The notes under the pieces are model-generated. The model was not told the DNA's origin. It did not search any database and worked only from the letters and a program-made list of their open reading frames with translations. Made by a program: the position numbers and the translations under genes. Shown one piece after another: positions 1-64,000 of a stretch of DNA of 64,000 nucleotides (position 1 is the stretch's first letter; each line of letters begins with the position of its first letter). The stretch comes from Levilactobacillus brevis (GTDB lineage: Bacteria > Bacillota > Bacilli > Lactobacillales > Lactobacillaceae), in NCBI GenBank assembly GCA_003666485.1, contig CP032931.1:1-64000 (forward strand), read 5' to 3'.

Positions 1-1296
1 ACGGCCTATGCGACTTGGATCGAAACCGCCAAGCCGATTGCCTTGAACGGCAACAAATTAACGTTGGAACTCCCATCACCCCTGCATCGTGATTACTGGA
101 CCCATCAACATCTGGACCAGCAATTGGTAGAATACGCATACCAAGCCGCTCACGAAGATATTCAGCCCGTCCTCATCTTAGAGGGGGAACGCCAGCAACA
201 AGCGACGCTCAAGGCCAAGACGGCCACCCCTGGAGAAACGGTGACGACTGAACCGACGCCGACCTTTATGAAGGAAACGGCGCTCAATTCTCGCTATACG
301 TTTGACACGTTCGTCATCGGTAAAGGCAACCAAATGGCCCATGCAGCGGCCTTGGTCGTCTCTGAAGAACCCGGCGTGATGTATAATCCGCTGTTCTTTT
401 ATGGTGGCGTCGGGTTGGGCAAGACCCACTTGATGCACGCGATCGGCAACAAAATGCTGGAAGATCGCCCGGACACCAAGGTCAAATACGTCACCAGCGA
501 GGCCTTCACCAACGACTTTATCAATGCGATTCAAACGCGGACGCAGGAGCAGTTTCGTCAGGAGTACCGCAACGTTGACTTACTGCTAGTTGATGATATT
601 CAGTTCTTCGCTAATAAGGAAGGAACCCAAGAAGAGTTCTTCCATACATTTAATGCCCTCTACGACGACGGCAAGCAAATCGTGCTGACGTCCGACCGGT
701 TACCCAATGAAATTCCCAAGCTACAAGACCGCTTAGTCTCACGGTTTGCCTGGGGCTTGTCCGTAGACATTACGCCCCCGGACCTGGAAACGCGGATTGC
801 CATCTTGCGCAACAAGGCCGATGCCGATCAGATCGACATCCCCGATGACACACTCAGCTACATCGCCGGGCAGATTGACTCCAACGTCCGCGAACTAGAA
901 GGGGCCTTGGCCCGCGTTCAGGCTTATTCTCAGCTGATGCACCAGCCGATCACCACCGACTTGGCGGCCGAAGCCCTGAAGAGTCTGAATTTGGCCAACG
1001 CCAGCGATGCCATCACGATTCCCGTGATTCAGGACCGTGTGGCCAATTATTTCAACGTTTCCTTAAAGGATCTCAAGGGCAAGAAGCGCAAAAAAGCCAT
1101 CGTCATGCCCCGGCAGATCGCCATGTACCTGTCCCGTGAACTCACAGAAGCGTCACTGCCCCGCATCGGTAACGAATTCGGCGGCAAGGATCACACGACC
1201 GTGATTCACGCCTATGACAAGATCACGGAATTCTTAAAGACCGATGCCCAGCTCCAAAAGGACATTGATAGCTTAAAAGATGAATTGCGGCGCTAG
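1..1296 (+). CDS. dnaA: Chromosomal replication initiator DnaA (5' end outside window)
   Basis: DnaA binds 9-bp DnaA boxes at oriC, oligomerises with ATP and melts the origin. The reading frame is open from base 1, and the first visible residues ([13 protein letters not shown]) are the end of the N-terminal domain I, so roughly 20-25 residues lie outside the window. The TTG at 43 is internal, not the start. The AAA+ domain shows Walker [10 protein letters not shown] near nt 400-430 and Walker [11 protein letters not shown] near nt 580-610. The C-terminal box-binding domain carries the DnaA signature ([13 protein letters not shown]) near nt 1180-1230. oriC follows directly, the usual Firmicute arrangement. 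Confidence 0.98.
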
Positions 1297-1300
1297 GACG

Positions 1301-1344
1301 GATCGTCGCTGGTCACCAATCGGCAGACTCGCGACGGTCTTTTT
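1301..1344 (+). terminator. Probable dnaA terminator
   Basis: GATCGTCGC (1301-1309) pairs with GCGACGGTC (1331-1339), allowing one G-U pair, and is followed by a T run. It lies just after the dnaA stop. Confidence 0.55.
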
Positions 1345-1386
1345 GTGACCACTTGCGGTATGATAGAAACAGGTGACCACAGCGCG

Positions 1387-1530
1387 TGTGGATAAAAATT
1401 GAAAACAGCTAAAGTTGTCCACAAGTTATCCACAGGTGGAAAGACTAGTGCGACAGCCTGTTTCTCAAAGTTATCCACAGAATACACCGCTCTACTACGG
1501 CTACTATTTTTTTCTTTTAATTAAGTTAAA
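1387..1530 (+). other. oriC: oriC: DnaA boxes, DnaA-trio-like triplets and AT-rich unwinding region
   Basis: Four DnaA boxes are visible: 1387-1395 (TTATCCACA on the minus strand), 1415-1423 (TTGTCCACA), 1426-1434 (TTATCCACA) and 1471-1479 (TTATCCACA). After the last box comes a short GC-richer spacer, then CTACTA-type triplets (CTACTAC and CTACTA within 1490-1507), then a T-rich tract and TTAATTAAG. Box, spacer, triplets and AT-rich DNA in this order match the basal unwinding system described in Bacillus, where DnaA-trio triplets load DnaA on single-stranded DNA. Function is inferred from this layout and from the position between dnaA and dnaN. Confidence 0.85.
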
Positions 1531-1561
1531 CAACACGCACCACGAAAAGGAGTGTCAGTTT

Positions 1562-2701
1562 ATGAAATTCACCATCAACCGGGCTGCGTTCGTCAAAGAA
1601 CTGAACAACGTCTCCCGGGCCATCTCTTCAAAGACTACGATTCCCATTTTGACGGGACTCAAAATCGTCGCTAGTGACGCTGGGTTACTCTTAACCGGAT
1701 CTAACGCCGATATTTCTATTGAAACCTTGATTCGGGCCGATGATCCCGACCTGGGATTGTCCATTGATGAACCCGGTTCGATCGTTTTGACTGCCCGTTT
1801 CTTCAGTGAAATCGTCAAGCGGTTGCCTGAAAAGGAAATGACGGTCACCGTGAAGGATGGCTTCCAAACGGAGATCACCTCTGGGGCCGCGGCCTTTAAC
1901 ATCAACGGTCAAGATGCCAACAACTATCCGCATCTGCCCGAGATCGATGCGGCTGATTCCGTGGTCTTATCCGGCGCGGTCTTCAAGGAATTGATCGGCC
2001 AAACGGTTATCGCGGTGTCCAACCAAGAGAGTCGGCCCATCTTGACGGGGGTCCACTTCGTCTTGTCCGACAACCAATTTTTGGCGGTCGCCACGGACAG
2101 TCACCGGTTGAGTCAACGGCAAATTGAATTGCCTACGCCTAGTGACGCAACGTTTGACGTCATCATTCCTGGGAAGAGTCTGACGGAATTGTCCCGGATG
2201 ATCGGGGATGACGATGCCGACGTGAAGATGCAATTCTCCGAAAACCAAGTGTTGTTCCTATTAGGTGACACCTCGTTTTACTCCCGGCTGCTGGAGGGCA
2301 ACTACCCCGATACGTCGCGGTTGATCCCAAAGGAAGCCTCAACGACGGTGGAATTCGAAGCGCCAGAACTGTTGGCGGCGGTCGAACGGGCCTCACTGTT
2401 GTCGCATGAATCGCGGAACAACGTGGTCAAGTTGACCTTAACGCCGGCCGATAACCAGGTCACCATCTTCAGTAACTCCCCGGATGTCGGGAACGTTGAA
2501 GAAGAGTTGGCCCCCAAGGAATTGGATGGCGACGACCTTGAAATCTCGTTTAACCCCGATTACATGAAGGACGCGCTCCACTCCTTTGGTCAAAGCACGA
2601 TTCGGGTGGCCTTCACCTCAGCGTTGCGGCCATTTACCCTGGTGCCCACCGAAGATACCAGCAATTTCATTCAACTGATCACGCCGGTGCGGACGTTCTA
2701 G
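1562..2701 (+). CDS. dnaN: DNA polymerase III sliding clamp (beta subunit)
   Basis: The 379-residue product is the homodimeric ring that tethers the replicative polymerase to DNA and recruits repair factors. The N-terminus (MKFTINRAAFVKELNNVSRAI) and the ending (LITPVRTF) are typical of the family, whose length is about 370-380. The open frame extends upstream into oriC, but the ATG at 1562 has a good Shine-Dalgarno (AAAGGAGTG, about 1544-1552) and matches the family start. It is separated from dnaA by oriC and probably has its own promoter there. Confidence 0.97.
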   Translation: MKFTINRAAFVKELNNVSRAISSKTTIPILTGLKIVASDAGLLLTGSNADISIETLIRADDPDLGLSIDEPGSIVLTARFFSEIVKRLPEKEMTVTVKDGFQTEITSGAAAFNINGQDANNYPHLPEIDAADSVVLSGAVFKELIGQTVIAVSNQESRPILTGVHFVLSDNQFLAVATDSHRLSQRQIELPTPSDATFDVIIPGKSLTELSRMIGDDDADVKMQFSENQVLFLLGDTSFYSRLLEGNYPDTSRLIPKEASTTVEFEAPELLAAVERASLLSHESRNNVVKLTLTPADNQVTIFSNSPDVGNVEEELAPKELDGDDLEISFNPDYMKDALHSFGQSTIRVAFTSALRPFTLVPTEDTSNFIQLITPVRTF

Positions 2702-2706
2702 AAAAT

Positions 2707-2739
2707 TTCACAAGCCATTTCACAAGCAAATTCACAAGC
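2707..2739 (+). repeat. Three tandem 12-bp-spaced TTCACAAGC units
   Basis: TTCACAAGC occurs at 2707, 2719 and 2731, each start 12 bp apart, directly after the dnaN stop. The last unit runs into the terminator stem. No function recognised. Confidence 0.6.
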
Positions 2740-2770
2740 GTCGTTCTGCGTTGGCGGGCGGCGTTTTTTT
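2736..2770 (+). terminator. dnaN terminator
   Basis: AAGCGTCG (2736-2743) can pair with CGGCGTTT (from 2759) using two G-U pairs, followed by a T run to about 2770. Confidence 0.5.
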
Positions 2771-3090
2771 GTCCCCACAGCAAGGAAGCGGCAACCACCA
2801 CGGGGCGTGGGGCGCTATTCGGGGGTGCATCAGGCCCTTTTAGCGGGGAAAAACGCGTGAACCGACCCCGTAAACGGTTAACATAACAATTTTTATGAAA
2901 AATCCGGCTAAAATTTGGCGATTTCCGCCATAACCGGGTTATTTTTGATTCTGAGCAAAGATACTGGTTTTTTGGCAAAAATATCAAAAACGGCATAAAT
3001 CGGCTGAGAGGCGAAAAATAAGGTAGTTCAACTGTACCTTTGCTACAAAAAGCGGTATAATATAAGAGAAGAAAAATAAGGGGTGAAATT
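2771..3090 (+). promoter_or_regulatory. dnaN-yaaA intergenic region with a promoter for yaaA-recF-gyrBA
   Basis: This 320-bp AT-rich stretch holds no convincing gene. A consensus -10 TATAAT lies at 3056-3061, about 30 bp before yaaA, with only a weak -35. The minus-strand open frame that covers it has no ribosome site and overlaps the dnaN terminator. Confidence 0.5.
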
Positions 3091-3318
3091 GTGAAAAAAG
3101 AAGTTTTCATTGAGACGCCCTACATCACTTTAGGCCAGTTACTCAAAGAAGAATCCGTGATCAGTACGGGCGGTCAAGCCAAATGGTATTTACGGGAAAA
3201 CACCGTAAATGTCAATGACGAGCCGGATAATCGGCGGGGCCGCAAGCTGTATCCAGGTGATACGGTCGCCGTACCTGAGGCAGGATTATTTTTTATACGC
3301 TCAAAGCAGGGTGAATAA
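3091..3318 (+). CDS. yaaA: S4-domain protein YaaA (RlbA)
   Basis: A 75-residue S4-like RNA-binding protein found between dnaN and recF in most Firmicutes; its exact role is not settled. The S4 fold is visible ([20 protein letters not shown], then [20 protein letters not shown]). The start is GTG at 3091 with an AGGGGTGA ribosome site 5-12 bases upstream. Its TAA overlaps the recF ATG by one base (TAATG), so the two are translationally coupled. Confidence 0.93.
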
Positions 3319-4466
3319 TGTATTTGCAGGAGTTGCAGTTGCAGCATTTTCGCAACTACCCATCCGCTGATCTGCAGCTAGGCCGCGGTATCAACGTGTT
3401 GTTGGGCGAAAATGCACAGGGTAAGACCAATCTATTAGAGGCCATTTACGTGTTGGCATTAACGCGCAGTCACCGGACGGCCAACGACCACGATCTCGTC
3501 AACTGGCAGGCCAAGACGGCCAAGGTCAGCGGCAAGGTGGTCAAGGCGGCCGGGACCGTGCCGTTAGAGCTGACATTTTCGCGTCAGGGCAAACGCGCCA
3601 AGGTCAATCACCTGGAACAAGCGCGTCTGTCGCAGTACGTGGGGCAGCTCAACGTGATTTTGTTTGCGCCGGAAGATCTGGCCATCGTCAAAGGCGCGCC
3701 ATCCGTGCGCCGGCGATTCATGGACATGGAGTTCGGGCAGATGAATCCGCGCTACCTCTACAATCTGAGCCAGTACCGCACGCTATTGAAGCAACGGAAC
3801 CGCTACTTGAAGGATCTCCAGCACAAACAAAAAAAGGACCTCCTTTTTTTGTCTGTGTTGTCCGATCAGTTGGCGGCGTTCGGGGCGGAGATCATTGCCC
3901 AACGGTTGACGATGCTTAAAAAATTGGAGCATTGGGCCCAGGCGATTCACGCCGAGATCTCGCAGCAACGCGAGACGTTGACGTTTCATTACGCCACGCA
4001 GGTCCCAAACGACCAGTTGACGGATGCCAAGACCATTTGTGCGGCGCTCACGGCACTGTACGACAAGCAACGCGATAAGGAGCTTTACCAGGGGACGACC
4101 TTGGTGGGTCCGCACCGCGATGATCTGCATTTTCAGGTCAACGACAAGAACGTGCAGACGTTCGGGTCACAGGGTCAACAGCGGACCACGGCGCTCAGCG
4201 TGAAGTTGGCCGAGATTGATTTGATGAAAGAAGAGACCGGTGAGTACCCCGTCTTATTGCTCGACGACGTGCTCTCTGAACTCGACGATGCCCGGCAGAC
4301 TCATCTGCTGACGGCAATTCAGGATAAAGTCCAAACGTTTATTACCACCACCAGTTTGAGCGGGATCACCCGTCAGCTGATCAAGGATCCGACCATTTTT
4401 CACGTGGCCGCGGGGTCCGTGGTGGCCGACGCGTCGTCAAACGACGCAGCAACAAAGGAGGATTAG
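3318..4466 (+). CDS. recF: DNA replication and repair protein RecF
   Basis: RecF is an SMC-like ATPase that helps load RecA at gaps with RecO and RecR. The 382-residue protein has Walker [10 protein letters not shown] near residues 30-38, the ABC signature region around [18 protein letters not shown], and Walker [16 protein letters not shown]. The length is typical. The start overlaps the yaaA stop, and gyrB begins 4 bp after its stop, giving a tight yaaA-recF-gyrB-gyrA operon. A short A-run followed by a T-run inside the gene (about 3828-3850) is the only odd local composition. Confidence 0.97.
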
Positions 4467-4469
4467 GCA

Positions 4470-6416
4470 GTGGCTGATTACGAACACGAAACCAAAGCAG
4501 AACAGGCACGGGAATACGATGCCAGCCAGATTCAAGTCTTAGAGGGCTTGGAAGCGGTCCGGAAACGGCCCGGGATGTACATTGGCTCGACTAGCGCCCA
4601 AGGTCTGCACCACTTGGTCTGGGAAATTGTGGACAACGGGATCGATGAAGCCTTGGCGGGCTTTGCCGACGAGATCCACGTGACCGTGAATAAAGATAAT
4701 AGTGTGACCGTTACGGATAACGGGCGGGGGATTCCCATCGACATCCAAAAGAAGACGGGGAAACCCGCTTTGGAAACGGTCTTCACCATCCTGCACGCCG
4801 GGGGTAAATTCGGCGGTGGCGGGTACAAAGTCTCTGGTGGGCTGCACGGGGTTGGTGCGTCCGTGGTCAACGCGCTGTCGACCGAACTGGACGCCCAAGT
4901 CATCCGGGGTGGTAAGAAGTATGGCATCACCTTTAACCGTGGCCACGTGGTCACCCCAATGCGGGTGGTTGAAGAGGGCTTGCCCGAAGATCAACACGGC
5001 ACCATCGTGCACTTCTTGCCAGATCCAGACATCTTCCGGGACACGACGACGTTTGATATCAAGACGTTGACCACCCGTATCCGGGAACTGGCCTTCTTGA
5101 ACAAGGGCTTGCGGATCACGATCCGTGATGAACGTCCTGAGACACCAACGGAAGACGATTTCCTCTACGAAGGCGGGATTCGCCACTACGTTGATTATTT
5201 AAACGAAAACAAAGAGACCCTGTTCGAGCCCCCAATTTACGTGGAAGGGCAAGAAAACGGGATCACGGTTGAAGTGGCCTTACAATACACTGACGATTAC
5301 CACAACAACCTGTTGACGTTTACCAACAACATCCACACCTACGAAGGTGGGACCCACGAAGAAGGGTTCAAACGGGCGTTGACGCGGGTCGTCAATGACT
5401 ACGCGCGCCAAAACAAGCTGATGAAGGATAACGAAGCTAACCTGACCGGGGATGATGTCCGCGAAGGGTTAACGGCCGTCGTTTCCGTCAAGCACCCGGA
5501 TCCCCAATTCGAAGGTCAGACCAAGACCAAGTTAGGGAACTCGGATGCGCGGACGGCCGTGGACCACACGTTTGCCGATCACTTCATGCGCTTCTTGATG
5601 GAGCATCCCGACGTGGCCAAGAAGATCGTCGACAAAGGGAATCTGGCCTCCAAGGCACGGGTCGCTGCCAAGCGTGCGCGAGAAGTGACTCGGAAGAAGA
5701 GTGGGTTGGAAATCTCTAACCTGCCTGGTAAATTGGCCGATAACACGTCCAAGGATCCAGAAATCTCCGAACTGTTCATCGTCGAAGGGGACTCCGCCGG
5801 TGGGTCGGCTAAGCAAGGCCGTTCTCGCTTGACGCAAGCCATCCTGCCAATTCGGGGGAAGATCTTGAACGTCGAGAAGGCCTCCATGGACCGGATCTTG
5901 GCTAACGAAGAAATTCGTTCGCTATTTACCGCCATGGGCACGGGCTTTGGCAATGATTTTGACGTGTCAAAGGCCAACTATCATAAGTTAATCATCATGA
6001 CTGATGCCGATGTCGACGGCGCCCACATTCGGACGCTGCTGCTGACGCTGGTCTACCGTTATATGCGGCCGTTGCTCGATGCCGGCTACGTTTACATCGC
6101 TTGCCCACCCCTGTATCGGGTGCGTCAAGGGAAGATGCAACGGTATTTGGACACCGACGACGAATTGAAAGACTTACTCGGCCAGTTGCCACCAGCACCT
6201 AAGCCACAGATCCAACGGTACAAAGGGTTAGGGGAAATGGACGCCGAACAGCTGTGGGATACCACCATGAATCCGGAGAACCGCCGTTTATTGCGGGTCG
6301 ATGCGGATGACGCCATCAATGCGGACCAAGTGTTCAGCATGTTGATGGGCGATAAGGTTGCGCCCCGCCGTGAGTTCATCGAGGACAATGCCACCTTTGC
6401 CGAGTTGGATGTTTAG
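4470..6416 (+). CDS. gyrB: DNA gyrase subunit B
   Basis: ATPase subunit of gyrase, which introduces negative supercoils. The 648 residues include the GHKL ATPase (VDNGIDEAL, then GRGIPIDIQ, then [15 protein letters not shown]), the transducer, and the TOPRIM domain ([13 protein letters not shown] and [16 protein letters not shown] with the metal-binding acidic residues). The end carries QRYKGLGEM and PRREFIE. It starts at GTG 4470 with AAAGGAGG about 8 bases upstream. The length fits the Gram-positive form without the enterobacterial insertion. Confidence 0.98.
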
Positions 6417-6447
6417 TGAGTGTTAGGGAAGAACGGAGGGTAAAAAT

Positions 6448-9003
6448 TTGGCTGATGATCAAAACTATTTAGGTCGGATTACCGACGTTGACCTGTCACA
6501 AACGATGCGCTCATCCTTCTTGGATTACGCAATGAGTGTGATTGTTCAACGGGCGTTACCGGACGTGCGGGATGGCTTGAAGCCAGTCCACCGCCGGATT
6601 TTATACGATATGCATGAACTGGGGATCACGCCCGACAAGCCATTCCGGAAATCAGCCCGGATGGTCGGGGATGTCCTTGGGAAGTACCATCCCCATGGGG
6701 ACTCCGCCGTGTACGAATCCATGGTGCGGATGGCACAAGACTTCTCGTACCGCTACATGTTAGTCGACGGTCACGGGAACTTTGGGTCCGTCGATGGTGA
6801 CGGGGCCGCCGCCATGCGGTATACCGAAGCGCGGTTGAGCAAGATCGCCATGGAAATGCTGCGGGACATCAACAAGGATACGATCGATTTTCAAGATAAC
6901 TATGATGGGTCCGAACGCGAACCCGTCGTCTTACCATCACGATTCCCCAACCTGTTAGTCAATGGGGCTTCCGGGATCGCCGTGGGGATGGCGACCAACA
7001 TTCCGCCGCACAACTTGACGGAAGTCATTAGTGCGCTACACATCTTGATGAAGAACCCCGATGCCAGTCTGGCTGAATTGATGGAGGCCTTACCAGGTCC
7101 CGACTTCCCAACCGGTGGGATCGTTATGGGGAAGGCAGCCATTCGCCGGGCTTACGAGACCGGGAAGGGCACCATCACCTTGCGTGCCAAGGTCGATATC
7201 GAAGAAGAAAAGAACGGTAAGCAACGGATCGTGGCCACGGAAATTCCGTACATGGTCAACAAGGCTAAGCTGATCGAACGGATCGCCGAACTGGCCCGGG
7301 ACAAGCGGATCGAAGGCATCACCGATGTCAACGATGAAACCGACCGGACCGGGATGCGGATCGTCATTGACGTCCGCCGAGATGCCAGTGCCGAGGTCAT
7401 TTTGAACAACCTGTACAAGATGACGTTGATGCAGACCTCATTTGGGATCAACATGCTGGCTATCGTTAACGGGGCGCCTAAAGTGCTGGGGCTCAAGGCT
7501 ATCTTGCAGTACTACCTGGAATTCCAGTTGCAGGTCATCAAGCGGCGGACTGCCTTTGAATTACGCAAGGCCGAAGCGCGGGCCCACATCCTGGAAGGGT
7601 TGCGGATCGCCTTAGACCACATCGATGCCATTATCACGATCATTCGCCAATCACAAACGGCGGAAGTCGCGAAGAATGAATTGATGACCCGCTACAGCCT
7701 GTCAGACAAGCAATCGCAAGCCATTTTGGACATGCGGTTGGTTCGGTTGACCGGTCTGGAACGTGAGAAGGTCGAAAAGGAATACAACGATGTCATGGCG
7801 AACATCAAGGACTACAAGGAAATCTTGGCCTCCAAGGAACGCCAACAAGACATCATTTACCAAGAATTACTTGATATTCAAAACAAGTTTGGGGATGCCC
7901 GCCGGACCGAATTGATGGTCGGTGAAGTCCTCAGCTTGGAAGACGAAGACTTGATTGCTGAAGAAGACGTTGTGGTCTCATTGACGCATAACGGCTACAT
8001 CAAGCGCCTGCCAACGTCTGAATTCAAGGCACAGAATCGTGGCGGTAAAGGGGTCCAAGGCATGGGCGTGCACGATGATGACTTCATCGAACACCTCGTG
8101 GCGACCTCCACGCACGATATGCTGCTGTTCTTCACCAACACGGGGAAGGTCTACCGCATGAAGGGGTATGAGATCCCTGAATACGGTCGGACTGCCAAGG
8201 GGATTCCGGTGATCAACCTGCTCGGTATCAACAATAACGAGCACGTGCAAGCCGTGATCAACGTGGCCAACCCTGGTGAAAACGGTAAGCGTGACCTGTT
8301 CTTCACGACGGTGCAAGGAACGGTCAAACGCACGCCGGTCGACGAGTTTGCCAACATCCGGAGTAATGGTCTGAAGGCCATCAACCTGAAGGAAGATGAC
8401 GAACTGATCGACGTCGACATCATCAATGCCGAGGCCAACATGATCATCGGGACCCATTTGGGCTACGCCGTGAGCTTTGCGGCCCAAGACGTGCGTTCAA
8501 TGGGACGTTCCGCAACCGGTGTCCGGGGGATTCGCCTGCGCGACAACGATTACGTGATTGGTGCCAGCGTCTTGAAGCCAGATAGCCGCGTGTTTGTCAT
8601 TTCCGAAAAGGGTTATGGGAAGCAAACGGCCGCCAGCGAGTACCCAATTAAGGGTCGGGGCGGTAAAGGGATCAAGACCGTCAACGTGACGGCCAAGAAT
8701 GGCCCATTAGCTGGCCTGACGACGCTAGACGGTGACGAAGATCTGATGTTGGTCACCGATAAGGGTGTCATGATCCGCTTTAGCGGCAGTGACGTTTCCG
8801 AAACGGGCCGGGCCACCTTAGGGGTGCACCTGATCCGCTTGGCGGACGACACCACGGTCGCCACCATGGCCAAGGTCGACAAGGAAGAAGACACGCCAGA
8901 GGACGATGCCAATACGGATAGCAGTGCTGCGACAGAAGCGACGCCAGCTCCCGCAACGGACAACGCCACCACGACGCCGGATTCTGATGCGCCAGAGGCT
9001 TAA
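6448..9003 (+). CDS. gyrA: DNA gyrase subunit A
   Basis: Catalytic subunit that cuts and religates DNA; the active tyrosine lies in [10 protein letters not shown]. The 851-residue protein starts at TTG 6448 with a GGAGGG site upstream. The quinolone-resistance region reads [23 protein letters not shown], so the Ser83- and Glu87-equivalent positions carry the susceptible-type residues. The C-terminal beta-pinwheel follows (GRGGKGIKT-type boxes, [10 protein letters not shown] as GyrA box) and ends in a low-complexity acidic Asp/Glu/Thr/Ala tail. It lies 31 bp after gyrB in the same operon. Confidence 0.98.
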
Positions 9004-9024
9004 GTGAATAATGAATGAGACGAA

Positions 9025-9058
9025 GGGTACCTGCCGGTGTGGTGGGTGCCCTTTTTTT
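9025..9058 (+). terminator. gyrBA operon terminator
   Basis: GGGTACC (9025-9031) pairs with GGTGCCC (about 9045-9051, one G-U), followed by seven Ts. Confidence 0.85.
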
Positions 9059-9281
9059 GACGTAAACGATAAATGATAATGAAACTTATACAGTAACTAA
9101 CTGCTTTGCAAGTTTAGCTGTTTCAACAAAATGCTAATCGGAGAAACAAATATCTAACGAAACTTAATATAATCAAACTTATATAAGATATTTAAATAAT
9201 TGTATATGGTTTAATATGTTTACTTTATTCTAACGTTTTGGTATCGTAGCAGTAACAACTATTTCACAAGGGGGAAGGACG
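9059..9281. other. AT-rich gene-free stretch after gyrA
   Basis: This is strikingly AT-rich compared with the flanking genes. Apart from -10-like AT hexamers and a ribosome site (GGGGGAAGG, about 9270) for the next gene, no feature is visible. Confidence 0.5.
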
Positions 9282-10079
9282 ATGACGGGAGAATCTGTCG
9301 GTAGTTATTTGCATCAGTGCCGTCAACAGCAGGGGGTAGCATTGGCTGCTTTGGCGACGCGTCTGTGTCCATTAAATGTGTTAGCAGCAATCGAGCAGGG
9401 GCAACAGTCGCCCAGCGTGGCGCAACTGACACAGTTGTATCAGCAACTGCGAGTCGAACGTAATCAGCCGTTGCCACAGGACTACCCTATTCGTCGTCTC
9501 CCGACGTTTAACCGTCAGCTGCAATCCTGGTGGCAAAAGCAGGCGTATGAGCAACTGGTGGCTAATGTGGCCGCTGGGGACGTACTCCATCAGCTGACCA
9601 CCGACACGGATCGCCAAGCCGTCTTGTATTATTACGGGCGCTCCTTGGCGGCGATTGGGGATGTGGAGGCGGCCCAACTACATTTGCGGGCGGGGCTGAT
9701 GTTCATGACGCCGCAGTACCCGCGTGTTTACCGCTCATTGGATCTCTTGTTGCTGGCGGCGGAAAATAGCGTTAGCGGCCTCACGTCGGCTGATCCGGAT
9801 CTGTCAGGATTTGAGCGGGCCGTGACCGCCATCCGCCAGGGTCGCGTGCGTGATGCCCCGGAAAATCTAACGTTGGTCTTTTACCAATACGCCCAAACAC
9901 TCCTGAACCTGAACCGTCCCCAAGCGGCGATCCAGTCGTTGCGTGAGGCTATCGCCTGGGATAAGCAACAGCAGACGACGTATCTCTTGCCAGATTGTTA
10001 TCTCCTGTTGACCTTGGCCCTGAAAATGACGCAGTCGGAACGCGCAGCTTTCTTTAATTTAGCGGATCAGCCTGAATAA
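9282..10079 (+). CDS. XRE-family regulator with C-terminal TPR-like repeats (Rgg/PlcR-like)
   Basis: The 265-residue protein starts with a helix-turn-helix of XRE type (residues about 5-45: LHQCRQQQGVALAALATRLCP.LNVLAAIEQGQQSPS). The rest is alpha-helical and TPR-like (YYYGRSLAAIGDVEAAQLHLRAGL; FYQYAQTLLNLNRPQAAIQSLREAI). That domain order is found in the RRNPP regulators (Rgg, PlcR, PrgX), which bind small peptides. No adjacent pheromone gene is evident. It sits alone between gyrA and rpsF, with its own AT-rich upstream region. Function is inferred from architecture only. Confidence 0.7.
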   Translation: MTGESVGSYLHQCRQQQGVALAALATRLCPLNVLAAIEQGQQSPSVAQLTQLYQQLRVERNQPLPQDYPIRRLPTFNRQLQSWWQKQAYEQLVANVAAGDVLHQLTTDTDRQAVLYYYGRSLAAIGDVEAAQLHLRAGLMFMTPQYPRVYRSLDLLLLAAENSVSGLTSADPDLSGFERAVTAIRQGRVRDAPENLTLVFYQYAQTLLNLNRPQAAIQSLREAIAWDKQQQTTYLLPDCYLLLTLALKMTQSERAAFFNLADQPE

Positions 10080-10172
10080 TTTAAAAAAATTGGCCAATTT
10101 AAAAAATATTCGTGGACTTTTTACGGAGTTGACCTACGTAACGTAAGTAAGCACCCATCGGTCGGCCCCGAT

Positions 10173-10292
10173 TTGCTTCAGCATTAAATCTATGCTATAC
10201 TACTAGCTTGTGAGTATCTGGCTTACGCTAGTGTCTCTCCTTGCTTCCGCATTGCAGCGGGGGCCTGAAGTCCATAAGGAGGTGTAACATTC
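10173..10292 (+). promoter_or_regulatory. rpsF operon promoter and structured leader
   Basis: The promoter is TTGCTT (10173-10178), a 17-bp spacer, and TATACT (10196-10201). The ~85-nt leader contains a small CCGC/GCGG hairpin (10247-10260) shortly before the AAGGAGGTG ribosome site. An S6:S18 autoregulatory motif with a CCG element is known in rpsF leaders of many bacteria; this hairpin is a candidate, but I could not verify the full fold. Confidence 0.6.
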
Positions 10293-10589
10293 ATGGAAAC
10301 TACTAAATACGAAATCACCTACATCATTCGTCCAGACCTTGACGATGCCGCTAAGACCGCTTTGGTTGAACGCTTCGACAACTTACTGAAGGACAACGGT
10401 GCAGAATTGATCAACTCGAAAGACTGGTCAAAGCGTCGGTTCGCATACGAAATTGGTGGCTTTAACGAAGGTATCTACCACGTTATCACGTTAAACGCAA
10501 CTAATGACGAAGCCTTAAACGAATTCGACCGTTTATCCAAGATCAATGACAGCATCTTACGTCACATGATCGTTAAGCGCGAAGACTAA
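10293..10589 (+). CDS. rpsF: 30S ribosomal protein S6
   Basis: The 98-residue protein binds S18 on the 30S platform. The opening [18 protein letters not shown] and the block [21 protein letters not shown] are diagnostic. It has a strong ribosome site (AAGGAGGTG). It is first in the conserved rpsF-ssb-rpsR operon. Confidence 0.97.
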
Positions 10590-10624
10590 TTTAAACTTTA
10601 ACTTTTGAGAGGAGTTATTCAGCA

Positions 10625-11197
10625 ATGATCAACCGAGTAGTACTTACTGGCCGACTGACACGGGATGTTGACTTACGCTACACCCAAGGCGGTGCTGCTG
10701 TTGCCACCTTCACGCTGGCCGTTGATCGGCGGTTCACCAATAAATCTGGTGAACGGGAAGCTGATTTCGTAAGTTGTGTCATCTGGCGCAAGTCTGCGGA
10801 AAACTTTGCCAACTTCTTCCACAAGGGTTCCCTTGTCGGAATTGAAGGACGCATCCAGACCCGGAATTACGAAAATCAACAAGGCCAACGGGTTTACGTT
10901 ACCGAAGTTGTTGTCGAGGACTTTTCGTTCCTTGAACCGCGTTCACGTAACGCGAACAACAACGCCGGTGGTAACTACAATGGCGGTTCCATGAATAATA
11001 ATGCTCCTCAGCAAAATCAGAATCAAAATGCCAACCCGTACACGAGTGGTAACCCAGCACAGTCTGGTCCCGCTCAAAATGCGACGCCTAATCCTGGAAA
11101 CAACAATCAGGGGAATGCTGGGAATAATAACTCAGCCGATCCGTTTGCGAACTCCGGCGATTCAATTGACATTTCCGATGATGATTTACCGTTCTAA
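10625..11197 (+). CDS. ssb: Single-stranded DNA-binding protein
   Basis: The 190-residue protein coats ssDNA during replication and recruits partners. The OB fold occupies residues 1-110 ([61 protein letters not shown]). A long Asn/Gln/Gly/Pro-rich linker follows, and the conserved partner-binding tip DDDLPF ends the protein. It sits between rpsF and rpsR, the usual context of the essential SsbA. Confidence 0.97.
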
Positions 11198-11224
11198 TTT
11201 CTAAATACGAGGAGGGAATTTCCT

Positions 11225-11464
11225 ATGGCAGGACAACGTCGTGGCGGCCGTCGCCGTCGTAAGGTTGACTTTATTGCAGCCAACCACATCGAATACATTG
11301 ATTACAAAGATACTGACTTATTACGTCGGTTTATCTCTGAACGGGGTAAGATCTTACCTCGCCGGGTAACTGGTACTAGTGCCAAGAACCAACGTAAGTT
11401 AACTATCGCTATCAAGCGTTCACGGATTATGGGCTTAATGCCTTTCGTCAGTGAAGAAGGTTAA
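11225..11464 (+). CDS. rpsR: 30S ribosomal protein S18
   Basis: The 79-residue basic protein has the S18 core ([26 protein letters not shown], then [19 protein letters not shown]). It has a good ribosome site (GAGGAGGG) 28 bp after ssb. It is last in the operon and is followed by a terminator. Confidence 0.97.
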
Positions 11465-11478
11465 TCCTTCAAATTAAG

Positions 11479-11510
11479 AGACCAACTGCAGAGATGTGGC
11501 TGGTCTTTTT
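11479..11510 (+). terminator. rpsF-ssb-rpsR terminator
   Basis: AGACCA (11479-11484) pairs with TGGTCT (11501-11506), followed by a T run. Confidence 0.75.
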
Positions 11511-11524
11511 ATTTGGATAGAACC

Positions 11525-11579
11525 AAAAAATCATGCCCCAACGCGCGGATTCACCGCCCACGTTGTGACATGATTTTTT
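11525..11579. terminator. Convergent (bidirectional) terminator
   Basis: AAAAAATCATG (from 11525) pairs with CATGATTTTTT (to 11579), giving U-tracts on both strands. It separates rpsR from the minus-strand amidohydrolase that ends at 11585. Confidence 0.75.
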
Positions 11580-11584
11580 GTGAC

Positions 11585-12772
11585 CTAGAATTCCCGGTGG
11601 CCGCCTAAGTAGACTTGCTTATCGGCCTGCTTAACGTTAGCTGTGTCCGCTAGGGGATCAGCTTTGAGGACTTGGAAATCAGCAAACTTGCCCACTTCTA
11701 GCGTGCCGTATTCCTGGTCAACGCCCAACAAGGCTGCCGAGTTCAGACTTGAACATTGGTAGGCTTGGGCGGGCGTCATACCCACACGCGTTAACAGGCC
11801 AAATTCGTCTGGCGTTAGGTCAAAGCCATTAAAGGGAGTGCCGGCGTCGGTCCCACAAGTAAATTTCACACCGAGCTGAAAGGCGCGGCTCAAATTCTCA
11901 TAGGTATCGTTCAAGGCGTCGGCACATTTCTTCACTTCCCAATCCGGGAGAACGCCCTTGCCAAAGGTCGGGATCGTCCATTCGGCAATCAGCGTCGGGG
12001 TGAGGTAGGTTCCTTGCTTGACCATTTGCTTGGCCTCATCGGCGGTGACGTAAAAGCCGTGCTCGATGGAATCTACGCCGGCATCCAAAGCATTTTGAAT
12101 CCCGGGATTGCCCTCGGCATGGGCGGCGACTAAGCGGCGTTTGTGATGGGCCTCTTCCACAGCCGCTTGCATTTCGGCTACGGAGAGTTGCGGGTCTTCC
12201 ATGAAATCGTTGGGCGTCATGACCCCGCCAGTCGCCATGACCTTGACGGACTCGGCCCCCGCTTTAAACGCCTGGCGTACGCTCTTACGCATTTCGTCGG
12301 GAGAGTCGACCAGGTAGGCGGCGTGGGGTGAATCGCCGTGGCCACCAGTCATGGAGAAGGCCCGGCCAGAGGTCAGCATGTGCGGGGTGTGTGGCAACAA
12401 GCCTTGTCGTTGCAGGCGCTTGAGTTTCACGTCGGCGTCGTAAGTGGTCCCGCATTGGCGGACGTAGGTGACCCCCGACTTTAACAGGGTCTGCAAGTTT
12501 TGATAAGCAAAGACGGCGACTTCAGATTCGGACTGACCAAATTGGCCGCTAAATGAATCCGGGCTGAGCGTGACGTGGGTGTGCACGTTGAAGAATCCCG
12601 GCATGACGTATTGGCCGGCTAAATCGACCTGGTGATCAGCGGCAGCGGGGGTTCCTTGGCCCCGGTCAACGAGTTTGCCGGCGTCGTTATCCACCGTGAA
12701 CCAAGCGTTGGGTTGGTTCTGATCGGACGTGCCATCAAAGAGGGTGCAGTTAAAAAATGTGGTTTTAGTCAT
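11585..12772 (-). CDS. Amidohydrolase-superfamily metal-dependent hydrolase, copy 1 (prolidase/Xaa-dipeptidase-like)
   Basis: This is a 395-residue cytosolic TIM-barrel amidohydrolase without a signal peptide. It shows the metal-binding NVHTHV after the strand VMPGFF (about residue 60), the carboxylated-Lys region VKVMATGGVMTPNDF, the AAHAEG and SIEHGF histidine motifs, and the CGTDAGTPF aspartate. Related subgroups include imidazolonepropionase and Xaa-Pro or Xaa-Arg/Lys dipeptidases; the substrate here is unknown. It is 68 bp downstream of an OppA-like gene in the same operon, so hydrolysis of an imported peptide or acyl-amino acid is a reasonable inference. A close paralogue lies at 15265-16452. 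Confidence 0.85.
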   Translation of the reverse strand: MTKTTFFNCTLFDGTSDQNQPNAWFTVDNDAGKLVDRGQGTPAAADHQVDLAGQYVMPGFFNVHTHVTLSPDSFSGQFGQSESEVAVFAYQNLQTLLKSGVTYVRQCGTTYDADVKLKRLQRQGLLPHTPHMLTSGRAFSMTGGHGDSPHAAYLVDSPDEMRKSVRQAFKAGAESVKVMATGGVMTPNDFMEDPQLSVAEMQAAVEEAHHKRRLVAAHAEGNPGIQNALDAGVDSIEHGFYVTADEAKQMVKQGTYLTPTLIAEWTIPTFGKGVLPDWEVKKCADALNDTYENLSRAFQLGVKFTCGTDAGTPFNGFDLTPDEFGLLTRVGMTPAQAYQCSSLNSAALLGVDQEYGTLEVGKFADFQVLKADPLADTANVKQADKQVYLGGHREF

Positions 12773-12840
12773 GAGTTATTCCTCCTAAAATTTGGGTAAC
12801 TTGTGAAATAGATGAAGCTGAAATGGGGCGTTAGCGGCCG

Positions 12841-14448
12841 TTATTTCCAGTAAGCATATTGGTACTGCGCCTCGTTCAAGAGGGAGTAGTGTAAGCCGCC
12901 AACCTGTGAGCTAATTAATTTGGCCTCTGAAGGTTGATACAAAGGCAAGTAGCCCTTAACCTGCATCAAGTATTTGTCGGCCTGCATTAGCGTGTTGTAG
13001 CGAGTCAGGCCCGTTTGTTGGTTGGCGGTCGCTAGCAGACGGTTGTAGTGGGCATCCTGCCAATTGGTAAAGTTAACGGAATTGCCCTTGGCTGCGAGGT
13101 TGAGGTAATCGGACGCGTCTAACCAGTTGGATGACCAGCCAGTCAGGTTTAGTTCGAAGGTGCCGGCAAAATCGCGGGCGACGTGTTGGGCGTGGGGGAT
13201 CGCCGTGGTGGTGATCGTTAGGCCCTTCAAATGCTTTTCCATCACGGATTGTAGATAGGTGCCCACCTTTTTGTCATCGTCGGTATCGTCCGTTAAAAGG
13301 TTTAGGGTGACCGACGTTTTACCAGTTTCTTTTAAATATTTCGCCCAGTAGGCTTTGGCCTTGGCCACGTTATGGGGTAATAAGTTGCCAACCTCTGTGG
13401 CCATGTCTTGGCCCGTTTTCGGATTTGCCTGGTCGCCGCGTGGCACGGCACTCAGAGCAGCCTTGGAGCCATCTTGCAGCACCTGTTGGGTGAGCTGTTG
13501 GCGGTCAATGACGGCGGAAAGGGCTTGCCGGAGATTCTGGGACTTGGTCGCGGCCTTCTTACTATTGACGTAGAGGTAGTTCAGGCGGCCGGTGAGGTGC
13601 GTGTGTAGGTTCTTGTTGTTACGGTTCGCGCGGACATATTCGCCCGTCACGGTGGTCTCTTGGACCTTGTCACTCTTGAAGAGGTTGGCGGCCGTGTTCA
13701 CGTCCTTGGTCACGGCGACCTTGACCCGGCTGATCTTGACCTGCTTGGCGTTCCAGTAGTGGGGGTTCTTGACGTAGTGCCAAGTAGAATTACTCCCGGT
13801 CCAGCCGACCAGCTTGTACGGGCCGTTGGCAACGGTCTTGGCCGCGCTAGTCCCGTATTTCTGGCCGTATTTTTTAACGGCCGCCGTGTTAAGCGGATAA
13901 TACTTGCTGGCAACTAGATCGTTAAAGTAGGGTACGGCCTGACTCAGTTGAAATTGGAGCTTGGTTTTGCTCAGGGCCTTAACGCCGAGCTTGGAAGCGG
14001 GCAGGGACCCCTTTTGGACGGCCGCAAAGTTCTTAAAGGCGGACAGGATGCTGGCATACTGGGCCTTGGTCTTGGGGTCGGCCATCCGCTGGAGGGCGGT
14101 CACAAAATCTTGGGCAGTGACCGCCTGGCCGTTCGCCCACTTGGCATTCTTCTTCAGCGTAAACGTGTAGGTCTTGCCGCCGTTAGTAGGTTTCACCACC
14201 TTGGTTGCCACGCCAGGCACGATCTTGTTGGCGCGATTGTAAGTGTAGAGGCCCTCCATGGTTTGGTAAATGACGCTGGCGCTGTTGGTATCAGTATCTT
14301 TATTCGGATCAGCGGTGGCGGGTTCACTGGCCAGCGTGACGTTTAGCGTGCGGTTCTTATTCGTGTGACCGGCGGCGGAATGGCCGCAGCCGCTGAGTGT
14401 GACTAACAACAATAGCGAGACTGGCGCTACCCAAACAAAATGTTTCAT
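12841..14448 (-). CDS. OppA-like peptide-binding lipoprotein, copy 1
   Basis: This ~535-residue solute-binding protein of the SBP_bac_5 family would capture oligopeptides outside the membrane. It has a lipoprotein signal with lipobox LSGC near residue 22. The family blocks NKDTDTNSASVIYQTMEGLYTY, NAKWANGQAVTAQDFVTALQRM and NGPYKLVGW are present, and it ends QYQYAYWK. I choose ATG 14448, not GTG 14457, because GGAGG lies 9 bases before the ATG and touches the GTG. No permease or ATPase gene is adjacent, so it must share a transporter encoded elsewhere. A T-box leader precedes it and a parS-like site overlaps its start. Confidence 0.9.
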   Translation of the reverse strand: MKHFVWVAPVSLLLLVTLSGCGHSAAGHTNKNRTLNVTLASEPATADPNKDTDTNSASVIYQTMEGLYTYNRANKIVPGVATKVVKPTNGGKTYTFTLKKNAKWANGQAVTAQDFVTALQRMADPKTKAQYASILSAFKNFAAVQKGSLPASKLGVKALSKTKLQFQLSQAVPYFNDLVASKYYPLNTAAVKKYGQKYGTSAAKTVANGPYKLVGWTGSNSTWHYVKNPHYWNAKQVKISRVKVAVTKDVNTAANLFKSDKVQETTVTGEYVRANRNNKNLHTHLTGRLNYLYVNSKKAATKSQNLRQALSAVIDRQQLTQQVLQDGSKAALSAVPRGDQANPKTGQDMATEVGNLLPHNVAKAKAYWAKYLKETGKTSVTLNLLTDDTDDDKKVGTYLQSVMEKHLKGLTITTTAIPHAQHVARDFAGTFELNLTGWSSNWLDASDYLNLAAKGNSVNFTNWQDAHYNRLLATANQQTGLTRYNTLMQADKYLMQVKGYLPLYQPSEAKLISSQVGGLHYSLLNEAQYQYAYWK

Positions 14449-14456
14449 GTGAAACA
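14441..14456. promoter_or_regulatory. parS: parS-like ParB site (one mismatch)
   Basis: TGTTTCATGTGAAACA differs by one base from TGTTTCACGTGAAACA, a form of the Firmicute parS consensus. It overlaps the start codon and ribosome-binding region of the OppA-like gene. Confidence 0.6.
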
Positions 14457-14502
14457 CCCTCCTAGAATACGATTGATTAGAACGTTAGTGAATGCTGGGC
14501 AC

Positions 14503-14859
14503 AAAAAAGCACCCCTACAGAAAATGATTCTCTGTAAGGGTGCAGTTAGCACGGTACCACCTTATTTTTGCGACACGTAAAAACGCGTCGTCTTAACTAT
14601 GAACGGCAGGTTTCCTAGGGGTCACGGCCATGCTAGGATCAATTGAAGCCGTGACGACTCCTGCGATTCACTGCATTGATAACGGATGCTCCCGGTTGAC
14701 ACTTACTTAAATTTCAGCTAACTGCTCCGAAGGGATGTTCACCATGAGTTGGTTGACCCGCTCTCACTTAACCGGGCTCGCTGACAACCAAAATCACAGC
14801 TACTGGACTTCATCATCACATTTTAATTTTCTAATCAATTGTTAATGATTGCTAGTTTA
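14503..14859 (-). promoter_or_regulatory. T-box leader 1 with terminator
   Basis: Read on the minus strand, a Stem I follows the promoter. It has CAGTAGCTG base pairing, the AGCGAGCC distal motif and the GAA...CGGAG specifier side. Then come the T-box AAGGTGGTACCGTGC (about 14549-14564) and a strong terminator hairpin with a T run (14503-14543). Uncharged tRNA binding would favour the antiterminator and allow expression of the OppA and amidohydrolase genes. The triplet at the likely specifier position is ATC (14734-14736), suggesting isoleucine; I hold that assignment loosely. Confidence 0.85.
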
Positions 14860-14881
14860 GCACCAAATTCAGGAATGTCAA
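14854..14881 (-). promoter_or_regulatory. Promoter of T-box leader 1
   Basis: On the minus strand TTGACA (14876-14881), 16-bp spacer, TAAACT (14854-14859). The same promoter core recurs before T-box leader 2. Confidence 0.75.
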
Positions 14882-14906
14882 GCCGCAAATTTAAAATTTT
14901 TGGTCG

Positions 14907-15119
14907 TCAGCGGTCCCAAGCGTAGGCCCAATTGGCGATTTCAATGGCTCCGGCGATGCCAAGGATAAAGTGACTTAAAGACAGTAAAAGGTGCCAGTCG
15001 TCCCCCAACGGTAGCCACTGAATGGCAGATTCCAACAACCCAAAGATCAGCCAGAAACTCAGCGCGACCGTTACGAGCCAAGCCAGTCCGCGTGCGAATT
15101 GGCGGCCAAGATTTTTCAT
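14907..15119 (-). CDS. Small two-helix membrane protein of unknown function
   Basis: The 70-residue product has two predicted membrane helices (LAWLVTVALSFWLIFGLL and HLLLSLSHFILGIAGAIEIANWAY) with positively charged MKNLGRQ at the N-terminus. A GGGGGGAG ribosome site precedes the ATG, and a promoter is visible upstream, so it is likely real. It lies between the two copies of the T-box/oppA/amidohydrolase unit and is transcribed in the same direction. No family recognised. Confidence 0.6.
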   Translation of the reverse strand: MKNLGRQFARGLAWLVTVALSFWLIFGLLESAIQWLPLGDDWHLLLSLSHFILGIAGAIEIANWAYAWDR

Positions 15120-15152
15120 AGGATAGCTCCCCCCGTAGGTTTGTGTTTCCTC

Positions 15153-15180
15153 AGTATAGCAATGCTGGTGGGGGAGTCAA
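15153..15180 (-). promoter_or_regulatory. Promoter of the small membrane protein gene
   Basis: Minus strand TTGACT (15175-15180), 16-bp spacer, TATACT (15153-15158), about 35 bp before the start codon. Confidence 0.65.
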
Positions 15181-15264
15181 TTGGAAAATCGTTGTCATAA
15201 ATAAATAAATTTAAGCGACACTGGAACCCGAAACTTCAGCGGGCCTCGCTGTCATCGCTGGTCG

Positions 15265-16452
15265 TTAAAACTGACGGTGACCACCGAGGTAGACTGCCTT
15301 GTCGGGCTGCTTCACGTTGGCGGTATCCGCTAGGGGGTCAGCCTTGAGGACTTGGAAATCGGCAACTTTGCCTACTTCGAGTGTGCCGTAGTCGTCCGCA
15401 ATTCCCAGCAGGATCGCGGAATTAATGCTGGAGCACTGGTAAGCCTGGGCGGGAGTCATGCCCACTTTGATCAAGAGACTGAATTCATCAGGCGTGCGGT
15501 CAAAGCCGTTGAACGGCGTGCCCGCATCAGTGCCGCAGGTGAACTTGACGCCGAGTTTGAAGGCGCGCTTGAGATTGTGGTAGGTGTCATCAATGGCGTC
15601 GGCGGCCTTCTTGACTTCCCAGTCAGGCAAAACGTTGCGGCCCTTTTCGGGGATGACCCATTCGGCGATCGAAGTCGGGGTGAGGTAAGTGTTTTGGGTA
15701 ATCATTTGGTGAGCCTCGGCTTCGTTCACGTAAAAGCCGTGTTCAATGGAATCGACCCCCGCGTCCAGGGCGTTTTGAATTCCCGGGTTCCCTTCGGCAT
15801 GGGCGGCCACGATGCGCCGTTTGTGATGGGCCTCTTCAACCGCTACCCGCATTTCAGGGACCGATAACTGGGGGTCCTCCATGAAATCATTGGGGGTCAT
15901 CACGCCCCCGGTGGCCATGACCTTGATGCATTCGGCGCCAGCTTTAAAGGCCTGGCGAACACCCTTGCGCATCTCGTCCGGTGAATCTACCAGGTAGGCC
16001 GAGTTCCGACCGTCACCGTGTCCGCCAGTCATTGAAAAGGCCCGACCAGACGCCATGATATGCGGCGTTTGTGGCAGGATACCCGCGGCTTGAAGCCGTT
16101 TGAGCTTGATATCGACATCATAGGTGGCCCCACACTGGCGAATGTAGGTGACTCCAGACTTTAACAACCGCTGGAGATTCTTGTAGCCGAAGACGGCGGA
16201 TTCTGATTCCGACGCCCCAAAGCTGCCGCTGAAGGAGTCGGGGTTACTGGTGATGTGGGTGTGGACGTTAATGAAGCCGGGCATGACAAACTGTCCCTGG
16301 AGGTCAATTTGTTCATCGGTGGTGTCCGGATGGCCGGTGCCCTGCGCGGTTAGCCGACCGGTCGAGGTATCCACGGTGAACCAAGCGTCAGCGATATTTT
16401 GGTCATCACGCCCCGTGAAGAGGGTGCAGTTGAAAAAGGTTTTTTGGGTCAT
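15265..16452 (-). CDS. Amidohydrolase-superfamily metal-dependent hydrolase, copy 2
   Basis: This 395-residue paralogue of copy 1 has the same length and motifs: NVHTHI, IKVMATGGVMTPNDF, AAHAEG, SIEHGF, CGTDAGTPF. It also ends with the same LGGHR-X-F tail. Divergence is spread along the protein, so the duplication is not very recent. AAGGAGG lies 10 bases before the ATG. It is about 100 bp downstream of the second OppA-like gene, so the gene pair was duplicated as a unit. Cytosolic; substrate unknown. Confidence 0.85.
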   Translation of the reverse strand: MTQKTFFNCTLFTGRDDQNIADAWFTVDTSTGRLTAQGTGHPDTTDEQIDLQGQFVMPGFINVHTHITSNPDSFSGSFGASESESAVFGYKNLQRLLKSGVTYIRQCGATYDVDIKLKRLQAAGILPQTPHIMASGRAFSMTGGHGDGRNSAYLVDSPDEMRKGVRQAFKAGAECIKVMATGGVMTPNDFMEDPQLSVPEMRVAVEEAHHKRRIVAAHAEGNPGIQNALDAGVDSIEHGFYVNEAEAHQMITQNTYLTPTSIAEWVIPEKGRNVLPDWEVKKAADAIDDTYHNLKRAFKLGVKFTCGTDAGTPFNGFDRTPDEFSLLIKVGMTPAQAYQCSSINSAILLGIADDYGTLEVGKVADFQVLKADPLADTANVKQPDKAVYLGGHRQF

Positions 16453-16551
16453 AAGTGAGTCCTCCTTGATTGATAAATGGTTGTGTAACGTGCGAAATCA
16501 GTGACACACAAGAGAAGCGGGGGTCACCACCTTTCCGGGTAGGGGTAAGTG

Positions 16552-18156
16552 TTATTTCCAGTAGGCATATTGGTATTGGGCGTCATTGATGAGTGAATAC
16601 GTCAGGCCGCCCACTTGGCCGCTGATCAATTTTGCTTCAGCGGGTTGATATAACGGGACATAACCCATGACGTGCATCAAGTATTGATTGGCCTTGACCA
16701 GCCCCGCATAACGCGCTTGGCCAGTCTGGTTTTCAGCCGTCGTCAAAAGCCGGTTGTAAGTCCGATCATTCCAGTGCGTGAAGTTGACGGAATTATCTTT
16801 GGCAGCCAAGTCCAGGTAGTCCGAGGCGTCGAGCCAGTTAGTGGACCACCCGATCAGGTTGAGGTCAAAATCACCGGAGAAGTCGCGCGCAACGTGTTGG
16901 GCATGGGGTAAGGCGGTCGTGGTCACGGTCAGGCCTTTGAAATGCTTTTCCATCACGGATTGGAGGTAGGTCCCAATCTTTTTATCATCATCGCTGTCGT
17001 CGGTCAAAATGTTCAGGGTCACGTGGGTCTTCCCGGTGGCTGCTAGGTATTTTTTCCAGGAAGCCTGCGCTTGCGTCACGTTGTGGGGCAAGAGATTGCC
17101 CGTTTCGGTTGCCATGTCTCCGCCGGTTTTCGGATTGGTTTGATCGCCCCGGGGGATGGCGCTGAGGGCTGGCTTAGACCCGTCTTGGAGCACCTGTTGC
17201 GTGAGCTGTTTGCGGTCGATGACGGCGGAAACGGCTTGGCGAAGAGCTTGGGAGTCAGTGGCCCGGCGTTGGTGATTGAAGGTCAAAAGGGCCATCCGTC
17301 CCAGCAAATGGGTGTGTAAATTTTTCTCGTTGCGGTTGGCGCGAACGTATTCGCCACTAACGGTGGTTTCCTGGATCTTGCCGGCCTTGAAAAGATTGGC
17401 GGCGGTCGTGGCATCCTTGGTCACGGCGACCTTGATCCGGTTGATTTGTACGTGTTTGGCGTTCCAGTAATGGGGGTTCTTGACGTAGTGCCAGGTCGCG
17501 TTACTCCCCGTCCAGCCCACCAATTTGTACGGGCCGTTGGCAACCGCAGTGGTCGCGCTCGTGCCGTACTTACTGCCATACTTTTTCACTGCGGCCGTAT
17601 TGAGCGGATAATATTTGCTGGCCAGGAGGTCGTTGAAGTAGGGAACGGCCTTCGTCAGCTGAATGCGGAGCTTGGTTTTGCTCAGCGCAGTGATGCCCAA
17701 CTTCTTGGGTGAGAGGCGACTGCGCTGAATGGCATCGTAGTTCTTAAAGGCGGACAGCACACTGGCGTATTGCGCCTTGGTCTTGGGGTCAGCCATACGT
17801 TGCAGGGAGGTCACAAAGTCTTGGGCAGTGACGCGTTGCCCGTTGGCCCATTTGGCTGTGCGCTTCAGCGTGAAGGTGTAGGTCTTGCCATGATTGGTGG
17901 GCTTCACGATTTTGGTGGCAACACCGGCCGTGATGTGCTGCTGGCGGTCATAAGTGTAGAGGCCCTCCATGGTTTGGAAAATGACGCTGGCACTGTTGGT
18001 ATCTGTGTCTTTGTTGGGATCGACGGTAGCGGGTTCATCAGCTAAGGTGACGTTCAAGGTTCGGTTCTTAGTGGTTTGGCCGGCAGCGTTGCCACAGGCA
18101 CTCAGCGTGATTACCAGCAGCATCGTCAGGGGAAATAGGACAGTAAAATGTTTCAT
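16552..18156 (-). CDS. OppA-like peptide-binding lipoprotein, copy 2
   Basis: This ~534-residue SBP_bac_5 lipoprotein is paralogous to copy 1 along its whole length (LSACGNAAGQTTKNRTL lipobox region, EPATVDPNKDTDTNSASV, NDAQYQYAYWK at the end). I use ATG 18156; the upstream in-frame TTG at 18165 abuts the ribosome site. Like copy 1 it follows a T-box leader, overlaps a parS-like site at its start, precedes an amidohydrolase and has no transporter genes beside it. The two binding proteins may have different peptide preferences; the sequence does not show which. Confidence 0.9.
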   Translation of the reverse strand: MKHFTVLFPLTMLLVITLSACGNAAGQTTKNRTLNVTLADEPATVDPNKDTDTNSASVIFQTMEGLYTYDRQQHITAGVATKIVKPTNHGKTYTFTLKRTAKWANGQRVTAQDFVTSLQRMADPKTKAQYASVLSAFKNYDAIQRSRLSPKKLGITALSKTKLRIQLTKAVPYFNDLLASKYYPLNTAAVKKYGSKYGTSATTAVANGPYKLVGWTGSNATWHYVKNPHYWNAKHVQINRIKVAVTKDATTAANLFKAGKIQETTVSGEYVRANRNEKNLHTHLLGRMALLTFNHQRRATDSQALRQAVSAVIDRKQLTQQVLQDGSKPALSAIPRGDQTNPKTGGDMATETGNLLPHNVTQAQASWKKYLAATGKTHVTLNILTDDSDDDKKIGTYLQSVMEKHFKGLTVTTTALPHAQHVARDFSGDFDLNLIGWSTNWLDASDYLDLAAKDNSVNFTHWNDRTYNRLLTTAENQTGQARYAGLVKANQYLMHVMGYVPLYQPAEAKLISGQVGGLTYSLINDAQYQYAYWK

Positions 18157-18164
18157 GTGAAACA
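18149..18164. promoter_or_regulatory. parS: parS-like ParB site (one mismatch)
   Basis: TGTTTCATGTGAAACA, identical to the site at 14441, again over the start codon of the OppA-like gene. The duplication may have carried it. Confidence 0.6.
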
Positions 18165-18203
18165 ACCTCCTAGTATCAATTGATTAGAAATAGTTGTGGC
18201 CGC

Positions 18204-18536
18204 AAAAAAGCACCCCTACGGAAATAACTTCTCCGTAAGGGCGCTGTCGCACGGTACCACCTTAATTTTTACTCGAACATGAACAGCGACACTCCTAGAG
18301 GCCAAGTATCATCGGCTAGGTCCGGTGAGTTGGCCAGGTCGCGATTCACTGCAAGGATAACGGTTTGCGACCGGTCGGACTTACTTGAATTTCAGCGGAC
18401 AGTTCAGAAGGGAGTTCATGTCGTCGGGGTGGACCCGCTTGCACTTAACCGGGCTCGCTAACCAGGACCAACCACACTACTGGTCTTCATCATTACTTTT
18501 TAATTTTCTAATCAATTGTTAATGATTGCTAGTTTA
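18204..18536 (-). promoter_or_regulatory. T-box leader 2 with terminator
   Basis: On the minus strand it has the same architecture as leader 1: AGCGAGCC distal Stem I motif, GAACTCCCTTCTGAAC specifier side, T-box AAGGTGGTACCGTGC (about 18249-18264), and a terminator hairpin with T run (18204-18244). The triplet aligned with the ATC of leader 1 is CTC (18412-18414), which would read leucine. The promoter core TTGACA/TAAACT and the initial transcribed bases are conserved with leader 1. Confidence 0.85.
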
Positions 18537-18558
18537 GCAGGAATTATGCGAATGTCAA
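18531..18558 (-). promoter_or_regulatory. Promoter of T-box leader 2
   Basis: Minus strand TTGACA (18553-18558), 16-bp spacer, TAAACT (18531-18536). Confidence 0.75.
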
Positions 18559-18724
18559 TAAGAATTTTTCGTGGGCAGGGGATGGGGCTAACAGTTTGGT
18601 TGGGGGACTAGTAGTAGAGATTTGGCCGTCATTATTTTTGGCAGGGCGGTTAATTTGGACGGTAGGACTACTGACATTAGGGGTACTAATCCAGAAAAAT
18701 AATCAAGCGTAGTTACTATATTTC

Positions 18725-19486
18725 CTACCGCGCATAGCGTAAAATAATGGCGACCAACGTCTTCGTAGCGTTGGGCAAGCCGACGTGTTCGTTATAGTAG
18801 GCGGCAAAACGTTCGTCCGCTGCATACAGATTGGCCAACCCGCGATGAGTCGCAGCTGTGTAATTGTTCCACGTGAAACATAGCCATTGGCGATGCAGTT
18901 GGTACACGCGCTGGGCCGTGGCACTGGCCAGGTCGCCACTGTGTGCCACCGCCTTTAATGCGGCGAACAACGCATGTTCAGTTGCCTGCATGGCCTGGTA
19001 GTCGGCAGCACTGAGGTGGGCGAATTTTTGTTGACTGTCGGTAAAGGCAGTCGTGCCATAGCGTTCACGCGCCTCATCACCAAAGGCTTGTTCATTTTGG
19101 GTGACTTGTGCCCGTTTAAATGCGGCAAATTTTTCGGTATCGGTCATTTGAGGACCTCCGTTTCTGGCCGCAAGGGTGCGGTCTAAGGTAGTCAGCAATT
19201 CAGTGAGGTGATCGCGCTGGGCGGCTAGTGTGGCCCGCTGTTTCGCTAGCGCTGCCGTTTGTTGTGCCGGGGACTGTGCGAGTAGCGATTGGATCTCCAC
19301 CAGGCTGAAACCAAAAGCTTGAAAATAACGAATCAATTGAAGTTGATCCACGGCGGTTGCCGGATAAATCCGGTAACCATTAGTTGGATTACGCTGGGCA
19401 GATAATAATCCAATCTGATCATAGTAGCGAAGTGTGCGGGGACTAACACCAGCCAATTTCGCTAGGGCTTGGATGCTGTAAGCCAT
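18725..19486 (-). CDS. MerR-family regulator with TipAS-like effector domain
   Basis: The 253-residue protein has an N-terminal MerR winged helix (YSIQALAKLAGVSPRTLRYYDQIGLLSAQRNPTNGYRIYP), a coiled-coil dimer helix rich in Gln/Ala (about residues 70-110) and a C-terminal TipAS domain (residues about 115-250, with FGDEARERYGTT and HRQWLCFTW). Such regulators (TipAL, Mta) sense hydrophobic or thiopeptide drugs and activate efflux or sequestration genes. The upstream promoter has a 19-bp spacer with a dyad, so autoregulation is likely. A perfect parS site lies inside the gene, as it does in spo0J of Bacillus. Confidence 0.85.
   Translation of the reverse strand: MAYSIQALAKLAGVSPRTLRYYDQIGLLSAQRNPTNGYRIYPATAVDQLQLIRYFQAFGFSLVEIQSLLAQSPAQQTAALAKQRATLAAQRDHLTELLTTLDRTLAARNGGPQMTDTEKFAAFKRAQVTQNEQAFGDEARERYGTTAFTDSQQKFAHLSAADYQAMQATEHALFAALKAVAHSGDLASATAQRVYQLHRQWLCFTWNNYTAATHRGLANLYAADERFAAYYNEHVGLPNATKTLVAIILRYAR
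18865..18880. promoter_or_regulatory. parS: parS site, perfect match
   Basis: TGTTCCACGTGAAACA, an exact match to the 16-bp Bacillus subtilis parS sequence, located within the MerR/TipAS gene about 17 kb from oriC. Confidence 0.9.
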
Positions 19487-19516
19487 GGGGACCCCCTCCT
19501 TTCTTGCTTAAAATCT

Positions 19517-19547
19517 ACTATAGAGGTTGTCGTAACGTCAAGGTCAA
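19517..19547 (-). promoter_or_regulatory. MerR-type promoter with 19-bp spacer and dyad
   Basis: Minus strand TTGACC (19542-19547), 19-bp spacer, TATAGT (19517-19522). The spacer holds the near-palindrome TTGACGTTACGACAA (19527-19541 on the opposite strand). The overlong spacer is a hallmark of MerR-activated promoters. Confidence 0.75.
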
Positions 19548-19621
19548 GGGGTGATTTTCCGGTGCGCCTGTTATGCTAAACCAGCCCCGTCATGCCGGGG
19601 TTTCATCCGGAAACGGTTGTT

Positions 19622-19649
19622 TTGTCCTGACCCTGAAGTGTGCTAAAAT
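19622..19649 (+). promoter_or_regulatory. Promoter of gdpP-rplI
   Basis: TTGTCC (19622-19627), 16-bp spacer, TAAAAT (19644-19649), about 85 bp before gdpP. Confidence 0.55.
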
Positions 19650-19733
19650 AAAGGTATTATTTGTAACTTTCTGACCCAGTGCAAATCGCTTGGGTAACCA
19701 TAACTTTTTCGATGAAACAGATGAGGAGCAAGT

Positions 19734-21749
19734 ATGAATAAAATATTTTCACGAGCCAATGTGCCCGAGTTCTTACAGAATCGGCGGCTCCGCGGAATCG
19801 CGCTGCTCATGGCGTTACTGGCGATTCTCGGCATTGTCCTGTCGTTTCTGTTGAACTGGATCTTTGGCCTTGTCATTTTGGTGTTGGTCGGCATCTCGAT
19901 GCTACTGGTCTTTAATACCATGGCCGAGATTGGGGCCGACACCACGCAGTACATTTCCGACCTGTCGTTTCGCATTCAGCAGGGCGAGCAGGAGGCGCTG
20001 ATTCGTATGCCGCCGGGTGTCATGATTCTGGGCGACAATGACCAGATTGAGTGGGTCAACCCGTACCTGCAGCACTACTTCGGGGATACGGATGTGTTGA
20101 ACCGGCCGCTCAATGAGGTTGATAGTGACCTGGCCAAACTGGTTGCGACGACGAAGCCGCAGACCATGACGACCGTAAGCTGGCGCGACTATCGTTTCAC
20201 GCTGTACGTTCAGCCCGATTTCCACGCGGTCTATCTGTACGACATCACGCATTACCAGTTGATTCAGGAACAGTACGACAACGAAAAGATTGCGATTGGT
20301 CAGATCTTCTTGGATAACTACGATGAAATTACCCAGTCGATGACCGACCAGGATATTTCAAACCTGCGCAATTACGTGACCAACGAGCTGTCTGCTTGGG
20401 TCCAGCAGTTTGATATGTACCTAAAGCAACTGGATGATGACCACTACTTCGTGCTGGCCTATGCCAAGTCACTGGCGGCCATTGAAGCAGATAAGTTCAA
20501 GATCCTCGATACGATTCGGGAGAGCACGTCGAAGCAAAACTTCCCGTTGACCTTGAGCATGGGGATCGCGTATGGCGATGCGAACCTAAATAAGCTGGCC
20601 GACCAAGCCCAGAGTAATCTGGACCTGGCGCTCGGTCGGGGTGGGGACCAAGTTGTCGTCAAGGCGGCCGACCAAGAAGCTCGCTACTACGGTGGCAAGA
20701 CCAACCCGATGGAGAAACGGACGCGGGTTCGTGCGCGGATGATTTCCCAAGCACTGCAGGAACTGATGAACGAATCGGATCAGATCTTCGTGCAGGGGCA
20801 TACGCAACCGGATATGGATTCGCTGGGCGCTTGCTTGGGGATTCGCCGGATCGCCAAGATGAACAACAAGACCTGTTGGATCGTGCTCGACAAGGAGACC
20901 GTCCATTCCGATGTGCAACGGTTATTGGATAACTTGAAGGCCTATCCGGACGTGGACGCGGCCATCATTTCGCCAGCCGAAGCCTTGGAGAAGGCCACCG
21001 ACCAGAGCATGCTCTTGATGGTCGACCACTCGAAGCCATCTATTTCGATTTCAGCGGAGCTCTACCAACGCCTGGAAAACCGGGTCATGATCATCGACCA
21101 TCACCGGCGGGGCGAGGAGTTCCCTGAAAACCCACTGCTGGTCTACATCGAACCGTACGCCAGCTCGACGTGTGAGCTGATCACCGAAATGTTTGAGTAC
21201 CAGTCCCAAGAAAGCGAACCAATCAATAAGCTGGAAGCCACAGCGATGTTGACGGGGATCTTCGTGGACACCAAGCATTTCTCGTTGCGGACCGGAACCC
21301 GGACCTTTGACGCCGCGAGTTACTTGCGGTCAGCCGGGGCCGATGCCGTTGAGATGCAACAGTATATGAAGGAAAATGTCGACAGTTACCTGCAGCGCAA
21401 TCATTTGATCGAAATGGTTGAGTTCGTCAATGAAGACATGGCCTTGATCACGGGGGAAGAGGACCAAACCTACGACCCCGTCACGGCAGCGCAGGCGGCC
21501 GATGATCTCTTGAACATGTCGGGCGTCGACGCCTCGTTCGTGGTGACGCGCCGGGCTGACGGGCGCGTGGGCATTTCCGCGCGGTCCTTGGGTGAGATCA
21601 ACGTTCAGCTGACCATGGAAGCCATGGGCGGCGGCGGTCACTTGTCCAACGCGGCGACCCAGATCAGTGACAAGACGGTTGCTGAGGTCAAACAAGAGCT
21701 GTTAGACATCTTAAACCACAGCGCGGAGCCGGAACCAGCGACCACATAG
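19734..21749 (+). CDS. gdpP: Cyclic-di-AMP phosphodiesterase GdpP
   Basis: The 671-residue membrane enzyme hydrolyses c-di-AMP and so affects osmolyte transport and wall stress. Two N-terminal helices (residues about 20-65) are followed by a PAS-like domain (MPPGVMILGDNDQIEWVN) and a degenerate GGDEF domain (GRGGDQ in place of GGDEF). The DHH domain (QPDMDSLGA, MVDHS, IIDHHRRG) and the DHHA1 domain (GGGGHLSNAATQ) hold the metal-binding Asp and His residues. The length matches the family. ATG 19734 has a GAGGAG site. rplI follows 68 bp later, the conserved gdpP-rplI-dnaC order. Confidence 0.96.
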   Translation: MNKIFSRANVPEFLQNRRLRGIALLMALLAILGIVLSFLLNWIFGLVILVLVGISMLLVFNTMAEIGADTTQYISDLSFRIQQGEQEALIRMPPGVMILGDNDQIEWVNPYLQHYFGDTDVLNRPLNEVDSDLAKLVATTKPQTMTTVSWRDYRFTLYVQPDFHAVYLYDITHYQLIQEQYDNEKIAIGQIFLDNYDEITQSMTDQDISNLRNYVTNELSAWVQQFDMYLKQLDDDHYFVLAYAKSLAAIEADKFKILDTIRESTSKQNFPLTLSMGIAYGDANLNKLADQAQSNLDLALGRGGDQVVVKAADQEARYYGGKTNPMEKRTRVRARMISQALQELMNESDQIFVQGHTQPDMDSLGACLGIRRIAKMNNKTCWIVLDKETVHSDVQRLLDNLKAYPDVDAAIISPAEALEKATDQSMLLMVDHSKPSISISAELYQRLENRVMIIDHHRRGEEFPENPLLVYIEPYASSTCELITEMFEYQSQESEPINKLEATAMLTGIFVDTKHFSLRTGTRTFDAASYLRSAGADAVEMQQYMKENVDSYLQRNHLIEMVEFVNEDMALITGEEDQTYDPVTAAQAADDLLNMSGVDASFVVTRRADGRVGISARSLGEINVQLTMEAMGGGGHLSNAATQISDKTVAEVKQELLDILNHSAEPEPATT

Positions 21750-21817
21750 TTAATTGCTTCTGGGCGTGAGGTGGCGTAGGATAAGATTAGATATGCAATA
21801 AGTGAGGAGTGAACGAC

Positions 21818-22276
21818 GTGAAAGTTATTTTTGTGAAAGACGTTCGCGGTAAGGGTAAACGCGGGGAAATCAAGAATGTTCCCGACGGTTACGCCCAAAA
21901 TTTCCTGATCAAGCGGGGCTTGGCTAAGGAAGCCAACCAATCCGCCATGAGTCAGTTGACCGCTGAACGTAAAGCGGAACAACGCCGCGAAGCTGAAGAA
22001 CTAGCCGAAGCTAAGGAATTGCAAAAGCATTTGGAGGCTGACAAGACTGTGGTTGAAATCGTGGCCAAGGCCGGGGAAGACGACCGGTTATTCGGGTCGA
22101 TTCCTAGCAAGCAGATCGTTCAAGCCTTACAAAAACAATTTGATTTAAAGATTGATAAACGCAAGGTTGAACTCCCTGAACCAATTCGCACGTTAGGATT
22201 TACCAACGTGCCGGTCAAGTTGCACAGCGACGTGACCGCCAAGATTCGGGTCCACGTGGTTGCCAAGCAAAAATAA
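21818..22276 (+). CDS. rplI: 50S ribosomal protein L9
   Basis: The 152-residue protein binds 23S rRNA at the L1 stalk base. The start [30 protein letters not shown] is the L9 signature, and the C-terminal domain follows ([17 protein letters not shown]). I choose GTG 21818, 8 bases after GAGGAG. A GTG nine bases further upstream would add three residues not seen in the family. Confidence 0.97.
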
Positions 22277-22285
22277 AGTTAAGGG

Positions 22286-22313
22286 AAGGTCGTCCGTTCT
22301 GGGCGGCCTTTTT
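22286..22313 (+). terminator. rplI terminator
   Basis: AAGGTCGTCC (22286-22295) pairs fully with GGGCGGCCTT (about 22301-22310, with G-U pairs), followed by Ts. Confidence 0.8.
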
Positions 22314-22416
22314 GCGTGAAAAAAGCCAGGCACCAGATTCGCTCGTGACCCCATTCCATGGTAAAATGGAACTCTAGTTTCTGTCGGTGATTTTTTTAAA
22401 GAGGTAATCAAAAAGC

Positions 22417-23811
22417 ATGGATAATAACGTTCTAACAGATCACACACCACCACAAAGCCTCAGCGCCGAAAAGGCCGTCTTAGGGGCGATCTTTTTGAGT
22501 ACCGACGCGTTGGTGGATGCGCTGGAATACCTGGCCCCAGAGGACTTTTACCGCCGGGAACACCAGATTATTTTCCAAGCGATGATCGATCTAAACGACC
22601 GGGATGAGGCCATCGATGTGGTCACCATCACCGACCGCTTAACGTCGAAAAATGAGTTGGATGACGTTGGCGGCGTCACCTACATTGCTGAACTGGCGGG
22701 TTCCGTCCCCACGGCGGCCAATGCCACCTACTACGCCAAAATCGTTCAAGAAAAGGCCATTTTACGGCGGCTGATTCAAACGGCTACCAACATTGCCACG
22801 CAGGGATACCAGCAAGATGGCGACGTGGCGGACCTTCTGGACAACGCCGAACGTGACATCATGGGTGTGGCGGAAACCCGTAACCAGTCCGGTTTCAAGC
22901 CGATTCGCGATGTCTTGAACAGTTCATTTGAAGAAATCAACAAGTTATCGGAACAAGGCGACGTGATCACCGGGTTGTCGACCGGGTACGCGGAGCTGGA
23001 TAAAATGACGACCGGTCTACACGACGACGAGCTGATGATCTTAGCCGCGCGGCCAGCCGTTGGGAAGACCGCCTTTGCGTTGAATATTGCGCAAAATGTC
23101 GGGACCAAGACGGACAAGACCGTGGCCATTTTTAGTCTGGAAATGAGTGCCGAGTCGTTGGTCAACCGGATGCTCTGTGCGGAAGGGTCTATCGATGCCA
23201 ATCACTTGCGGACCGGGCAACTGTCCGAAGAAGAATGGCAAAACCTGATCGTAGCGATGGGGAGTCTGGCCAAGGCCAGCATTTACATCGACGATACGGC
23301 CGGCAATAAGATTACCGAAATTCGGGCCAAATGTCGGCGATTGGCCAAGGAAAAGGGCAACCTGGGTCTGATCGTGATCGATTACCTGCAGCTGATTGAG
23401 GGAACCAACCACGAAAGTCGGCAACAAGAAGTCTCTGATATTTCACGGCAGTTGAAGAAGCTGGCCAAGGAATTGCATGTGCCGGTCATTGCGTTGTCTC
23501 AGCTCTCACGGGGCGTGGAACAGCGGCAAGACAAGCGACCGGTGTTGTCCGATATTCGGGAATCCGGGTCGATCGAACAAGATGCCGATATCGTTTCCTT
23601 CCTGTACCGGGATGACTACTACGAACGCGAAGGCGACGAGGATGGCGGTGGTGACAACGACAGCGACCCACGTGAAGAGGGCGACCAAGATGTCGGCGAA
23701 GTCGAAGTCATTATTGAAAAGAACCGGTCGGGTCCTCGGGGAACGGTCAAGCTGCTCTTCGTAAAGTCGTTTAACAAGTTTTCCTCGGTGGCCTACACCC
23801 CGGGACAATAA
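22417..23811 (+). CDS. dnaC: Replicative DNA helicase (DnaB type, called DnaC in Bacillus)
   Basis: The hexameric helicase unwinds DNA at the fork. The 464-residue protein has the N-terminal primase-interacting domain (PPQSLSAEKAVLGAIFLS) and a RecA-like domain with Walker A ARPAVGKTAFALNIA (about residue 210), Walker B LIVIDYLQLI and DnaB motif 4 (DKRPVLSDIRESGSIEQDADIVSFLYRDDYY). The acidic insert after that (DEDGGGDNDSDPREEGDQD) is variable in the family. It lies about 100 bp after the rplI terminator. Confidence 0.97.
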   Translation: MDNNVLTDHTPPQSLSAEKAVLGAIFLSTDALVDALEYLAPEDFYRREHQIIFQAMIDLNDRDEAIDVVTITDRLTSKNELDDVGGVTYIAELAGSVPTAANATYYAKIVQEKAILRRLIQTATNIATQGYQQDGDVADLLDNAERDIMGVAETRNQSGFKPIRDVLNSSFEEINKLSEQGDVITGLSTGYAELDKMTTGLHDDELMILAARPAVGKTAFALNIAQNVGTKTDKTVAIFSLEMSAESLVNRMLCAEGSIDANHLRTGQLSEEEWQNLIVAMGSLAKASIYIDDTAGNKITEIRAKCRRLAKEKGNLGLIVIDYLQLIEGTNHESRQQEVSDISRQLKKLAKELHVPVIALSQLSRGVEQRQDKRPVLSDIRESGSIEQDADIVSFLYRDDYYEREGDEDGGGDNDSDPREEGDQDVGEVEVIIEKNRSGPRGTVKLLFVKSFNKFSSVAYTPGQ

Positions 23812-23815
23812 GATT

Positions 23816-23996
23816 AAACGAGAGTGGGACAACAGGCGGTTAGCTGGCGAGCATTAAGGCTGATAAGCGAATAATCCCGGGTTTGGATTGTTTGCTTATC
23901 AGTTTTAAGCGGAACCAGCTGCCTTTTGGCCCAGGTTTCAACACCAGATATTCGGAGACACAAAGGGTCTGAGACTTTTATCCCAGACCCGTTTTT
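23816..23996 (+). repeat. Structured ~180-bp dispersed repeat, copy A (also a terminator)
   Basis: This segment recurs almost base for base, inverted, at 31659-31836. It contains a long hairpin (AGCTGG...CCAGCT arms enclosing GCTGATAAGC and GCTTATCAG arms) and ends with a GGTCTGAGAC/TCCCAGACCC-type stem and T run. It starts with the AGAGTGGGAC motif seen in dispersed terminator-like repeats of Firmicutes. It follows dnaC directly. Confidence 0.85.
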
Positions 23997-24405
23997 GTAT
24001 AAATTTTTGAATAAACCGGTTTCAACTGCATAAAGACAATTCGGTGGGCAAAAATAGGTGGCAAAATGATGCGCAGATTAAAATCACTTGTGGCCCAAAA
24101 CCCTTGGTACGCTTAGGTTATAACGAATTCAATAGTCAACATATTTAAAATTCATAAGAGTGTGCCAGAAAGTTCACAATTTCATCATATTTTCCCATTA
24201 GTATATAAAGCATAGAAGCTAACCAATCGGTTACTTCTACCAAAGATTAACAATCTTTTTTCATGTACTCCTCCTCCCCTGGAATAATGAAAAAATAGTT
24301 AACGTCATTCTTATATAATGACGTTACCCCTACTCCGATGACCATCGCTTTCCCCGAGCGGTGGTTTTTTTGTGGTTGTAAAAGCACATTTGTCAAAAAT
24401 AGTTC
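23997..24405. other. Gene-poor region with hairpins before adh copy 1
   Basis: AT-rich DNA. A perfect hairpin TAACGTCATT/AATGACGTTA lies around 24299-24327, and a terminator (CCATCGCT/AGCGGTGG plus T run) at about 24342-24370. On the minus strand a very strong ribosome site (GGGGAGGAGGAG) precedes a five-codon frame (MKKDC, 24247-24264). No normal-length gene can be supported. Confidence 0.5.
24342..24370 (+). terminator. Terminator upstream of adh copy 1
   Basis: CCATCGCT pairs with AGCGGTGG, followed by a T run. No upstream gene on this strand is apparent within 350 bp, so a short transcript may end here. Confidence 0.6.
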
Positions 24406-24435
24406 TTGACGTTTGTTCACAATAACGGGTATGAT
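24406..24435 (+). promoter_or_regulatory. Promoter of adh copy 1
   Basis: TTGACG (24406-24411), 18-bp spacer, TATGAT (24430-24435). The spacer includes TTGTTCACAA, a half-site-like match to Rex operators (TTCACAA), also present before adh copy 2. Confidence 0.65.
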
Positions 24436-24472
24436 GTAAGCGTTACCAAAAGTGAAAAGGAGTGGCGAACAA

Positions 24473-25609
24473 ATGGCAAAAGAAGTGCAAGCAGCAGTCG
24501 TAGAAAAACGAAACGATCCCTTCGTTGTGAAAAATGTGTTGGTGGATGACCAACCAGGACCTAAGGAGGTTTTGGTCCACATTGTTGCGAGCGGAATTTG
24601 TCACAGTGACGAAGCCGTGCGGGTCGGTGATGCTGGCGACCTGCCGTTGCCAATCGTGTTGGGCCATGAAGGCGCCGGTATCGTGGAAAAGGTCGGATCC
24701 GCTGTGAGTGGCGTGGCCGTCGGGGACCACGTGGTGTTGTCATACGCCTACGATGGCACGTGTGACAACTGTTTGGCTGGTCAACCCGCTTCTTGTGAGC
24801 AGTGGGTACCCTTGAACATGGGCAGTGGCAAGCGGCCGAACGGCAAGCCCGTCTTTACAGATACCGCCGACACCAGCAAGGGCCTGGGCAGCATGTTTAA
24901 CCAGGCTTCCTTCAGTACGACCACGTTGGTTCAGGAAAGTAACGTGACGGTCGTGGGCAAGGACGTTGACCTGCGGAAGGTTGGCCCACTGGGCTGTGGC
25001 TTCGTCACGGGGTCAGGGACGGTCTTCAACACCTTGAAGCCGGAACCTAATTCAACGATGGCCATCTTTGGGACTGGGGCAGTCGGCTCGGCAGCGTTAA
25101 TGGCTGCTAAGATCTCAGGCTGTGCCAAGATTATTTCTGTCGACATCGTGCCAGAACGTTTGGCTATGTCCAAAGAAATTGGTGCCACGGACACGGTCAA
25201 CTCCAAGGAAGTCGATGCCGTTGCCGCAATTAAGGAAATCACCGGTGGTAAGGGTGTGGACTACGCGGTCGACACGACCGGACTGACTGCCGTGATGAAG
25301 CAAGCTGTTGATGCCATGGGCATTAACGGGGTCTTCGCACCGCTGGCCGTTTCACAAAAGGAACTGGACCTCGTCCCATTCAATGACTTGGTTGCCACGC
25401 AAAAATCCGTGGTCGGTGTCTTGATGGGCAATGCGGTGCCACAGATTGAGATCAAAAAGTTGATTTCCTTCTGGCAAAAGGGCCTCTACCCCTTCGACAA
25501 ACTGGAAAAGACCTTCAAGTTCGCCGACATCAACGCCGCCGATCAGGCCTCAACGAGTGGCGAAGTGATTAAGCCAGTGTTGATTATGGATGAGGATTAT
25601 ACGGTTTAA
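24473..25609 (+). CDS. Zinc-dependent alcohol dehydrogenase, copy 1
   Basis: This 378-residue medium-chain dehydrogenase should interconvert alcohols and aldehydes or ketones with NAD(P)H. Catalytic zinc ligands appear in GICHSDEAV and GHEGAGIVE, structural-zinc cysteines in CDNCLAGQPASC, and the nucleotide fold in FGTGAVGSAAL. It resembles the benzyl/aryl-alcohol branch of the family; substrate uncertain. ATG 24473 follows AAAAGGAGTGG; an earlier in-frame GTG adds seven residues overlapping the ribosome site. It has its own promoter and terminator. Its last ~130 bp and an internal ~56-bp patch are nearly identical to copy 2, while the rest is clearly diverged. Confidence 0.9.
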   Translation: MAKEVQAAVVEKRNDPFVVKNVLVDDQPGPKEVLVHIVASGICHSDEAVRVGDAGDLPLPIVLGHEGAGIVEKVGSAVSGVAVGDHVVLSYAYDGTCDNCLAGQPASCEQWVPLNMGSGKRPNGKPVFTDTADTSKGLGSMFNQASFSTTTLVQESNVTVVGKDVDLRKVGPLGCGFVTGSGTVFNTLKPEPNSTMAIFGTGAVGSAALMAAKISGCAKIISVDIVPERLAMSKEIGATDTVNSKEVDAVAAIKEITGGKGVDYAVDTTGLTAVMKQAVDAMGINGVFAPLAVSQKELDLVPFNDLVATQKSVVGVLMGNAVPQIEIKKLISFWQKGLYPFDKLEKTFKFADINAADQASTSGEVIKPVLIMDEDYTV

Positions 25610-25623
25610 ATAAAAATTTAGGG

Positions 25624-25662
25624 CCCATGATGCTGACTTTTCGTTAGTGTCATGGGTTTTTT
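25624..25662 (+). terminator. adh copy 1 terminator
   Basis: CCCATGA...TCATGGG stem (from 25624) with loop near TTTTC, followed by a T run. Confidence 0.85.
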
Positions 25663-25688
25663 CGTTACTTTTGTGTTTGGTCGGTCAC

Positions 25689-25731
25689 TTGACGGACCCT
25701 GACGTAGCAGCTATTATGAAATTGTTCACAA
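25689..25731 (+). promoter_or_regulatory. Promoter of adh copy 2 with Rex-like operator
   Basis: TTGACG (25689-25694), 17-bp spacer, TATTAT (25712-25717). TTATGAAATTGTTCACAA (25714-25731) matches the Rex redox operator TTGTGAA-N4-TTCACAA in 13 of 14 defined positions and overlaps the -10. That implies repression relieved by high NADH, known for fermentative adh genes. Confidence 0.65.
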
Positions 25732-25758
25732 ACTACTGATTAAAAGGAGTGGCGTCTG

Positions 25759-26886
25759 ATGACAAAGAAAGTAGAAGCTGCAGTTGTAGAGAAGCGCAAC
25801 GCCCCGTTTGAACTGAAACAAATCTTGGTTGACGATAATCCTGGTCCCAAAGAAGTCTTAGTTCATATCGTAGCAAGTGGTATTTGCCATAGTGATGAAG
25901 CGGTCCGAGTCGGCGATGCTGGCGATTTGCCTTTGCCGGTTGTTTTAGGGCATGAAGGTGCTGGTATTGTCGAAAAAGTCGGCGCTGCGGTCGATGGTAT
26001 TCAGGTGGGTGACCACGTGGTTTTGTCCTATGACTATGATGGAACCTGCGACAATTGTCTAGCTGGTCAACCGGCGTCTTGTGTGAACTGGGGGCCACTG
26101 AATATGGGTGGCAAACGCCCGAATGGACAAAGCAGCTTTACCAAAGAAGATGGTAGCGACGTCAGCAATTTCTTTAATCAGTCATCGTTTAGCACAACGA
26201 CGCTAGTTCAGGACCATAATGTGACGGTCGTGGGCAAGGACGTTGACCTGCGGAAGGTTGGCCCACTGGGCTGTGGTTTTGTGACCGGGTCAGGGACTAT
26301 CTTTAATACCTTGAAGCCAGAACCAGGTTCCAGCATTTCCATCTTTGGGACGGGTGCCGTGGGCGCAGGTTCACTGATGGCGGCCAAAGTAGCGGGTTGT
26401 ACCCAAATTATTTCGGTAGATATCAAACCCAACCGGTTAGCGACTGCTGTGGAAATTGGGGCGACAGACACGGTCAATTCGGCCGAAGTCGATCCCGTCC
26501 AAGCGATTCGTGACCTGACTGGTGGTAAGGGTGTGGATTATGCAGTCGACACGACTGGGATTACCAGCGTGATGAAACAAGCCCTGGACGCGACGGGAAT
26601 CAACGGGGTATTTGCCCCATTAGCCGTTTCCCAACAGGAAATGACACTGGTGCCATTCAACGATTTGGTTGGCGCGCAGAAGACAATCACTGGTGTGGTT
26701 ATGGGCAATGCCGTGCCGCAAACTGAGTTGAAACGCTTGATCTCTCTTTGGCAAAAGGGCCTCTATCCCTTCGACAAACTGGAAAAGACCTTCAAGTTCG
26801 CCGACATCAACGCCGCCGATCAGGCCTCAACGAGCGGTGAAGTGATTAAGCCCGTGTTGATTATGGATGAGGATTATACGGTTTAA
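25759..26886 (+). CDS. Zinc-dependent alcohol dehydrogenase, copy 2
   Basis: The 375-residue paralogue of the preceding gene has the same zinc-binding (GICHSDE, GHEGAG, CDNCLAGQPASC) and nucleotide-binding (FGTGAVGAGSL) motifs. The N-terminal part differs from copy 1 mainly at third codon positions and scattered residues. The block around the DNA at 26220-26277 and the last ~130 bp are almost identical, pointing to gene conversion. AAAAGGAGTGG precedes the ATG. A separate promoter and a terminator on each side make it an independent unit. Likely role: redox balancing in heterofermentation. Confidence 0.9.
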   Translation: MTKKVEAAVVEKRNAPFELKQILVDDNPGPKEVLVHIVASGICHSDEAVRVGDAGDLPLPVVLGHEGAGIVEKVGAAVDGIQVGDHVVLSYDYDGTCDNCLAGQPASCVNWGPLNMGGKRPNGQSSFTKEDGSDVSNFFNQSSFSTTTLVQDHNVTVVGKDVDLRKVGPLGCGFVTGSGTIFNTLKPEPGSSISIFGTGAVGAGSLMAAKVAGCTQIISVDIKPNRLATAVEIGATDTVNSAEVDPVQAIRDLTGGKGVDYAVDTTGITSVMKQALDATGINGVFAPLAVSQQEMTLVPFNDLVGAQKTITGVVMGNAVPQTELKRLISLWQKGLYPFDKLEKTFKFADINAADQASTSGEVIKPVLIMDEDYTV

Positions 26887-26897
26887 ATAAAAAAAAT

Positions 26898-26945
26898 AAT
26901 GCTCGTGGACAATTGCCGATGAGGTAGTTGCCACGAGCATTTTTT
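26898..26945. terminator. Convergent terminator after adh copy 2
   Basis: ATGCTCGTGG pairs perfectly with CCACGAGCAT, with an A-tract before and a T-tract after, so it can serve both converging genes. Confidence 0.85.
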
Positions 26946-26960
26946 GTTTCACGTGAAACA
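26945..26960. promoter_or_regulatory. parS: parS site, perfect 16-bp palindrome
   Basis: TGTTTCACGTGAAACA matches the Firmicute parS consensus TGTTNCACGTGAAACA exactly. It lies in the 17-bp gap between the terminator and the stop of the reductase gene. Confidence 0.9.
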
Positions 26961-26962
26961 GC

Positions 26963-27493
26963 TTAGTGTTGGGTATGAAGCTTAGCGGCCAGTTGCCAGT
27001 AACTGCCAGGGAGGTCGGTCATCGCGGCGACATCTCCAGGGCCGTCAGCCGTCACGGTCGCTGTCCCTTGAAATGACATTTTGAGCCATTCGCAGGAGTG
27101 TTGGACGGCTTGGGTGATACCTAAAGCCTTGGTCTGGGGCGCATCGGCACCGACGACCAGAAGATAGAGACGCTTATTGGCAAAGTCAAATCCGTTGGTG
27201 TAGCTGTCAAACCAGCGGTCCATGAAGACCTTGAGCTGGCCGGTCATTCCGTACCAGTAGACCGGGGTGCCCAAGACGATATCATCTGCCTGCGCAAAGG
27301 TGGTCATCAACTGTTCGTAGTCATCCGTCGAATCGCGTTGTGGGCGGTCGGTGTCGCGGTTGTCCTGGACAAAGTGAAGGGGATGGTCGGTGAGGTGAAT
27401 AGTGCTGTGGGGATAGTCTTGCAAGAAGCGTTCGCCTAAGGTGGCAGTGTTGCCGTGCTTGCGGGGACTACCATTAATGAACAAAAGTGTCAT
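26963..27493 (-). CDS. Flavodoxin-fold NAD(P)H-dependent oxidoreductase
   Basis: This 176-residue protein of the NADPH-dependent FMN reductase/NAD(P)H-quinone reductase superfamily binds FMN by the N-terminal loop NGSPRKHGNTATLGERF. The second flavin loop is GTPVYWYGMTGQLKVFMDRW. The substrate (quinone, azo or nitro compound, or free flavin) cannot be read from the sequence. GAGAGGAGC lies before the ATG. It converges with adh copy 2 and is transcribed alone. Confidence 0.85.
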   Translation of the reverse strand: MTLLFINGSPRKHGNTATLGERFLQDYPHSTIHLTDHPLHFVQDNRDTDRPQRDSTDDYEQLMTTFAQADDIVLGTPVYWYGMTGQLKVFMDRWFDSYTNGFDFANKRLYLLVVGADAPQTKALGITQAVQHSCEWLKMSFQGTATVTADGPGDVAAMTDLPGSYWQLAAKLHTQH

Positions 27494-27634
27494 GATTCAG
27501 GGCTCCTCTCAAGCCTAGTTTACGGGACGCGGTCGCTAAAAGGCAATTAACTCGTCGGCCGGAGATAGTGTTTGGCCGGAAAAATATGTTAGAATTAGTC
27601 TAATTAAATTTTAACTTTAGAGAGAAGGCGGCTT

Positions 27635-28810
27635 ATGCGCGAAATTCGACTCCGCTGGTTATTGCTGGGCGCCTTGTTCAGTAGTATTGGTATGAGTTTC
27701 ATTTGGCCCTTAACGACGATCTACATGCATAACCGATTGGGGGCGTCGTTGACGTCAGTCGGGGTCATTCTTCTGTTGTACTCCTCAGCCAATGTGGTGG
27801 GAAGCGTGATTGGTGGCCGACTGTTTGACCGGTACAATCCCTTCTACCTGATTGTGGGGAGCGTGACCACGTCATTGGTAACGTTAGGGAGTCTGATCTT
27901 TAATCACGACTGGCCGGCATTCCCGATCTCCCTGATCTTCTTGGGGTTGGCCTCGGGGTGGACGCTGACGATGGTCAATTCACTGGGAACGACCATTCAC
28001 AGTCGCGATGGTCGCTACATCTTTAACATGCTCTACTTTGCGCAGAACCTCGGGGTCGTCTTGGGGACGGCGCTGGTGGGCTTCGTGTATAGCGTGAGCG
28101 TGACGCTGCTGTTTGTGATTGCGTTCAGCCTGTTCGTGTGTTTCTTAACGGTCGTGGTGACCTGTTACCATGCACCCGCGGTGATGCAACGGCAGGTCGT
28201 GACCCAGACGACGCAGGTGATCACGATTCCCCGGCCCAACCGGCGGATCATGGCAACCTTTTTTATTTCGCTAATCGTCATTTGGGTGATGTACGAGCAG
28301 TGGGTCTCTAACTTGTCCGTGTACATGACCGGGATGGGGATTCCGATGCGTGAGTACAGCCTGTTGTGGACCATCAATGCGGGTCTGATCGTGGTCTTCC
28401 AGGCGGTGCTCAACTGGTTGGCGAACTTCTTTAGCAATCTGTACCTGCAGGTCTACGCCGGTATCTTCTTCGTGGCGCTATCGTTTGCGACGCTGATTTT
28501 TGCCAAGGATTATGGCCATTTTGTGTTAGCCATGGTCATCTTGACGCTGGGCGAAGCGACGGCCTTTCCGGCAATCCCAGCGATTGTGAACAGCCTGACG
28601 CCCCGCGCGGTCAAGGGTAAGTATCAGGGCATGGCCAATGCCTGGGCCAATGTGGGCAAGGCATTCGGGCCCTTATTCGGGGGCTTGGTCATCGATCACG
28701 GTTCTTATACGCTGCTATTCGTGATCGCTGCGGCCGCCAATCTGGTGATTTTAGGGGTCAATGGGCTGATGATTACCAGCAACCAACGGAATGTGGAAAT
28801 TTATAAGTAA
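27635..28810 (+). CDS. MFS transporter
   Basis: This 391-residue, 12-helix major facilitator protein resembles multidrug exporters. Motif A-like GGRLFDRYNP is present in loop 2-3 with an upstream N-terminal helix (LLLGALFSSIGMSFIWPLTTIYM), and a second-half counterpart LVIDHGSYTLLF. The start is ATG 27635 after a GAGAAGGCGG site. Upstream, TTAGA-N5-TCTAA forms a small inverted repeat near a TAGAAT box that could be an operator. Substrate unknown. Confidence 0.85.
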   Translation: MREIRLRWLLLGALFSSIGMSFIWPLTTIYMHNRLGASLTSVGVILLLYSSANVVGSVIGGRLFDRYNPFYLIVGSVTTSLVTLGSLIFNHDWPAFPISLIFLGLASGWTLTMVNSLGTTIHSRDGRYIFNMLYFAQNLGVVLGTALVGFVYSVSVTLLFVIAFSLFVCFLTVVVTCYHAPAVMQRQVVTQTTQVITIPRPNRRIMATFFISLIVIWVMYEQWVSNLSVYMTGMGIPMREYSLLWTINAGLIVVFQAVLNWLANFFSNLYLQVYAGIFFVALSFATLIFAKDYGHFVLAMVILTLGEATAFPAIPAIVNSLTPRAVKGKYQGMANAWANVGKAFGPLFGGLVIDHGSYTLLFVIAAAANLVILGVNGLMITSNQRNVEIYK

Positions 28811-28884
28811 GTTATTTGCCTTTTGGGTGTATAATTGACTAAGAGGAAGTATTACGCACAAAAGGGAAATCAGGGGACAAGCAC

Positions 28885-29154
28885 ATGACAAAAAAAACAA
28901 GGGGAATCAGTGGTATCTTGCTGGGCCTAGTGGCTGGGGGCTTGCTCTTCAGTCAGGTACCGCAAAGTCAATCCACTGTAACAGATTCGGTCGTTCAACC
29001 GGCTTCCGGGCAAACGGCCGTGCAATTGGATACCACCGGCAAGGGGCACGTGGCAGTCAAGACGCAAACAACGACTAGTCAGGCGGGCAAAACGGTGAGT
29101 CGGCAAACGACCACCGTGACGCAGGGCCATCGGCAACAAGACATGCATAAATAA
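28885..29154 (+). CDS. Small exported protein of unknown function
   Basis: The 89-residue product has a Lys/Arg N-terminus and one hydrophobic segment (GISGILLGLVAGGLLF), consistent with a signal peptide or anchor. A low-complexity Thr/Gln/Ser/Val tail without cysteine follows. It lies 74 bp after the MFS gene and has a weak purine-rich ribosome site (CAGGGGAC). No family recognised. Confidence 0.5.
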   Translation: MTKKTRGISGILLGLVAGGLLFSQVPQSQSTVTDSVVQPASGQTAVQLDTTGKGHVAVKTQTTTSQAGKTVSRQTTTVTQGHRQQDMHK

Positions 29155-29202
29155 AAAGTTTGCGGGCGATTTTACAGGCGTGCAACGCAAATATACAAGG
29201 AG

Positions 29203-29237
29203 ACGAACCTACGGCGACGCGGGTTCGTTCTTTTTTT
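29203..29237 (+). terminator. Terminator after the small exported protein
   Basis: ACGAACC (29203-29209) pairs with GGTTCGT (29222-29228), followed by seven or more Ts. Confidence 0.8.
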
Positions 29238-29285
29238 ACGCGATTATTCAGAAAATATACATAAAAATGAATGTTTATAAAAGGA

Positions 29286-29568
29286 TTGACAATCAAAATG
29301 AATGATGATAAATTTAATATCAATCAAGAAGACGTTGCCAGAAGAGTAACCCGCTACCGTTTGCTTAGCGAGTCCGGAATGATGAGAGCCGGATCAAACG
29401 CACGGGTGAAGCGCATCTGGAAGTCGGCGCGGTGAAATTGGTAGCCCCGCCTGGGTCGTGTCCATTACCACACGGTGCATCAGCACGCTGAGAGATAAAA
29501 CAAGGTGGTACCGCGAGTCGTTCGCCCTTGTTGACCAGAGATGGTCGACGAGGATGGGCGACTTTTTT
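29286..29568 (+). promoter_or_regulatory. Promoter and T-box leader 3
   Basis: The promoter is TTGACA (29286-29291), 17-bp spacer, TAAATT (29309-29314). The leader has AGCGAGTCCGG/GAGAGCCGG distal Stem I elements, a GAAGCGCATCTGGAAG specifier side, the T-box AAGGTGGTACCGCG (29502-29515), and a long terminator stem AGTCG-TCGCCC.../GGGCGACT with T run (29515-29568). It differs clearly from leaders 1 and 2. The specifier triplet is not resolved; GCG (29411-29413) is the aligned candidate. Confidence 0.85.
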
Positions 29569-29602
29569 GCTTGGTACCGACAAAAATTGAGGAGTAATCA
29601 AT

Positions 29603-31213
29603 ATGAAAAAACTTTTAGGATTAGGATTGGGATTCATGGCCATCACCGCACTGGCCGGTTGTGGGGCCACACAGGCACAAAGCAACGCTGATAAGGCGTT
29701 AAACGTCACGATGATTGGGAATCCGGCGACCGCCGACCCAGCCATTTCGGGTGACAGTAACAGTTCAAGCCTGATTGCGCAAACGGAAGAGGGACTCTAC
29801 ACGCTTGATCAAAACGGCAAGGTCGTGGCGGGCGTCGCTGAAAAGGTCGTAAAACCAACCAAAAACGGCACGGTCTACACGTTTAAGATCAAGAAGAATG
29901 CCAAATGGGCCAACGGGGATGCGGTCACAGCCCAAGACTTCGTGACCTCCTTTGACTGGCAGGTCAATCCCAAGTCCAAGTCACAGGTGGCCAACAAGCT
30001 GAAATATTTAAAGAATTATGACGCGGTCCAAGCCGGTAAGAAGGCGCCATCCGCGTTGGGCGCGAAGGCACTGGACAAGCAAACCTTACAGCTGACATTG
30101 TCACAACCCCAACCATGGTTGCCAGATATCTTGGCCACGGCGGCCTATCCCATGAAGACGGACCTCTTTAAAAAGTATGGCAACCAGTACGGGACCAGTG
30201 CAGAAAAGACGATGTCTGAGGGACCTTATAAGTTGGTAGGTTGGAGCGGCTCGACCGACAGTTGGTCTTACGTAAAGAATCAGCATTACTGGAATGCCAA
30301 GGGTGTGAAGATCGCCAAGGTCAACGTGCAAGTCGTCAAGGATCCTGGGACCTCCGCCAACCTCTTCAAGTCCGGCAAGGTCCAAGAAACGGTCCTGTCT
30401 GGTCAATACATCAAGCAAAATGCCAATAATCCTGAATTGAAGACCACACTGAACAGTTCGATGCGGTTCTTGGAATTCAATGATAAGAAGACGGTGACGC
30501 ACAACACCAAGGTTCGGCAAGCCTTCTCCTACGTCGTTGATCGGCAAGCGCTGACCAAGAACGTCTTACAGGATGGGTCGGCGGCTGCTAAGAGCCTGAT
30601 TCCGACCGGTGATGGCGATGACCCGACGACTGGTAAGGATTTCACGGCTGATGTCGGTAATCTCTTGAGCTACAATCCCAAGAAGGCCACGCAACTGTGG
30701 AAGCAAGCCAAACAAGAACTGGGCATCAAGAAAGCCAATTTGGAGCTCCTGACGGCGGATACCGATGAACAAAAGCACGTTGCACAGTACCTGCAACAAC
30801 AGGCCCAAAAGTACATGCCAGGGCTGACGATCACCATCAAGTCCATGCCACTGGCCCAACAGATCGCCAAGGGCGCCGCTGGCAACTTTGACATCGACCT
30901 CGACGGGTGGACGACCGATTGGCGGGACCCTGCTGACTTCTTGCAAATGGCCGACGGTACCAGCTCCGTGAACTTTACCAAGTGGGATGACGCCCACTTC
31001 AACAAGCTGATGAAACAAGTCGATGATACGGCCAACCACACCACGCAACAACGGTGGGATCTGTTAAAGGAAGCCGACACCTACGTGACGAAGCAAGCCG
31101 GTCTGGTGCCGCTCTATCAACAGGCTAAGGCCCACCTGGTTTCGGATTCTGTGGGTGGACTGAAATACACCATGATGAGTGATGCCCAATATAAATATGC
31201 TTATTGGAAATAG
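29603..31213 (+). CDS. OppA-like peptide-binding lipoprotein, copy 3
   Basis: This 536-residue SBP_bac_5 lipoprotein has signal MKKLLGLGLGFMAITALAGC, with the lipobox cysteine at residue 20. Family blocks (EEGLYTLDQNG, NAKWANGDAVTAQDFVTSF, SEGPYKLVGWSG, YKYAYWK at the end) match the two minus-strand copies, but it is more distant from them than they are from each other. Ribosome site GAGGAG. It is a single gene under a T-box leader with its own terminator and no amidohydrolase or transporter partner. Peptide uptake upon amino-acid shortage is the inferred role. Confidence 0.9.
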   Translation: MKKLLGLGLGFMAITALAGCGATQAQSNADKALNVTMIGNPATADPAISGDSNSSSLIAQTEEGLYTLDQNGKVVAGVAEKVVKPTKNGTVYTFKIKKNAKWANGDAVTAQDFVTSFDWQVNPKSKSQVANKLKYLKNYDAVQAGKKAPSALGAKALDKQTLQLTLSQPQPWLPDILATAAYPMKTDLFKKYGNQYGTSAEKTMSEGPYKLVGWSGSTDSWSYVKNQHYWNAKGVKIAKVNVQVVKDPGTSANLFKSGKVQETVLSGQYIKQNANNPELKTTLNSSMRFLEFNDKKTVTHNTKVRQAFSYVVDRQALTKNVLQDGSAAAKSLIPTGDGDDPTTGKDFTADVGNLLSYNPKKATQLWKQAKQELGIKKANLELLTADTDEQKHVAQYLQQQAQKYMPGLTITIKSMPLAQQIAKGAAGNFDIDLDGWTTDWRDPADFLQMADGTSSVNFTKWDDAHFNKLMKQVDDTANHTTQQRWDLLKEADTYVTKQAGLVPLYQQAKAHLVSDSVGGLKYTMMSDAQYKYAYWK

Positions 31214-31229
31214 TCACTGAGAAAAAAGT

Positions 31230-31260
31230 CGTTTCGCTATTTAGCGGAACGGTTTTTTTT
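31230..31260 (+). terminator. Terminator of oppA-like copy 3
   Basis: CGTTTCGCT pairs with AGCGGAACG (one G-U), followed by eight Ts. Confidence 0.85.
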
Positions 31261-31405
31261 CGACAAATCAAATAGTCAGGCTGGTGTTTACAGATTAAAC
31301 GAGTGTATACTTACAGATAGAAACTATTTGGTTGCTTAACTTTGGGGATAGCGTGGGGAAAACGCTAAGTGGGGCAAGTGGCTTGAATCTAGAGGAGGCG
31401 CGGGG

Positions 31406-31642
31406 ATGGAATTTCAACGCTTATTGAAGGAACAAATCGTGCAAACGGTCGATCTACTAGGGGTTTTCTTGTGTTTGTTAGTACCAGTTTTCCTGGTGAA
31501 AGGGGTCGTGGACCTCATCACCTTGGGCGAACTGTTTTGGGTCGACTATGGCGTCTTCTTCGTGGAAGCCGTCGTGGGATTTATCGCGTTATTCGCGGTA
31601 ATCGACCTGATTGAGGTCGCCTGGCGGTACTGGCATAAGTAA
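31406..31642 (+). CDS. Small two-helix membrane protein
   Basis: The 78-residue product has helices at about residues 17-38 (LLGVFLCLLVPVFLVKGVVDLI) and 48-68 (GVFFVEAVVGFIALFAVIDLI). A strong GAGGAGGCG ribosome site supports translation. Repeat copy B follows and probably terminates it. No family recognised with certainty; phosphate-starvation PsiE-like small proteins are a loose comparison only. Confidence 0.6.
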   Translation: MEFQRLLKEQIVQTVDLLGVFLCLLVPVFLVKGVVDLITLGELFWVDYGVFFVEAVVGFIALFAVIDLIEVAWRYWHK

Positions 31643-31658
31643 TATAGGTCATGTAAAG

Positions 31659-31836
31659 CGGGTCTAGGACAAAAGTCTCAGGCCCTTTGTGTCTCCGAAT
31701 ATCTGGTGTTGAAACCTGGGCCAAAAGGCAGCTGGTTCCGCTTAAAACTGATAAGCAAACAATCCAAGCCCGGGATTATTCGCTTATCAGCCTTAATGCT
31801 CGCCAGCTAACCGCCTTTTGTCCCACTCTCGTTTTT
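31659..31836 (-). repeat. Structured ~180-bp dispersed repeat, copy B (inverted)
   Basis: This is the near-identical reverse complement of 23816-23996, with only a handful of differences, for example GGGCTTGG against GGGTTTGG. It sits between two converging genes and can terminate both. Confidence 0.85.
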
Positions 31837-31851
31837 GACGTGGAATCTGGC

Positions 31852-32163
31852 CTACGCAAAAACCAGGCCGTGGTAGCGGTCTTCTTTTTTCCAGGCCTTG
31901 ATCAGGTCCTGGGCGAGAAAATGGTAGTCTTTGGCTGACATTTCTGGCCGTACCTGGTGGAGCTGTTCGGCGACGTCAGCGGCGGATAATGCCTGACGGT
32001 AGAACAGGCTCTGGTTTAGGAATCGGTCGAGGCCGGTAATTTGGGTGTCGGTAAACGGAAAATTTAAAAGTAGTAGCGCGCTGGGGGTGATGCGAGATTT
32101 CTGCGCGAGCACGTTGAGCGCTTCTAAGATCAGTGCGTCGCGGGTCAATTCAACTTCATTCAT
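31852..32163 (-). CDS. Conserved-looking hypothetical protein
   Basis: The 103-residue soluble, probably helical protein (RDALILEALNVLAQKSRITPSALLLL, then AADVAEQLHQVRPEMSAKDYHFLAQDLIKAWKKEDRY) has no signal peptide or membrane segment. A GGGAGG ribosome site lies 12 bases before ATG 32163. The base composition matches the core genes. No function recognised. Confidence 0.6.
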   Translation of the reverse strand: MNEVELTRDALILEALNVLAQKSRITPSALLLLNFPFTDTQITGLDRFLNQSLFYRQALSAADVAEQLHQVRPEMSAKDYHFLAQDLIKAWKKEDRYHGLVFA

Positions 32164-32312
32164 GACTAATGATGCCTCCCTTATTTTGCTAGAATACGGG
32201 ATTTTTACGCAGAAAGCTAGTGAAATTGCTTATAAATAATTTCATAGTGTAAACGCCAGTCATACCAAGGGATACAGCCGCTCACAAATTTAATTTTGAC
32301 ACCACTTTCACT

Positions 32313-32348
32313 AAAAAAACCGGCATCCTCGTCGTGAGAATGCCGGTT
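32313..32348 (-). terminator. Terminator of the YczE-like gene
   Basis: On the minus strand AACCGGCATTCTC...GAGGATGCCGGTT, followed by a T run. Confidence 0.85.
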
Positions 32349-32357
32349 ATAATTCGG

Positions 32358-33029
32358 TTAATGTGAGACCCGGAAATTGTGGTACAGGTGAGGCATAATG
32401 TGCTTGTCCGATGCGGCGATGATGACCCCATTGAAGAGAATGGAGTACAGCGTGCCGACGTTGACGGAGTAAATCTGCCGGGTAAAGAAGTAGCAGATGG
32501 CGATCATCACGATTGGCGGGATGAAGTCCACGAACTGCGAGGCCGTGGCCCGGCCGCCCAGGTACATGAAACGTAGGATGTTGGACGTGTCATCGTTGGG
32601 ATGCATGATGAGGTTGGCCCGTTGATAAATTGAAATCGAACAGGCAAAGATCGTGACACCCAAGATGCTGAGGAGCATGCGCCACCCGAGACCCAGCGTG
32701 GGAATTCCCCATTTGGTAAACATCGCCACAAAAATATCAATAAAGTAGCTGAAACAAGAAATGAAGACGACTTCGCCCACAAAGCGGGGAATATCGACTT
32801 GATGGATCAACACCTGATTCAACAGCGCGCTGCAGACCCCCACAATCAGGAGGATGACCCCCACGTTGCCGTGAATCCAGTAGGCGATGTTGACGGCCGC
32901 CGCGGTCCAGATACCACTCCCGGCGTTGGCGGCGACGCTCAAGGCGTTACCAAACGCATTTAACACTAGTCCAATAATTAACGCGACGACCCGATAAGAC
33001 ATGCGATTCTTCTGCTGTTTCTGTTCCAA
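32358..33029 (-). CDS. YczE/YyaS/YitT-family integral membrane protein
   Basis: The 223-residue protein has about five membrane helices. The first holds VVALIIGLVLNAFGNALSVAANAGSGIWTA, the feature block of the YczE-like family (a helix, then a small-residue GSGIW loop). Members are common in lactobacilli and are thought to be transporters or membrane scaffolds; no substrate is established. It is a monocistronic minus-strand gene ending at a strong terminator. Confidence 0.75.
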   Translation of the reverse strand: MEQKQQKNRMSYRVVALIIGLVLNAFGNALSVAANAGSGIWTAAAVNIAYWIHGNVGVILLIVGVCSALLNQVLIHQVDIPRFVGEVVFISCFSYFIDIFVAMFTKWGIPTLGLGWRMLLSILGVTIFACSISIYQRANLIMHPNDDTSNILRFMYLGGRATASQFVDFIPPIVMIAICYFFTRQIYSVNVGTLYSILFNGVIIAASDKHIMPHLYHNFRVSH

Positions 33030-33154
33030 AACGACTCACCTCGACAAAGTTTCCGTAGCGTTTCTTCTATAGATAGCAGTTAGCTGGGCGCAAAATCGTC
33101 GCGGCCCGTTATGAATAGATATTAAATGTAGCGGATATTTATTACCTAATGATA

Positions 33155-33198
33155 CAAAAAAATCAGCAACCACGAAGTTAACTTCGTGAAAGCTGATT
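33155..33198 (-). terminator. tRNA-Lys terminator
   Basis: On the minus strand AATCAGCTTTCACGAAG...CTTCGTGGTTGCTGATT, then a T run. Confidence 0.85.
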
Positions 33199-33207
33199 AG
33201 TAAGTGA

Positions 33208-33280
33208 TGGGCAGTCAGGGGATCGAACCCTGGACCCACGGATTAAGAGTCCGTTGCTCTGCCAGCTGAGCTAACTGCCC
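33208..33280 (-). tRNA. tRNA-Lys (anticodon CTT)
   Basis: The 73-nt cloverleaf, read on the minus strand, has acceptor GGGCAGT/ACTGCCC, D stem GCTC/GAGC, anticodon stem ACGGA/TCCGT with loop CTCTTAA (anticodon CTT, codon AAG), and T stem CAGGG/CCCTG with TTCGATC. The discriminator base is A and CCA is not encoded. A terminator follows. Confidence 0.96.
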
Positions 33281-33284
33281 ATGT

Positions 33285-33960
33285 GATTAAGTTGTTGTAT
33301 GTCTTCCATATCAACGAGAACTATCATATCATGCGGACGGGGGGTGCGCAACCCCTTTTGCGAAAAAAGTTGATTTTTATTCAAAAAAACTGGGTATTTT
33401 ATCAAAAACCTGGAACCTAAAATCCCGGTTTAACGCGGATTATCATTATTTTTGTGCCGGACAAAAATTTTTTCGCTTTTTTTGAAAAAAAGCCAAAATC
33501 AGGGCCAATCAGCCCTCACTGCGAGACAGTGGAACCAAAAAAACCGAAATTTTTTTGAAATTTCGCTCGATGATGGGTTTTGCCGACAGATTTGACGGAT
33601 TCTCCCTCAGTTCGGTGTGAGAAAAAGCTATGCAATGAAAATTTTTGGAAAATAAACTGCCTCCAGCTACGCCAGAACCAAAACAATTAGCCGGCACTCG
33701 TCAAAATAACGGCTCACCGTCTCACCGGGGCAGCAATGACTTGACCACCGGCTTAAAAAAATATCGTTAAAATCACGTTACGCAATTGCAAAAAAACTGC
33801 CGTCAAAATGTAAGAATCCCAAAAAGCCTGGGAGCCAGGCCCGATTTTTCATGAAAACAGCCTACGATAATAGGCATATTTCAATATTTTGTTCAGGAAA
33901 TACCAATATTTCCCGGGAAATATCAAGTTAAAACAACCTTAAATCCTTGATAGACTAGGA
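33285..33960. other. AT-rich gene-free region upstream of the wal operon
   Basis: About 680 bp with no credible gene. It contains many A/T runs, a GCCTGG/CCAGGC hairpin with T run near 33822-33850, and a perfect 18-bp palindrome ATATTTCCCGGGAAATAT at 33906-33923 about 80 bp before the walR -10. Confidence 0.5.
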
Positions 33961-34231
33961 CTGAAAGAAACTTCATGATGTGTTATAATTCAGGTAGCGT
34001 TGCTCTAAACGGCACTGGAACCTTATCAGGCCGGGCAACGTCCCTGAGAACCACGGGGCGCCAGCAAAACGGGCCCCACTATTCCTTGACTTTAAACGAT
34101 GAAATAAAACTGAAAACACTAACTGGAGTGGCCCCATTGACGGTGGTAAATTGACACCCAATGGCCGGCCTGCCGGTAATCCTGCAATTACCGGATTCGC
34201 TTGTATTTCCCTTAAGGAGGAAATTTTTACT
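33961..34231 (+). promoter_or_regulatory. walR promoter region and long leader
   Basis: A consensus TATAAT (about 33984-33989) lies roughly 240 bp before walR, with a weak -35. The leader is GC-richer than the preceding DNA and has several pairable segments (GGGCC/GGCCC, CCGGTAAT/ATTACCGG near 34170-34195). A strong AAGGAGG (34214-34220) fixes the start at 34232. Confidence 0.5.
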
Positions 34232-34948
34232 ATGCCTAAGAAAATTCTCGTTGTCGATGATGAAAAGCCGATTACTGATATTATGAAGTTTAATTTAGAA
34301 AAAGAGGGCTACGAAGTTGATGTGGCCTACGACGGTGAAGCCGCCATTCAGCAGGTCGAAGAGGGAAACCCCGACCTGGTGATCTTGGATCTCATGTTGC
34401 CTAAAGTCGATGGGCTGGAAGTTGCCCGGGAGATTCGCAAGAAGCATGACATGCCAATTATCATGGTAACGGCCAAGGATTCCGAATTAGACAAGGTCTT
34501 GGGTCTGGAATTAGGGGCCGATGATTACGTCACGAAACCCTTCTCGAACCGTGAACTGGTAGCCCGGGTCAAGGCCAACTTGCGGCGGCAAAATACCGCA
34601 GCACACGCCCAACCCGAGGAACCAGAGAACCAAGACATTGAGATCGGTGATCTGACGATTCATCCAGAGGCCTATTCTGTCTCCAAACGGGGCGCCAACA
34701 TTGAGTTGACCCACCGGGAATTTGAGCTCTTGCACTACCTGGCCCAACACATTGGCCAAGTCATGACCCGGGAACACTTGTTACAAACGGTCTGGGGCTA
34801 TGACTACTTCGGTGATGTCCGGACGGTCGACGTGACGGTTCGGCGCCTGCGTGAAAAGATTGAAGACGCGCCTAGCCATCCAACGTGGTTGGTGACGCGG
34901 CGGGGTGTCGGGTACTACCTGCGCAACCCAGATTCCGACCAGGCTTAA
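34232..34948 (+). CDS. walR: Response regulator WalR (YycF)
   Basis: The 238-residue OmpR-type regulator controls cell-wall turnover genes and is essential in most Firmicutes. The receiver domain shows acidic pocket VVDDE, phospho-acceptor in [13 protein letters not shown], and switch residues in IIMVTAKD and YVTKPF. The winged-helix domain ends [13 protein letters not shown] 34232 has AAGGAGG 11 bases upstream and gives the family start [11 protein letters not shown]; the open frame runs further upstream without support. First gene of walRK-yycHI. Confidence 0.97.
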
Positions 34949-34992
34949 GCTAGCGGCAACGCTAAATCTCGCATTGAGGAGTATGTGACTTC

Positions 34993-36849
34993 GTGAATAG
35001 TAAAATAAAATTTTTCCAGTCGATTCACTTTAAAATCGCGCTGGTCTTCGCGCTACTCCTACTTTTAACGCTGGAGATCGTTGGCGCCGTCTTTGTCCGC
35101 CAGTTGGAGCGGCAAAACCTAAATACGTTTAAAGCCCAACAGGTCGTGCAGACCTACATTGTGAATCGCTTGTCTGACGAGTTGACGACGACCAATACCA
35201 CGAAGAGTGATAAGCAGATCAAGTCAACGCTGTCTGAGATCAACAACACCAATAACGCCCAGATTCGGGTGATCGACAACAAGGGGACCATTCGGGGAAC
35301 CAACGAGGTCGATAACCAAGGAATCGTGGGCCAAAAAACCACGGATAACAATATCAAGAACGCCATCTACAATAACCGAGACGTGGTGCGGACGACCTAT
35401 AATTCGCAGAACAACAGTCGCTACTACACCACGATCACGCGGCTGATTCGCACGCAGGGAAATAACAGCGAGTTGGTCGGGGTTATTTACATGCGCTCAA
35501 GCCTAGACTCAGTCTACCAAAACATCAACCAGATCACGCTGATCTACGTCTCCGCGATGTTTGTGGCCATCATTTTGGGACTGGTCATGGCCATCATTAT
35601 TTCCCGGGCAATAACCCGGCCAATCGATGAAATGAAGAAACAAACGCTGCGCATCGCCCGTGGGGATTACTCTGGGCACGTCCACGTTTACGGCAACGAT
35701 GAGCTGGGACAACTGGCCAGTGCCGTCAACAACCTGTCTGTGCGGGTGGAAGAGGCGCAGGAGTCCACTGAGTCCGAGCGCCGGCGGCTAGATTCCGTCA
35801 TGGCGCACATGACCGATGGTGTCATTGCGACTGACCGCCGCGGGAACGTGACGATCATTAACGAAACAGCCAGCAGCTTCCTCGACCATGAGCCGGACGA
35901 TGCGGTGGGCAAGTCGATTTTGGACCTGCTAGACATTCGGGACGACTATACGTTGCGTGAATTGCTGGAAGATCCGGACGACTTGGTTCTGGACTTCTCG
36001 ACTGACGAACATGATCTGATCTTGCAAGCCTACTTCTCCTTGATTCAACGGGAATCTGGCTTTATTTCTGGGTTGGTCTGTGTCTTGCATGACGTCACGG
36101 AACAACAGAAGATCGATCAGGACCGCAAGGAATTCGTGTCCAACGTGTCCCATGAATTGCGGACGCCGTTGACCAGTGTGCGGGCCTACATCGAATCCTT
36201 GTCCGAAGGGGCTTGGAAGGATCCTGAGGTGGCCCCACGCTTCTTGAAGGTCACCCAGGAAGAAACGGACCGGATGATTCGGATGATCAACGACCTGTTG
36301 ACACTGTCACGAATGGATTCCGGGACGCAAAAGGTTGACCTGGAAATGGTCAATTTGAACGAGTTATTTAACTATGTCTTGGACCGCTTTGACATGATGT
36401 TGAAGCAAGACGACAAGCCTGAAAAGACGTACACCATCAAGCGGGACTTTACCAAGCGTGATCTCTGGGTCGAAATCGACACGGACCGCTTCACGCAGGT
36501 CTTGGATAACCTGATGAATAACGCCATCAAGTACTCACCAGACGGCGGCGTCGTGACGGCCCGCTTACTGGAGACCCACAACAACGTGATCCTGAGCGTC
36601 TCTGACCAAGGGTTGGGGATTCCGCGCGCAGATATTCCGCGAATCTTTGACCGCTTCTACCGCGTTGATAAGGCCCGTTCTCGGGCACAGGGTGGTACCG
36701 GTCTGGGCTTAGCGATTTCCAAGGAAGTCGTCCAAATGCTGGGCGGTCGAATCTGGGTCGATAGTCGCGAAGGTCGCGGGTCCACGTTCTACATTTCCCT
36801 GCCTTATAAGCCGTACGATGAGGAGGATCTTTGGGATGAAGATAACTAA
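34993..36849 (+). CDS. walK: Sensor histidine kinase WalK (YycG)
   Basis: The 618-residue membrane kinase phosphorylates WalR. In order: helix 1 (IALVFALLLLLTLEIVGAV), an extracytoplasmic sensor domain (about 35-180), helix 2 (ISAMFVAIILGLVMAIIIS region), HAMP, PAS (VMAHMTDGVIATDRRGNV), HisKA with the phospho-histidine in NVSHELRTPLTSV, and HATPase (NAIKYSPDGG, DQGLGIP, GGTGLGLAISKEV). The start is GTG 34993 after GAGGAG; the ATG just upstream is followed by a stop. The 3' end overlaps yycH by 14 bp. Confidence 0.97.
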   Translation: MNSKIKFFQSIHFKIALVFALLLLLTLEIVGAVFVRQLERQNLNTFKAQQVVQTYIVNRLSDELTTTNTTKSDKQIKSTLSEINNTNNAQIRVIDNKGTIRGTNEVDNQGIVGQKTTDNNIKNAIYNNRDVVRTTYNSQNNSRYYTTITRLIRTQGNNSELVGVIYMRSSLDSVYQNINQITLIYVSAMFVAIILGLVMAIIISRAITRPIDEMKKQTLRIARGDYSGHVHVYGNDELGQLASAVNNLSVRVEEAQESTESERRRLDSVMAHMTDGVIATDRRGNVTIINETASSFLDHEPDDAVGKSILDLLDIRDDYTLRELLEDPDDLVLDFSTDEHDLILQAYFSLIQRESGFISGLVCVLHDVTEQQKIDQDRKEFVSNVSHELRTPLTSVRAYIESLSEGAWKDPEVAPRFLKVTQEETDRMIRMINDLLTLSRMDSGTQKVDLEMVNLNELFNYVLDRFDMMLKQDDKPEKTYTIKRDFTKRDLWVEIDTDRFTQVLDNLMNNAIKYSPDGGVVTARLLETHNNVILSVSDQGLGIPRADIPRIFDRFYRVDKARSRAQGGTGLGLAISKEVVQMLGGRIWVDSREGRGSTFYISLPYKPYDEEDLWDEDN

Positions 36850-38137
36850 AGCATTTCTACCACTGGGGTTGACCCTAGCCGTGGCAGTCAGTGTGGCGTT
36901 ATCGGCCATGATCTGGACGAACCCGGCGCAATATGAGCGCAGTCGGCAGCGCAGTTCGAATACGCCGACGACCGAGCTCAACACCCGGCCACAAAAGGAT
37001 GTTTACCTGCCAACGGAGGTCGTGTCTACTGACGTCAACGGCAATCAGGAATTGTTGAACAACCGGAAAGTCAACTTGACGACCGAGGTACGTGAGGCCC
37101 TGTCCAAATGGGACCTGGGCGGCATTCGGCGGGTGCGGACCGGTTCACAGGCGAGCTACATGCGCTACCTGACGATGAAGAACAGCCTGTTGCTATCGTA
37201 CTCGGCACCGGTCAATGTGAAATTGTTCAATACCGTGTTCGGCAGTCGCCTGGCGCGGCTATCGACCGAGTTCTCGCGGATCATGATTCCCCTGGACAAC
37301 ACCAAGGCCCTTTACCTGCTGGACGACAGTGGGCAAAAGGTCTACCGGGTGACCGTGCGCAAGAGTGATCTGAAGGCGATGCGCAAGATCCTAAAGGAAA
37401 ATCTCTTCCGCATCAACGTCAAGATGCAGTGGTTGAACCGGTCGGCCATGCCGTACGTCACCAATACCGTGACGGTGCAGGCCTACAGTTACTTGGTCAA
37501 CCAGCAGTCGACGGATTACTTCACGACGCGCTTGTTGAACAAGGGTGAGTCGACCAACGTGTCGGCCAAGCGGAATAAAGATAACACGATCTATAGCGAC
37601 GGCGCCTCGCGGCAGTTGACCGTTTATAACAAACGGGGGACGGCCTTGTACGAGGACTACAGCGCGCTACAGTCGTCATTTACCTTTAGTCAGGCCCTCA
37701 CGGCGAGCTATAACGCGGTCAAATCGATCGGAATCCCCATGGAAAACCTACGTTACTACGGGTATACCAAGAGCAACTCGACCGTGACCTACCGGAGCTT
37801 TGTTGAAGGGTTCCCAATCTTCAATCAAAGTAACTACGGTGCGGCCCGGGTCCAAATGTTGTCACAAGGCGTGCGGCGCTACAACTTCTCGCTTTACAGC
37901 CTGCAAGTGCCAGTGCCCACGGATAAAAAAGCCGAGAGTCTTCCCAGCACGCAGCGGGTCATTGACCAACTGACGGCGGCCGGGTATAGTCAAAAGAAAA
38001 TCGTCAGGGTGCAGTTGGGTTATCAATGGCTGGCCTCGTCCTCCTCGGATAAGGTGGTCAACCTGACGCCAACCTGGTACGTGTACTATCAGGGGTCCGG
38101 GTGGAAGACCTATAACCAACTGTTGAAGCAGCAATAA
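36836..38137 (+). CDS. yycH: WalK-associated membrane regulator YycH (WalH)
   Basis: The 433-residue protein with an N-terminal membrane anchor (FLPLGLTLAVAVSVALSAMIW) and extracytoplasmic domains modulates WalK at the membrane together with YycI. I choose ATG 36836, which follows AGGAGG (36821-36826) by nine bases and overlaps the end of walK; the ATG at 36818 would place the ribosome site inside the gene. The extracellular part contains the YycH block YSDGASRQLTVYNKRGTALYEDY. The position between walK and yycI is decisive. Confidence 0.93.
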   Translation: MKITKAFLPLGLTLAVAVSVALSAMIWTNPAQYERSRQRSSNTPTTELNTRPQKDVYLPTEVVSTDVNGNQELLNNRKVNLTTEVREALSKWDLGGIRRVRTGSQASYMRYLTMKNSLLLSYSAPVNVKLFNTVFGSRLARLSTEFSRIMIPLDNTKALYLLDDSGQKVYRVTVRKSDLKAMRKILKENLFRINVKMQWLNRSAMPYVTNTVTVQAYSYLVNQQSTDYFTTRLLNKGESTNVSAKRNKDNTIYSDGASRQLTVYNKRGTALYEDYSALQSSFTFSQALTASYNAVKSIGIPMENLRYYGYTKSNSTVTYRSFVEGFPIFNQSNYGAARVQMLSQGVRRYNFSLYSLQVPVPTDKKAESLPSTQRVIDQLTAAGYSQKKIVRVQLGYQWLASSSSDKVVNLTPTWYVYYQGSGWKTYNQLLKQQ

Positions 38138-38164
38138 ACCGGTCAAAAAGGAGGGCGGTCTGGC

Positions 38165-39022
38165 ATGGATTTTCGCCGCATCGAGTGGTTATTTCTAGTC
38201 GCGTTCATTGTCATTGATATCTTCTTGTTCGCCGCCTTTCAGCGCGATACGTCCGGTGAGACCGATACCACATCAGCCCGCTCGGCCGATAGCGATACGA
38301 CCATCATCAAGGAAATGCGGGCGGACGACATTACCTTCAGTGCCCCGTCCAAAAAGATTGGCGAGGGCTACTACATTTCCACCAGCAACGACGATAGCAT
38401 CAAGAGTAGCTTGACCAGCCTGAGCGACCAAACCGTTCGGTACCACACGGATGGCACGATTGCGTCAACGTTTAAGACCCCCATCACCGGCGTCGACCCC
38501 AAGCATCCGGACAAAACGCTGGATACCGTGGTCAACAACGGTGCGTTGATCTTAAATGGGACGAACTACTATTACAATCAGCAGTTGTCGAGCCGTAACA
38601 CCGTAGTCTACACGCAACACGTGACGGATGGTCAGATTTATTCGCGGTATGGCGAGATTCGCTTCAGCCTGACCAATGACGGCCAGGTGACGGGCTATAC
38701 GCAAGGCTATTTGGCCAACGTCGCCACGTTGCGGGAAAAGACGGAGACCATTTCAGAACGCAAGGCGTTGATCTGGCTGTACCAATATAACCAGATTGCC
38801 AACAACACCAAGATTGTCTGGACCAAGCTGGCCTATACCCGCTACTTCACGTTGAAGAACAGTAGCGTCTACATCCCGACCTGGGTCATCGCCGTCAAGG
38901 CCAATAGCGGCAACAACGCCGGCGTCTTGCAGCTCAAGCACGTCAACGCCTTTACCGGAGCCATCTTGACCAATGATAGCAACGTGAAGACGGTGAGTGG
39001 CACGTCGAGCACCAGCGATTAA
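38165..39022 (+). CDS. yycI: WalK-associated membrane regulator YycI (WalI)
   Basis: The 285-residue protein has one N-terminal membrane helix (RIEWLFLVAFIVIDIFLFAAF, typical YycI start MDFRRIEWLF) and an extracytoplasmic domain similar to that of YycH. AAGGAGG precedes the ATG. It works with YycH to control WalK. It is last before a terminator, so the downstream walJ is separately promoted in this strain. Confidence 0.93.
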   Translation: MDFRRIEWLFLVAFIVIDIFLFAAFQRDTSGETDTTSARSADSDTTIIKEMRADDITFSAPSKKIGEGYYISTSNDDSIKSSLTSLSDQTVRYHTDGTIASTFKTPITGVDPKHPDKTLDTVVNNGALILNGTNYYYNQQLSSRNTVVYTQHVTDGQIYSRYGEIRFSLTNDGQVTGYTQGYLANVATLREKTETISERKALIWLYQYNQIANNTKIVWTKLAYTRYFTLKNSSVYIPTWVIAVKANSGNNAGVLQLKHVNAFTGAILTNDSNVKTVSGTSSTSD

Positions 39023-39055
39023 TCTGACAGCGTTTATAATCAAATAGCAGCACAG

Positions 39056-39078
39056 AGGCGGCCGTGAGCCGTCTTTTT
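39056..39078 (+). terminator. walRK-yycHI terminator
   Basis: AGGCGGC (39056-39062) pairs with GCCGTCT (39068-39074), followed by a T run. Confidence 0.7.
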
Positions 39079-39120
39079 ATACTGGTAGGGTGGCAGCCAA
39101 TACAAACAGATTAATATTAG

Positions 39121-39148
39121 TTACAAGACCGGTGAAATGCGGTATGAT
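39121..39148 (+). promoter_or_regulatory. Promoter, probably the original walJ promoter
   Basis: TTACAA (39121-39126), 16-bp spacer, TATGAT (39143-39148). It directly abuts the outer end of the IS200/IS605 element. With the element removed it would lie a few tens of bases before walJ. Confidence 0.55.
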
Positions 39149-39316
39149 AACGGTAATCAACCACCCCTGACTAAAGTCAGAGGTTTGTGGGAACAACATC
39201 CTAAAATGTTACGACCACAATTTGCTTAGATACAGCGATTGCCTGCATGCAGGTCTTACGGGCTAATTAACAAAGCCTTTAATGTCCGCAGGTTGCCAGA
39301 CGGACGATGTCTTTTA

Positions 39317-40603
39317 CTAATCTGTTAGTGTAACTAACCCCTTAGCTAAAATATTCTTAGCAGCGTTATGGTCACGAACGTGGTAAGCGGCACATCGCGG
39401 ACAGGTCCATTGGCGATCAGTCAGAATCAATTTTTGAGTTGCCTCAGTACCCATAACAAAGCTGCAAGTACTACACATTTGCGTGGTATTTCGTGGGTCC
39501 ACGGTCACAAATTGACGTTTGTACAAATCGGCCTTATATGCCAGCATGCCTAAGAGTGTCCGCCACCCGACATCGGCAATACTCATGGCCAGGGCATAGT
39601 TGCGTAACAGATTTTTACTTCTTAACTCTTCGGCGACAACCAAATCGTGGTTCTTGATTAGTGCTGTCGAAACAAGATGTAAGAAGTTTTTCCGTCGATT
39701 AGCTACCTTGCGTTGAATAATAGCTACCCGTTGCCGTTGTTTCTGATAATTTTTAGATTCACGCAAGGAGCGATGGGCTTTCTTAGCGCGCGTTGCCCGT
39801 CGAGACAGTGTCCGCTGAGCCTTAGCCAACTTACCCTTGATTGACCGGTAGAATCTGGGGTTAGCAATCACATTGGCGCTGGAATCCGTCAGAAAATTAT
39901 CCGTATTTAGATCAATGCCAATGGCTGCCCCAGACTTGGACGTCACTAAGTTAACAAATGGCTGGTCAGATGCCAACTGGAGGGAAATGTAGTAGCGGCC
40001 CGTCGCGTCCATGGAGATAGTCGTTGTGCCAATACGAATTTTAGCTTTACGCTTGATCAATTTGGATGGCATTCCCTTAAAGCGTAATCTTCCCAGCTTG
40101 GATAGCTGGATATGCTTGTCATCTAGCAGGCGAATACTGCCATTAAGCATATTGGGCGTCTCAACTTTACTGGCATAGTGATTGGAAGTCTGATATTTTT
40201 GTTCGGTTCGTTTCTTGTGGAACACGGGTGTTCCCGCTTGATGAACTTTACGAAAATTCTTCCAGGCGGTGCGATAATTCTTGATGGCATTGACCTTCAT
40301 GTTGCTGTCGAGCGCTTTGTCATTCAACCAACCGTGAATATTAGAAATGTTAATAGCCGGGTGCTTTAATCGTTGCTTCAATGTTTCAATCCGTGTTTGA
40401 ACTAGCTTAATAGGCGTTTTAACTTGGCGCAACGCAAATAACTCCCGGTTCATGCCGTTCATCTCGTTGTAAATAAATCGACTAGCATCGCTATTCAGCT
40501 TAATCAAGCGTTTCTGCTCATTCGACGGAAAAACTCTTAATTTTACGCCGTAATGATATGGTAACTGGGCCATCGTTTTACGCAAATCACTTCCTCCTTT
40601 CAC
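39317..40603 (-). CDS. tnpB: TnpB RNA-guided endonuclease (IS200/IS605)
   Basis: The 428-residue TnpB, ancestor-type of Cas12, uses an RNA made from the element end to cut DNA at excision or homing sites. The RuvC residues appear intact: Asp in IGIDLNTDNFL, Glu in VVAEELRSKN, Asp in RDHNAAKNIL. The zinc ribbon CSTC...CPRC lies between them. The length is typical and no frameshift is seen. It is divergent from tnpA, with its 3' end toward the element edge, which is where the omega RNA scaffold lies. Confidence 0.92.
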   Translation of the reverse strand: MKGGSDLRKTMAQLPYHYGVKLRVFPSNEQKRLIKLNSDASRFIYNEMNGMNRELFALRQVKTPIKLVQTRIETLKQRLKHPAINISNIHGWLNDKALDSNMKVNAIKNYRTAWKNFRKVHQAGTPVFHKKRTEQKYQTSNHYASKVETPNMLNGSIRLLDDKHIQLSKLGRLRFKGMPSKLIKRKAKIRIGTTTISMDATGRYYISLQLASDQPFVNLVTSKSGAAIGIDLNTDNFLTDSSANVIANPRFYRSIKGKLAKAQRTLSRRATRAKKAHRSLRESKNYQKQRQRVAIIQRKVANRRKNFLHLVSTALIKNHDLVVAEELRSKNLLRNYALAMSIADVGWRTLLGMLAYKADLYKRQFVTVDPRNTTQMCSTCSFVMGTEATQKLILTDRQWTCPRCAAYHVRDHNAAKNILAKGLVTLTD

Positions 40604-40673
40604 TATGAAATTATGATATCATATAAGGTAATCAGAACATACTGAATACACTTATAAATAAATTTATAGGAGG

Positions 40674-41123
40674 ATGCAGATGAGTAAAGAAGATAGTCGG
40701 TTACTGGATGCAATTTACGAACGAGGTTATGTCTACAATTTCCATTTTCACCTAATTTGGGTCACAAAGTACCGAAAGCCTATTTTTACGACACCAACGC
40801 TGGTGTCTGACATGAAGAAAATTTTGACACGAATTGCCCAACTAAATGAGGTCACCGTGGAAACAATAGCAATCATGCCAGATCATGTTCACCTATTAAT
40901 CAGTTTCAAGCCTAAATACGCACCCACAAATATTGTCAAGGCATTTAAGGGCGCTTCTGCGCGGATGTTTTTTGAGAAGCATCCCGAAACCAAGCAACAA
41001 CTCTGGGGCGGACATCTCTGGTCAAATAGTTATTACATGAGTACCTTGGGTAACATGAGTAAAGAAATCGTCGAAAAATATATCAAGAACCAACCTACCA
41101 AGAACATTCGAAAAAAACAGTGA
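40674..41123 (+). CDS. tnpA: TnpA Y1 (HUH) transposase of the IS200/IS605 family
   Basis: The 149-residue single-strand transposase has the HUH pair in MPDHVHLLI, the N-terminal FHLIWVTKYRKPIF, and a catalytic tyrosine probably in EKYIKNQ. Start ATG 40680 (MSKEDSR) or 40674 (MQMSKEDS); GGAGG at about 40670 favours the downstream one. It appears complete and is oriented toward walJ, so transcription from the element may reach walJ. Confidence 0.92.
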   Translation: MQMSKEDSRLLDAIYERGYVYNFHFHLIWVTKYRKPIFTTPTLVSDMKKILTRIAQLNEVTVETIAIMPDHVHLLISFKPKYAPTNIVKAFKGASARMFFEKHPETKQQLWGGHLWSNSYYMSTLGNMSKEIVEKYIKNQPTKNIRKKQ

Positions 41124-41195
41124 CTGGCATTCCTCTCCTGATTGAAATCAGAAGATTCCTGCCTTAGCTATCATTGAATTTAAGGAGAGGTCGAA

Positions 41196-42023
41196 TTGGA
41201 TTTGCGAACGGATACAGCAGTAGCAGATGATTTGCGCATTAGCATCTTGTCGAGCGGAAGTACGGGTAACGTGGCCTACGTGGAGAGCCCCAACGAACGG
41301 ATCATGATCGACGCGGGACTCAGTGGCAAGAAAATTGAAAAATTAATGGGCGACATCAACCGCAATATGTCAGACGTCAATGACCTGCTAGTGACGCACG
41401 AGCACTCGGATCACCGCCAGGCCGTGGGCATCTTGGCGCGGCGCTACGAGCAGTTGAACGTCCACGCCAACGCCGGGACCTGGGACGCCATGGCGGGGAA
41501 GATTGGTAAGGTCGACCTGGCCCAGAAGCACATCTTTGCGCCGGACACGGTCCAAACCTTTGGCGACATTGACGTCGAGAGCTTTTCTGTTTCCCACGAT
41601 GCGGCGGAACCCCAATTCTACGCGATCCACTATCATGGCAAAACGTTTATCATCTTGACGGACACCGGCTACGTTTCCGAGCACGTCGAAGGGGTCATCA
41701 AGGACGCCGACGCCTATCTGTTGGAATGTAACCATGACGTCGAGATGCTGCGGATGGGCGAGTATTCCTGGCCACTGAAGCAACGGATCCTGGGCGATAA
41801 GGGCCATTTGTCTAACGAAGAGGGCGCGGATGCCTTGATGGATGTCTTGGGAAATCGGACCAAGAAGATCTACCTGGGCCACCGCAGTCTGCACAACAAC
41901 ATGCAGTCGCTGTGCCACCTGACCGTCGCCTCCATGATGGAGAACCGCGACTTTGGTGTGGGCCATGATTTTCAGTTGATCGACACCAATCCAGAAGAGG
42001 CCACCCCCTTAGTCGCGCTATAG
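41196..42023 (+). CDS. walJ: Metallo-beta-lactamase-fold exonuclease WalJ (YycJ)
   Basis: The 275-residue MBL-fold protein is a 5'-3' exonuclease linked to mismatch repair and to the wal operon. Motifs: LRISILSSGSTGNVAYVES at the N-terminus, metal motif THEHSDH, and later DTGYVSEH and LGHRS. The start TTG 41196 follows AAGGAGAGG. The IS200/IS605 element lies immediately upstream and separates it from the apparent native promoter. Confidence 0.93.
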   Translation: MDLRTDTAVADDLRISILSSGSTGNVAYVESPNERIMIDAGLSGKKIEKLMGDINRNMSDVNDLLVTHEHSDHRQAVGILARRYEQLNVHANAGTWDAMAGKIGKVDLAQKHIFAPDTVQTFGDIDVESFSVSHDAAEPQFYAIHYHGKTFIILTDTGYVSEHVEGVIKDADAYLLECNHDVEMLRMGEYSWPLKQRILGDKGHLSNEEGADALMDVLGNRTKKIYLGHRSLHNNMQSLCHLTVASMMENRDFGVGHDFQLIDTNPEEATPLVAL

Positions 42024-42181
42024 TCCGCGTCAGTATAAGTTTTGGTAAACTTTAGGACTTCAGCACCGAATCATCAAGAAAAATTCATACTCAGTCGTTA
42101 CTATAAAAACTATTAAACGACCGGTCGGTGGCTGTGACCACTGACCGATGAATGGGAGGGTTCGCGCGTTAGCGCAATGTG

Positions 42182-43525
42182 ATGGATAACAACAATAATC
42201 AAAATAATAATTTGAATGACGAAAACCAAGCAACTCCAACTCCAACGCCTACTCCGGAACCAAAAAAGCGGGGCGGCCTGACCTTAACCAAGGTGGCTGT
42301 GACCGCACTGGTCGCTGGCCTGTTAGGTGGGGGTGCCGCTTACGGCGGAATCACTTACCTCAACAACAGTGGTGTCAACGATACGGCGGTGCCGACTGGC
42401 AGTAATAAGAGTGGCAACGCGTCAACGTCCAACGTGACGGTCAACGTGTCTAGCCAATCGACCAAGGCCTTCAATAAGGTCAAGGGCGCCATGGTCTCCG
42501 TGATCAATTTACAAAAGCAAAATAGCAGTAACAGCACCTTAGGGCAGTTGTTCGGCCAGGAATCTTCTGGCTCGAGCTCGAAGTCCAAATCTGAACTGGA
42601 AGAAGCCTCCGAAGGGTCGGGGGTCGTCTACAAGAAGAGCGGTAACACCGCCTACATCGTGACCAACAATCACGTGGTGTCCGGGTCATCCGCCCTGCGC
42701 GTCGTGACCAGCTCGGGTAAGCAACTCCAAGCCAAATTGGTCGGGAAGGATTCCGTCACCGACTTGGCCGTCTTGAAGGTCAACGGTGCGGATCTGAAGA
42801 CCGTGGCGTCATTTGGGAACTCCGACAAGGTCAAGGTCGGTGAAACCGCGTTGGCCATCGGGTCGCCACTGGGTAGCCAGTACGCGACCTCGCTGACGGA
42901 AGGCATTATCTCCGCCAAGAAGCGGACGATTGAAACGACCAACTCCTCCGGGACGCAAACGGGGAACGCGACGGTCATCCAGACCGATGCCGCCATTAAC
43001 CCCGGTAACTCCGGTGGGGCGTTGATTAACGTCGGCGGGCAAGTCGTCGGGATCACGTCGTCCAAGATTGCCAGTGATGCGGAAGGGACGAGCGTTGAGG
43101 GGATGGGCTTTGCCATTCCATCGAACGAAGTCGTCAACATCATCAATCAGTTGGTCAAGAAAGGGAAAGTGGTTCGGCCGGCGTTAGGCATCACGTACGT
43201 GGACTTGGCCAACGTTTCCAGCGCCCAACAGAAGTCGATCCTGAAGCTGCCATCTAGTGTGGAAAGCGGGGTCGTGGTCATGAGCGCCAGCGCCGGGTCA
43301 CCAGCGAAGAAGGCCGGCTTGACCAAGTACGATGTCATCACGGCATTGGGTGGTCACCAGATTTCGGATCAATCCACGCTGCGAGACATCCTGTACAAGT
43401 ACAAATTAAATGATACGGTCTCCGTGACCTACTACCACAACGGGAAGAAGAAGACCGGGAACATCAAGTTGACGGAAACCTCTTCACAATTGCAGAGTAG
43501 CACGTCAGCCACCTCAGAGTCATAA
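42182..43525 (+). CDS. htrA: HtrA/DegP-like membrane-anchored serine protease
   Basis: The 447-residue quality-control protease acts at the outer face of the membrane. Cytoplasmic Asn- and Thr-Pro-rich N-terminus, one helix (KVAVTALVAGLLGGGAAYGGI), protease domain with His in TNNHVVSG, Asp in VTDLAVLKV and Ser in NPGNSGGALIN, then one PDZ domain (SPAKKAGLTKYDVITALGG). The Shine-Dalgarno (GGGAGGG, 42154-42160) is about 21 bases before the ATG with a GCGC-GTTA-GCGC hairpin between. Conserved walJ-htrA-rlmH order. Confidence 0.95.
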   Translation: MDNNNNQNNNLNDENQATPTPTPTPEPKKRGGLTLTKVAVTALVAGLLGGGAAYGGITYLNNSGVNDTAVPTGSNKSGNASTSNVTVNVSSQSTKAFNKVKGAMVSVINLQKQNSSNSTLGQLFGQESSGSSSKSKSELEEASEGSGVVYKKSGNTAYIVTNNHVVSGSSALRVVTSSGKQLQAKLVGKDSVTDLAVLKVNGADLKTVASFGNSDKVKVGETALAIGSPLGSQYATSLTEGIISAKKRTIETTNSSGTQTGNATVIQTDAAINPGNSGGALINVGGQVVGITSSKIASDAEGTSVEGMGFAIPSNEVVNIINQLVKKGKVVRPALGITYVDLANVSSAQQKSILKLPSSVESGVVVMSASAGSPAKKAGLTKYDVITALGGHQISDQSTLRDILYKYKLNDTVSVTYYHNGKKKTGNIKLTETSSQLQSSTSATSES

Positions 43526-43537
43526 TTTAACGAAAAT

Positions 43538-43574
43538 GAAAGCGTCCGCGGATTTTTCCAGCGGGCGCTTTTTG
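43538..43574 (+). terminator. htrA terminator
   Basis: AAGCGTCCGC pairs with GCGGGCGCTT (one G-U), followed by Ts. Confidence 0.8.
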
Positions 43575-43716
43575 GCTGTGGTAAGCTGTTTGATGAAAAG
43601 CCGAAGTTTAAGGTGGCGTTAGAGGAAATGAAAACGTCCCCGCTGGTAACTTTCACGAACGAAAAGTGAGCGACGCCTGGCGGTAATTCAGGCCCAAAAC
43701 TGGCGGCGAAAAAAGC

Positions 43717-44044
43717 TGTGGATAACTTGGGGGATAAAAGGGTACAATAGACAGTGAAAAAGTTATGAACAGGAAGAGACCGGCAATGGAACCGGTGTAA
43801 AAGTTATCCACAGGCAGTGAGGATAACTGTGGATAGAAAAAGTTGATGACTCGATTCTGCGTCTGAAAGCCAGTCACCATGCGGTTTGTAAGCGGATAGA
43901 CCGAACGGGCGTTTCGTCTGTGACCGGTGGATAACTAATTTTATATTGACATTTTACAAAAAATCAAATGTGGGGGGTCACCCAGAACTTACCCCCTATA
44001 TCTAGGAAAACAGGTTGTGCACCTGTGGATAACTTTGTGGACAA
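43717..44044. promoter_or_regulatory. DnaA-box cluster upstream of rlmH
   Basis: At least six DnaA-box-like 9-mers: TGTGGATAA at 43717 and 44024, TTATCCACA at 43804, TGTGGATAG at 43828, GGTGGATAA at 43926 and TGTGGACAA at 44036. No gene lies in this ~490-bp interval. It could be a DnaA titration or regulatory cluster, or a second origin-related block about 43 kb from oriC. Confidence 0.75.
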
Positions 44045-44065
44045 CCTGTGTACAGGAGGCTAATT

Positions 44066-44545
44066 ATGAACATCAAATTCGTGGTCGTGGGTAAATTGAA
44101 GGAAAAGTATTTTAAACAGGGGATTGCGGAATACGCCAAGCGATTGTCGCGTTTCTGCAAATTTTCAATCGTCGAGGTCCCCGATGAAAAGGCCCCAGAA
44201 AATCTCTCGCAGGCCGAAATGGACCAGGTCATGGCTGCGGAGGGCGAGCGCATCTTGAGTAAGATCAAGGACCGCGAATACGTCTATGCGTTGGCCATCC
44301 TGGGCAAGGAACGCTCGTCAGAGGAGTTTGCCAAGGAAATCAAGGACTTGACCACCTACGGCCACTCAGACATCACGTTCGTCATTGGTGGCTCCCTGGG
44401 CCTCACCCCAGCCGTCCTGAAGCGCGCCGACACCCAAATCTCGTTTGGCCGCTTCACGCTACCGCACCAGTTGATGCGGTTGGTGTTGACGGAGCAGGTT
44501 TATCGGGCTTTTATGATTAATGAGGGGTCACCTTATCATAAGTGA
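44066..44545 (+). CDS. rlmH: 23S rRNA pseudouridine-1915 N3-methyltransferase RlmH
   Basis: The 159-residue SPOUT methyltransferase acts on the assembled 70S ribosome. Diagnostic parts: [16 protein letters not shown] at the start, [18 protein letters not shown] (knot and SAM loop), and the end [26 protein letters not shown] precedes ATG 44066. Its last codons form the attachment site used by SCC elements in staphylococci (there orfX), and here a cassette is inserted at exactly that point. The insertion leaves the coding sequence complete. Confidence 0.97.
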
Positions 44546-44550
44546 TGCGG
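44534..44550 (+). repeat. att: Attachment site at the rlmH end of the cassette
   Basis: TATCATAAGTGATGCGG spans the rlmH stop codon and is repeated exactly at 58061-58077. It matches the known SCC attB core TATCATAAATGATGCGG with one change. Confidence 0.85.
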
Positions 44551-44593
44551 TTTTTCTTGTGATTACTCGTTGTTAGACAGGTACGGTAGTCCT

Positions 44594-44610
44594 TATCACA
44601 AGTAGTGCGG
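44594..44610 (+). repeat. Degenerate second att-like sequence
   Basis: TATCACAAGTAGTGCGG lies 60 bp inside the cassette and differs from the att core at three positions. It could be a recombinase-binding arm or the scar of an earlier insertion. Confidence 0.5.
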
Positions 44611-44631
44611 TTCTTAGAATATGTGTAGTAT

Positions 44632-44662
44632 AAAAGCCATCCGTAAGCTGGATGGCTTTTTT
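44632..44662. terminator. Bidirectional terminator at the cassette left end
   Basis: AAAAGCCATCC pairs with GGATGGCTTTT, with T-tracts in both directions. Confidence 0.8.
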
Positions 44663-44672
44663 GAAGCATACA

Positions 44673-45047
44673 TTAGTTAGTATGGCTGAGGACTTTAAAT
44701 GACCCCTTCTTGAAGTGAGCACTGTAGCCATACTTGCTGGTCATTTTATATTTGTGAGGACTTTTTATAATAAATTCAAAGCCTTCATGACCAGAGTATG
44801 TAGTCTTAACGATAGAACCCTTGTGTAAGGTGTAATGACCAGTGACCTTGTTCTGATAGGCAAGTGCTCCGTACTTGATGCGTTTAACTTTAGTAGTCTT
44901 CTTGATTTTCACTCGATACCATCCGTCAATGTATTTCATTTCCCAAGCGGATGCCTGTGCAGTTTGAGCCGGGCTAATTAATGGTGCGGCAACTGAAAGT
45001 CCTAGAACAGTAATGGCCGTCAGTGCAATTGATTTTACTTTTTTCAT
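44673..45047 (-). CDS. Small secreted basic protein, cassette cargo
   Basis: The 124-residue product has a classical signal peptide (KKVKSIALTAITVLGLSVAAPLISPAQTAQA, cleavage probably after AQA). The mature part of about 90 residues is rich in Lys, Tyr and Gly (DGWYRVKIKKTTKVKRIKYGALAY), possibly beta-rich and surface-bound. Cassette gene 46228-46638 has a similar layout but no clear sequence identity. Function unknown. Confidence 0.65.
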   Translation of the reverse strand: MKKVKSIALTAITVLGLSVAAPLISPAQTAQASAWEMKYIDGWYRVKIKKTTKVKRIKYGALAYQNKVTGHYTLHKGSIVKTTYSGHEGFEFIIKSPHKYKMTSKYGYSAHFKKGSFKVLSHTN

Positions 45048-45187
45048 GGTGTGACCTCCTACTTGATATCCTCAGTATACAAAATTCGGAAGCCAATTCA
45101 AGTGAACAATAGCCCGTACTTTTCCTTATAAATGGTCTAATGAAAATGAGTTATCTAAGTTTTCAAATATATATTATTATCATGAAG

Positions 45188-45216
45188 GCTTAGTGTATCT
45201 AACACTAGGCCCATTT
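45188..45216 (+). terminator. Hairpin with T run
   Basis: GCTTAGTGT/AACACTAGGC stem followed by TTTTT, just before the Mor-like gene pair. Confidence 0.55.
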
Positions 45217-45241
45217 TTGTGTACAGAAAGGATGTTGAATT

Positions 45242-45484
45242 ATGAGCAAGAATGTTGTCTATGATGCTCTATTTCCAATTTACCAAGAGTTAAATGATTT
45301 AGTGGGTGAGGAGAAGATGCTGAAGATTTATGGCTATTGGCGAGGGTCACAAATCAGCCTACCAATGCGGCTATACAACCCTAAGCAGTTGCGACCGATT
45401 TTAAAGGCATCAAGGGACAGCAATAAAGATTTAGCTAGACTATACGGGTATTCTGAGCGCTGGGTTCGAGACAATCGTCGGTAA
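45242..45484 (+). CDS. Mor-like small DNA-binding protein 1
   Basis: The 80-residue product resembles the C-terminal part of the Mor transcription activator family. It has an N-terminal helical part (LFPIYQELNDLVGEEKMLKIYGYWRGSQISLPMRLY), then a basic helix-turn-helix (SNKDLARLYGYSERWVRDNRR). AAAGGATG upstream acts as ribosome site. It is a paralogue of the gene 90 bp downstream. Probable regulator of cassette genes. Confidence 0.65.
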   Translation: MSKNVVYDALFPIYQELNDLVGEEKMLKIYGYWRGSQISLPMRLYNPKQLRPILKASRDSNKDLARLYGYSERWVRDNRR

Positions 45485-45574
45485 GAAGTTAGTGCAGAAT
45501 TCAAGGAAAGTGTAAGTACATTTGTAAGGACGTTAAGCAGTTACGAAAAGAACCAGTATCAACTAAAATTTCAA

Positions 45575-45871
45575 TTGAGAGGTGGCGAGTTAATGGCCGA
45601 AGATGTTGAGATTAAAGCCCTACACCAGTTTTACCGAAGCTTAAGTGAAGTAGTTGGCACAGAGGCTATGTTGCGCATCCATGCTCAGTACAAGGGAACC
45701 CAACTGAGTATCCCAATTCATCTGTACGACCGTAAGCTGGCCGCTCAACAAGTGAGAGAAGAGTTTGATGGACACAATCAAATGGCATTGGCTCATAAGT
45801 ATGGCTACTCACAAAAGTGGGTGTACAAAGTCTTGAGACGAAATGAGGAAGGTAAGGCAAAGGAGGAATAA
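45575..45871 (+). CDS. Mor-like small DNA-binding protein 2
   Basis: The 98-residue product aligns with the preceding protein across its length (YRSLSEVVGTEAMLRIHAQYKGTQLSIPIHLYDRK, then GHNQMALAHKYGYSQKWVYKVLRR). Start ATG 45593 (MAEDVEIK) has GAGAGGTGGCGAG upstream and is more likely than the in-frame start at 45575. It overlaps the context of a membrane-protein gene 3 bp downstream, indicating co-transcription. Confidence 0.65.
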   Translation: MRGGELMAEDVEIKALHQFYRSLSEVVGTEAMLRIHAQYKGTQLSIPIHLYDRKLAAQQVREEFDGHNQMALAHKYGYSQKWVYKVLRRNEEGKAKEE

Positions 45872-45874
45872 GTA

Positions 45875-46177
45875 ATGGGATTTATTTTGTTAATTGCTGT
45901 TATCGTGGGAGTTTGGATTGCACATAGCAAATTTGGTTTAGGTTGGGGTAAAATAGGAGCTGGGGTCGCGGCAGGATTCATTTTTTTGACGCGATGGGCA
46001 TTTAGTCAAGATCATGAACGTAGTCAGAAGATAGATGCACGGTTTAAACGATTGAGTCAACTGACCAATGAAGAGTTGAAGAATTACGCTAACGATTACA
46101 CAAACTCTCCTGAAGAACGAAGCTCAGCACTTAGAATGCTGAATACGCGTCGTGAGAATGGAACTGGACCGTTCTGA
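45875..46177 (+). CDS. Small membrane protein, cassette cargo
   Basis: The 100-residue product has two hydrophobic segments (FILLIAVIVGVWIA and GAGVAAGFIFLTRWAF) and a soluble C-terminal half (LTNEELKNYANDYTNSPEERSSALRMLNTRR). It starts 3 bp after the Mor-like gene; AAAGGAGG is inside the end of that gene. Function unknown. Confidence 0.6.
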   Translation: MGFILLIAVIVGVWIAHSKFGLGWGKIGAGVAAGFIFLTRWAFSQDHERSQKIDARFKRLSQLTNEELKNYANDYTNSPEERSSALRMLNTRRENGTGPF

Positions 46178-46227
46178 TTTTCTAAATGCTGGGATTCATT
46201 ATTAATACTTATTAATTTGGAGGTAAG

Positions 46228-46638
46228 ATGATGGGAAAATTTAGTAAGGCGGCTGTTACAGCAATGACCGTGTTTCTTGTGGGCGGAACGGTATCAACTA
46301 CGGCCAGTGCCGCGACATGGCATAAGGGAACGCCCAAAGCTTTGAGGGGTAACTGGAAACGTAGTTATAACGATCGTGGTTCAAAGGTTACTATTCACTT
46401 TCGTATCAAATCCAAGTCGATGAATATTGGTCGTCCAGGCTGGGCCGCGGAGAGTTGGTCAAGCTTGAAGTATCAAAAAGTGGGAGCTGGTACCTACAAG
46501 ATTAAAGGCACGTATCGAAATGGTGGTACGTTAACAAAAAAGAATTCTCATATGAAGTTAGTGAAGAAGTCAGGAAAGGTCACTTACAAAAATTCGTGGT
46601 CTAGTAGCTACTCATATCTTGGCTGGTTTCACAAGTAA
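46228..46638 (+). CDS. Small secreted protein, cassette cargo
   Basis: The 136-residue product has a signal peptide (KFSKAAVTAMTVFLVGGTVSTTASA, cleavage after ASA). The mature part is basic and rich in Trp, Tyr, Lys and Ser (NWKRSYNDRGSKVTIHFRIKSK; SWSSSYSYLGWFHK). Two adjacent ATGs; the second (46231) has better spacing to TGGAGG. It ends before a perfect terminator. Function unknown. Confidence 0.65.
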   Translation: MMGKFSKAAVTAMTVFLVGGTVSTTASAATWHKGTPKALRGNWKRSYNDRGSKVTIHFRIKSKSMNIGRPGWAAESWSSLKYQKVGAGTYKIKGTYRNGGTLTKKNSHMKLVKKSGKVTYKNSWSSSYSYLGWFHK

Positions 46639-46663
46639 TAATTAAAATAGTAATTATAATTTC

Positions 46664-46709
46664 AGGGCCAATCGACGTTGTACAGAAACGTCGATTGGCC
46701 CTATTTTTT
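46664..46709 (+). terminator. Strong terminator in the cassette
   Basis: AGGGCCAATCGACGT pairs perfectly with ACGTCGATTGGCCCT, followed by a T run. Confidence 0.9.
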
Positions 46710-46751
46710 GTGCACTGGATCATAGGAACATAGAAAAAGGAGAACGAAATT

Positions 46752-47306
46752 ATGACAGAATCAGCAACGACAAGTCCTGTAAATTTTAAGCTTGAAGGAA
46801 CGGTAAAATTCAACAAGGCAAAGACTCACCGGTATGAATTGAAAATAACGTGGAATCAACCGGCTAAGAAATTAGCTATGATCATTACCAACTTCCCGGG
46901 TAGTAGTGATGGTGTAGTCATGGATTTAACAACAATGCTGATTGTCAATCATGTGAGCCAACTAGGATTTGACGGTGTGGTCATGGTCAACTTATTTTCA
47001 GCCCTAGGCATTAATGAAAATCCCAAGCTAATGACGAGGGGGGTAGATTCGGTCACCGATCAGGTCATTTTACTATCTGCCAATGAAGTGAAGCAGGTGA
47101 TTTTGGCTACAGGTTCATTTACTAATCAAAATGTGATGGCTCAAAAACGGCAATATAGCATCATAAATGGTCTTAAGAAAGCGGGGTTTGATAAAAAATT
47201 AGCGATGCTTTGCGATGGCAGCGGGAAACCAGCACATCCATTAGCAGCCAAGGTGCGTAAGGACTGGCATATCCAAGTCCTTTCAAATTCAAAGGGGGAC
47301 AAATAG
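46752..47306 (+). CDS. DUF1643-family protein
   Basis: The 184-residue product matches the DUF1643 pattern: LAMIITNFPGSSD in the place of the usual NPSTAD block, then LGFDGVVMVNLFS, VILATGSF and the late KPAHPLAAKVR. DUF1643 genes are recurrent passengers near ccr genes in staphylococcal SCC elements, which supports the SCC relationship. The biochemical role is unknown. AAAAAGGAG precedes the ATG. It is first of three tightly spaced genes. Confidence 0.7.
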   Translation: MTESATTSPVNFKLEGTVKFNKAKTHRYELKITWNQPAKKLAMIITNFPGSSDGVVMDLTTMLIVNHVSQLGFDGVVMVNLFSALGINENPKLMTRGVDSVTDQVILLSANEVKQVILATGSFTNQNVMAQKRQYSIINGLKKAGFDKKLAMLCDGSGKPAHPLAAKVRKDWHIQVLSNSKGDK

Positions 47307-47308
47307 CC

Positions 47309-47611
47309 ATGATTATCGACGAGCAGATGTGGAAACAAGCCTTGGCTTATGCGGCTGGAAGTTACCTGAATAAGAAGGTAACTCCGCAAGAGTTAGTTGG
47401 CGAGGCAGAGCTATTTGAACGAGATGAGTTGGATCCAGATTGGCTTCCGGTGGATAGTAGCTCGATTCTGCCAGTGAGAGTTGTGGGATATGTGTACGGT
47501 ATCGCTGGTACTGACTTGATAGCGTATTCACTGGTTGGCCTGGAATCAGAGACGCTCTACTTGATGGGACTGTTTAAAGGCGGACGTCTGGTCTGGTTTG
47601 AGGAGGGATAA
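47309..47611 (+). CDS. Hypothetical protein downstream of the DUF1643 gene
   Basis: The 100-residue soluble acidic protein (ELVGEAELFERDELDPDWLPVD, then VVGYVYGIAGTDLIAYSLVGL) has no membrane segment. It starts 2 bp after the DUF1643 stop, with its ribosome site (AAAGGGGGAC) within that gene, so it is co-translated. Start ATG 47309. No family recognised. Confidence 0.6.
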   Translation: MIIDEQMWKQALAYAAGSYLNKKVTPQELVGEAELFERDELDPDWLPVDSSSILPVRVVGYVYGIAGTDLIAYSLVGLESETLYLMGLFKGGRLVWFEEG

Positions 47612-47614
47612 TTC

Positions 47615-47734
47615 ATGAAGATGAACAAGTTTGTTTTACAGCGGATTGGCCTAAAAGTGGTCGCAGCCATTATTACGGAGCTAGTAAGATTGGTTGATTT
47701 AGCAAATAAAGAAGCGCAAAGGCAATCACATTAG
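47615..47734 (+). CDS. Small ORF, 39 residues
   Basis: ATG 47615 lies 3 bp after the preceding stop and has GAGGAGG about 9 bases upstream (47600-47606). The product is amphipathic and basic (KFVLQRIGLKVVAAIITELVRLVDLANKEAQRQ), probably one helix. Its stop overlaps the converging pseudogene by 4 bp. Spacing and ribosome site make translation likely; function unknown. Confidence 0.5.
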   Translation: MKMNKFVLQRIGLKVVAAIITELVRLVDLANKEAQRQSH

Positions 47735-48252
47735 TTGTTGATAATATTTTCCCAATCACTAGTATGATTGGTTGCCTGATTGAGTTGATTAATGATGGGC
47801 CGTATTTTAGCAACGGTTTCTTTGATTTTATCCAAATCTGAATTCGGTAAATCTGCAAAGTTCTCGTTCCATTGCTTAAAGTAGTCGATGATTTTATTGG
47901 AATCATCAGTTAAGGCCTGGGATAACTCCGTCGAGAACGTGGATGCATCGAGTGTGCCTGTAACCATTTGATTATCGAATTTTTTCAGAGCATTGGTGAC
48001 TCTTTGCAAAGGGTAGGTTGTTGTCTTTACTTGAGTGTTTTTTAATAGGACACAGGTAAGATAGGTATCTAATGCGACGAATAATTGAGTGACAGATGCA
48101 GCGTCAATCTGGTCTACATCGTCGACATGTTTAACTAAACTAGCGTTATTTGTATCGTAATTTAGAAAGTCACTAATAGTTATATAACGCGTAGTGCTAG
48201 TAATGTAATATTTCAAGAATTGAATAACAAGCTTAAGTCCTAATGCATGCAA

Positions 48253-49206
48253 AAAGCCCGCATTTGCGGTAACTTCTATGGCGACGAAACCAAGAAAGAA
48301 GAACCGTAAATGCTAGGCCTCCCTAAAGTTATCGCAAAATTCAATCCAATTCAAGTCTCTGTCATGAAATTCATCAAAATTGTCCAGCCATATTACAATC
48401 AGTTAGCCAAAAGGTTTCGCTTTCGGTGTAATTATCGTGAACTTAAAACCAGTGATGTGGTCATCATTGCCTGCATGTTAGCTCGAATAGACTTGCGCGA
48501 AGTGTCTGAATCCCAGTTCCATCGGAATCTCATCGCTTCGGGGATTCGGGTTCCAGAACGAACCCGTTACAATCGGCGTTGCCGTCAGCTAACGATGGCT
48601 CTCAAGCTCATTCGTATTTGGATGCTCAAGCGTTACCGGCACGAGTCTGTCTATGAGATCATTGACAGCGCCCCAATCACCTTAGTTTCTGCACGGCGAA
48701 GCAATCGTGCCAAGGTGTTAAAAGGCATTGCCAATAAAGGCTATAATGCCACCAAACGGGTCTATTACTACGGCTTCAAGCTCCATGCCGTCATGAGTAA
48801 TGACGGGTACTTCATTGATTGGGAACTAACACCAGCTTCCGTGGACGATCGTAAAGTCACAATCGAATTACTACGTGAAGCTCCGGCAAAGTACGTTTTA
48901 GCAGATGGTGGTTACTTAAGCCGCCCACAGCAACAGTTTCTCAGACAAGAGTTTGGGATTCATCTGTGGTTTCCATTGCGAAAGAACATGCGACACAGTA
49001 AGCAAGTCAACTCAGCATTCTTGAAGAACCAGCGGCGACACATCGAGACTTGTTTTAGTAATTTGAACAAGGTCGGCCATTTTGAACACCCAGAGACTGA
49101 TACGATGAGCGGCCTTAACAGCCGGTTATCAACGCTTTTTCTCTGGAATGTCATTAAAGTTCATCATCAATTAGAACAAGGGTTAAGCGGGCTTAAGATT
49201 AATTGA
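48253..49206 (+). mobile_element. IS982-type insertion sequence (ends approximate)
   Basis: About 0.95 kb, interrupting the gene above. AAGCCCGC occurs inverted near both ends (48257-48264 and about 49189-49196). GCATTTGCGGT and ACCGTAAATGC form an inverted repeat just before the transposase start. I could not identify a target duplication. Confidence 0.65.
48310..49206 (+). CDS. IS982-family transposase
   Basis: The 298-residue DDE transposase shows probable catalytic acidic residues in YEIIDSAPI and LADGGYL, and the final Glu in HIETCFSNLNK. Blocks such as YYYGFKLHAVMSNDGYF and VPERTRYNRRCRQL are typical of IS982 transposases. Length is as expected, with no internal stop, so it may be active. 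The last residues lie close to or beyond the element's right repeat. Confidence 0.85.
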   Translation: MLGLPKVIAKFNPIQVSVMKFIKIVQPYYNQLAKRFRFRCNYRELKTSDVVIIACMLARIDLREVSESQFHRNLIASGIRVPERTRYNRRCRQLTMALKLIRIWMLKRYRHESVYEIIDSAPITLVSARRSNRAKVLKGIANKGYNATKRVYYYGFKLHAVMSNDGYFIDWELTPASVDDRKVTIELLREAPAKYVLADGGYLSRPQQQFLRQEFGIHLWFPLRKNMRHSKQVNSAFLKNQRRHIETCFSNLNKVGHFEHPETDTMSGLNSRLSTLFLWNVIKVHHQLEQGLSGLKIN

Positions 49207-50439
49207 AAAGTTACAAAGCTAGCACAACACGTTATATACGCTTTTTTAGCGGTTATACCTTTATAAGGGCCTATCCGTGATTTTAGTTGTGACGATTTTA
49301 TAGGCTTGGAGTTTATTTTATTAAAGTTGTCGATAACCTTAATGACCATATTAGTGCCTAACCGCTTGTTCGGAATCCCGGCAAGTAGTTCAATGTCTTG
49401 ATGTATCTCAAGTGCGGAAGGGTCTCTTTGTGTTGAGGAGGTTGATGGAGTGGCTACAGAATTATTAGTAGGATGTGTGCTTAAAAGCCCTCTTTGAACT
49501 AGAAGAGGCTTTAGATACAGGGCGATACCTTCTTTCGTGAATGGGTGATCAGCGTATATTTGCTGGATCAGATTTTTGATTTCAGTTTCAAGATTAGAAG
49601 GGAACCTGTTTTCAAACTTTAGAGATTGAACATTGGAAAAGGAATCGTCGGTTTCGACTTTGTCCAAGACTGATGAAATATTATTAACAGCATTAAATGA
49701 ATTTGTGACAGCAAATTGTTCAAGTAATACATTCAATAAGTCAATGCTGTTAGCAGTCTGTTCCATGTAGTCAGATGTAGATGATGTACCATTTAATGTA
49801 GAAACAATTTCGCCTAGTACTTTTTCGCCGATGTTCTTGTTCCCATGAATCAGATTTTGACTATAGTGATATGCCCGGGAGTGATGAATAGTTTCATAAC
49901 CGAATTTTTCTTTTTGGATATCGACTATCTTTGTTAAACTCTCATTTTTACTTTTGAGGACAGCATACCGATTTTTGAGGGCTGGTTCTTTTCGGCTATC
50001 TACCTTGCGTGCTAGGGCATTGGAGGTAGCAATCGCTGCTAGCCATGGAATAGCTTCGAATAGGTATATTGAGTCCTCGTAGTCCCGAAGGGATAGAGTG
50101 CTTGCCACAATCTCCTTGACCTTCTTATCTAGAGGTGAATTAGATTTGACGGAATGGACGTTGTTTAGTGTTTGTGTGTTTCCTAAATTTCTGTGTTTTA
50201 AGATTTTCTCTGCTTCAATAGCAATAGTTGCGAGATCATGTGAATCTAGATCGAAATTATTTTCTGACATAATATCTCCTATCTATAAAGTACCCGCGTT
50301 TTTGAAAAGAATAGACGGGTATAAATTTTGGGTGCTCATTGACTGTAATATGAGTGTCATCAAGAAGGAGGAATCCCTTTTGAAATTATAACTTAGTTGT
50401 GCTTTGTAGTGTGACTAGGTTTGAAAAGAGGATGTTTAA

Positions 50440-50772
50440 ATGTCTAGTAAAACAGCAAGTAAGTTGGGTGATTATCGTAAGAAACGTGTCAGTCATCCGC
50501 TAGGGCTACCAGGGGTTCAGATTCTTTTGGGGGCTTATGGTATCGGTGAGACCGTGACAACGGCCGAACTAGTGACACAAGCCGAAAAGGAAAAATACAC
50601 AGAACGACAAGTTTATGGCGCAATCTCTTCAGCCGTTCACCATGGTTGGCTGGAGAAGGTTCTAGACGAGACGAGAACTTATCGGGTTTGTGCAGCATCT
50701 AAAGAGCCGTACAAAGCCAAATGGAAGCCAAATATGCCAGCACCTAAAGATGAAGGGAGTGATGTTTTATGA
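50440..50772 (+). CDS. Small winged-helix-like protein preceding cch
   Basis: The 110-residue basic protein (LPGVQILLGAYGIGETVTTAELVTQAEKEKYTERQVYGAISSAVHHGWLEKV) has a pattern compatible with a winged helix-turn-helix. Its stop overlaps the start of the Cch-like ATPase by 4 bp (ATGA), so both are translated together. In SCC elements a small gene also commonly precedes cch; whether this one is homologous cannot be judged by eye. Confidence 0.6.
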   Translation: MSSKTASKLGDYRKKRVSHPLGLPGVQILLGAYGIGETVTTAELVTQAEKEKYTERQVYGAISSAVHHGWLEKVLDETRTYRVCAASKEPYKAKWKPNMPAPKDEGSDVL

Positions 50773-52463
50773 ACAATGAACTAGTTTCATGGAAGGATAT
50801 CCCTGTTCCTAAGGGATTTATCCTTAATGACACATCTCTTGGTTATACTGACAAGGATAAAATATATCACTACCTAGCACCTGCTATGGGATTGACCCAA
50901 GGAATTTCATCCTTGGAGACCGATATCCAAAGCTACATGCTTCAATACCGTAGCCCAGGTGGAGTAACTAAGATTCGTGAAGTCCCCGCCACTGTTCTTA
51001 CTGGTCGAGATATTGAAGGATTGGTGGCCTATGGAGTTGGGATTACGCCAGCCAATAAAGTTGCCATCCTGCGATACTTTATTGGTCAACGTATGCTTAT
51101 TCCAATGGATACCGTGTATGAAGGCGTCGGCTGGCTAAGTGATGGTGACTTTGGATTAGAACAGTTAATAAGTAAGGACTCTCAAAGAAAAGGGTTTCTT
51201 AAATCTGATGCATTGGACCTAGCCCCTAAGGGTAGCAGAACACAGTGGTTTAAGATGTGGGATACCGTAAGCGATTCAATACCGTTGCAACTAGCACTTG
51301 TAATCGGTCTGACTGCACCGTTGCTACGCCCGTTGTCACAGCAATTTCCAGATCTTGAAACACTCCTCTTTTCCGTAGTTGGTGATAGTTCAACTGGTAA
51401 GAGCACAATGCTGGCTTTGGCACTTAGCACTGCTGGCGCCAATCGTGCTATGCAGAAGGGTAGTCTATTTCAGTCGTGGAGTGGGACTGCCAATGCGCTT
51501 TCCTTACGTTTGAACGGTAACAATGGTGTGCCTTTTGGTCTGGACGAGCTTTCTAGATATATGGGACGAAATATTACCGGAACGATATATAACTTGGCTT
51601 CGGGCACTGAGAAGGCCCGTGCAACCAAGACGATGTCCTTGCGCTCAACGGCGTCCTGGCAGACAACCATAATCAGTACGGGAGAACGGGGGTTGTTAGA
51701 TGGCATGGCAGACCAAAACCAAGGCCTCCGCATGCGCGTTATCGAATGTGAGGGAATTACATGGACAAGATCTAGTGAGGAAGCCGAGTTGATTAAATCT
51801 GTCGTTGCAAATAACTATGGTTGGCTCTTTCCTGATTTCGTCAAAGCGATTCTGACCAACGCAACCAACCTCACGGCTGCGTTTCCGGCGACTGTTAGCG
51901 AGGTAAAGTCATTGATGCCGGATTCAAAATTTCGGGATCGTATTTCAACTAAGCTAGCTGTGGTTGAAATTGCAGCCCAGTTGGCCAACATCACTTGGCC
52001 TGAAATTAACATTAACGTTCAAGAGATCATGCGGTTATTGATTAAAAGTACCACTGCAACTTGGGGAACCGATTTAGGTGATCGTGTCTATGCTCGTCTT
52101 TTGGATTATTTAAAGACAAATCAAGGCTCGTTACTTCTAAAGGGGCGGGTTGGTCAAGCTGGGCCACACGTGATTGGGAACGTCTCGATGACGTTTAACC
52201 CGGTAAAGATGTACGTCAATCTTTATCCTTCAGAGTATACGCGAATTGTGACTGATGAGCTTGGTGCACAGAGCGAACGGGTTGTGACGGCAAGTCTTAA
52301 GGAGAAGGGCTATATCCAGTCAGAACCTGGCCGCAATACGATTCGAAAGATTGTTGATGGCAAACGTGTCACTTTCATTTCAATTCTCGTACCAACGAGT
52401 GAGGAGAACGATTTCATATTACGTAATAGCTTTGATGCTGACGGTCGCTTAAAAAATTATTGA
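50769..52463 (+). CDS. cch: Cch-like DUF927 ATPase (putative self-loading helicase)
   Basis: The 564-residue protein has the DUF927 layout: a beta-rich front part (VPATVLTGRDIEGLVAYGVGI, VYEGVGWLSDG) followed by an ATPase with Walker A VVGDSSTGKSTMLALAL (about residue 205-221), Walker B-like GVPFGLDEL, and sensor-like TIISTGE. Staphylococcal SCC Cch proteins have the same fold and are MCM-like helicases thought to replicate the excised cassette. Its place directly before the recombinases supports the name. An extra C-terminal wH-like region follows (AQSERVVTASLKEKGYIQSEPGRNTIRK). Confidence 0.8.
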   Translation: MNNELVSWKDIPVPKGFILNDTSLGYTDKDKIYHYLAPAMGLTQGISSLETDIQSYMLQYRSPGGVTKIREVPATVLTGRDIEGLVAYGVGITPANKVAILRYFIGQRMLIPMDTVYEGVGWLSDGDFGLEQLISKDSQRKGFLKSDALDLAPKGSRTQWFKMWDTVSDSIPLQLALVIGLTAPLLRPLSQQFPDLETLLFSVVGDSSTGKSTMLALALSTAGANRAMQKGSLFQSWSGTANALSLRLNGNNGVPFGLDELSRYMGRNITGTIYNLASGTEKARATKTMSLRSTASWQTTIISTGERGLLDGMADQNQGLRMRVIECEGITWTRSSEEAELIKSVVANNYGWLFPDFVKAILTNATNLTAAFPATVSEVKSLMPDSKFRDRISTKLAVVEIAAQLANITWPEININVQEIMRLLIKSTTATWGTDLGDRVYARLLDYLKTNQGSLLLKGRVGQAGPHVIGNVSMTFNPVKMYVNLYPSEYTRIVTDELGAQSERVVTASLKEKGYIQSEPGRNTIRKIVDGKRVTFISILVPTSEENDFILRNSFDADGRLKNY

Positions 52464-52481
52464 GACAGGAGAGTAGGTACT

Positions 52482-52601
52482 ATGGCTAAGGATACTATTG
52501 GATTGGATGAGTTTGCTGATGAGGTGGCGAATGTGCTGTTAGAGCATGTTCTCTGGCATCGTGAAACGACGGATAATGAGAGAGGGAACGCTGATGACTG
52601 A
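52482..52601 (+). CDS. Small ORF between cch and ccrA
   Basis: The 39-residue acidic, helical frame starts at ATG 52482 with ACAGGAG about 9 bases upstream, and its stop overlaps the ccrA start by 8 bp. Sequence of the type DEFADEVANVLLEHVLWHRE. Coupling to ccrA suggests translation; function unknown. Confidence 0.55.
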   Translation: MAKDTIGLDEFADEVANVLLEHVLWHRETTDNERGNADD

Positions 52602-53931
52602 CTTAGCTGTCGGGTACACCCGGGTTAGCACTACTAATCAAACTGGGCCTGATAGTTTTTCACTGGCAGCTCAAAAAGCGGTTATTCAGGAAATGGCGTC
52701 GACACGAAACTTGGCGGTCGGCGCCATTTTCACTGATGTTGCTTCTGGTTCTAGTGATAAACGTGAAGGACTAAGCCTTCTTCTCAGTGCCTTAGATAAT
52801 CCGCAGGTAAAATTTCTGCTGGTGTATCGCCTAAATCGCTTAGCACGCAATCTGCGACTATTGCTGACTATTGTACACATGTGCGTTATAAACAGCGTAC
52901 AAATCATAAGTCAGATGGAGTCGGACTTTTTTACTAACACGGCTACTGGAAAGCTACAATTATCCGCGTATGGCGCCATTGCTGAGCTTGAACGAGAGAT
53001 GACTCGCGAAAATCAGCGTAATGCTCTAAAGGAAAAACGTCGACAAGGTGAAGTTCTTTCGGAAAATGTGGCGTTTGGATACAAGTATGATGCAGTCAGT
53101 AAACATGCAGTCATATCAGCAGTGGATGCTGAGGTTGTTCGTTGGCTTTACCAGCGATATACCACGATGGATGAAGGGTATCGGTTACTGACCATAGCTT
53201 GTAATGATCACTTTGGCATGAATTTAAAACAGCCTCATGTTGGACGCATTTTACGAAATGGACGCTACGCGGGGAAGGACATCAACTATCCGGCGATTAT
53301 TTCACAGAAGCTGTTTGCGAAGGCAGAGGCAAAGCGAAAAGCGCGAGGTGCAGTTAAAACGCACAATGAGTCGTGGCTCCATGGCAAGCTAGTTTGTCCT
53401 ATCTGTAGAAAAAAACTATTGGTTAACACGGTAACACGTCGAGGAAAACGCGTTCGCTACTATGCGTGCCGTCAAGAAGGGCACACATTCTCGGTGAAAG
53501 CTACAGTGGTTGAGCAACTCGTTTTGGGACAGTTAGAGCAGTTAGTAAAAGTGAAGAGTTTAAAATTGGCTATATCACGTGGGATAGAAGCGTCATCTGT
53601 GCATAATTCTTCAAGGGTATTGCCAGATGTAAAAGAGCTGCTAGGTAAGCTTGAAGCGGGTCAAATCTCTTCCGCAATGTATATCAAGCAAAAGGGCGAT
53701 ATTGAGCGGTCGACTAAGCAATTTCGACAACAGGCTGAGAATCAAGAGCAGGCCATTGCAAAGGTTATTCAGGCTTTCAAAAACGATGATTCGCTGAAAG
53801 GTGAGGTCTGGAATAGGCTGCTTGGTCGTATTGAATTCGATGAAAGCAAGCTTGTTACAGGCATTTTCTTAGCTGCTTGGCCGACTGATAATTTACTGAA
53901 AGGAGAGAATGAATTTGGAGAATACGACTAA
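52594..53931 (+). CDS. ccrA: Large serine recombinase, CcrA-like
   Basis: The 445-residue protein (staphylococcal CcrA has about 449) has catalytic serine in VGYTRVSTTNQ, the resolvase-domain block LLVYRLNRLARNLRLLLTIV with the conserved Arg residues, a Recombinase domain (NVAFGYKYD), and a zinc ribbon (CPIC...YYACRQEGH) before a coiled coil. I choose ATG 52594 (MTDLAVGYTR) with GAGAGGGA upstream; the longer upstream frame would overlap the small ORF fully. It acts with CcrB to excise and integrate the cassette at rlmH. Its 3' end overlaps ccrB by 23 bp. Confidence 0.85.
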   Translation: MTDLAVGYTRVSTTNQTGPDSFSLAAQKAVIQEMASTRNLAVGAIFTDVASGSSDKREGLSLLLSALDNPQVKFLLVYRLNRLARNLRLLLTIVHMCVINSVQIISQMESDFFTNTATGKLQLSAYGAIAELEREMTRENQRNALKEKRRQGEVLSENVAFGYKYDAVSKHAVISAVDAEVVRWLYQRYTTMDEGYRLLTIACNDHFGMNLKQPHVGRILRNGRYAGKDINYPAIISQKLFAKAEAKRKARGAVKTHNESWLHGKLVCPICRKKLLVNTVTRRGKRVRYYACRQEGHTFSVKATVVEQLVLGQLEQLVKVKSLKLAISRGIEASSVHNSSRVLPDVKELLGKLEAGQISSAMYIKQKGDIERSTKQFRQQAENQEQAIAKVIQAFKNDDSLKGEVWNRLLGRIEFDESKLVTGIFLAAWPTDNLLKGENEFGEYD

Positions 53932-55532
53932 GGAACGAGCAGTTGCCTATGTTCGGGTATCAACGACGGAACAAGCCGAACGGGGGTATTCAATTGATGC
54001 GCAAATTCAGACCATTAAAGACTATTGCCAAAGATCTGGGTTGCAACTAACCCAGATTTACGCTGACAAAGGGATTTCTGGCAAGTCCTTGAAGAAACGG
54101 GTAAAGCTTCAGCAGCTTATTGTGGATGCTAAAGAAGATAAGTTTGACCGTGTTGTGGTTTGGAAAAATTCTCGGCTGGCACGTAACGTCAAACTACTGC
54201 TCGAAATTGTGGACACACTTCAGACTCACAACATCGAATTTGATTCTATCAGCGAAAACATCAAGATTGATACGGCTTCCGGTAAATTTATGTTGCAAAT
54301 GATGGCGAGTGTGTCGGAATTCGAGAGAAACGAGACTGCTGAAAATGTGCGTTTAGGAATGCGAAAGCGGGCCCGTGAAGGCTACAAGAATGGCAATCGG
54401 GTGCTCGGCTATGACAACGTCAAAACAGAAGATGGAACTAAAATTCTTGCGGTCAACGAGGATGAGGCGAGCATCATTCGCTTCATCTTTGATAGCTACA
54501 TTCAGCAACGCGGATTACGAGCCATTGCTAATGAATTGAATCATCGTGGGTATCGTACTAAACGCGATAACGCCTTCTCTACAACGGCTGTACATGATAT
54601 CTTGAATAATCCTTTATATGTTGGGAAAATTCAATATGCAAAGTACGAGCAATGGGAGCTGAAGCGCCGTAAGGGCCGTAGCGAGCATCCTATCGTGGTT
54701 GAAGGCAAACATGAGGCCATCATTAGTCAAGATGTCTGGGAACGCACACAACGACGCTTGAAGGTCCAGAAACGCACTCCTAAGTGGAATCACCTGGGAA
54801 CTAATGTCTTGACGGGTCTACTACGTTGTCCAGAGTGTGGAGGTGCGATGATAGCTAGTAATACAACCAATACTTTAAAGGATGGAACGAAAAAGCGCAT
54901 TCGCTACTATAGCTGTGCTAACTTTCGTAGTAAGGGTTCAGCTGTTTGCCACGCCAATAGCATTCGAGCCGATGAGGCAGAGAAGTTGGTTGCTCTGAAA
55001 CTAAGAATGGTACTGAGCAATCCAGAAGTTGGACAGGTCGTTGTTCAACGGATGAAGGCTAGTGAAGCCAATCAACGAAAGTCATTAGATGAAATTATCG
55101 TAAACAAGCAGCGTGACATCGAAGCATTGACCCAGAAGTTGCGACGACTACAGTCGACAATTGATGAGGAACCAACCTTGAAATCGGACTTGGAGCCAAG
55201 AATTCATCAGTTGCTGGGTGATCAAGTAGAGCTTGAGTCAGAGCTAAGAGAGCTACGGGAACGCGATGTACAATCGGATTCTAGCCTGTCAGTGAAGAAT
55301 GTGACGCAATTGCTCAAGTTGATTGCTGAGGTGGTTCAGGGACGTGATACGGATACATTGAATCTACCAGTGTTTCATTGAAAAAATCACTTTTGACCGC
55401 AAGAAGAAGCTAGTGTGGGTGCACATGCGGTTTGATAGTAACGTCACCAAGGAGTTAGCAGAATATACAAAGGCAATGTCTGATGAGGGCATTGCCTTTT
55501 TGCATGGTCGGAGTATTCACCTGACCATTTGA
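53909..55532 (+). pseudogene. ccrB: Large serine recombinase, CcrB-like, with C-terminal frameshift
   Basis: The frame from ATG 53909 gives 490 residues and stops at 55381. N-terminal AVAYVRVSTTEQAERGYSIDAQ with catalytic Ser, DKGISGKSLKKRVKL, and a zinc-ribbon block NTTNTLKDGTKKRIRYYSC that, as I recall it, is nearly identical in staphylococcal CcrB (about 542 residues). Right after residue ~485 the expected C-terminal strand pair continues in another frame (CFIEKITFDRKKKLVWVHMRF, from about 55366 up to a stop at 55530-55532). A frameshift therefore removes about 50 residues. The truncated enzyme could still be active, since catalytic and zinc domains are intact. AAAGGAG precedes the start. 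Confidence 0.8.
55469..55501 (+). terminator. Terminator of the ccr operon
   Basis: AAAGGCAAT pairs with ATTGCCTTT, loop around TGTCTGATGAGGGC, followed by Ts. Confidence 0.8.
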
Positions 55533-55629
55533 GCACGGGAGAGCGGGTATATTGCGGGAGAGCACAAGTATATATGAGACATGGATGTAGCTAAGTTTTT
55601 CCCGATACCCCGTTAGATTATACGTATAT

Positions 55630-57278
55630 CCTGAATTATTCATACCTTTCAAAAAAGTCGTCAGTTTTCATGTTTTTCAAAAACTGACGGCTTTTGATCT
55701 TGCTTACTATGTATTGAGACTCTAAATTTTGATGGTATCACCTAACGGTGAGTCATTTTTGAATTTTTGGGTGCACTTATCCCTTGATCGTACAGAATTT
55801 TTTTTAATTGGGGCTATTTAATAGCCTGAATACGCTGTAATACCTGATAAAAGAGTCGATGATAAACGTGATGAGAACTCAGTCGTAACTGGATTCGTCG
55901 ACCGGTAAACACAACGCGGGCAGCGACTTTGAATAAACGGATTCGTAATGTACTAACACGCAATCCGGTCTCTGTTTTAGGTAGGGCTATTTGCTTCATA
56001 AAATTGATAATATTGTACGCTAATACACTAACCATCATACGGGCAGCGTTGGCGGTAAACGTTGAACTATCAGTCTTATCAAAGAAGAAGCCCTCTTTGG
56101 CTTCCTTGATATAATTCTCCATCTGACCACGCTTATGATACAGTTCAAATGCTGCTTCTACGGTTAAATTTGTCAGATTAGTCACAATAAATTCATGTGA
56201 AAAGATCAATTCGCCAGCTACACGAGTTGACTTAACGTATACTTGACGCGGTTTAGGCCACGAAGTGGCCTGATAAGTTGCTGAGTAATAGTGAGTTTCG
56301 GTTTCATGCCACTCAGTTGTGTCGCTTATCTGTACAAACTCTTCTGCCAAGTTGTGTAGTCGCTTATTACGTTTGAGGCGAATAATGTAAAAGACATCAT
56401 CGGCCTCGCAGGTATCATAAACAGCTGGTGTGGCGAACCCGCTATCACCGCGAACCAGAATATCAGTTTCTGGCAATTGGTCTTGATAATGTTTTAATAA
56501 CGGTTCTAAAAAGGCTTTTATATCTGTGCTGGTATAGGCATTACCAGGCCGTAGGATGGCTTTCATGAGATTACCATCATTATCGATAGCTAGTAATGGA
56601 TGATACCCCTCCGAGCCATAATGGGCGTTATAGTCAGTAGCTTCTTGATTGCCATAAGTGTCAGAATGGGTTGAATCAATATCAATAATGGTGGTCGTCT
56701 GATTAGTTAGCAGTCGAGCTTGATCAATAAGAGCTTGATTTAAAGTCTGGAAGGCGTCCACACCTGCGGAATCGATACGTTGCCAGAAACGGGATATCGT
56801 CGCTTGTGAAGCTAAGGCTGGTTTGTCCAATAAAAGTTTAAACAATGGTTCTGCAACCAATGAGGTTGCAGCAGAATCTGTATTATAACCGGCAATGATC
56901 TGCAGAACCAACTGCATTAAGATACTTGAATTACTATGTCGGCAGTATTGTCGATGGTCGTTGAACTTCAATAGATTGTCAGCTAAGTTCGTGAACTGAA
57001 ACTTTGCCATCAGTTCAACACACAAGGTTAGGCCACCATCAGAAGATAATTGACCGCCGGTATGCGATGCTAGAATGTTTTTATTGAAACTAAATGCCAT
57101 TTCCTGTACAGTTTTCATTATAGAGTCCTCTTCTCTTTATAGTGTCTTTTGGTCGAGTTAACTATACCAGAGCTGAGGCTCTTTTTCTGCACTTAAAAGG
57201 TGAAAACGTAAAATTCCCATCAAGCACTTGAATCATGTGTTTGATGGGGATTTTGGAGTTTCTGGTGAATAATTCAGG
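55630..57278 (-). mobile_element. IS1380-type insertion sequence with target duplication
   Basis: It is 1,649 bp long with terminal inverted repeats CCTGAATTATTCA (55630-55642) and TGAATAATTCAGG (57266-57278). GTATAT flanks both sides directly (55624-55629 and 57279-57284), a target duplication of up to 6 bp. A strong hairpin, GTCGTCAGTTTT against AAAACTGACGGC, lies inside the left end (about 55655-55696). Confidence 0.88.
55814..57118 (-). CDS. IS1380-family transposase
   Basis: The 434-residue DDE transposase. Typical N-terminus (MAFSFNKNILASHTGGQLSSDGGLTL), acidic motif IIDIDSTHSDTYGNQEATDYN, LVRGDSGFATPAVYDTCE, and the late block KRGQMENYIKEAKEGFFFDKTD. No internal stop and correct length, so it looks functional. 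ATG 57118 follows a weak purine-rich site. Confidence 0.9.
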   Translation of the reverse strand: MKTVQEMAFSFNKNILASHTGGQLSSDGGLTLCVELMAKFQFTNLADNLLKFNDHRQYCRHSNSSILMQLVLQIIAGYNTDSAATSLVAEPLFKLLLDKPALASQATISRFWQRIDSAGVDAFQTLNQALIDQARLLTNQTTTIIDIDSTHSDTYGNQEATDYNAHYGSEGYHPLLAIDNDGNLMKAILRPGNAYTSTDIKAFLEPLLKHYQDQLPETDILVRGDSGFATPAVYDTCEADDVFYIIRLKRNKRLHNLAEEFVQISDTTEWHETETHYYSATYQATSWPKPRQVYVKSTRVAGELIFSHEFIVTNLTNLTVEAAFELYHKRGQMENYIKEAKEGFFFDKTDSSTFTANAARMMVSVLAYNIINFMKQIALPKTETGLRVSTLRIRLFKVAARVVFTGRRIQLRLSSHHVYHRLFYQVLQRIQAIK

Positions 57279-57284
57279 GTATAT

Positions 57285-57768
57285 GTATAATTAGAACATC
57301 CTGTATACAATATTATAATATGTCACTCGAATTTTACGGGTTTACGGGTAGATGTTTATGTGCCAATGAATTAGACAGATATACGGCGGGGCCTTATAGG
57401 GGCACCGCCGTATTTTTTTAAAATCCTAGTGGGTAATTGTTGACATGTCAGGACTATTAGCTAATTATTTTAGATGATTAGTCGGGAATTCATCGGTTTG
57501 ATTATCCTCGTAGATTATGAGGACTATCTTAGCTATCGCGTCAAAGTGCAGACGATTCTACTCCTTACGAAATGAACGTGACCCGTTCATTCCTTAGGTC
57601 GTTGCAATTGAGGTTTATGTATTTTGAGATTATTCTTGCATGGGTTTAGACTGAGCATTTACTATAGGGGTAGGCAGGTCAGCCCCAAGCTGCCTGATAC
57701 CCCGGTGATTGAGTTTATCGTATAAAAAAGAGCTAGCAGTTAAGCTAGCCCCATTAGCTGTGAGTGGT
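57285..57768. other. Gene-poor right part of the cassette
   Basis: It contains a perfect-looking terminator ATACGGCGG/CCGCCGTAT with T run (57381-57418) and a hairpin AATGAACG/CGTTCATT near 57570-57592. On the minus strand, a GCTAGC-containing terminator (57730-57752) belongs to the small hydrophobic ORF. No longer gene is supported. Confidence 0.5.
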
Positions 57769-57852
57769 TTACAGATTACCTCTGCACCGGATTAAGCATC
57801 CTACTGGTAAGTAAACCAGAGACACAGCTAAGATGACAAGTAAAAGATACAT
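57769..57852 (-). CDS. Small hydrophobic peptide, candidate type I toxin
   Basis: A 27-residue frame (57852 to 57769, minus strand) begins MYLLLVILAVSLVYLPVGC and ends in a basic IRCRGNL tail; AAAGGGGTAACG upstream is a ribosome site. In the transcript, codons 7-13 (TTAGCTGTGTCTCTGGTTTAC) are followed after the stop by a matching antisense segment (about 57753-57771), making a long hairpin, then by a terminator. A short membrane peptide with a folded mRNA is typical of type I toxins, but it does not match Fst or TxpA. No antitoxin RNA promoter is proven. Confidence 0.45.
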   Translation of the reverse strand: MYLLLVILAVSLVYLPVGCLIRCRGNL

Positions 57853-57934
57853 ATTCGTTACCCCTTTCAAGGAGTCGTAGAGACAACTTGCGAAAAGAGA
57901 TTGGAGTAAGGTGCTTAGAACCGGTAATATCAGA

Positions 57935-57970
57935 TAGCAGGAGTGGGGGTCGAACCCACAAGCTCTAAGG
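57935..57970 (-). pseudogene. tRNA 3'-half fragment
   Basis: On the minus strand GAGCTTGTGGG-TTCGACC-CCCAC-TCCTGC looks like a variable loop, a complete T arm (57943-57959) and the 3' acceptor strand of a tRNA. No matching 5' acceptor AGCAGGA or anticodon arm precedes it, so it is a fragment or a tRNA-like RNA. Confidence 0.5.
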
Positions 57971-58060
57971 CTATATGAATGGTTTACTTATGAGAATCAG
58001 TATATCATACTTGAATCAACTGATTGGAGTAATCGCAGAGTAGTCTGATACGGATCGCCG

Positions 58061-58077
58061 TATCATAAGTGATGCGG
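58061..58077 (+). repeat. att: Attachment site at the outer end of the cassette
   Basis: TATCATAAGTGATGCGG, exact copy of 44534-44550. The 5' half is part of the inverted repeat TGATACGG...CCGTATCA. Confidence 0.85.
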
Positions 58078-58085
58078 GTGAATAA

Positions 58086-58126
58086 AAAAAGGAACATCGA
58101 CCGGTTGCTGATCGATGCTCCTTTCG
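58086..58126 (-). terminator. Terminator of the AIPR gene
   Basis: On the minus strand AGGAGCATCGATCAG...GGTCGATGTTCCT, then a T run. Confidence 0.75.
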
Positions 58127-58226
58127 CTAGCAGTACCTAACTATTCGAAGACTAGTACAATTCATCTGCATAGAGATAACCAGCATTCTTTCCAATGCAT
58201 GAGCTGGAAGAATCTCAAATTGGTGC

Positions 58227-59411
58227 CTAGTTTAATCCTTGTTTGTGCATTAATTTTTCTAGAAGCAGATCCTTTCGAACGCTATCTACGATCCGGTAAT
58301 TTGCTTGCCATAATGTTTTGCTTTTTCCTGTTTGTTGAGGATTAGTGTCAGTATCGAAAGTATTTTGAACAAGACGAACACCAGCGGTTTCCCATACATC
58401 CAAAGGATCAAATTCCCATTCAATATTTTTTCCAGTTGAATCAAATTTAATAAGGGCTCTAAATGCGCCAAAGATTGGCATTAAAAATCCGTTTGAAACG
58501 TCGTAATCCATTTTAGATTGCGTAAAGTCAGTAGTTAAAATTCCACGATTATCAACACCCCGTACAGCACCGAATTTGGCATTTTTTCCTTCCTCATGCT
58601 TTTTAAATTGTTGATATTTACTACCAATTTCTTTTTGGATAAGTTCATACAGATTGACTAACTTTGGAAGATGAGGTGCTAGAGTTTTGTAGATGTTAGG
58701 ATTAGACGAGTACTCTTTTTTGTAATCTTTAAATACGGTTGCCTTACCAGAGTACGCAGAAATGGGGGCCTGACTATCATTAGGGTATCGTTTAATATTA
58801 AAAGAAAACAGTAATTTTAGTAGATTTGCAATAGGGATACGCTTGTTATCATTATCCTTGTACGCAATGTCATTTGCATAGCTTTCATTTGCAACAGCTT
58901 CTTTAATGAAATCAAACTTATCATCTAATTCAAATAGGGCAATGTCGCTGACCTGAATTGACGTGTTTCGAGCATCAGCTAGTGCTGAGACATCAAGGTC
59001 GTCACCAACAATGATCTCTAATTTGACATACTTTTCGATATCTACAGGTGCTTCATCACGATTTTGGATAATTGCTGTGTAGGTGTGACCACCATCTAGA
59101 ATACCAAAGCGAGAGCGATCGTCGTCGAGGTCGAGGGTCAACATACCGTGGCTTGTCTCAAAAGCTACTTTTTTAGCAGTAATGACAATTCCACGATTAT
59201 TTACATCGAAATCCGAGTCTGAATCCTTCACAGCACGTATTAATTGTTTAGCAACGGCCGTTGTCATTTTGGGTTTTCTAGGGTTGACATCCAATGAAAT
59301 GTTGTCGGGTAAATCCTTGAAATTCACCCAAACGTAATATGTGGTGACGGAAGGGTTAGACGGTGATTTGACAGTACGAACCGATTTAACTTTGAATTTT
59401 TCAGTAGTCAT
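58227..59411 (-). CDS. AIPR-family abortive phage infection protein
   Basis: The 394-residue protein shows the AIPR hallmarks: FDVNNRGIVITAKKV followed by the GILDGGHTYTAII block (a variant of the family's NGGQT motif), then ALADARNTSIQVSDIALFELDDKFDFIK. AIPR proteins were first described from lactococcal abortive-infection systems; the activity is not biochemically settled. GAAGGAGG precedes ATG 59411. It is divergent from a small XRE regulator across a promoter with a palindrome, and lies 150 bp outside the cassette att site. Predicted phage-defence gene. Confidence 0.75.
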   Translation of the reverse strand: MTTEKFKVKSVRTVKSPSNPSVTTYYVWVNFKDLPDNISLDVNPRKPKMTTAVAKQLIRAVKDSDSDFDVNNRGIVITAKKVAFETSHGMLTLDLDDDRSRFGILDGGHTYTAIIQNRDEAPVDIEKYVKLEIIVGDDLDVSALADARNTSIQVSDIALFELDDKFDFIKEAVANESYANDIAYKDNDNKRIPIANLLKLLFSFNIKRYPNDSQAPISAYSGKATVFKDYKKEYSSNPNIYKTLAPHLPKLVNLYELIQKEIGSKYQQFKKHEEGKNAKFGAVRGVDNRGILTTDFTQSKMDYDVSNGFLMPIFGAFRALIKFDSTGKNIEWEFDPLDVWETAGVRLVQNTFDTDTNPQQTGKSKTLWQANYRIVDSVRKDLLLEKLMHKQGLN

Positions 59412-59450
59412 GATGAACTACCTCCTTCTTTTATTTTCACTTGAGCATAT

Positions 59451-59494
59451 TTGCTAAGCTACAAATAGAGTATATAATGTAAAATGTACATTTT
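59451..59494 (+). promoter_or_regulatory. Divergent promoter region with palindromic operator
   Basis: TTGCTA (59451-59456), 16-bp spacer, TATAAT (59473-59478) drives the XRE gene. The 14-bp perfect palindrome AAAATGTACATTTT (59481-59494) directly after the -10 is a likely binding site for that regulator. Confidence 0.65.
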
Positions 59495-59538
59495 CAAGGA
59501 ACCGGGGTTCCCAATCAGATCAGAGAAGGAGGATGCCT

Positions 59539-59874
59539 ATGACTACAAGAAAAACACAAAATGCCAATGCTGAAAAAATCGGAAAGATAATCTATGGATA
59601 CAGAATGGAGTTGTCCCTATCGTCTAATTCTAGAGAATATTTTATTGAAGATAGAATAGAGACAGGCTTATTATCTGAAGGATGGATTTCTGCAAAAAGT
59701 TTGACAAATATTGAATTAGGGAAAAATTTTCCTAGTTATACGTCATTGAAGTTGTTATCAACAGCACTTGAAGTAGATTTCTTAATTTTATTGGAAGCTG
59801 TAGGGCCGTACATGCCAGATAGTCTTAATGAAATTTGGGTGTTATTAAAAAAGATGAATTTTGAAGGTTTGTAA
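59539..59874 (+). CDS. XRE-type regulator paired with AIPR
   Basis: The 111-residue helix-turn-helix protein (EKIGKIIYGYRMELSLSSNSREYFIEDRI, then SAKSLTNIELGKNFPSYTSLKLLSTALEVDFLILLEAV) is XRE-like, with an insertion between the first helices. I choose ATG 59539 because AAGGAGG (59526-59532) touches the earlier ATG at 59533. It probably represses its own promoter and the divergent AIPR gene. Confidence 0.7.
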   Translation: MTTRKTQNANAEKIGKIIYGYRMELSLSSNSREYFIEDRIETGLLSEGWISAKSLTNIELGKNFPSYTSLKLLSTALEVDFLILLEAVGPYMPDSLNEIWVLLKKMNFEGL

Positions 59875-60036
59875 TCTTAATATGGATGGTCTCTGGGTGT
59901 ATAAGCGCTTGCTGGATGCTGAGTTGATAACCCGGTGCCATTGATCATATTTAGTTGTGTTCCAAAAGAAGTAGCCCTTTCGATCGTGCCAGATTACGGC
60001 GCAGATTTTTAACATCTCACAGATATTCGTGATAAT

Positions 60037-60223
60037 TTGAACGTGGCTATCTACTATCCTGATCTATATTCCTCAGAATAGCACGACACTGAGGAAAAAC
60101 ATCAATGCCTTAATTCGAGAATATTCTCTCAAAAGAAAGCACCTGAATCGCCATTCCAAGAAGACTTTGAACTATCGAACTCCTGAGGAAATTTTGTTTG
60201 ATAAAGTATTGCGTTTGGCTTGA
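60037..60223 (+). pseudogene. IS30-family transposase remnant
   Basis: Only the C-terminal end survives, with a frame change: VAIYYPDLYSSE in one frame, then NSTTLRKNINALIREYSLKRKHLN...LNYRTPEEILFDKVL in the next, ending at TGA 60221-60223. IS30 proteins have the order FADPYSSWQRG.NEN.NGLLREY at this place. The surrounding 59875-60370 has no other gene. Confidence 0.6.
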
Positions 60224-60370
60224 TAATTCCGGCATTATATTTTCGTGAATATATTGGGGTTATAATAATGTGATTACTGTAAAATCTGCGCACCTTTGGC
60301 GATAACGGAAGCAAATTTTATAGTCTCACCGAGTGGAACTCACACGAGAACGAAAATGAATTGAGGAAAA

Positions 60371-60814
60371 ATGAAAATTATTGAAGTGAAAGACCGCAAC
60401 GTCACGCTAATTAAATATCTTTTGACGGTATGGGAAAGTGCTGTGCAGGCCACGCATCTCTTCTTGTCAGCAGACGAAATCGCCACCATTAAGCGATACG
60501 TGCCACAAGCGTTAACAGAAATACCACATTTGATCGTTGTCGAAAATGAACTGCACATCCCAATTGGATTTATGGGGATTACCGAGCAGCATATCGAGAT
60601 GCTCTTTATTGCGCGTGAGGAAGAGGGCAAGGGCTTGGGGAAAGCCTTGATTAACTACGGTCTTGAAAAATATGCGGTGACTGATTTAGCAGTTAATGAG
60701 CAGAATCCGCGCGCGAAGGGCTTTTATGAGCATATGGGGTTTGAAGTGTATAAGCGAACGGAACATGATGAACAAGGCAATCCTTATCCACTTTTGTATA
60801 TGAGAAGAGCTTGA
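60371..60814 (+). CDS. GNAT-family N-acetyltransferase
   Basis: The 147-residue acetyl-CoA-dependent acetyltransferase has the CoA loop EEGKGLGKALINYGLEKY (about residues 79-97), then LAVNEQNPRAKGFYEHMGFEVYKRTEHDEQGNPYPLLYM, the usual motif B. It resembles the YjaB/YhhY-like small GNATs; substrate unknown. TTGAGGAAAA upstream serves as ribosome site. Single gene between an IS30 remnant and a broken MBL gene. Confidence 0.85.
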   Translation: MKIIEVKDRNVTLIKYLLTVWESAVQATHLFLSADEIATIKRYVPQALTEIPHLIVVENELHIPIGFMGITEQHIEMLFIAREEEGKGLGKALINYGLEKYAVTDLAVNEQNPRAKGFYEHMGFEVYKRTEHDEQGNPYPLLYMRRA

Positions 60815-60948
60815 TTGGATTCAGCGAAACGATTATAAACCGCAGTAGCTACTACTGTGCGGGAGCAGCAGCCAATTGCGAAGAGAGTCTAGAACAAGAG
60901 AAGTAAGCACTTTGCTATTTGTCCAACAACATCACCCCCAGAATCAAT

Positions 60949-60990
60949 CATTTGACTTAACTATTAAACAGAGTTAAGATTCTGGGGAGT
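60949..60990. terminator. Hairpin downstream of the GNAT gene
   Basis: CCCCAGAATC pairs with GATTCTGGGG, with TTAACT/AGTTAA as inner pairing. It lacks a clear T run on the plus strand. Confidence 0.45.
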
Positions 60991-61005
60991 TATTAGGGCA
61001 AATTT

Positions 61006-61788
61006 GATCAGGTCTCTTTCCAAACAAAGACCCGTGATGGGTTGCCTTCTTTGAATTTTATGAACGGGAGGCTGTTTTGGTTGATACGTATATAACTAAA
61101 TCTGCTAACAAAGAGTTAATTGACTGGATTCATGACCGACCATCACGTTACGCTAAAGTATATCTATCTGACGCACACACATGCCGACCATTTCTTTGGT
61201 GCGGGGATGATTAAAGACGCTTTTCCGGGTGCAACGATCATTGTCACCCGAGCCACGGCTGATGGTATTCCAGCCGTGATGACGCCCGCGAACTTAGCAG
61301 GTACCTGGGAAAAACTTTTTCCAGGTAAATTACCAACGCCCATAGTTGGTGCTGATCAAGTGGTTAAGGATCACTTTACTTTGGAAGAGCACCCAATCAC
61401 CATTATTTCAGATGGTTTCACGGATACTCATGACACGACTAGCTTATGGGTGCCAGACTTGCAACTGATTGTGGCTGGCGATGCCACCTATAAGGGGATT
61501 CATGCCTATATGCAAGAAACAACCTTAGCTGCCCGCCAAAACTGGATTAAAACTAATGAACACTTGAAGACCTTCAAGCCACAACACGTTGTTGCTGGCC
61601 ATAAAATTCCAGAAAATGCGGATGATCCTGCCATTTTAGACAGCACAATCGCGTATATTACTGCGTTTAACAAGTTCGCCCAGAAGGCAACCTCGGCATT
61701 AGAGCTGTATCGCCAAGTGCTAGCCCTTTACCCGACTTACGCAAATCCTGGTTCGCTCTGGAGTAGTGCACATGCCGTTATTCGATGA
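61006..61788 (+). pseudogene. Metallo-beta-lactamase-fold hydrolase, frameshifted 5' end
   Basis: The last 222 codons are open (61120-61788): LTHTHADHFFGAGMI carries the HxHxDH metal motif, with ISDGFTDTHDTTSLWVPDLQLIVAGDATYKG and VVAGHK later. The normal N-terminus is in other frames just upstream: TKTRDGLPSLNFMNG (about 61027-61071), then LVDTYITKSANKELIDWI (about 61078-61131). At least two frameshifts are therefore present. The TTG at 61120 has no ribosome site. The family includes enzymes acting on lactones and similar small esters; this copy is probably inactive. Confidence 0.65.
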
Positions 61789-62162
61789 GGGCAATTTAAC
61801 CATGAAAAAAGGTACTTGTTTATGATGAGTAGAAATAATGGGCCAGAATCGCTAACAATCAAGTGATAGCTGATGCCCATCTTGCCCAGTTTGCAATGTT
61901 CTCTCAAAGGAATCAGACTAACGATGATTATTCTCGTTTTCCTGATCCTTTTGTTTACACTAGCCGCCGACTGGCTAGCTTTTCTGGTTGACTACCTTTA
62001 ATCACCTAAATTCAGTGCCCACTTCAAGTTGCTGGTCAGACCGTCATCAAATCAACTGATACTCAATCGATATCCGATTCGAAGTCGCTTTGTCGGTGAG
62101 TTGTTCGGATTCGTTGAGTTGCCAAAAGTTGTTGGTGATTTCGGGCTGGTTGTTTACATTGC
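61789..62162. other. Gene-poor stretch with decayed coding traces
   Basis: Short frames only, for example a hydrophobic 25-codon frame at 61924-62001 without a ribosome site. No gene can be supported. Confidence 0.4.
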
Positions 62163-62543
62163 TCACATCACGGCACTATCTCCAGCCAAATACCGTTCCA
62201 ACTTATGATCAATCACCTTCAGCTGCTCCTGCTTATCAGCAATCGCAGCGATAACGCGTTGGCGTTGTTCGCGCATTAAGGCAATACGCTGGGGTAAGCT
62301 GCTATCACCTTCACGCACCAAGGCGGTGTAGTGTTGCAATTCAGCGATCGACATGCCAGCTTCTCGTAAATAATGTAAGTTCGTGATCCAGTGGAGATCT
62401 TCCTCATCAAAGAGGCGTTGCTGATTTTTATTGCGTTTTTCTGGTGGTAATAAGCCACATTCTAAGTAATATCTGACGGTCCGAATCGTAACATTAGCAG
62501 TTTTCGCAAACTCACCGATCCGCATTAATTGATTATTGTTCAT
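62163..62543 (-). CDS. MerR-family regulator
   Basis: The 126-residue regulator has an N-terminal MerR wing-helix (MRIGEFAKTANVTIRTVRYYLECGLLPPEKRNKNQQRLFDEEDLHWI) and a dimerisation coiled coil (REQRQRVIAAIADKQEQLKVIDHKLERYL). I choose ATG 62543, preceded by GGGAGGTCAA; the longer frame has no such site. It is divergent from an SDR gene whose promoter has the 19-bp spacer typical of MerR activation. Similar pairs respond to electrophiles or toxic small molecules. Confidence 0.85.
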   Translation of the reverse strand: MNNNQLMRIGEFAKTANVTIRTVRYYLECGLLPPEKRNKNQQRLFDEEDLHWITNLHYLREAGMSIAELQHYTALVREGDSSLPQRIALMREQRQRVIAAIADKQEQLKVIDHKLERYLAGDSAVM

Positions 62544-62549
62544 TTTGAC

Positions 62550-62580
62550 TTGACCTCCCGTTACGTTAGGTTGATATAGT
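62550..62580 (+). promoter_or_regulatory. MerR-type promoter of the SDR gene
   Basis: TTGACC (62550-62555), 19-bp spacer, TATAGT (62575-62580). The dyad ACCTCCCGTTACGTTAGGT (62553-62571) is centred in the spacer. Confidence 0.8.
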
Positions 62581-62607
62581 AGACCCATCATAACAGAAAA
62601 GGAAGCT

Positions 62608-63324
62608 ATGGATATGACAAAGACATTAATTACTGGCGCTGATCGCGGAATGGGGTACGAATTGGCCCTAGAACTTGGCTTGAAAGGTCAGTATATCTAT
62701 GTGGGTTCTAGGAATCTAGCGCGGGGACAGGCTGCGGTTACCCAGCTCGAGGCTGCCGGTGTTCAAGCGCAGGCGGTACAGCTAGACGTGACCGATCATG
62801 AGTCAATCGTTGCCGCGAAAACGCGGATCAACGCTAATTTAGATATTCTCATCAACAATGCCGGGATTGCCGTTGATCATGAGACGAAGCCGTCAGAGCT
62901 GTCACTAGACGCGATTCGGCAGGATTTTAACGTGAATTATTTTGGCTTGATCGACGTCACGCAGGTCTTCTTACCACTTTTGAAGACGGCGCCGGCTGGC
63001 CGGATCATCAATGTCTCCAGCGCGGTAGGGTCACTGACTCTGGCCAGCGATGCCAATACCAGCATTCACAGCCTACAGGCATCTGGCTATCAGGCTTCTA
63101 AAGCGGCGGTCAATATGTTCACCGTAAAACTCGCCGCGGAACTTGAGGGAACGTCAGTCACGGTAAACGCGGTCAATCCTGGTTGGGTAGACACCAGTTT
63201 CGGTGGTGGAGGCGGCAATCGGACCGTTCAAGTTGGGGTAGCGCGGACTGTGGCCTTAGCCAGTGCTGATGTGTTAACTGATTCTGGCACATTTTCAGAT
63301 ATTGATGGTATCGTCCCTTGGTAA
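62608..63324 (+). CDS. Short-chain dehydrogenase/reductase
   Basis: The 238-residue (or 236 from ATG 62614) Rossmann oxidoreductase has the cofactor motif TGADRGMGYELA, the NNAGIA motif, the catalytic Ser in INVSSAVGSL, and YQASKAAVN with the catalytic Tyr and Lys. The second ATG has better spacing to AAAGGA. It resembles carbonyl-reductase-like SDRs that use NADPH. Probable target of the divergent MerR regulator. Confidence 0.88.
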   Translation: MDMTKTLITGADRGMGYELALELGLKGQYIYVGSRNLARGQAAVTQLEAAGVQAQAVQLDVTDHESIVAAKTRINANLDILINNAGIAVDHETKPSELSLDAIRQDFNVNYFGLIDVTQVFLPLLKTAPAGRIINVSSAVGSLTLASDANTSIHSLQASGYQASKAAVNMFTVKLAAELEGTSVTVNAVNPGWVDTSFGGGGGNRTVQVGVARTVALASADVLTDSGTFSDIDGIVPW

Positions 63325-63427
63325 GCCATACAAACCAGTCAAAGGCCTATACACTTACTAACGAATCTCAATGGAAATTTGTAACCGCCAAATGCAGGTA
63401 CTTAAGAAAAACGCAAAAAGTACCTGC

Positions 63428-64000
63428 TCAGGTTAAGTATTTTTCGAGAGCCTGTGGATCCAATACGTTAATGCCGTTTCCTGAAATCGTGATTAAATTT
63501 GCGTCCTTGAGTTTTTTGATGTTTCTGGACATATTGGTGGGATTGACAGCAATAAGAACAGCAATGTTTTTTTGCCGGATTGGGATTAAATTCCCGGTTG
63601 GCCGATGTTCCTTGAGATAGTAGGTCAAAAAGGACACGAGACGTTGCATGCCAGACTCGGTAATTAGTTGGCTGATATCATTTAAGTAGTAATCCATGTG
63701 ATTGAGGTAAGTCTGATTGAGTTGCTGACGTAAGGCCGGTTGCGTCTGGGCGTAATTAGACAATAGAGCACTGTCATAACACCATAACGTACTAGGCTGA
63801 ATAACACGAAAGAGTAACGTATCACGAGATTTCATTGATGCTGAGAATAGTGGTGGAAATAGGGTTTTCGGACCATAAGCGACTAGAGCATGCTCTCTGC
63901 CATCTTCCAGTAGCAACAATTCAATAACACGTCCAGTAACGATAAAATAGGTTTTATTTGTGAGTGAGACTTCATCATTTGCCATATATGTTTTTTGGAT
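63428..64000 (-). CDS. Crp/Fnr-family regulator (5' end outside window)
   Basis: The frame is open to the right edge. A cyclic-nucleotide-binding-like beta barrel (YFIVTGRVIELLLLEDGREHALVAYGP) is followed by the long dimer helix and a winged helix (IRQKNIAVLIAVNPTNMSRNIKKLKDANLITISGNGINVLD). About 190 residues are visible of a usual 210-230. No cysteine cluster for an iron-sulfur centre is visible in this part. The internal ATG at 63985 is probably not the start. The effector is unknown. Confidence 0.85.
   Translation of the reverse strand: MQKTYMANDEVSLTNKTYFIVTGRVIELLLLEDGREHALVAYGPKTLFPPLFSASMKSRDTLLFRVIQPSTLWCYDSALLSNYAQTQPALRQQLNQTYLNHMDYYLNDISQLITESGMQRLVSFLTYYLKEHRPTGNLIPIRQKNIAVLIAVNPTNMSRNIKKLKDANLITISGNGINVLDPQALEKYLT

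Follow-up and report, generated by a model that had tools for sequence, protein, structure and literature searches.

In the 64,000-nucleotide window of Levilactobacillus brevis analyzed here (contig CP032931.1), a unit composed of a T-box leader, a gene for an OppA-like lipoprotein, and a gene for a COG1228-type amidohydrolase occurs twice on the minus strand. The positions given for the two units in the original prediction were confirmed, and the following features were located:

14854..14881, minus strand: unit A promoter-like site, putative (TTGACA-16-TAAACT with TG before the second hexamer; consensus scan)
14829..14841, minus strand: unit A long-range helix, 5' arm (alignment A3, columns 12-24)
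14533..14825, minus strand: unit A T-box leader (Ile), RF00230, 97.9 bits
14734..14736, minus strand: unit A specifier AUC (Ile), from its register relative to tRNA synthetase gene leaders
14509..14543, minus strand: unit A T-box terminator
14470..14482, minus strand: unit A long-range helix, 3' arm (alignment A3, columns 396-408), just upstream of the Shine-Dalgarno sequence
12841..14448, minus strand: OppA-like lipoprotein A, orphan; likelier ATG start at 14448, longer GTG frame from 14457; PF00496, E 1.8e-66
11585..12772, minus strand: COG1228-type amidohydrolase A; PF01979, E 3.6e-46
14907..15119, minus strand: 70-aa hydrophobic ORF between the units, a putative gene
18531..18558, minus strand: unit B promoter-like site, putative (TTGACA-16-TAAACT with TG before the second hexamer; consensus scan)
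18506..18518, minus strand: unit B long-range helix, 5' arm (alignment; also minimum-energy fold and centroid)
18234..18502, minus strand: unit B T-box leader (most likely Leu), RF00230, 82.1 bits, E 3.8e-17
18412..18414, minus strand: unit B specifier CUC (most likely Leu), with one base fewer at this point than in unit A
18209..18245, minus strand: unit B T-box terminator
18177..18189, minus strand: unit B long-range helix, 3' arm (alignment; also minimum-energy fold and centroid)
16552..18156, minus strand: OppA-like lipoprotein B, orphan; likelier ATG start at 18156, longer TTG frame from 18165; PF00496, E 1.4e-62
15265..16452, minus strand: COG1228-type amidohydrolase B; PF01979, E 3e-50

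Each leader has its own terminator and a promoter-like site directly upstream. The amidohydrolases of the two units are identical at 306/395 positions and the binding proteins at 413/538 (77% each), while DNA identity is 68-79% in five 300-nt gene blocks and 82% in a 131-nt leader block. Comparison supports the proposal that the leader was duplicated together with the binding-protein and hydrolase genes. Chance is excluded by conservation of the unit in further species. In agreement with the claim that ABC transporter genes do not accompany the units, no transporter genes were seen between or beside them, and Opp/Dpp-type ATPases (PF08352) gave four matches in the 3.1-Mb genome, only at 736-738 kb and 1383-1384 kb.

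The two leaders carry the UGGU T-box bulge. Leader A scores above the gathering score of 93 of the RF00230 covariance model, and leader B is a full-length match below it; that leader B is Rfam noise can be ruled out because its orthologues are conserved. Alignment of the leaders also rules out an identical specifier in both units: AUC is found in A and CUC in B, a difference seen by genus search in 11/11 tandem pairs. This does not fit the earlier idea that scarcity of one amino acid governs both copies. The AUC of unit A lies 6 bases ahead of GAG, as in the tyrS, valS, and leuS leaders of the same genome (synthetase genes named by eye). The CUC of unit B occupies the position of the leuS CUU, straight after GAA, with 9 bases from GAA to the next GAG/GAA in both. 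Unit B thus most likely reads CUC (Leu), and AUC (Ile) of unit A is most likely the ancestral specifier, converted to CUC by loss of one base. Specifier and bulge of leader A match a single tRNA, tRNA-Ile(GAU); those of leader B match tRNA-Leu(AAG), and both tRNAs have A73, which fits the UGGU of both T-boxes. As tRNA-Leu(GAG) was not found in the genome tRNA list, which is incomplete (without Trp, Cys, and His), reading of CUC would need tRNA-Leu(AAG) with inosine at position 34.

Among the 36 distinct leaders read, with L. brevis counted once and the leaders of some single-copy genomes left out, AUC occurs in 24 and CUC in 12. The AUC leaders comprise 19 of Levilactobacillus type (2 labelled only Lactobacillus sp.), 4 from Secundilactobacillus, and 1 from a MAG (UBA5807); the CUC leaders, found in 12/12 of the unit-B-type leaders read, are all from Levilactobacillus. 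In the binding-protein tree (32 rows), the 11 CUC rows form a single clade (96/97) and one label change suffices, a result that holds in 94% of 200 bootstrap trees. The hydrolase tree has two label changes, with a single change in 13% of 200 bootstrap trees. The L074 rows are left out of both trees (genome identical to L156), and the binding-protein tree also leaves out unit A of L073, L087 (split), L092 (chimera), and two distant L100 proteins.

Both hydrolases belong to Amidohydro_1 (PF01979), and both copies retain the HxH, Lys, two His, and Asp residues (H64, H66, K177, H218, H238, and D309) that we take, from the amidohydrolase superfamily, to form the metal site, K177 presumably being the carboxylated Lys. 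H64, H66, K177, H218, and D309 are kept in 53/53 hydrolase rows and H238 in 52/53, the remaining row being gapped; in L. mulengensis, some 50 residues are missing from the unit-B hydrolase, including H238. The structure model of amidohydrolase A (pLDDT 89.6) has its best fold match in the Lys/Arg carboxypeptidase 3mtw (Z 49.6, with an rmsd of 2.9 across 387 residues), with further matches to the Xaa-Pro dipeptidase 2qs8 (Z 48.9), the arginine carboxypeptidase 3be7 (Z 48.1), the prolidase 3n2c (Z 46.4), and ADH3 (Z 45.7). Dipeptidases and carboxypeptidases are among the closest solved members of the enzyme family, a point in favour of the original interpretation. Assignment to the Xaa-Pro dipeptidase equivalog NF051886 was rejected (237.2 and 238.6 bits against a curated 500), and hydrolase A has no PHROGs match. 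The suggested Xaa-Pro and Xaa-Arg substrates fit the family annotation, but the specifiers point to substrates containing Ile or Leu. The solved COG1228 members (Cc2672 = 3mtw, 3be7, 2qs8/3n2c, and ADH3) share with the unit enzymes the near-whole-chain fold, the TGGH motif, and the metal-ligand positions; unlike them, the unit enzymes, at 28-31% identity, are predicted to be specific for C-terminal Ile or Leu and are partners in a T-box operon. Release of a C-terminal amino acid is the predicted activity. Given the retained metal site and the likeness to amino-acid-releasing hydrolases, the unit is best interpreted, as a prediction, as one that catches peptides and then cleaves them at the C terminus.

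Neither ilvC nor ilvD has a match in the L. brevis genome, while 14/14 control genomes match, so the host is presumably a branched-chain amino acid auxotroph. We consider it probable that the locus serves to scavenge branched-chain amino acids, through a duplicated unit whose copy A answers to Ile and copy B to Leu. Each leader would act as a transcriptional T-box switch: uncharged tRNA-Ile (A) or tRNA-Leu (B) would accumulate and pair with specifier and antiterminator, the terminator would not form on the tRNA-bound leader, and binding protein and amidohydrolase would be produced together. The lipoprotein would capture peptides (or other conjugates) containing Ile or Leu and pass them to a shared Opp translocon encoded elsewhere, and the cytoplasmic amidohydrolase would free the C-terminal Ile or Leu. 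A single ancestral Ile unit would have been duplicated within Levilactobacillus, the copy losing the specifier-loop base. If true, this would provide two similar natural operons distinguished by an RNA sensor that switched amino acid through a one-base deletion, allowing a direct test of whether receptor and enzyme follow in a co-evolution of regulation and substrate range. It would also predict substrates for an uncharacterized COG1228 subgroup and for a binding-protein family lacking the usual N-terminus anchor.

T-box-controlled transporters have been described in lactobacilli (PMC2494555). The leaders resemble T-box attenuators before amino acid transporters in architecture, UGGU bulge, terminator, and specifier reading (RF00230); they differ in controlling an orphan peptide-binding protein and a hydrolase, in the long-range closing helix, and in the Ile-to-Leu switch by a one-base deletion in a duplicated unit. 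This switch follows an already described route, route ii of Wels et al. 2008, where the T-box co-evolves with its operon and diverges to a new specificity; here too, the leader of an operon takes a new specifier. The parts of that paper covered here do not mention the unit; its table contains a single T-box ABC entry from L. plantarum, with the specificity given as unknown (PMC2494555). The Borrelia Opp system, in which several binding proteins under differing regulation share two permeases and one ATPase pair (PMC5736914), likewise combines multiple OppA proteins with few permeases; the L. brevis units differ by T-box control and a hydrolase partner.

The specialization may be regulatory instead of one of substrate, both units accepting one wide range of hydrophobic peptides and the specifier change only allowing shortage of Ile or Leu alone to switch on the same function, a serious possibility that we rate somewhat below even. 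The 77% identity of the proteins speaks for it, and the clade-fixed A/B differences in the hydrolase amount to 3/395 sites, all conservative (V67I, L133M, and L343I). Branched-chain symporters under single-amino-acid T-boxes are expected by Wels et al. to be broader than their control, but binding-protein-dependent systems are expected to be more specific (both from PMC2494555). Against it also stand nine clade-fixed differences in the binding protein, five of which fall within 292-297 and 436-439, segments chosen post hoc; segment 436-439 abuts the pocket motif, as judged by sequence and not by coordinates. The mean pLDDT of the binding-protein structure model is 73.2.

Sensing of threonine (ACU) or serine (UCC) by unit B, in place of leucine, is unlikely. 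The one-base deletion leaves the register ambiguous, and codon spacing is not strict, so both codons have to be considered: the pheS and glyQ leaders have 7 bases to GAG, the spacing at which ACU precedes GAA in unit B; in hisS the 6-base register gives GAC, with CAC two bases further on; and leuS has an alternative reading, UUG, one base on. The argS, thrS, alaS, asnS, trpS, and ileS leaders are examples with no clear GAG for measuring. The discriminator base fails as an argument against Thr, since tRNA-Thr(AGU) is present and likewise has A73. However, an ACU codon would overlap the final base of the conserved GAA, an overlap seen in none of the calibrating leaders, and the thrS leader has ACC with UGGA. 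For serine, tRNA-Ser(GGA) was not found in the same incomplete tRNA list. With CUC, the codon stays where it is in leuS, and the spacing of 6 bases is retained.

Both binding proteins have an SBP_bac_5 (PF00496) domain and a lipobox-like LSGC/LSAC motif read by eye (LSGC in lipoprotein A). In Salmonella OppA, Asp419 binds the peptide N-terminal amine (PMC5736914). The corresponding residue is Asn in 25/32 and Ser in 7/32 unit proteins, with Asp in 0/32, while 8/10 other OppA-like proteins of the L. brevis genome have Asp there, as do the five solved relatives displayed. We therefore weighed whether the units import and open N-blocked Ile or Leu conjugates (such as lactoyl-, pyroglutamyl-, or gamma-glutamyl-amino acids) and not ordinary peptides, with a binding protein devoid of a free-N-terminus anchor and an N-acyl amino acid hydrolase. 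This quite improbable scheme would suit the close structural relatives of the enzyme, among them ochratoxin amidohydrolases and a prolidase whose structure was determined with an N-methylphosphonate-proline. But the Asp is also missing in two other OppA-like proteins of the genome, the Met T-box protein (Val) and the 1196-kb protein (Gln), and the Asp mechanism is called characteristic of Gram-negative proteins, Lactococcus OppA anchoring peptides via a hydrophobic pocket instead (PMC5736914), so that loss of Asp does not require blocked ligands. By domain, the unit proteins are family members, for which peptides with a free N-terminus are putative ligands. A main role as surface adhesins like L. 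plantarum Lp_0018, which binds heparan sulfate on cancer cells, with the T-box as a general starvation response, is very improbable, since nutrition is the better fit for a gene that is paired with a hydrolase and under T-box control, Lp_0018 is only a candidate orthologue, and PMC11109227 itself ascribes a role in peptide uptake to OppA and reports that the gene could not be deleted.

The units have a further RNA element, a 13-bp covarying helix in which the 5' end of the leader pairs with bases past the terminator, just ahead of the Shine-Dalgarno sequence. With the 3' arm placed downstream of the terminator, the helix can form only in read-through (antiterminated) mRNA. Both arms change in concert (CAATCG/CGATTG, CAAATG/CATTTG, CAAACG/CGTTTG, CAGTTG/TAACTG, and CGTTAG/CTAATG), which disfavors reading the inverted repeat as an operator for a protein or as the ends of a mobile element; taken by themselves, the seven distal pairs give weaker evidence, with a two-sided change in one pair. 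Alignment A3 leaves out L074, the incomplete leaders of unit B in L076 and L081, and three further leaders (L079, L090, and L091) whose arms were judged by eye. The helix is absent from the minimum-energy fold of unit A and present in both the minimum-energy fold and the centroid of unit B. A similar helix is found in metE-type T-box leaders of the genus (28/30 of these loci captured by the search pattern), and its occurrence in two leader types suggests that an element of T-box leaders may have been overlooked; a limited literature search found no description of it. With close to even odds, we propose that the helix is a second regulatory layer, closing the leader into one domain and protecting the 5' end from decay or setting translation. 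If it acts, T-box control would extend past the terminator.

The enzyme also occurs in other settings. Counting against the scavenging reading, it has no match in 13/35 genomes of the genus, and at four Lactiplantibacillus loci it is present with no binding-protein match or T-box core within 6 kb upstream; in one of this genus (L096), it adjoins a symporter-type transporter and a Zn_peptidase_2 gene. In favour of that reading, among the 11 loci with neighbours listed, an M20 peptidase lies close to the enzyme in four (L090, L093, L100, and L102), an OppA-type protein adjoins it in L097 and L100, and an asparaginase lies by it in L095. In S. malefermentans (L089), an Ile T-box is followed by two hydrolase genes without a binding protein.

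The window covers the initial 64 kb of contig C1 in the 3.1-Mb genome and contains, on the minus strand, two copies of a three-part unit flanked by rpsR and by a MerR-type gene adjoining gdpP (these three names were assigned by eye). Unit B precedes unit A in the direction of transcription, and the order within each is T-box, lipoprotein, hydrolase:

18502-18234, minus strand, unit B T-box
18156-16552, minus strand, unit B OppA-like lipoprotein
16452-15265, minus strand, unit B amidohydrolase
14825-14533, minus strand, unit A T-box
14448-12841, minus strand, unit A OppA-like lipoprotein
12772-11585, minus strand, unit A amidohydrolase

The two lipoproteins are 77% identical, as are the two hydrolases (77%), and each copy has its own leader, confirming the duplicated T-box/OppA/amidohydrolase unit of the original prediction. 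The accompanying interpretation was half right: the duplicated unit is conserved, but a response to scarcity of one amino acid is not supported, as the leaders carry AUC and CUC rather than a single specifier (the codon read by uncharged tRNA). Judged from sequence, the units are a conserved duplication whose copies appear to have diverged in the amino acid sensed. At each leader, scans placed a terminator hairpin of 16 pairs and a promoter-like TTGACA-16-TAAACT whose second hexamer is preceded by TG. The minus-strand scan of the lipoprotein-hydrolase gaps of both units gave no promoter-like site, and the sole terminator-like site there is weak (unit B, 6 pairs, tail CTCTTGTG); lipoprotein and hydrolase are likely co-transcribed. 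Between the units lies a 70-aa hydrophobic ORF (14907-15119, minus strand) with a promoter-like site upstream (15180-15153), and two similar tandem alcohol-dehydrogenase-like genes were noted by eye at 24452-26886 (plus strand).

The specifier register was calibrated on T-boxes that precede tRNA synthetase genes in this genome, the genes being identified by eye from N-terminal translations. The specifier lies six bases ahead of GAG for tyrS (UAC), valS (GUA), and leuS (CUU, with an alternative reading UUG one base further), and seven bases ahead for pheS (UUC) and glyQ (GGC). In the hisS leader the 6-base register reads GAC, with CAC two bases on, and the remaining synthetase leaders have no clear GAG as a measuring point. 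The 6-base spacing also fits the transporter leaders of brnQ (GUU) and an amino acid ABC permease (CAC), which are not independent tests. Leader A (GAA-C-AUC-CCUUC-GGAG) is assigned to Ile because its AUC matches the calibrated register. Leader B (GAA-CUC-CCUUC-UGAA) could be read as ACU (Thr) or UCC (Ser); these readings are less likely, and Leu is the best reading since CUC occupies the position of the leuS CUU, directly 3' of GAA and at equal total distance. The genome contains tRNA-Leu(AAG) and tRNA-Thr(AGU); tRNA-Leu(GAG) was not found in a tRNA list that is incomplete (it lacks Trp, Cys, and His), and ARAGORN made no call at a fifth Leu-like tRNA site (1938176).

Among 36 distinct leaders read, with L. 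brevis entered once (its B unit taken from G004) and only some of the single-copy genomes covered, 24 have AUC and 12 have CUC. The AUC leaders comprise 19 of Levilactobacillus type (two from records titled only Lactobacillus sp.), four from Secundilactobacillus, and one from a MAG (UBA5807), while all 12 CUC leaders come from Levilactobacillus. In the genus search the hydrolase matched in 22 of 35 genomes, 11 with a tandem pair and 11 with one close copy, and every tandem pair (11/11) combines one AUC and one CUC leader. With weak hits counted, an E 0.001 threshold gives a hydrolase match in 190 of the 397 genomes sampled across the wider family. The 11 CUC rows of the binding-protein tree form a single clade (support 96/97), and the Secundilactobacillus and MAG leaders, outside Levilactobacillus, are all AUC; Ile is thus the ancestral specificity, and the Leu copy originated within Levilactobacillus, most simply on one occasion. 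On the hydrolase tree the specifier label needs two changes, and a single origin may still hold. As read from the leaders, the specifier change is an instance of the route, described by Wels et al. (PMC2494555), by which a T-box co-evolves with its operon and diverges to a new specificity. Single-copy L. suantsaiihabitans (L092, 4309-5918) retains a CUC leader; the first third of its binding protein (182 residues) is A-like and the remainder B-like, as if copies A and B had recombined. The L. mulengensis unit-B hydrolase lacks about 50 residues.

Alignment of the unit lipoproteins revealed Asn or Ser at the position of an Asp found in most other OppA proteins (pocket motif GW-S-S/T-N/S versus GW-x-x-D elsewhere). 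Asn occupies this position in 25 of the 32 unit proteins and Ser in seven, whereas Asp is present in 8/10 other OppA-like proteins of the genome and in 16/24 further ones, a set that includes two (L161 and L162) about 70% identical to the unit A binding protein. According to PMC5736914, this Asp holds the N-terminal amine of the peptide in the Salmonella, E. coli, and Borrelia proteins, and Lactococcus OppA works without the anchor, so that its loss is no proof of blocked ligands. The Ile and Leu lineages show nine fixed differences in the binding protein (44, 292, 294, 297, 387, 392, 420, 436, 439; 538-aa frame) and three in the hydrolase (67, 133, 343). Five of the nine fall within 292-297 and 436-439, segments chosen after the result was known, the latter adjoining the GW motif; this pattern is a lead rather than a test.

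Residues H64, H66, K177, H218, and D309 are conserved in 53/53 hydrolase relatives and H238 in 52, with one gap; no secretion signal was seen in the hydrolase. Its AlphaFold model (mean pLDDT 89.6) matches most closely the Cc2672 Lys/Arg carboxypeptidase (Z 49.6), followed by an Xaa-Pro dipeptidase (48.9), a putative prolidase (48.7), an arginine carboxypeptidase (48.1), another prolidase (46.4), and the ochratoxin amidohydrolase ADH3 (45.7), the names being the depositors' own. These enzymes release a C-terminal amino acid. Enzyme neighbours were listed for 11 loci and 10 neighbour proteins were scanned: an M20 peptidase lies near the hydrolase in L090, L093, L100, and L102, an OppA-type protein in L097 and L100, and an asparaginase in L095, where one neighbour protein had no match in the scan. 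The neighbours in L096 are instead a Zn_peptidase_2 protein and a transporter of the sodium:sulfate symporter type, and S. malefermentans (L089) carries two hydrolase genes downstream of an Ile T-box. Three tandem hydrolase paralogues occur in L093 (a Lacticaseibacillus record) and L094 (a related MAG), where the pattern found no T-box core upstream.

Neither ilvC nor ilvD had a match in the genome (14/14 control genomes matched), which fits a role of the units in Ile/Leu scavenging. Opp/Dpp-type ATPases match at only two other places in the genome, so the unit lipoproteins would need to share a translocon, much as in Borrelia, where two permeases and a single ATPase pair serve five binding proteins (PMC5736914). 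We infer the enzyme and transport steps from protein families and context. A third T-box-led orphan OppA-like gene (29326-31213, plus strand), 51% identical to the unit A binding protein, probably has a CGC (Arg) specifier, and its pocket motif retains the Asp. More OppA-like genes behind T-boxes lie on C1 at 2562-2564 kb (L004, AUC, Ile), 227-229 kb (L013, AUG, Met), and 150-152 kb (L008, UGG, Trp). Together these genes may encode a series of amino-acid-specific binding proteins served by few translocons.

In the unit leaders, a stretch near the presumed 5' end (CAAUUGAUUAGAA) is able to pair with UUCUAAUCAAUUG past the terminator, 4-11 bases upstream of GGAGG. In an alignment of 31 leaders, 93.5% of the cells in this long-range helix are paired, and pairing falls to 12-47% when the partner is shifted by 1-3 columns. 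Two-sided changes occur at 4/13 pairs (as many in 1/500 shuffles) and in 12 cells versus 1.1 in shuffles (0/500), counts that are inflated by kinship of the rows; they are seen across five different arm pairs. When 3' arms were exchanged between leaders at random, no permutation attained the observed pairing (0/5000, and also 0/5000 for the 16 distinct arm pairs). By helix score, A (reached in 1/200 shuffles), B (0/200), and a metE-like gene named by eye (1/200) stand out among the 25 T-boxes of the genome, followed by the orphan OppA at 29 kb (14/200), ileS (22), and asnA (30). The computed fold contains the helix in leader B and lacks it in leader A. That it protects the 5' end or controls translation are guesses; no comparable element was seen in the T-box literature within the limited coverage of PMC3771891, PMC9382623, and PMC2494555. 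A covarying helix from the 5' end to past the terminator was also observed in metE-type leaders (L025, L200-L229). In 28 metE-like leaders of the genus, some of which lack the long helix, matched arms score a mean of 23.0 versus 19.0 when exchanged (0/2000 permutations).

A consensus scan located four ParB (parS)-like sites (14441-14456, 18149-18164, 18865-18880, 26945-26960), two exact and two with one mismatch; the scan gave 8 strand matches versus 0.12 expected. The two near-exact sites overlap the ATG start codons of binding-protein genes A and B. In related loci, 14/31 unit starts carry a site that departs from the consensus at two positions or fewer, and that of L. mulengensis unit B (L072), where the start codon is GTG, is exact to the consensus.
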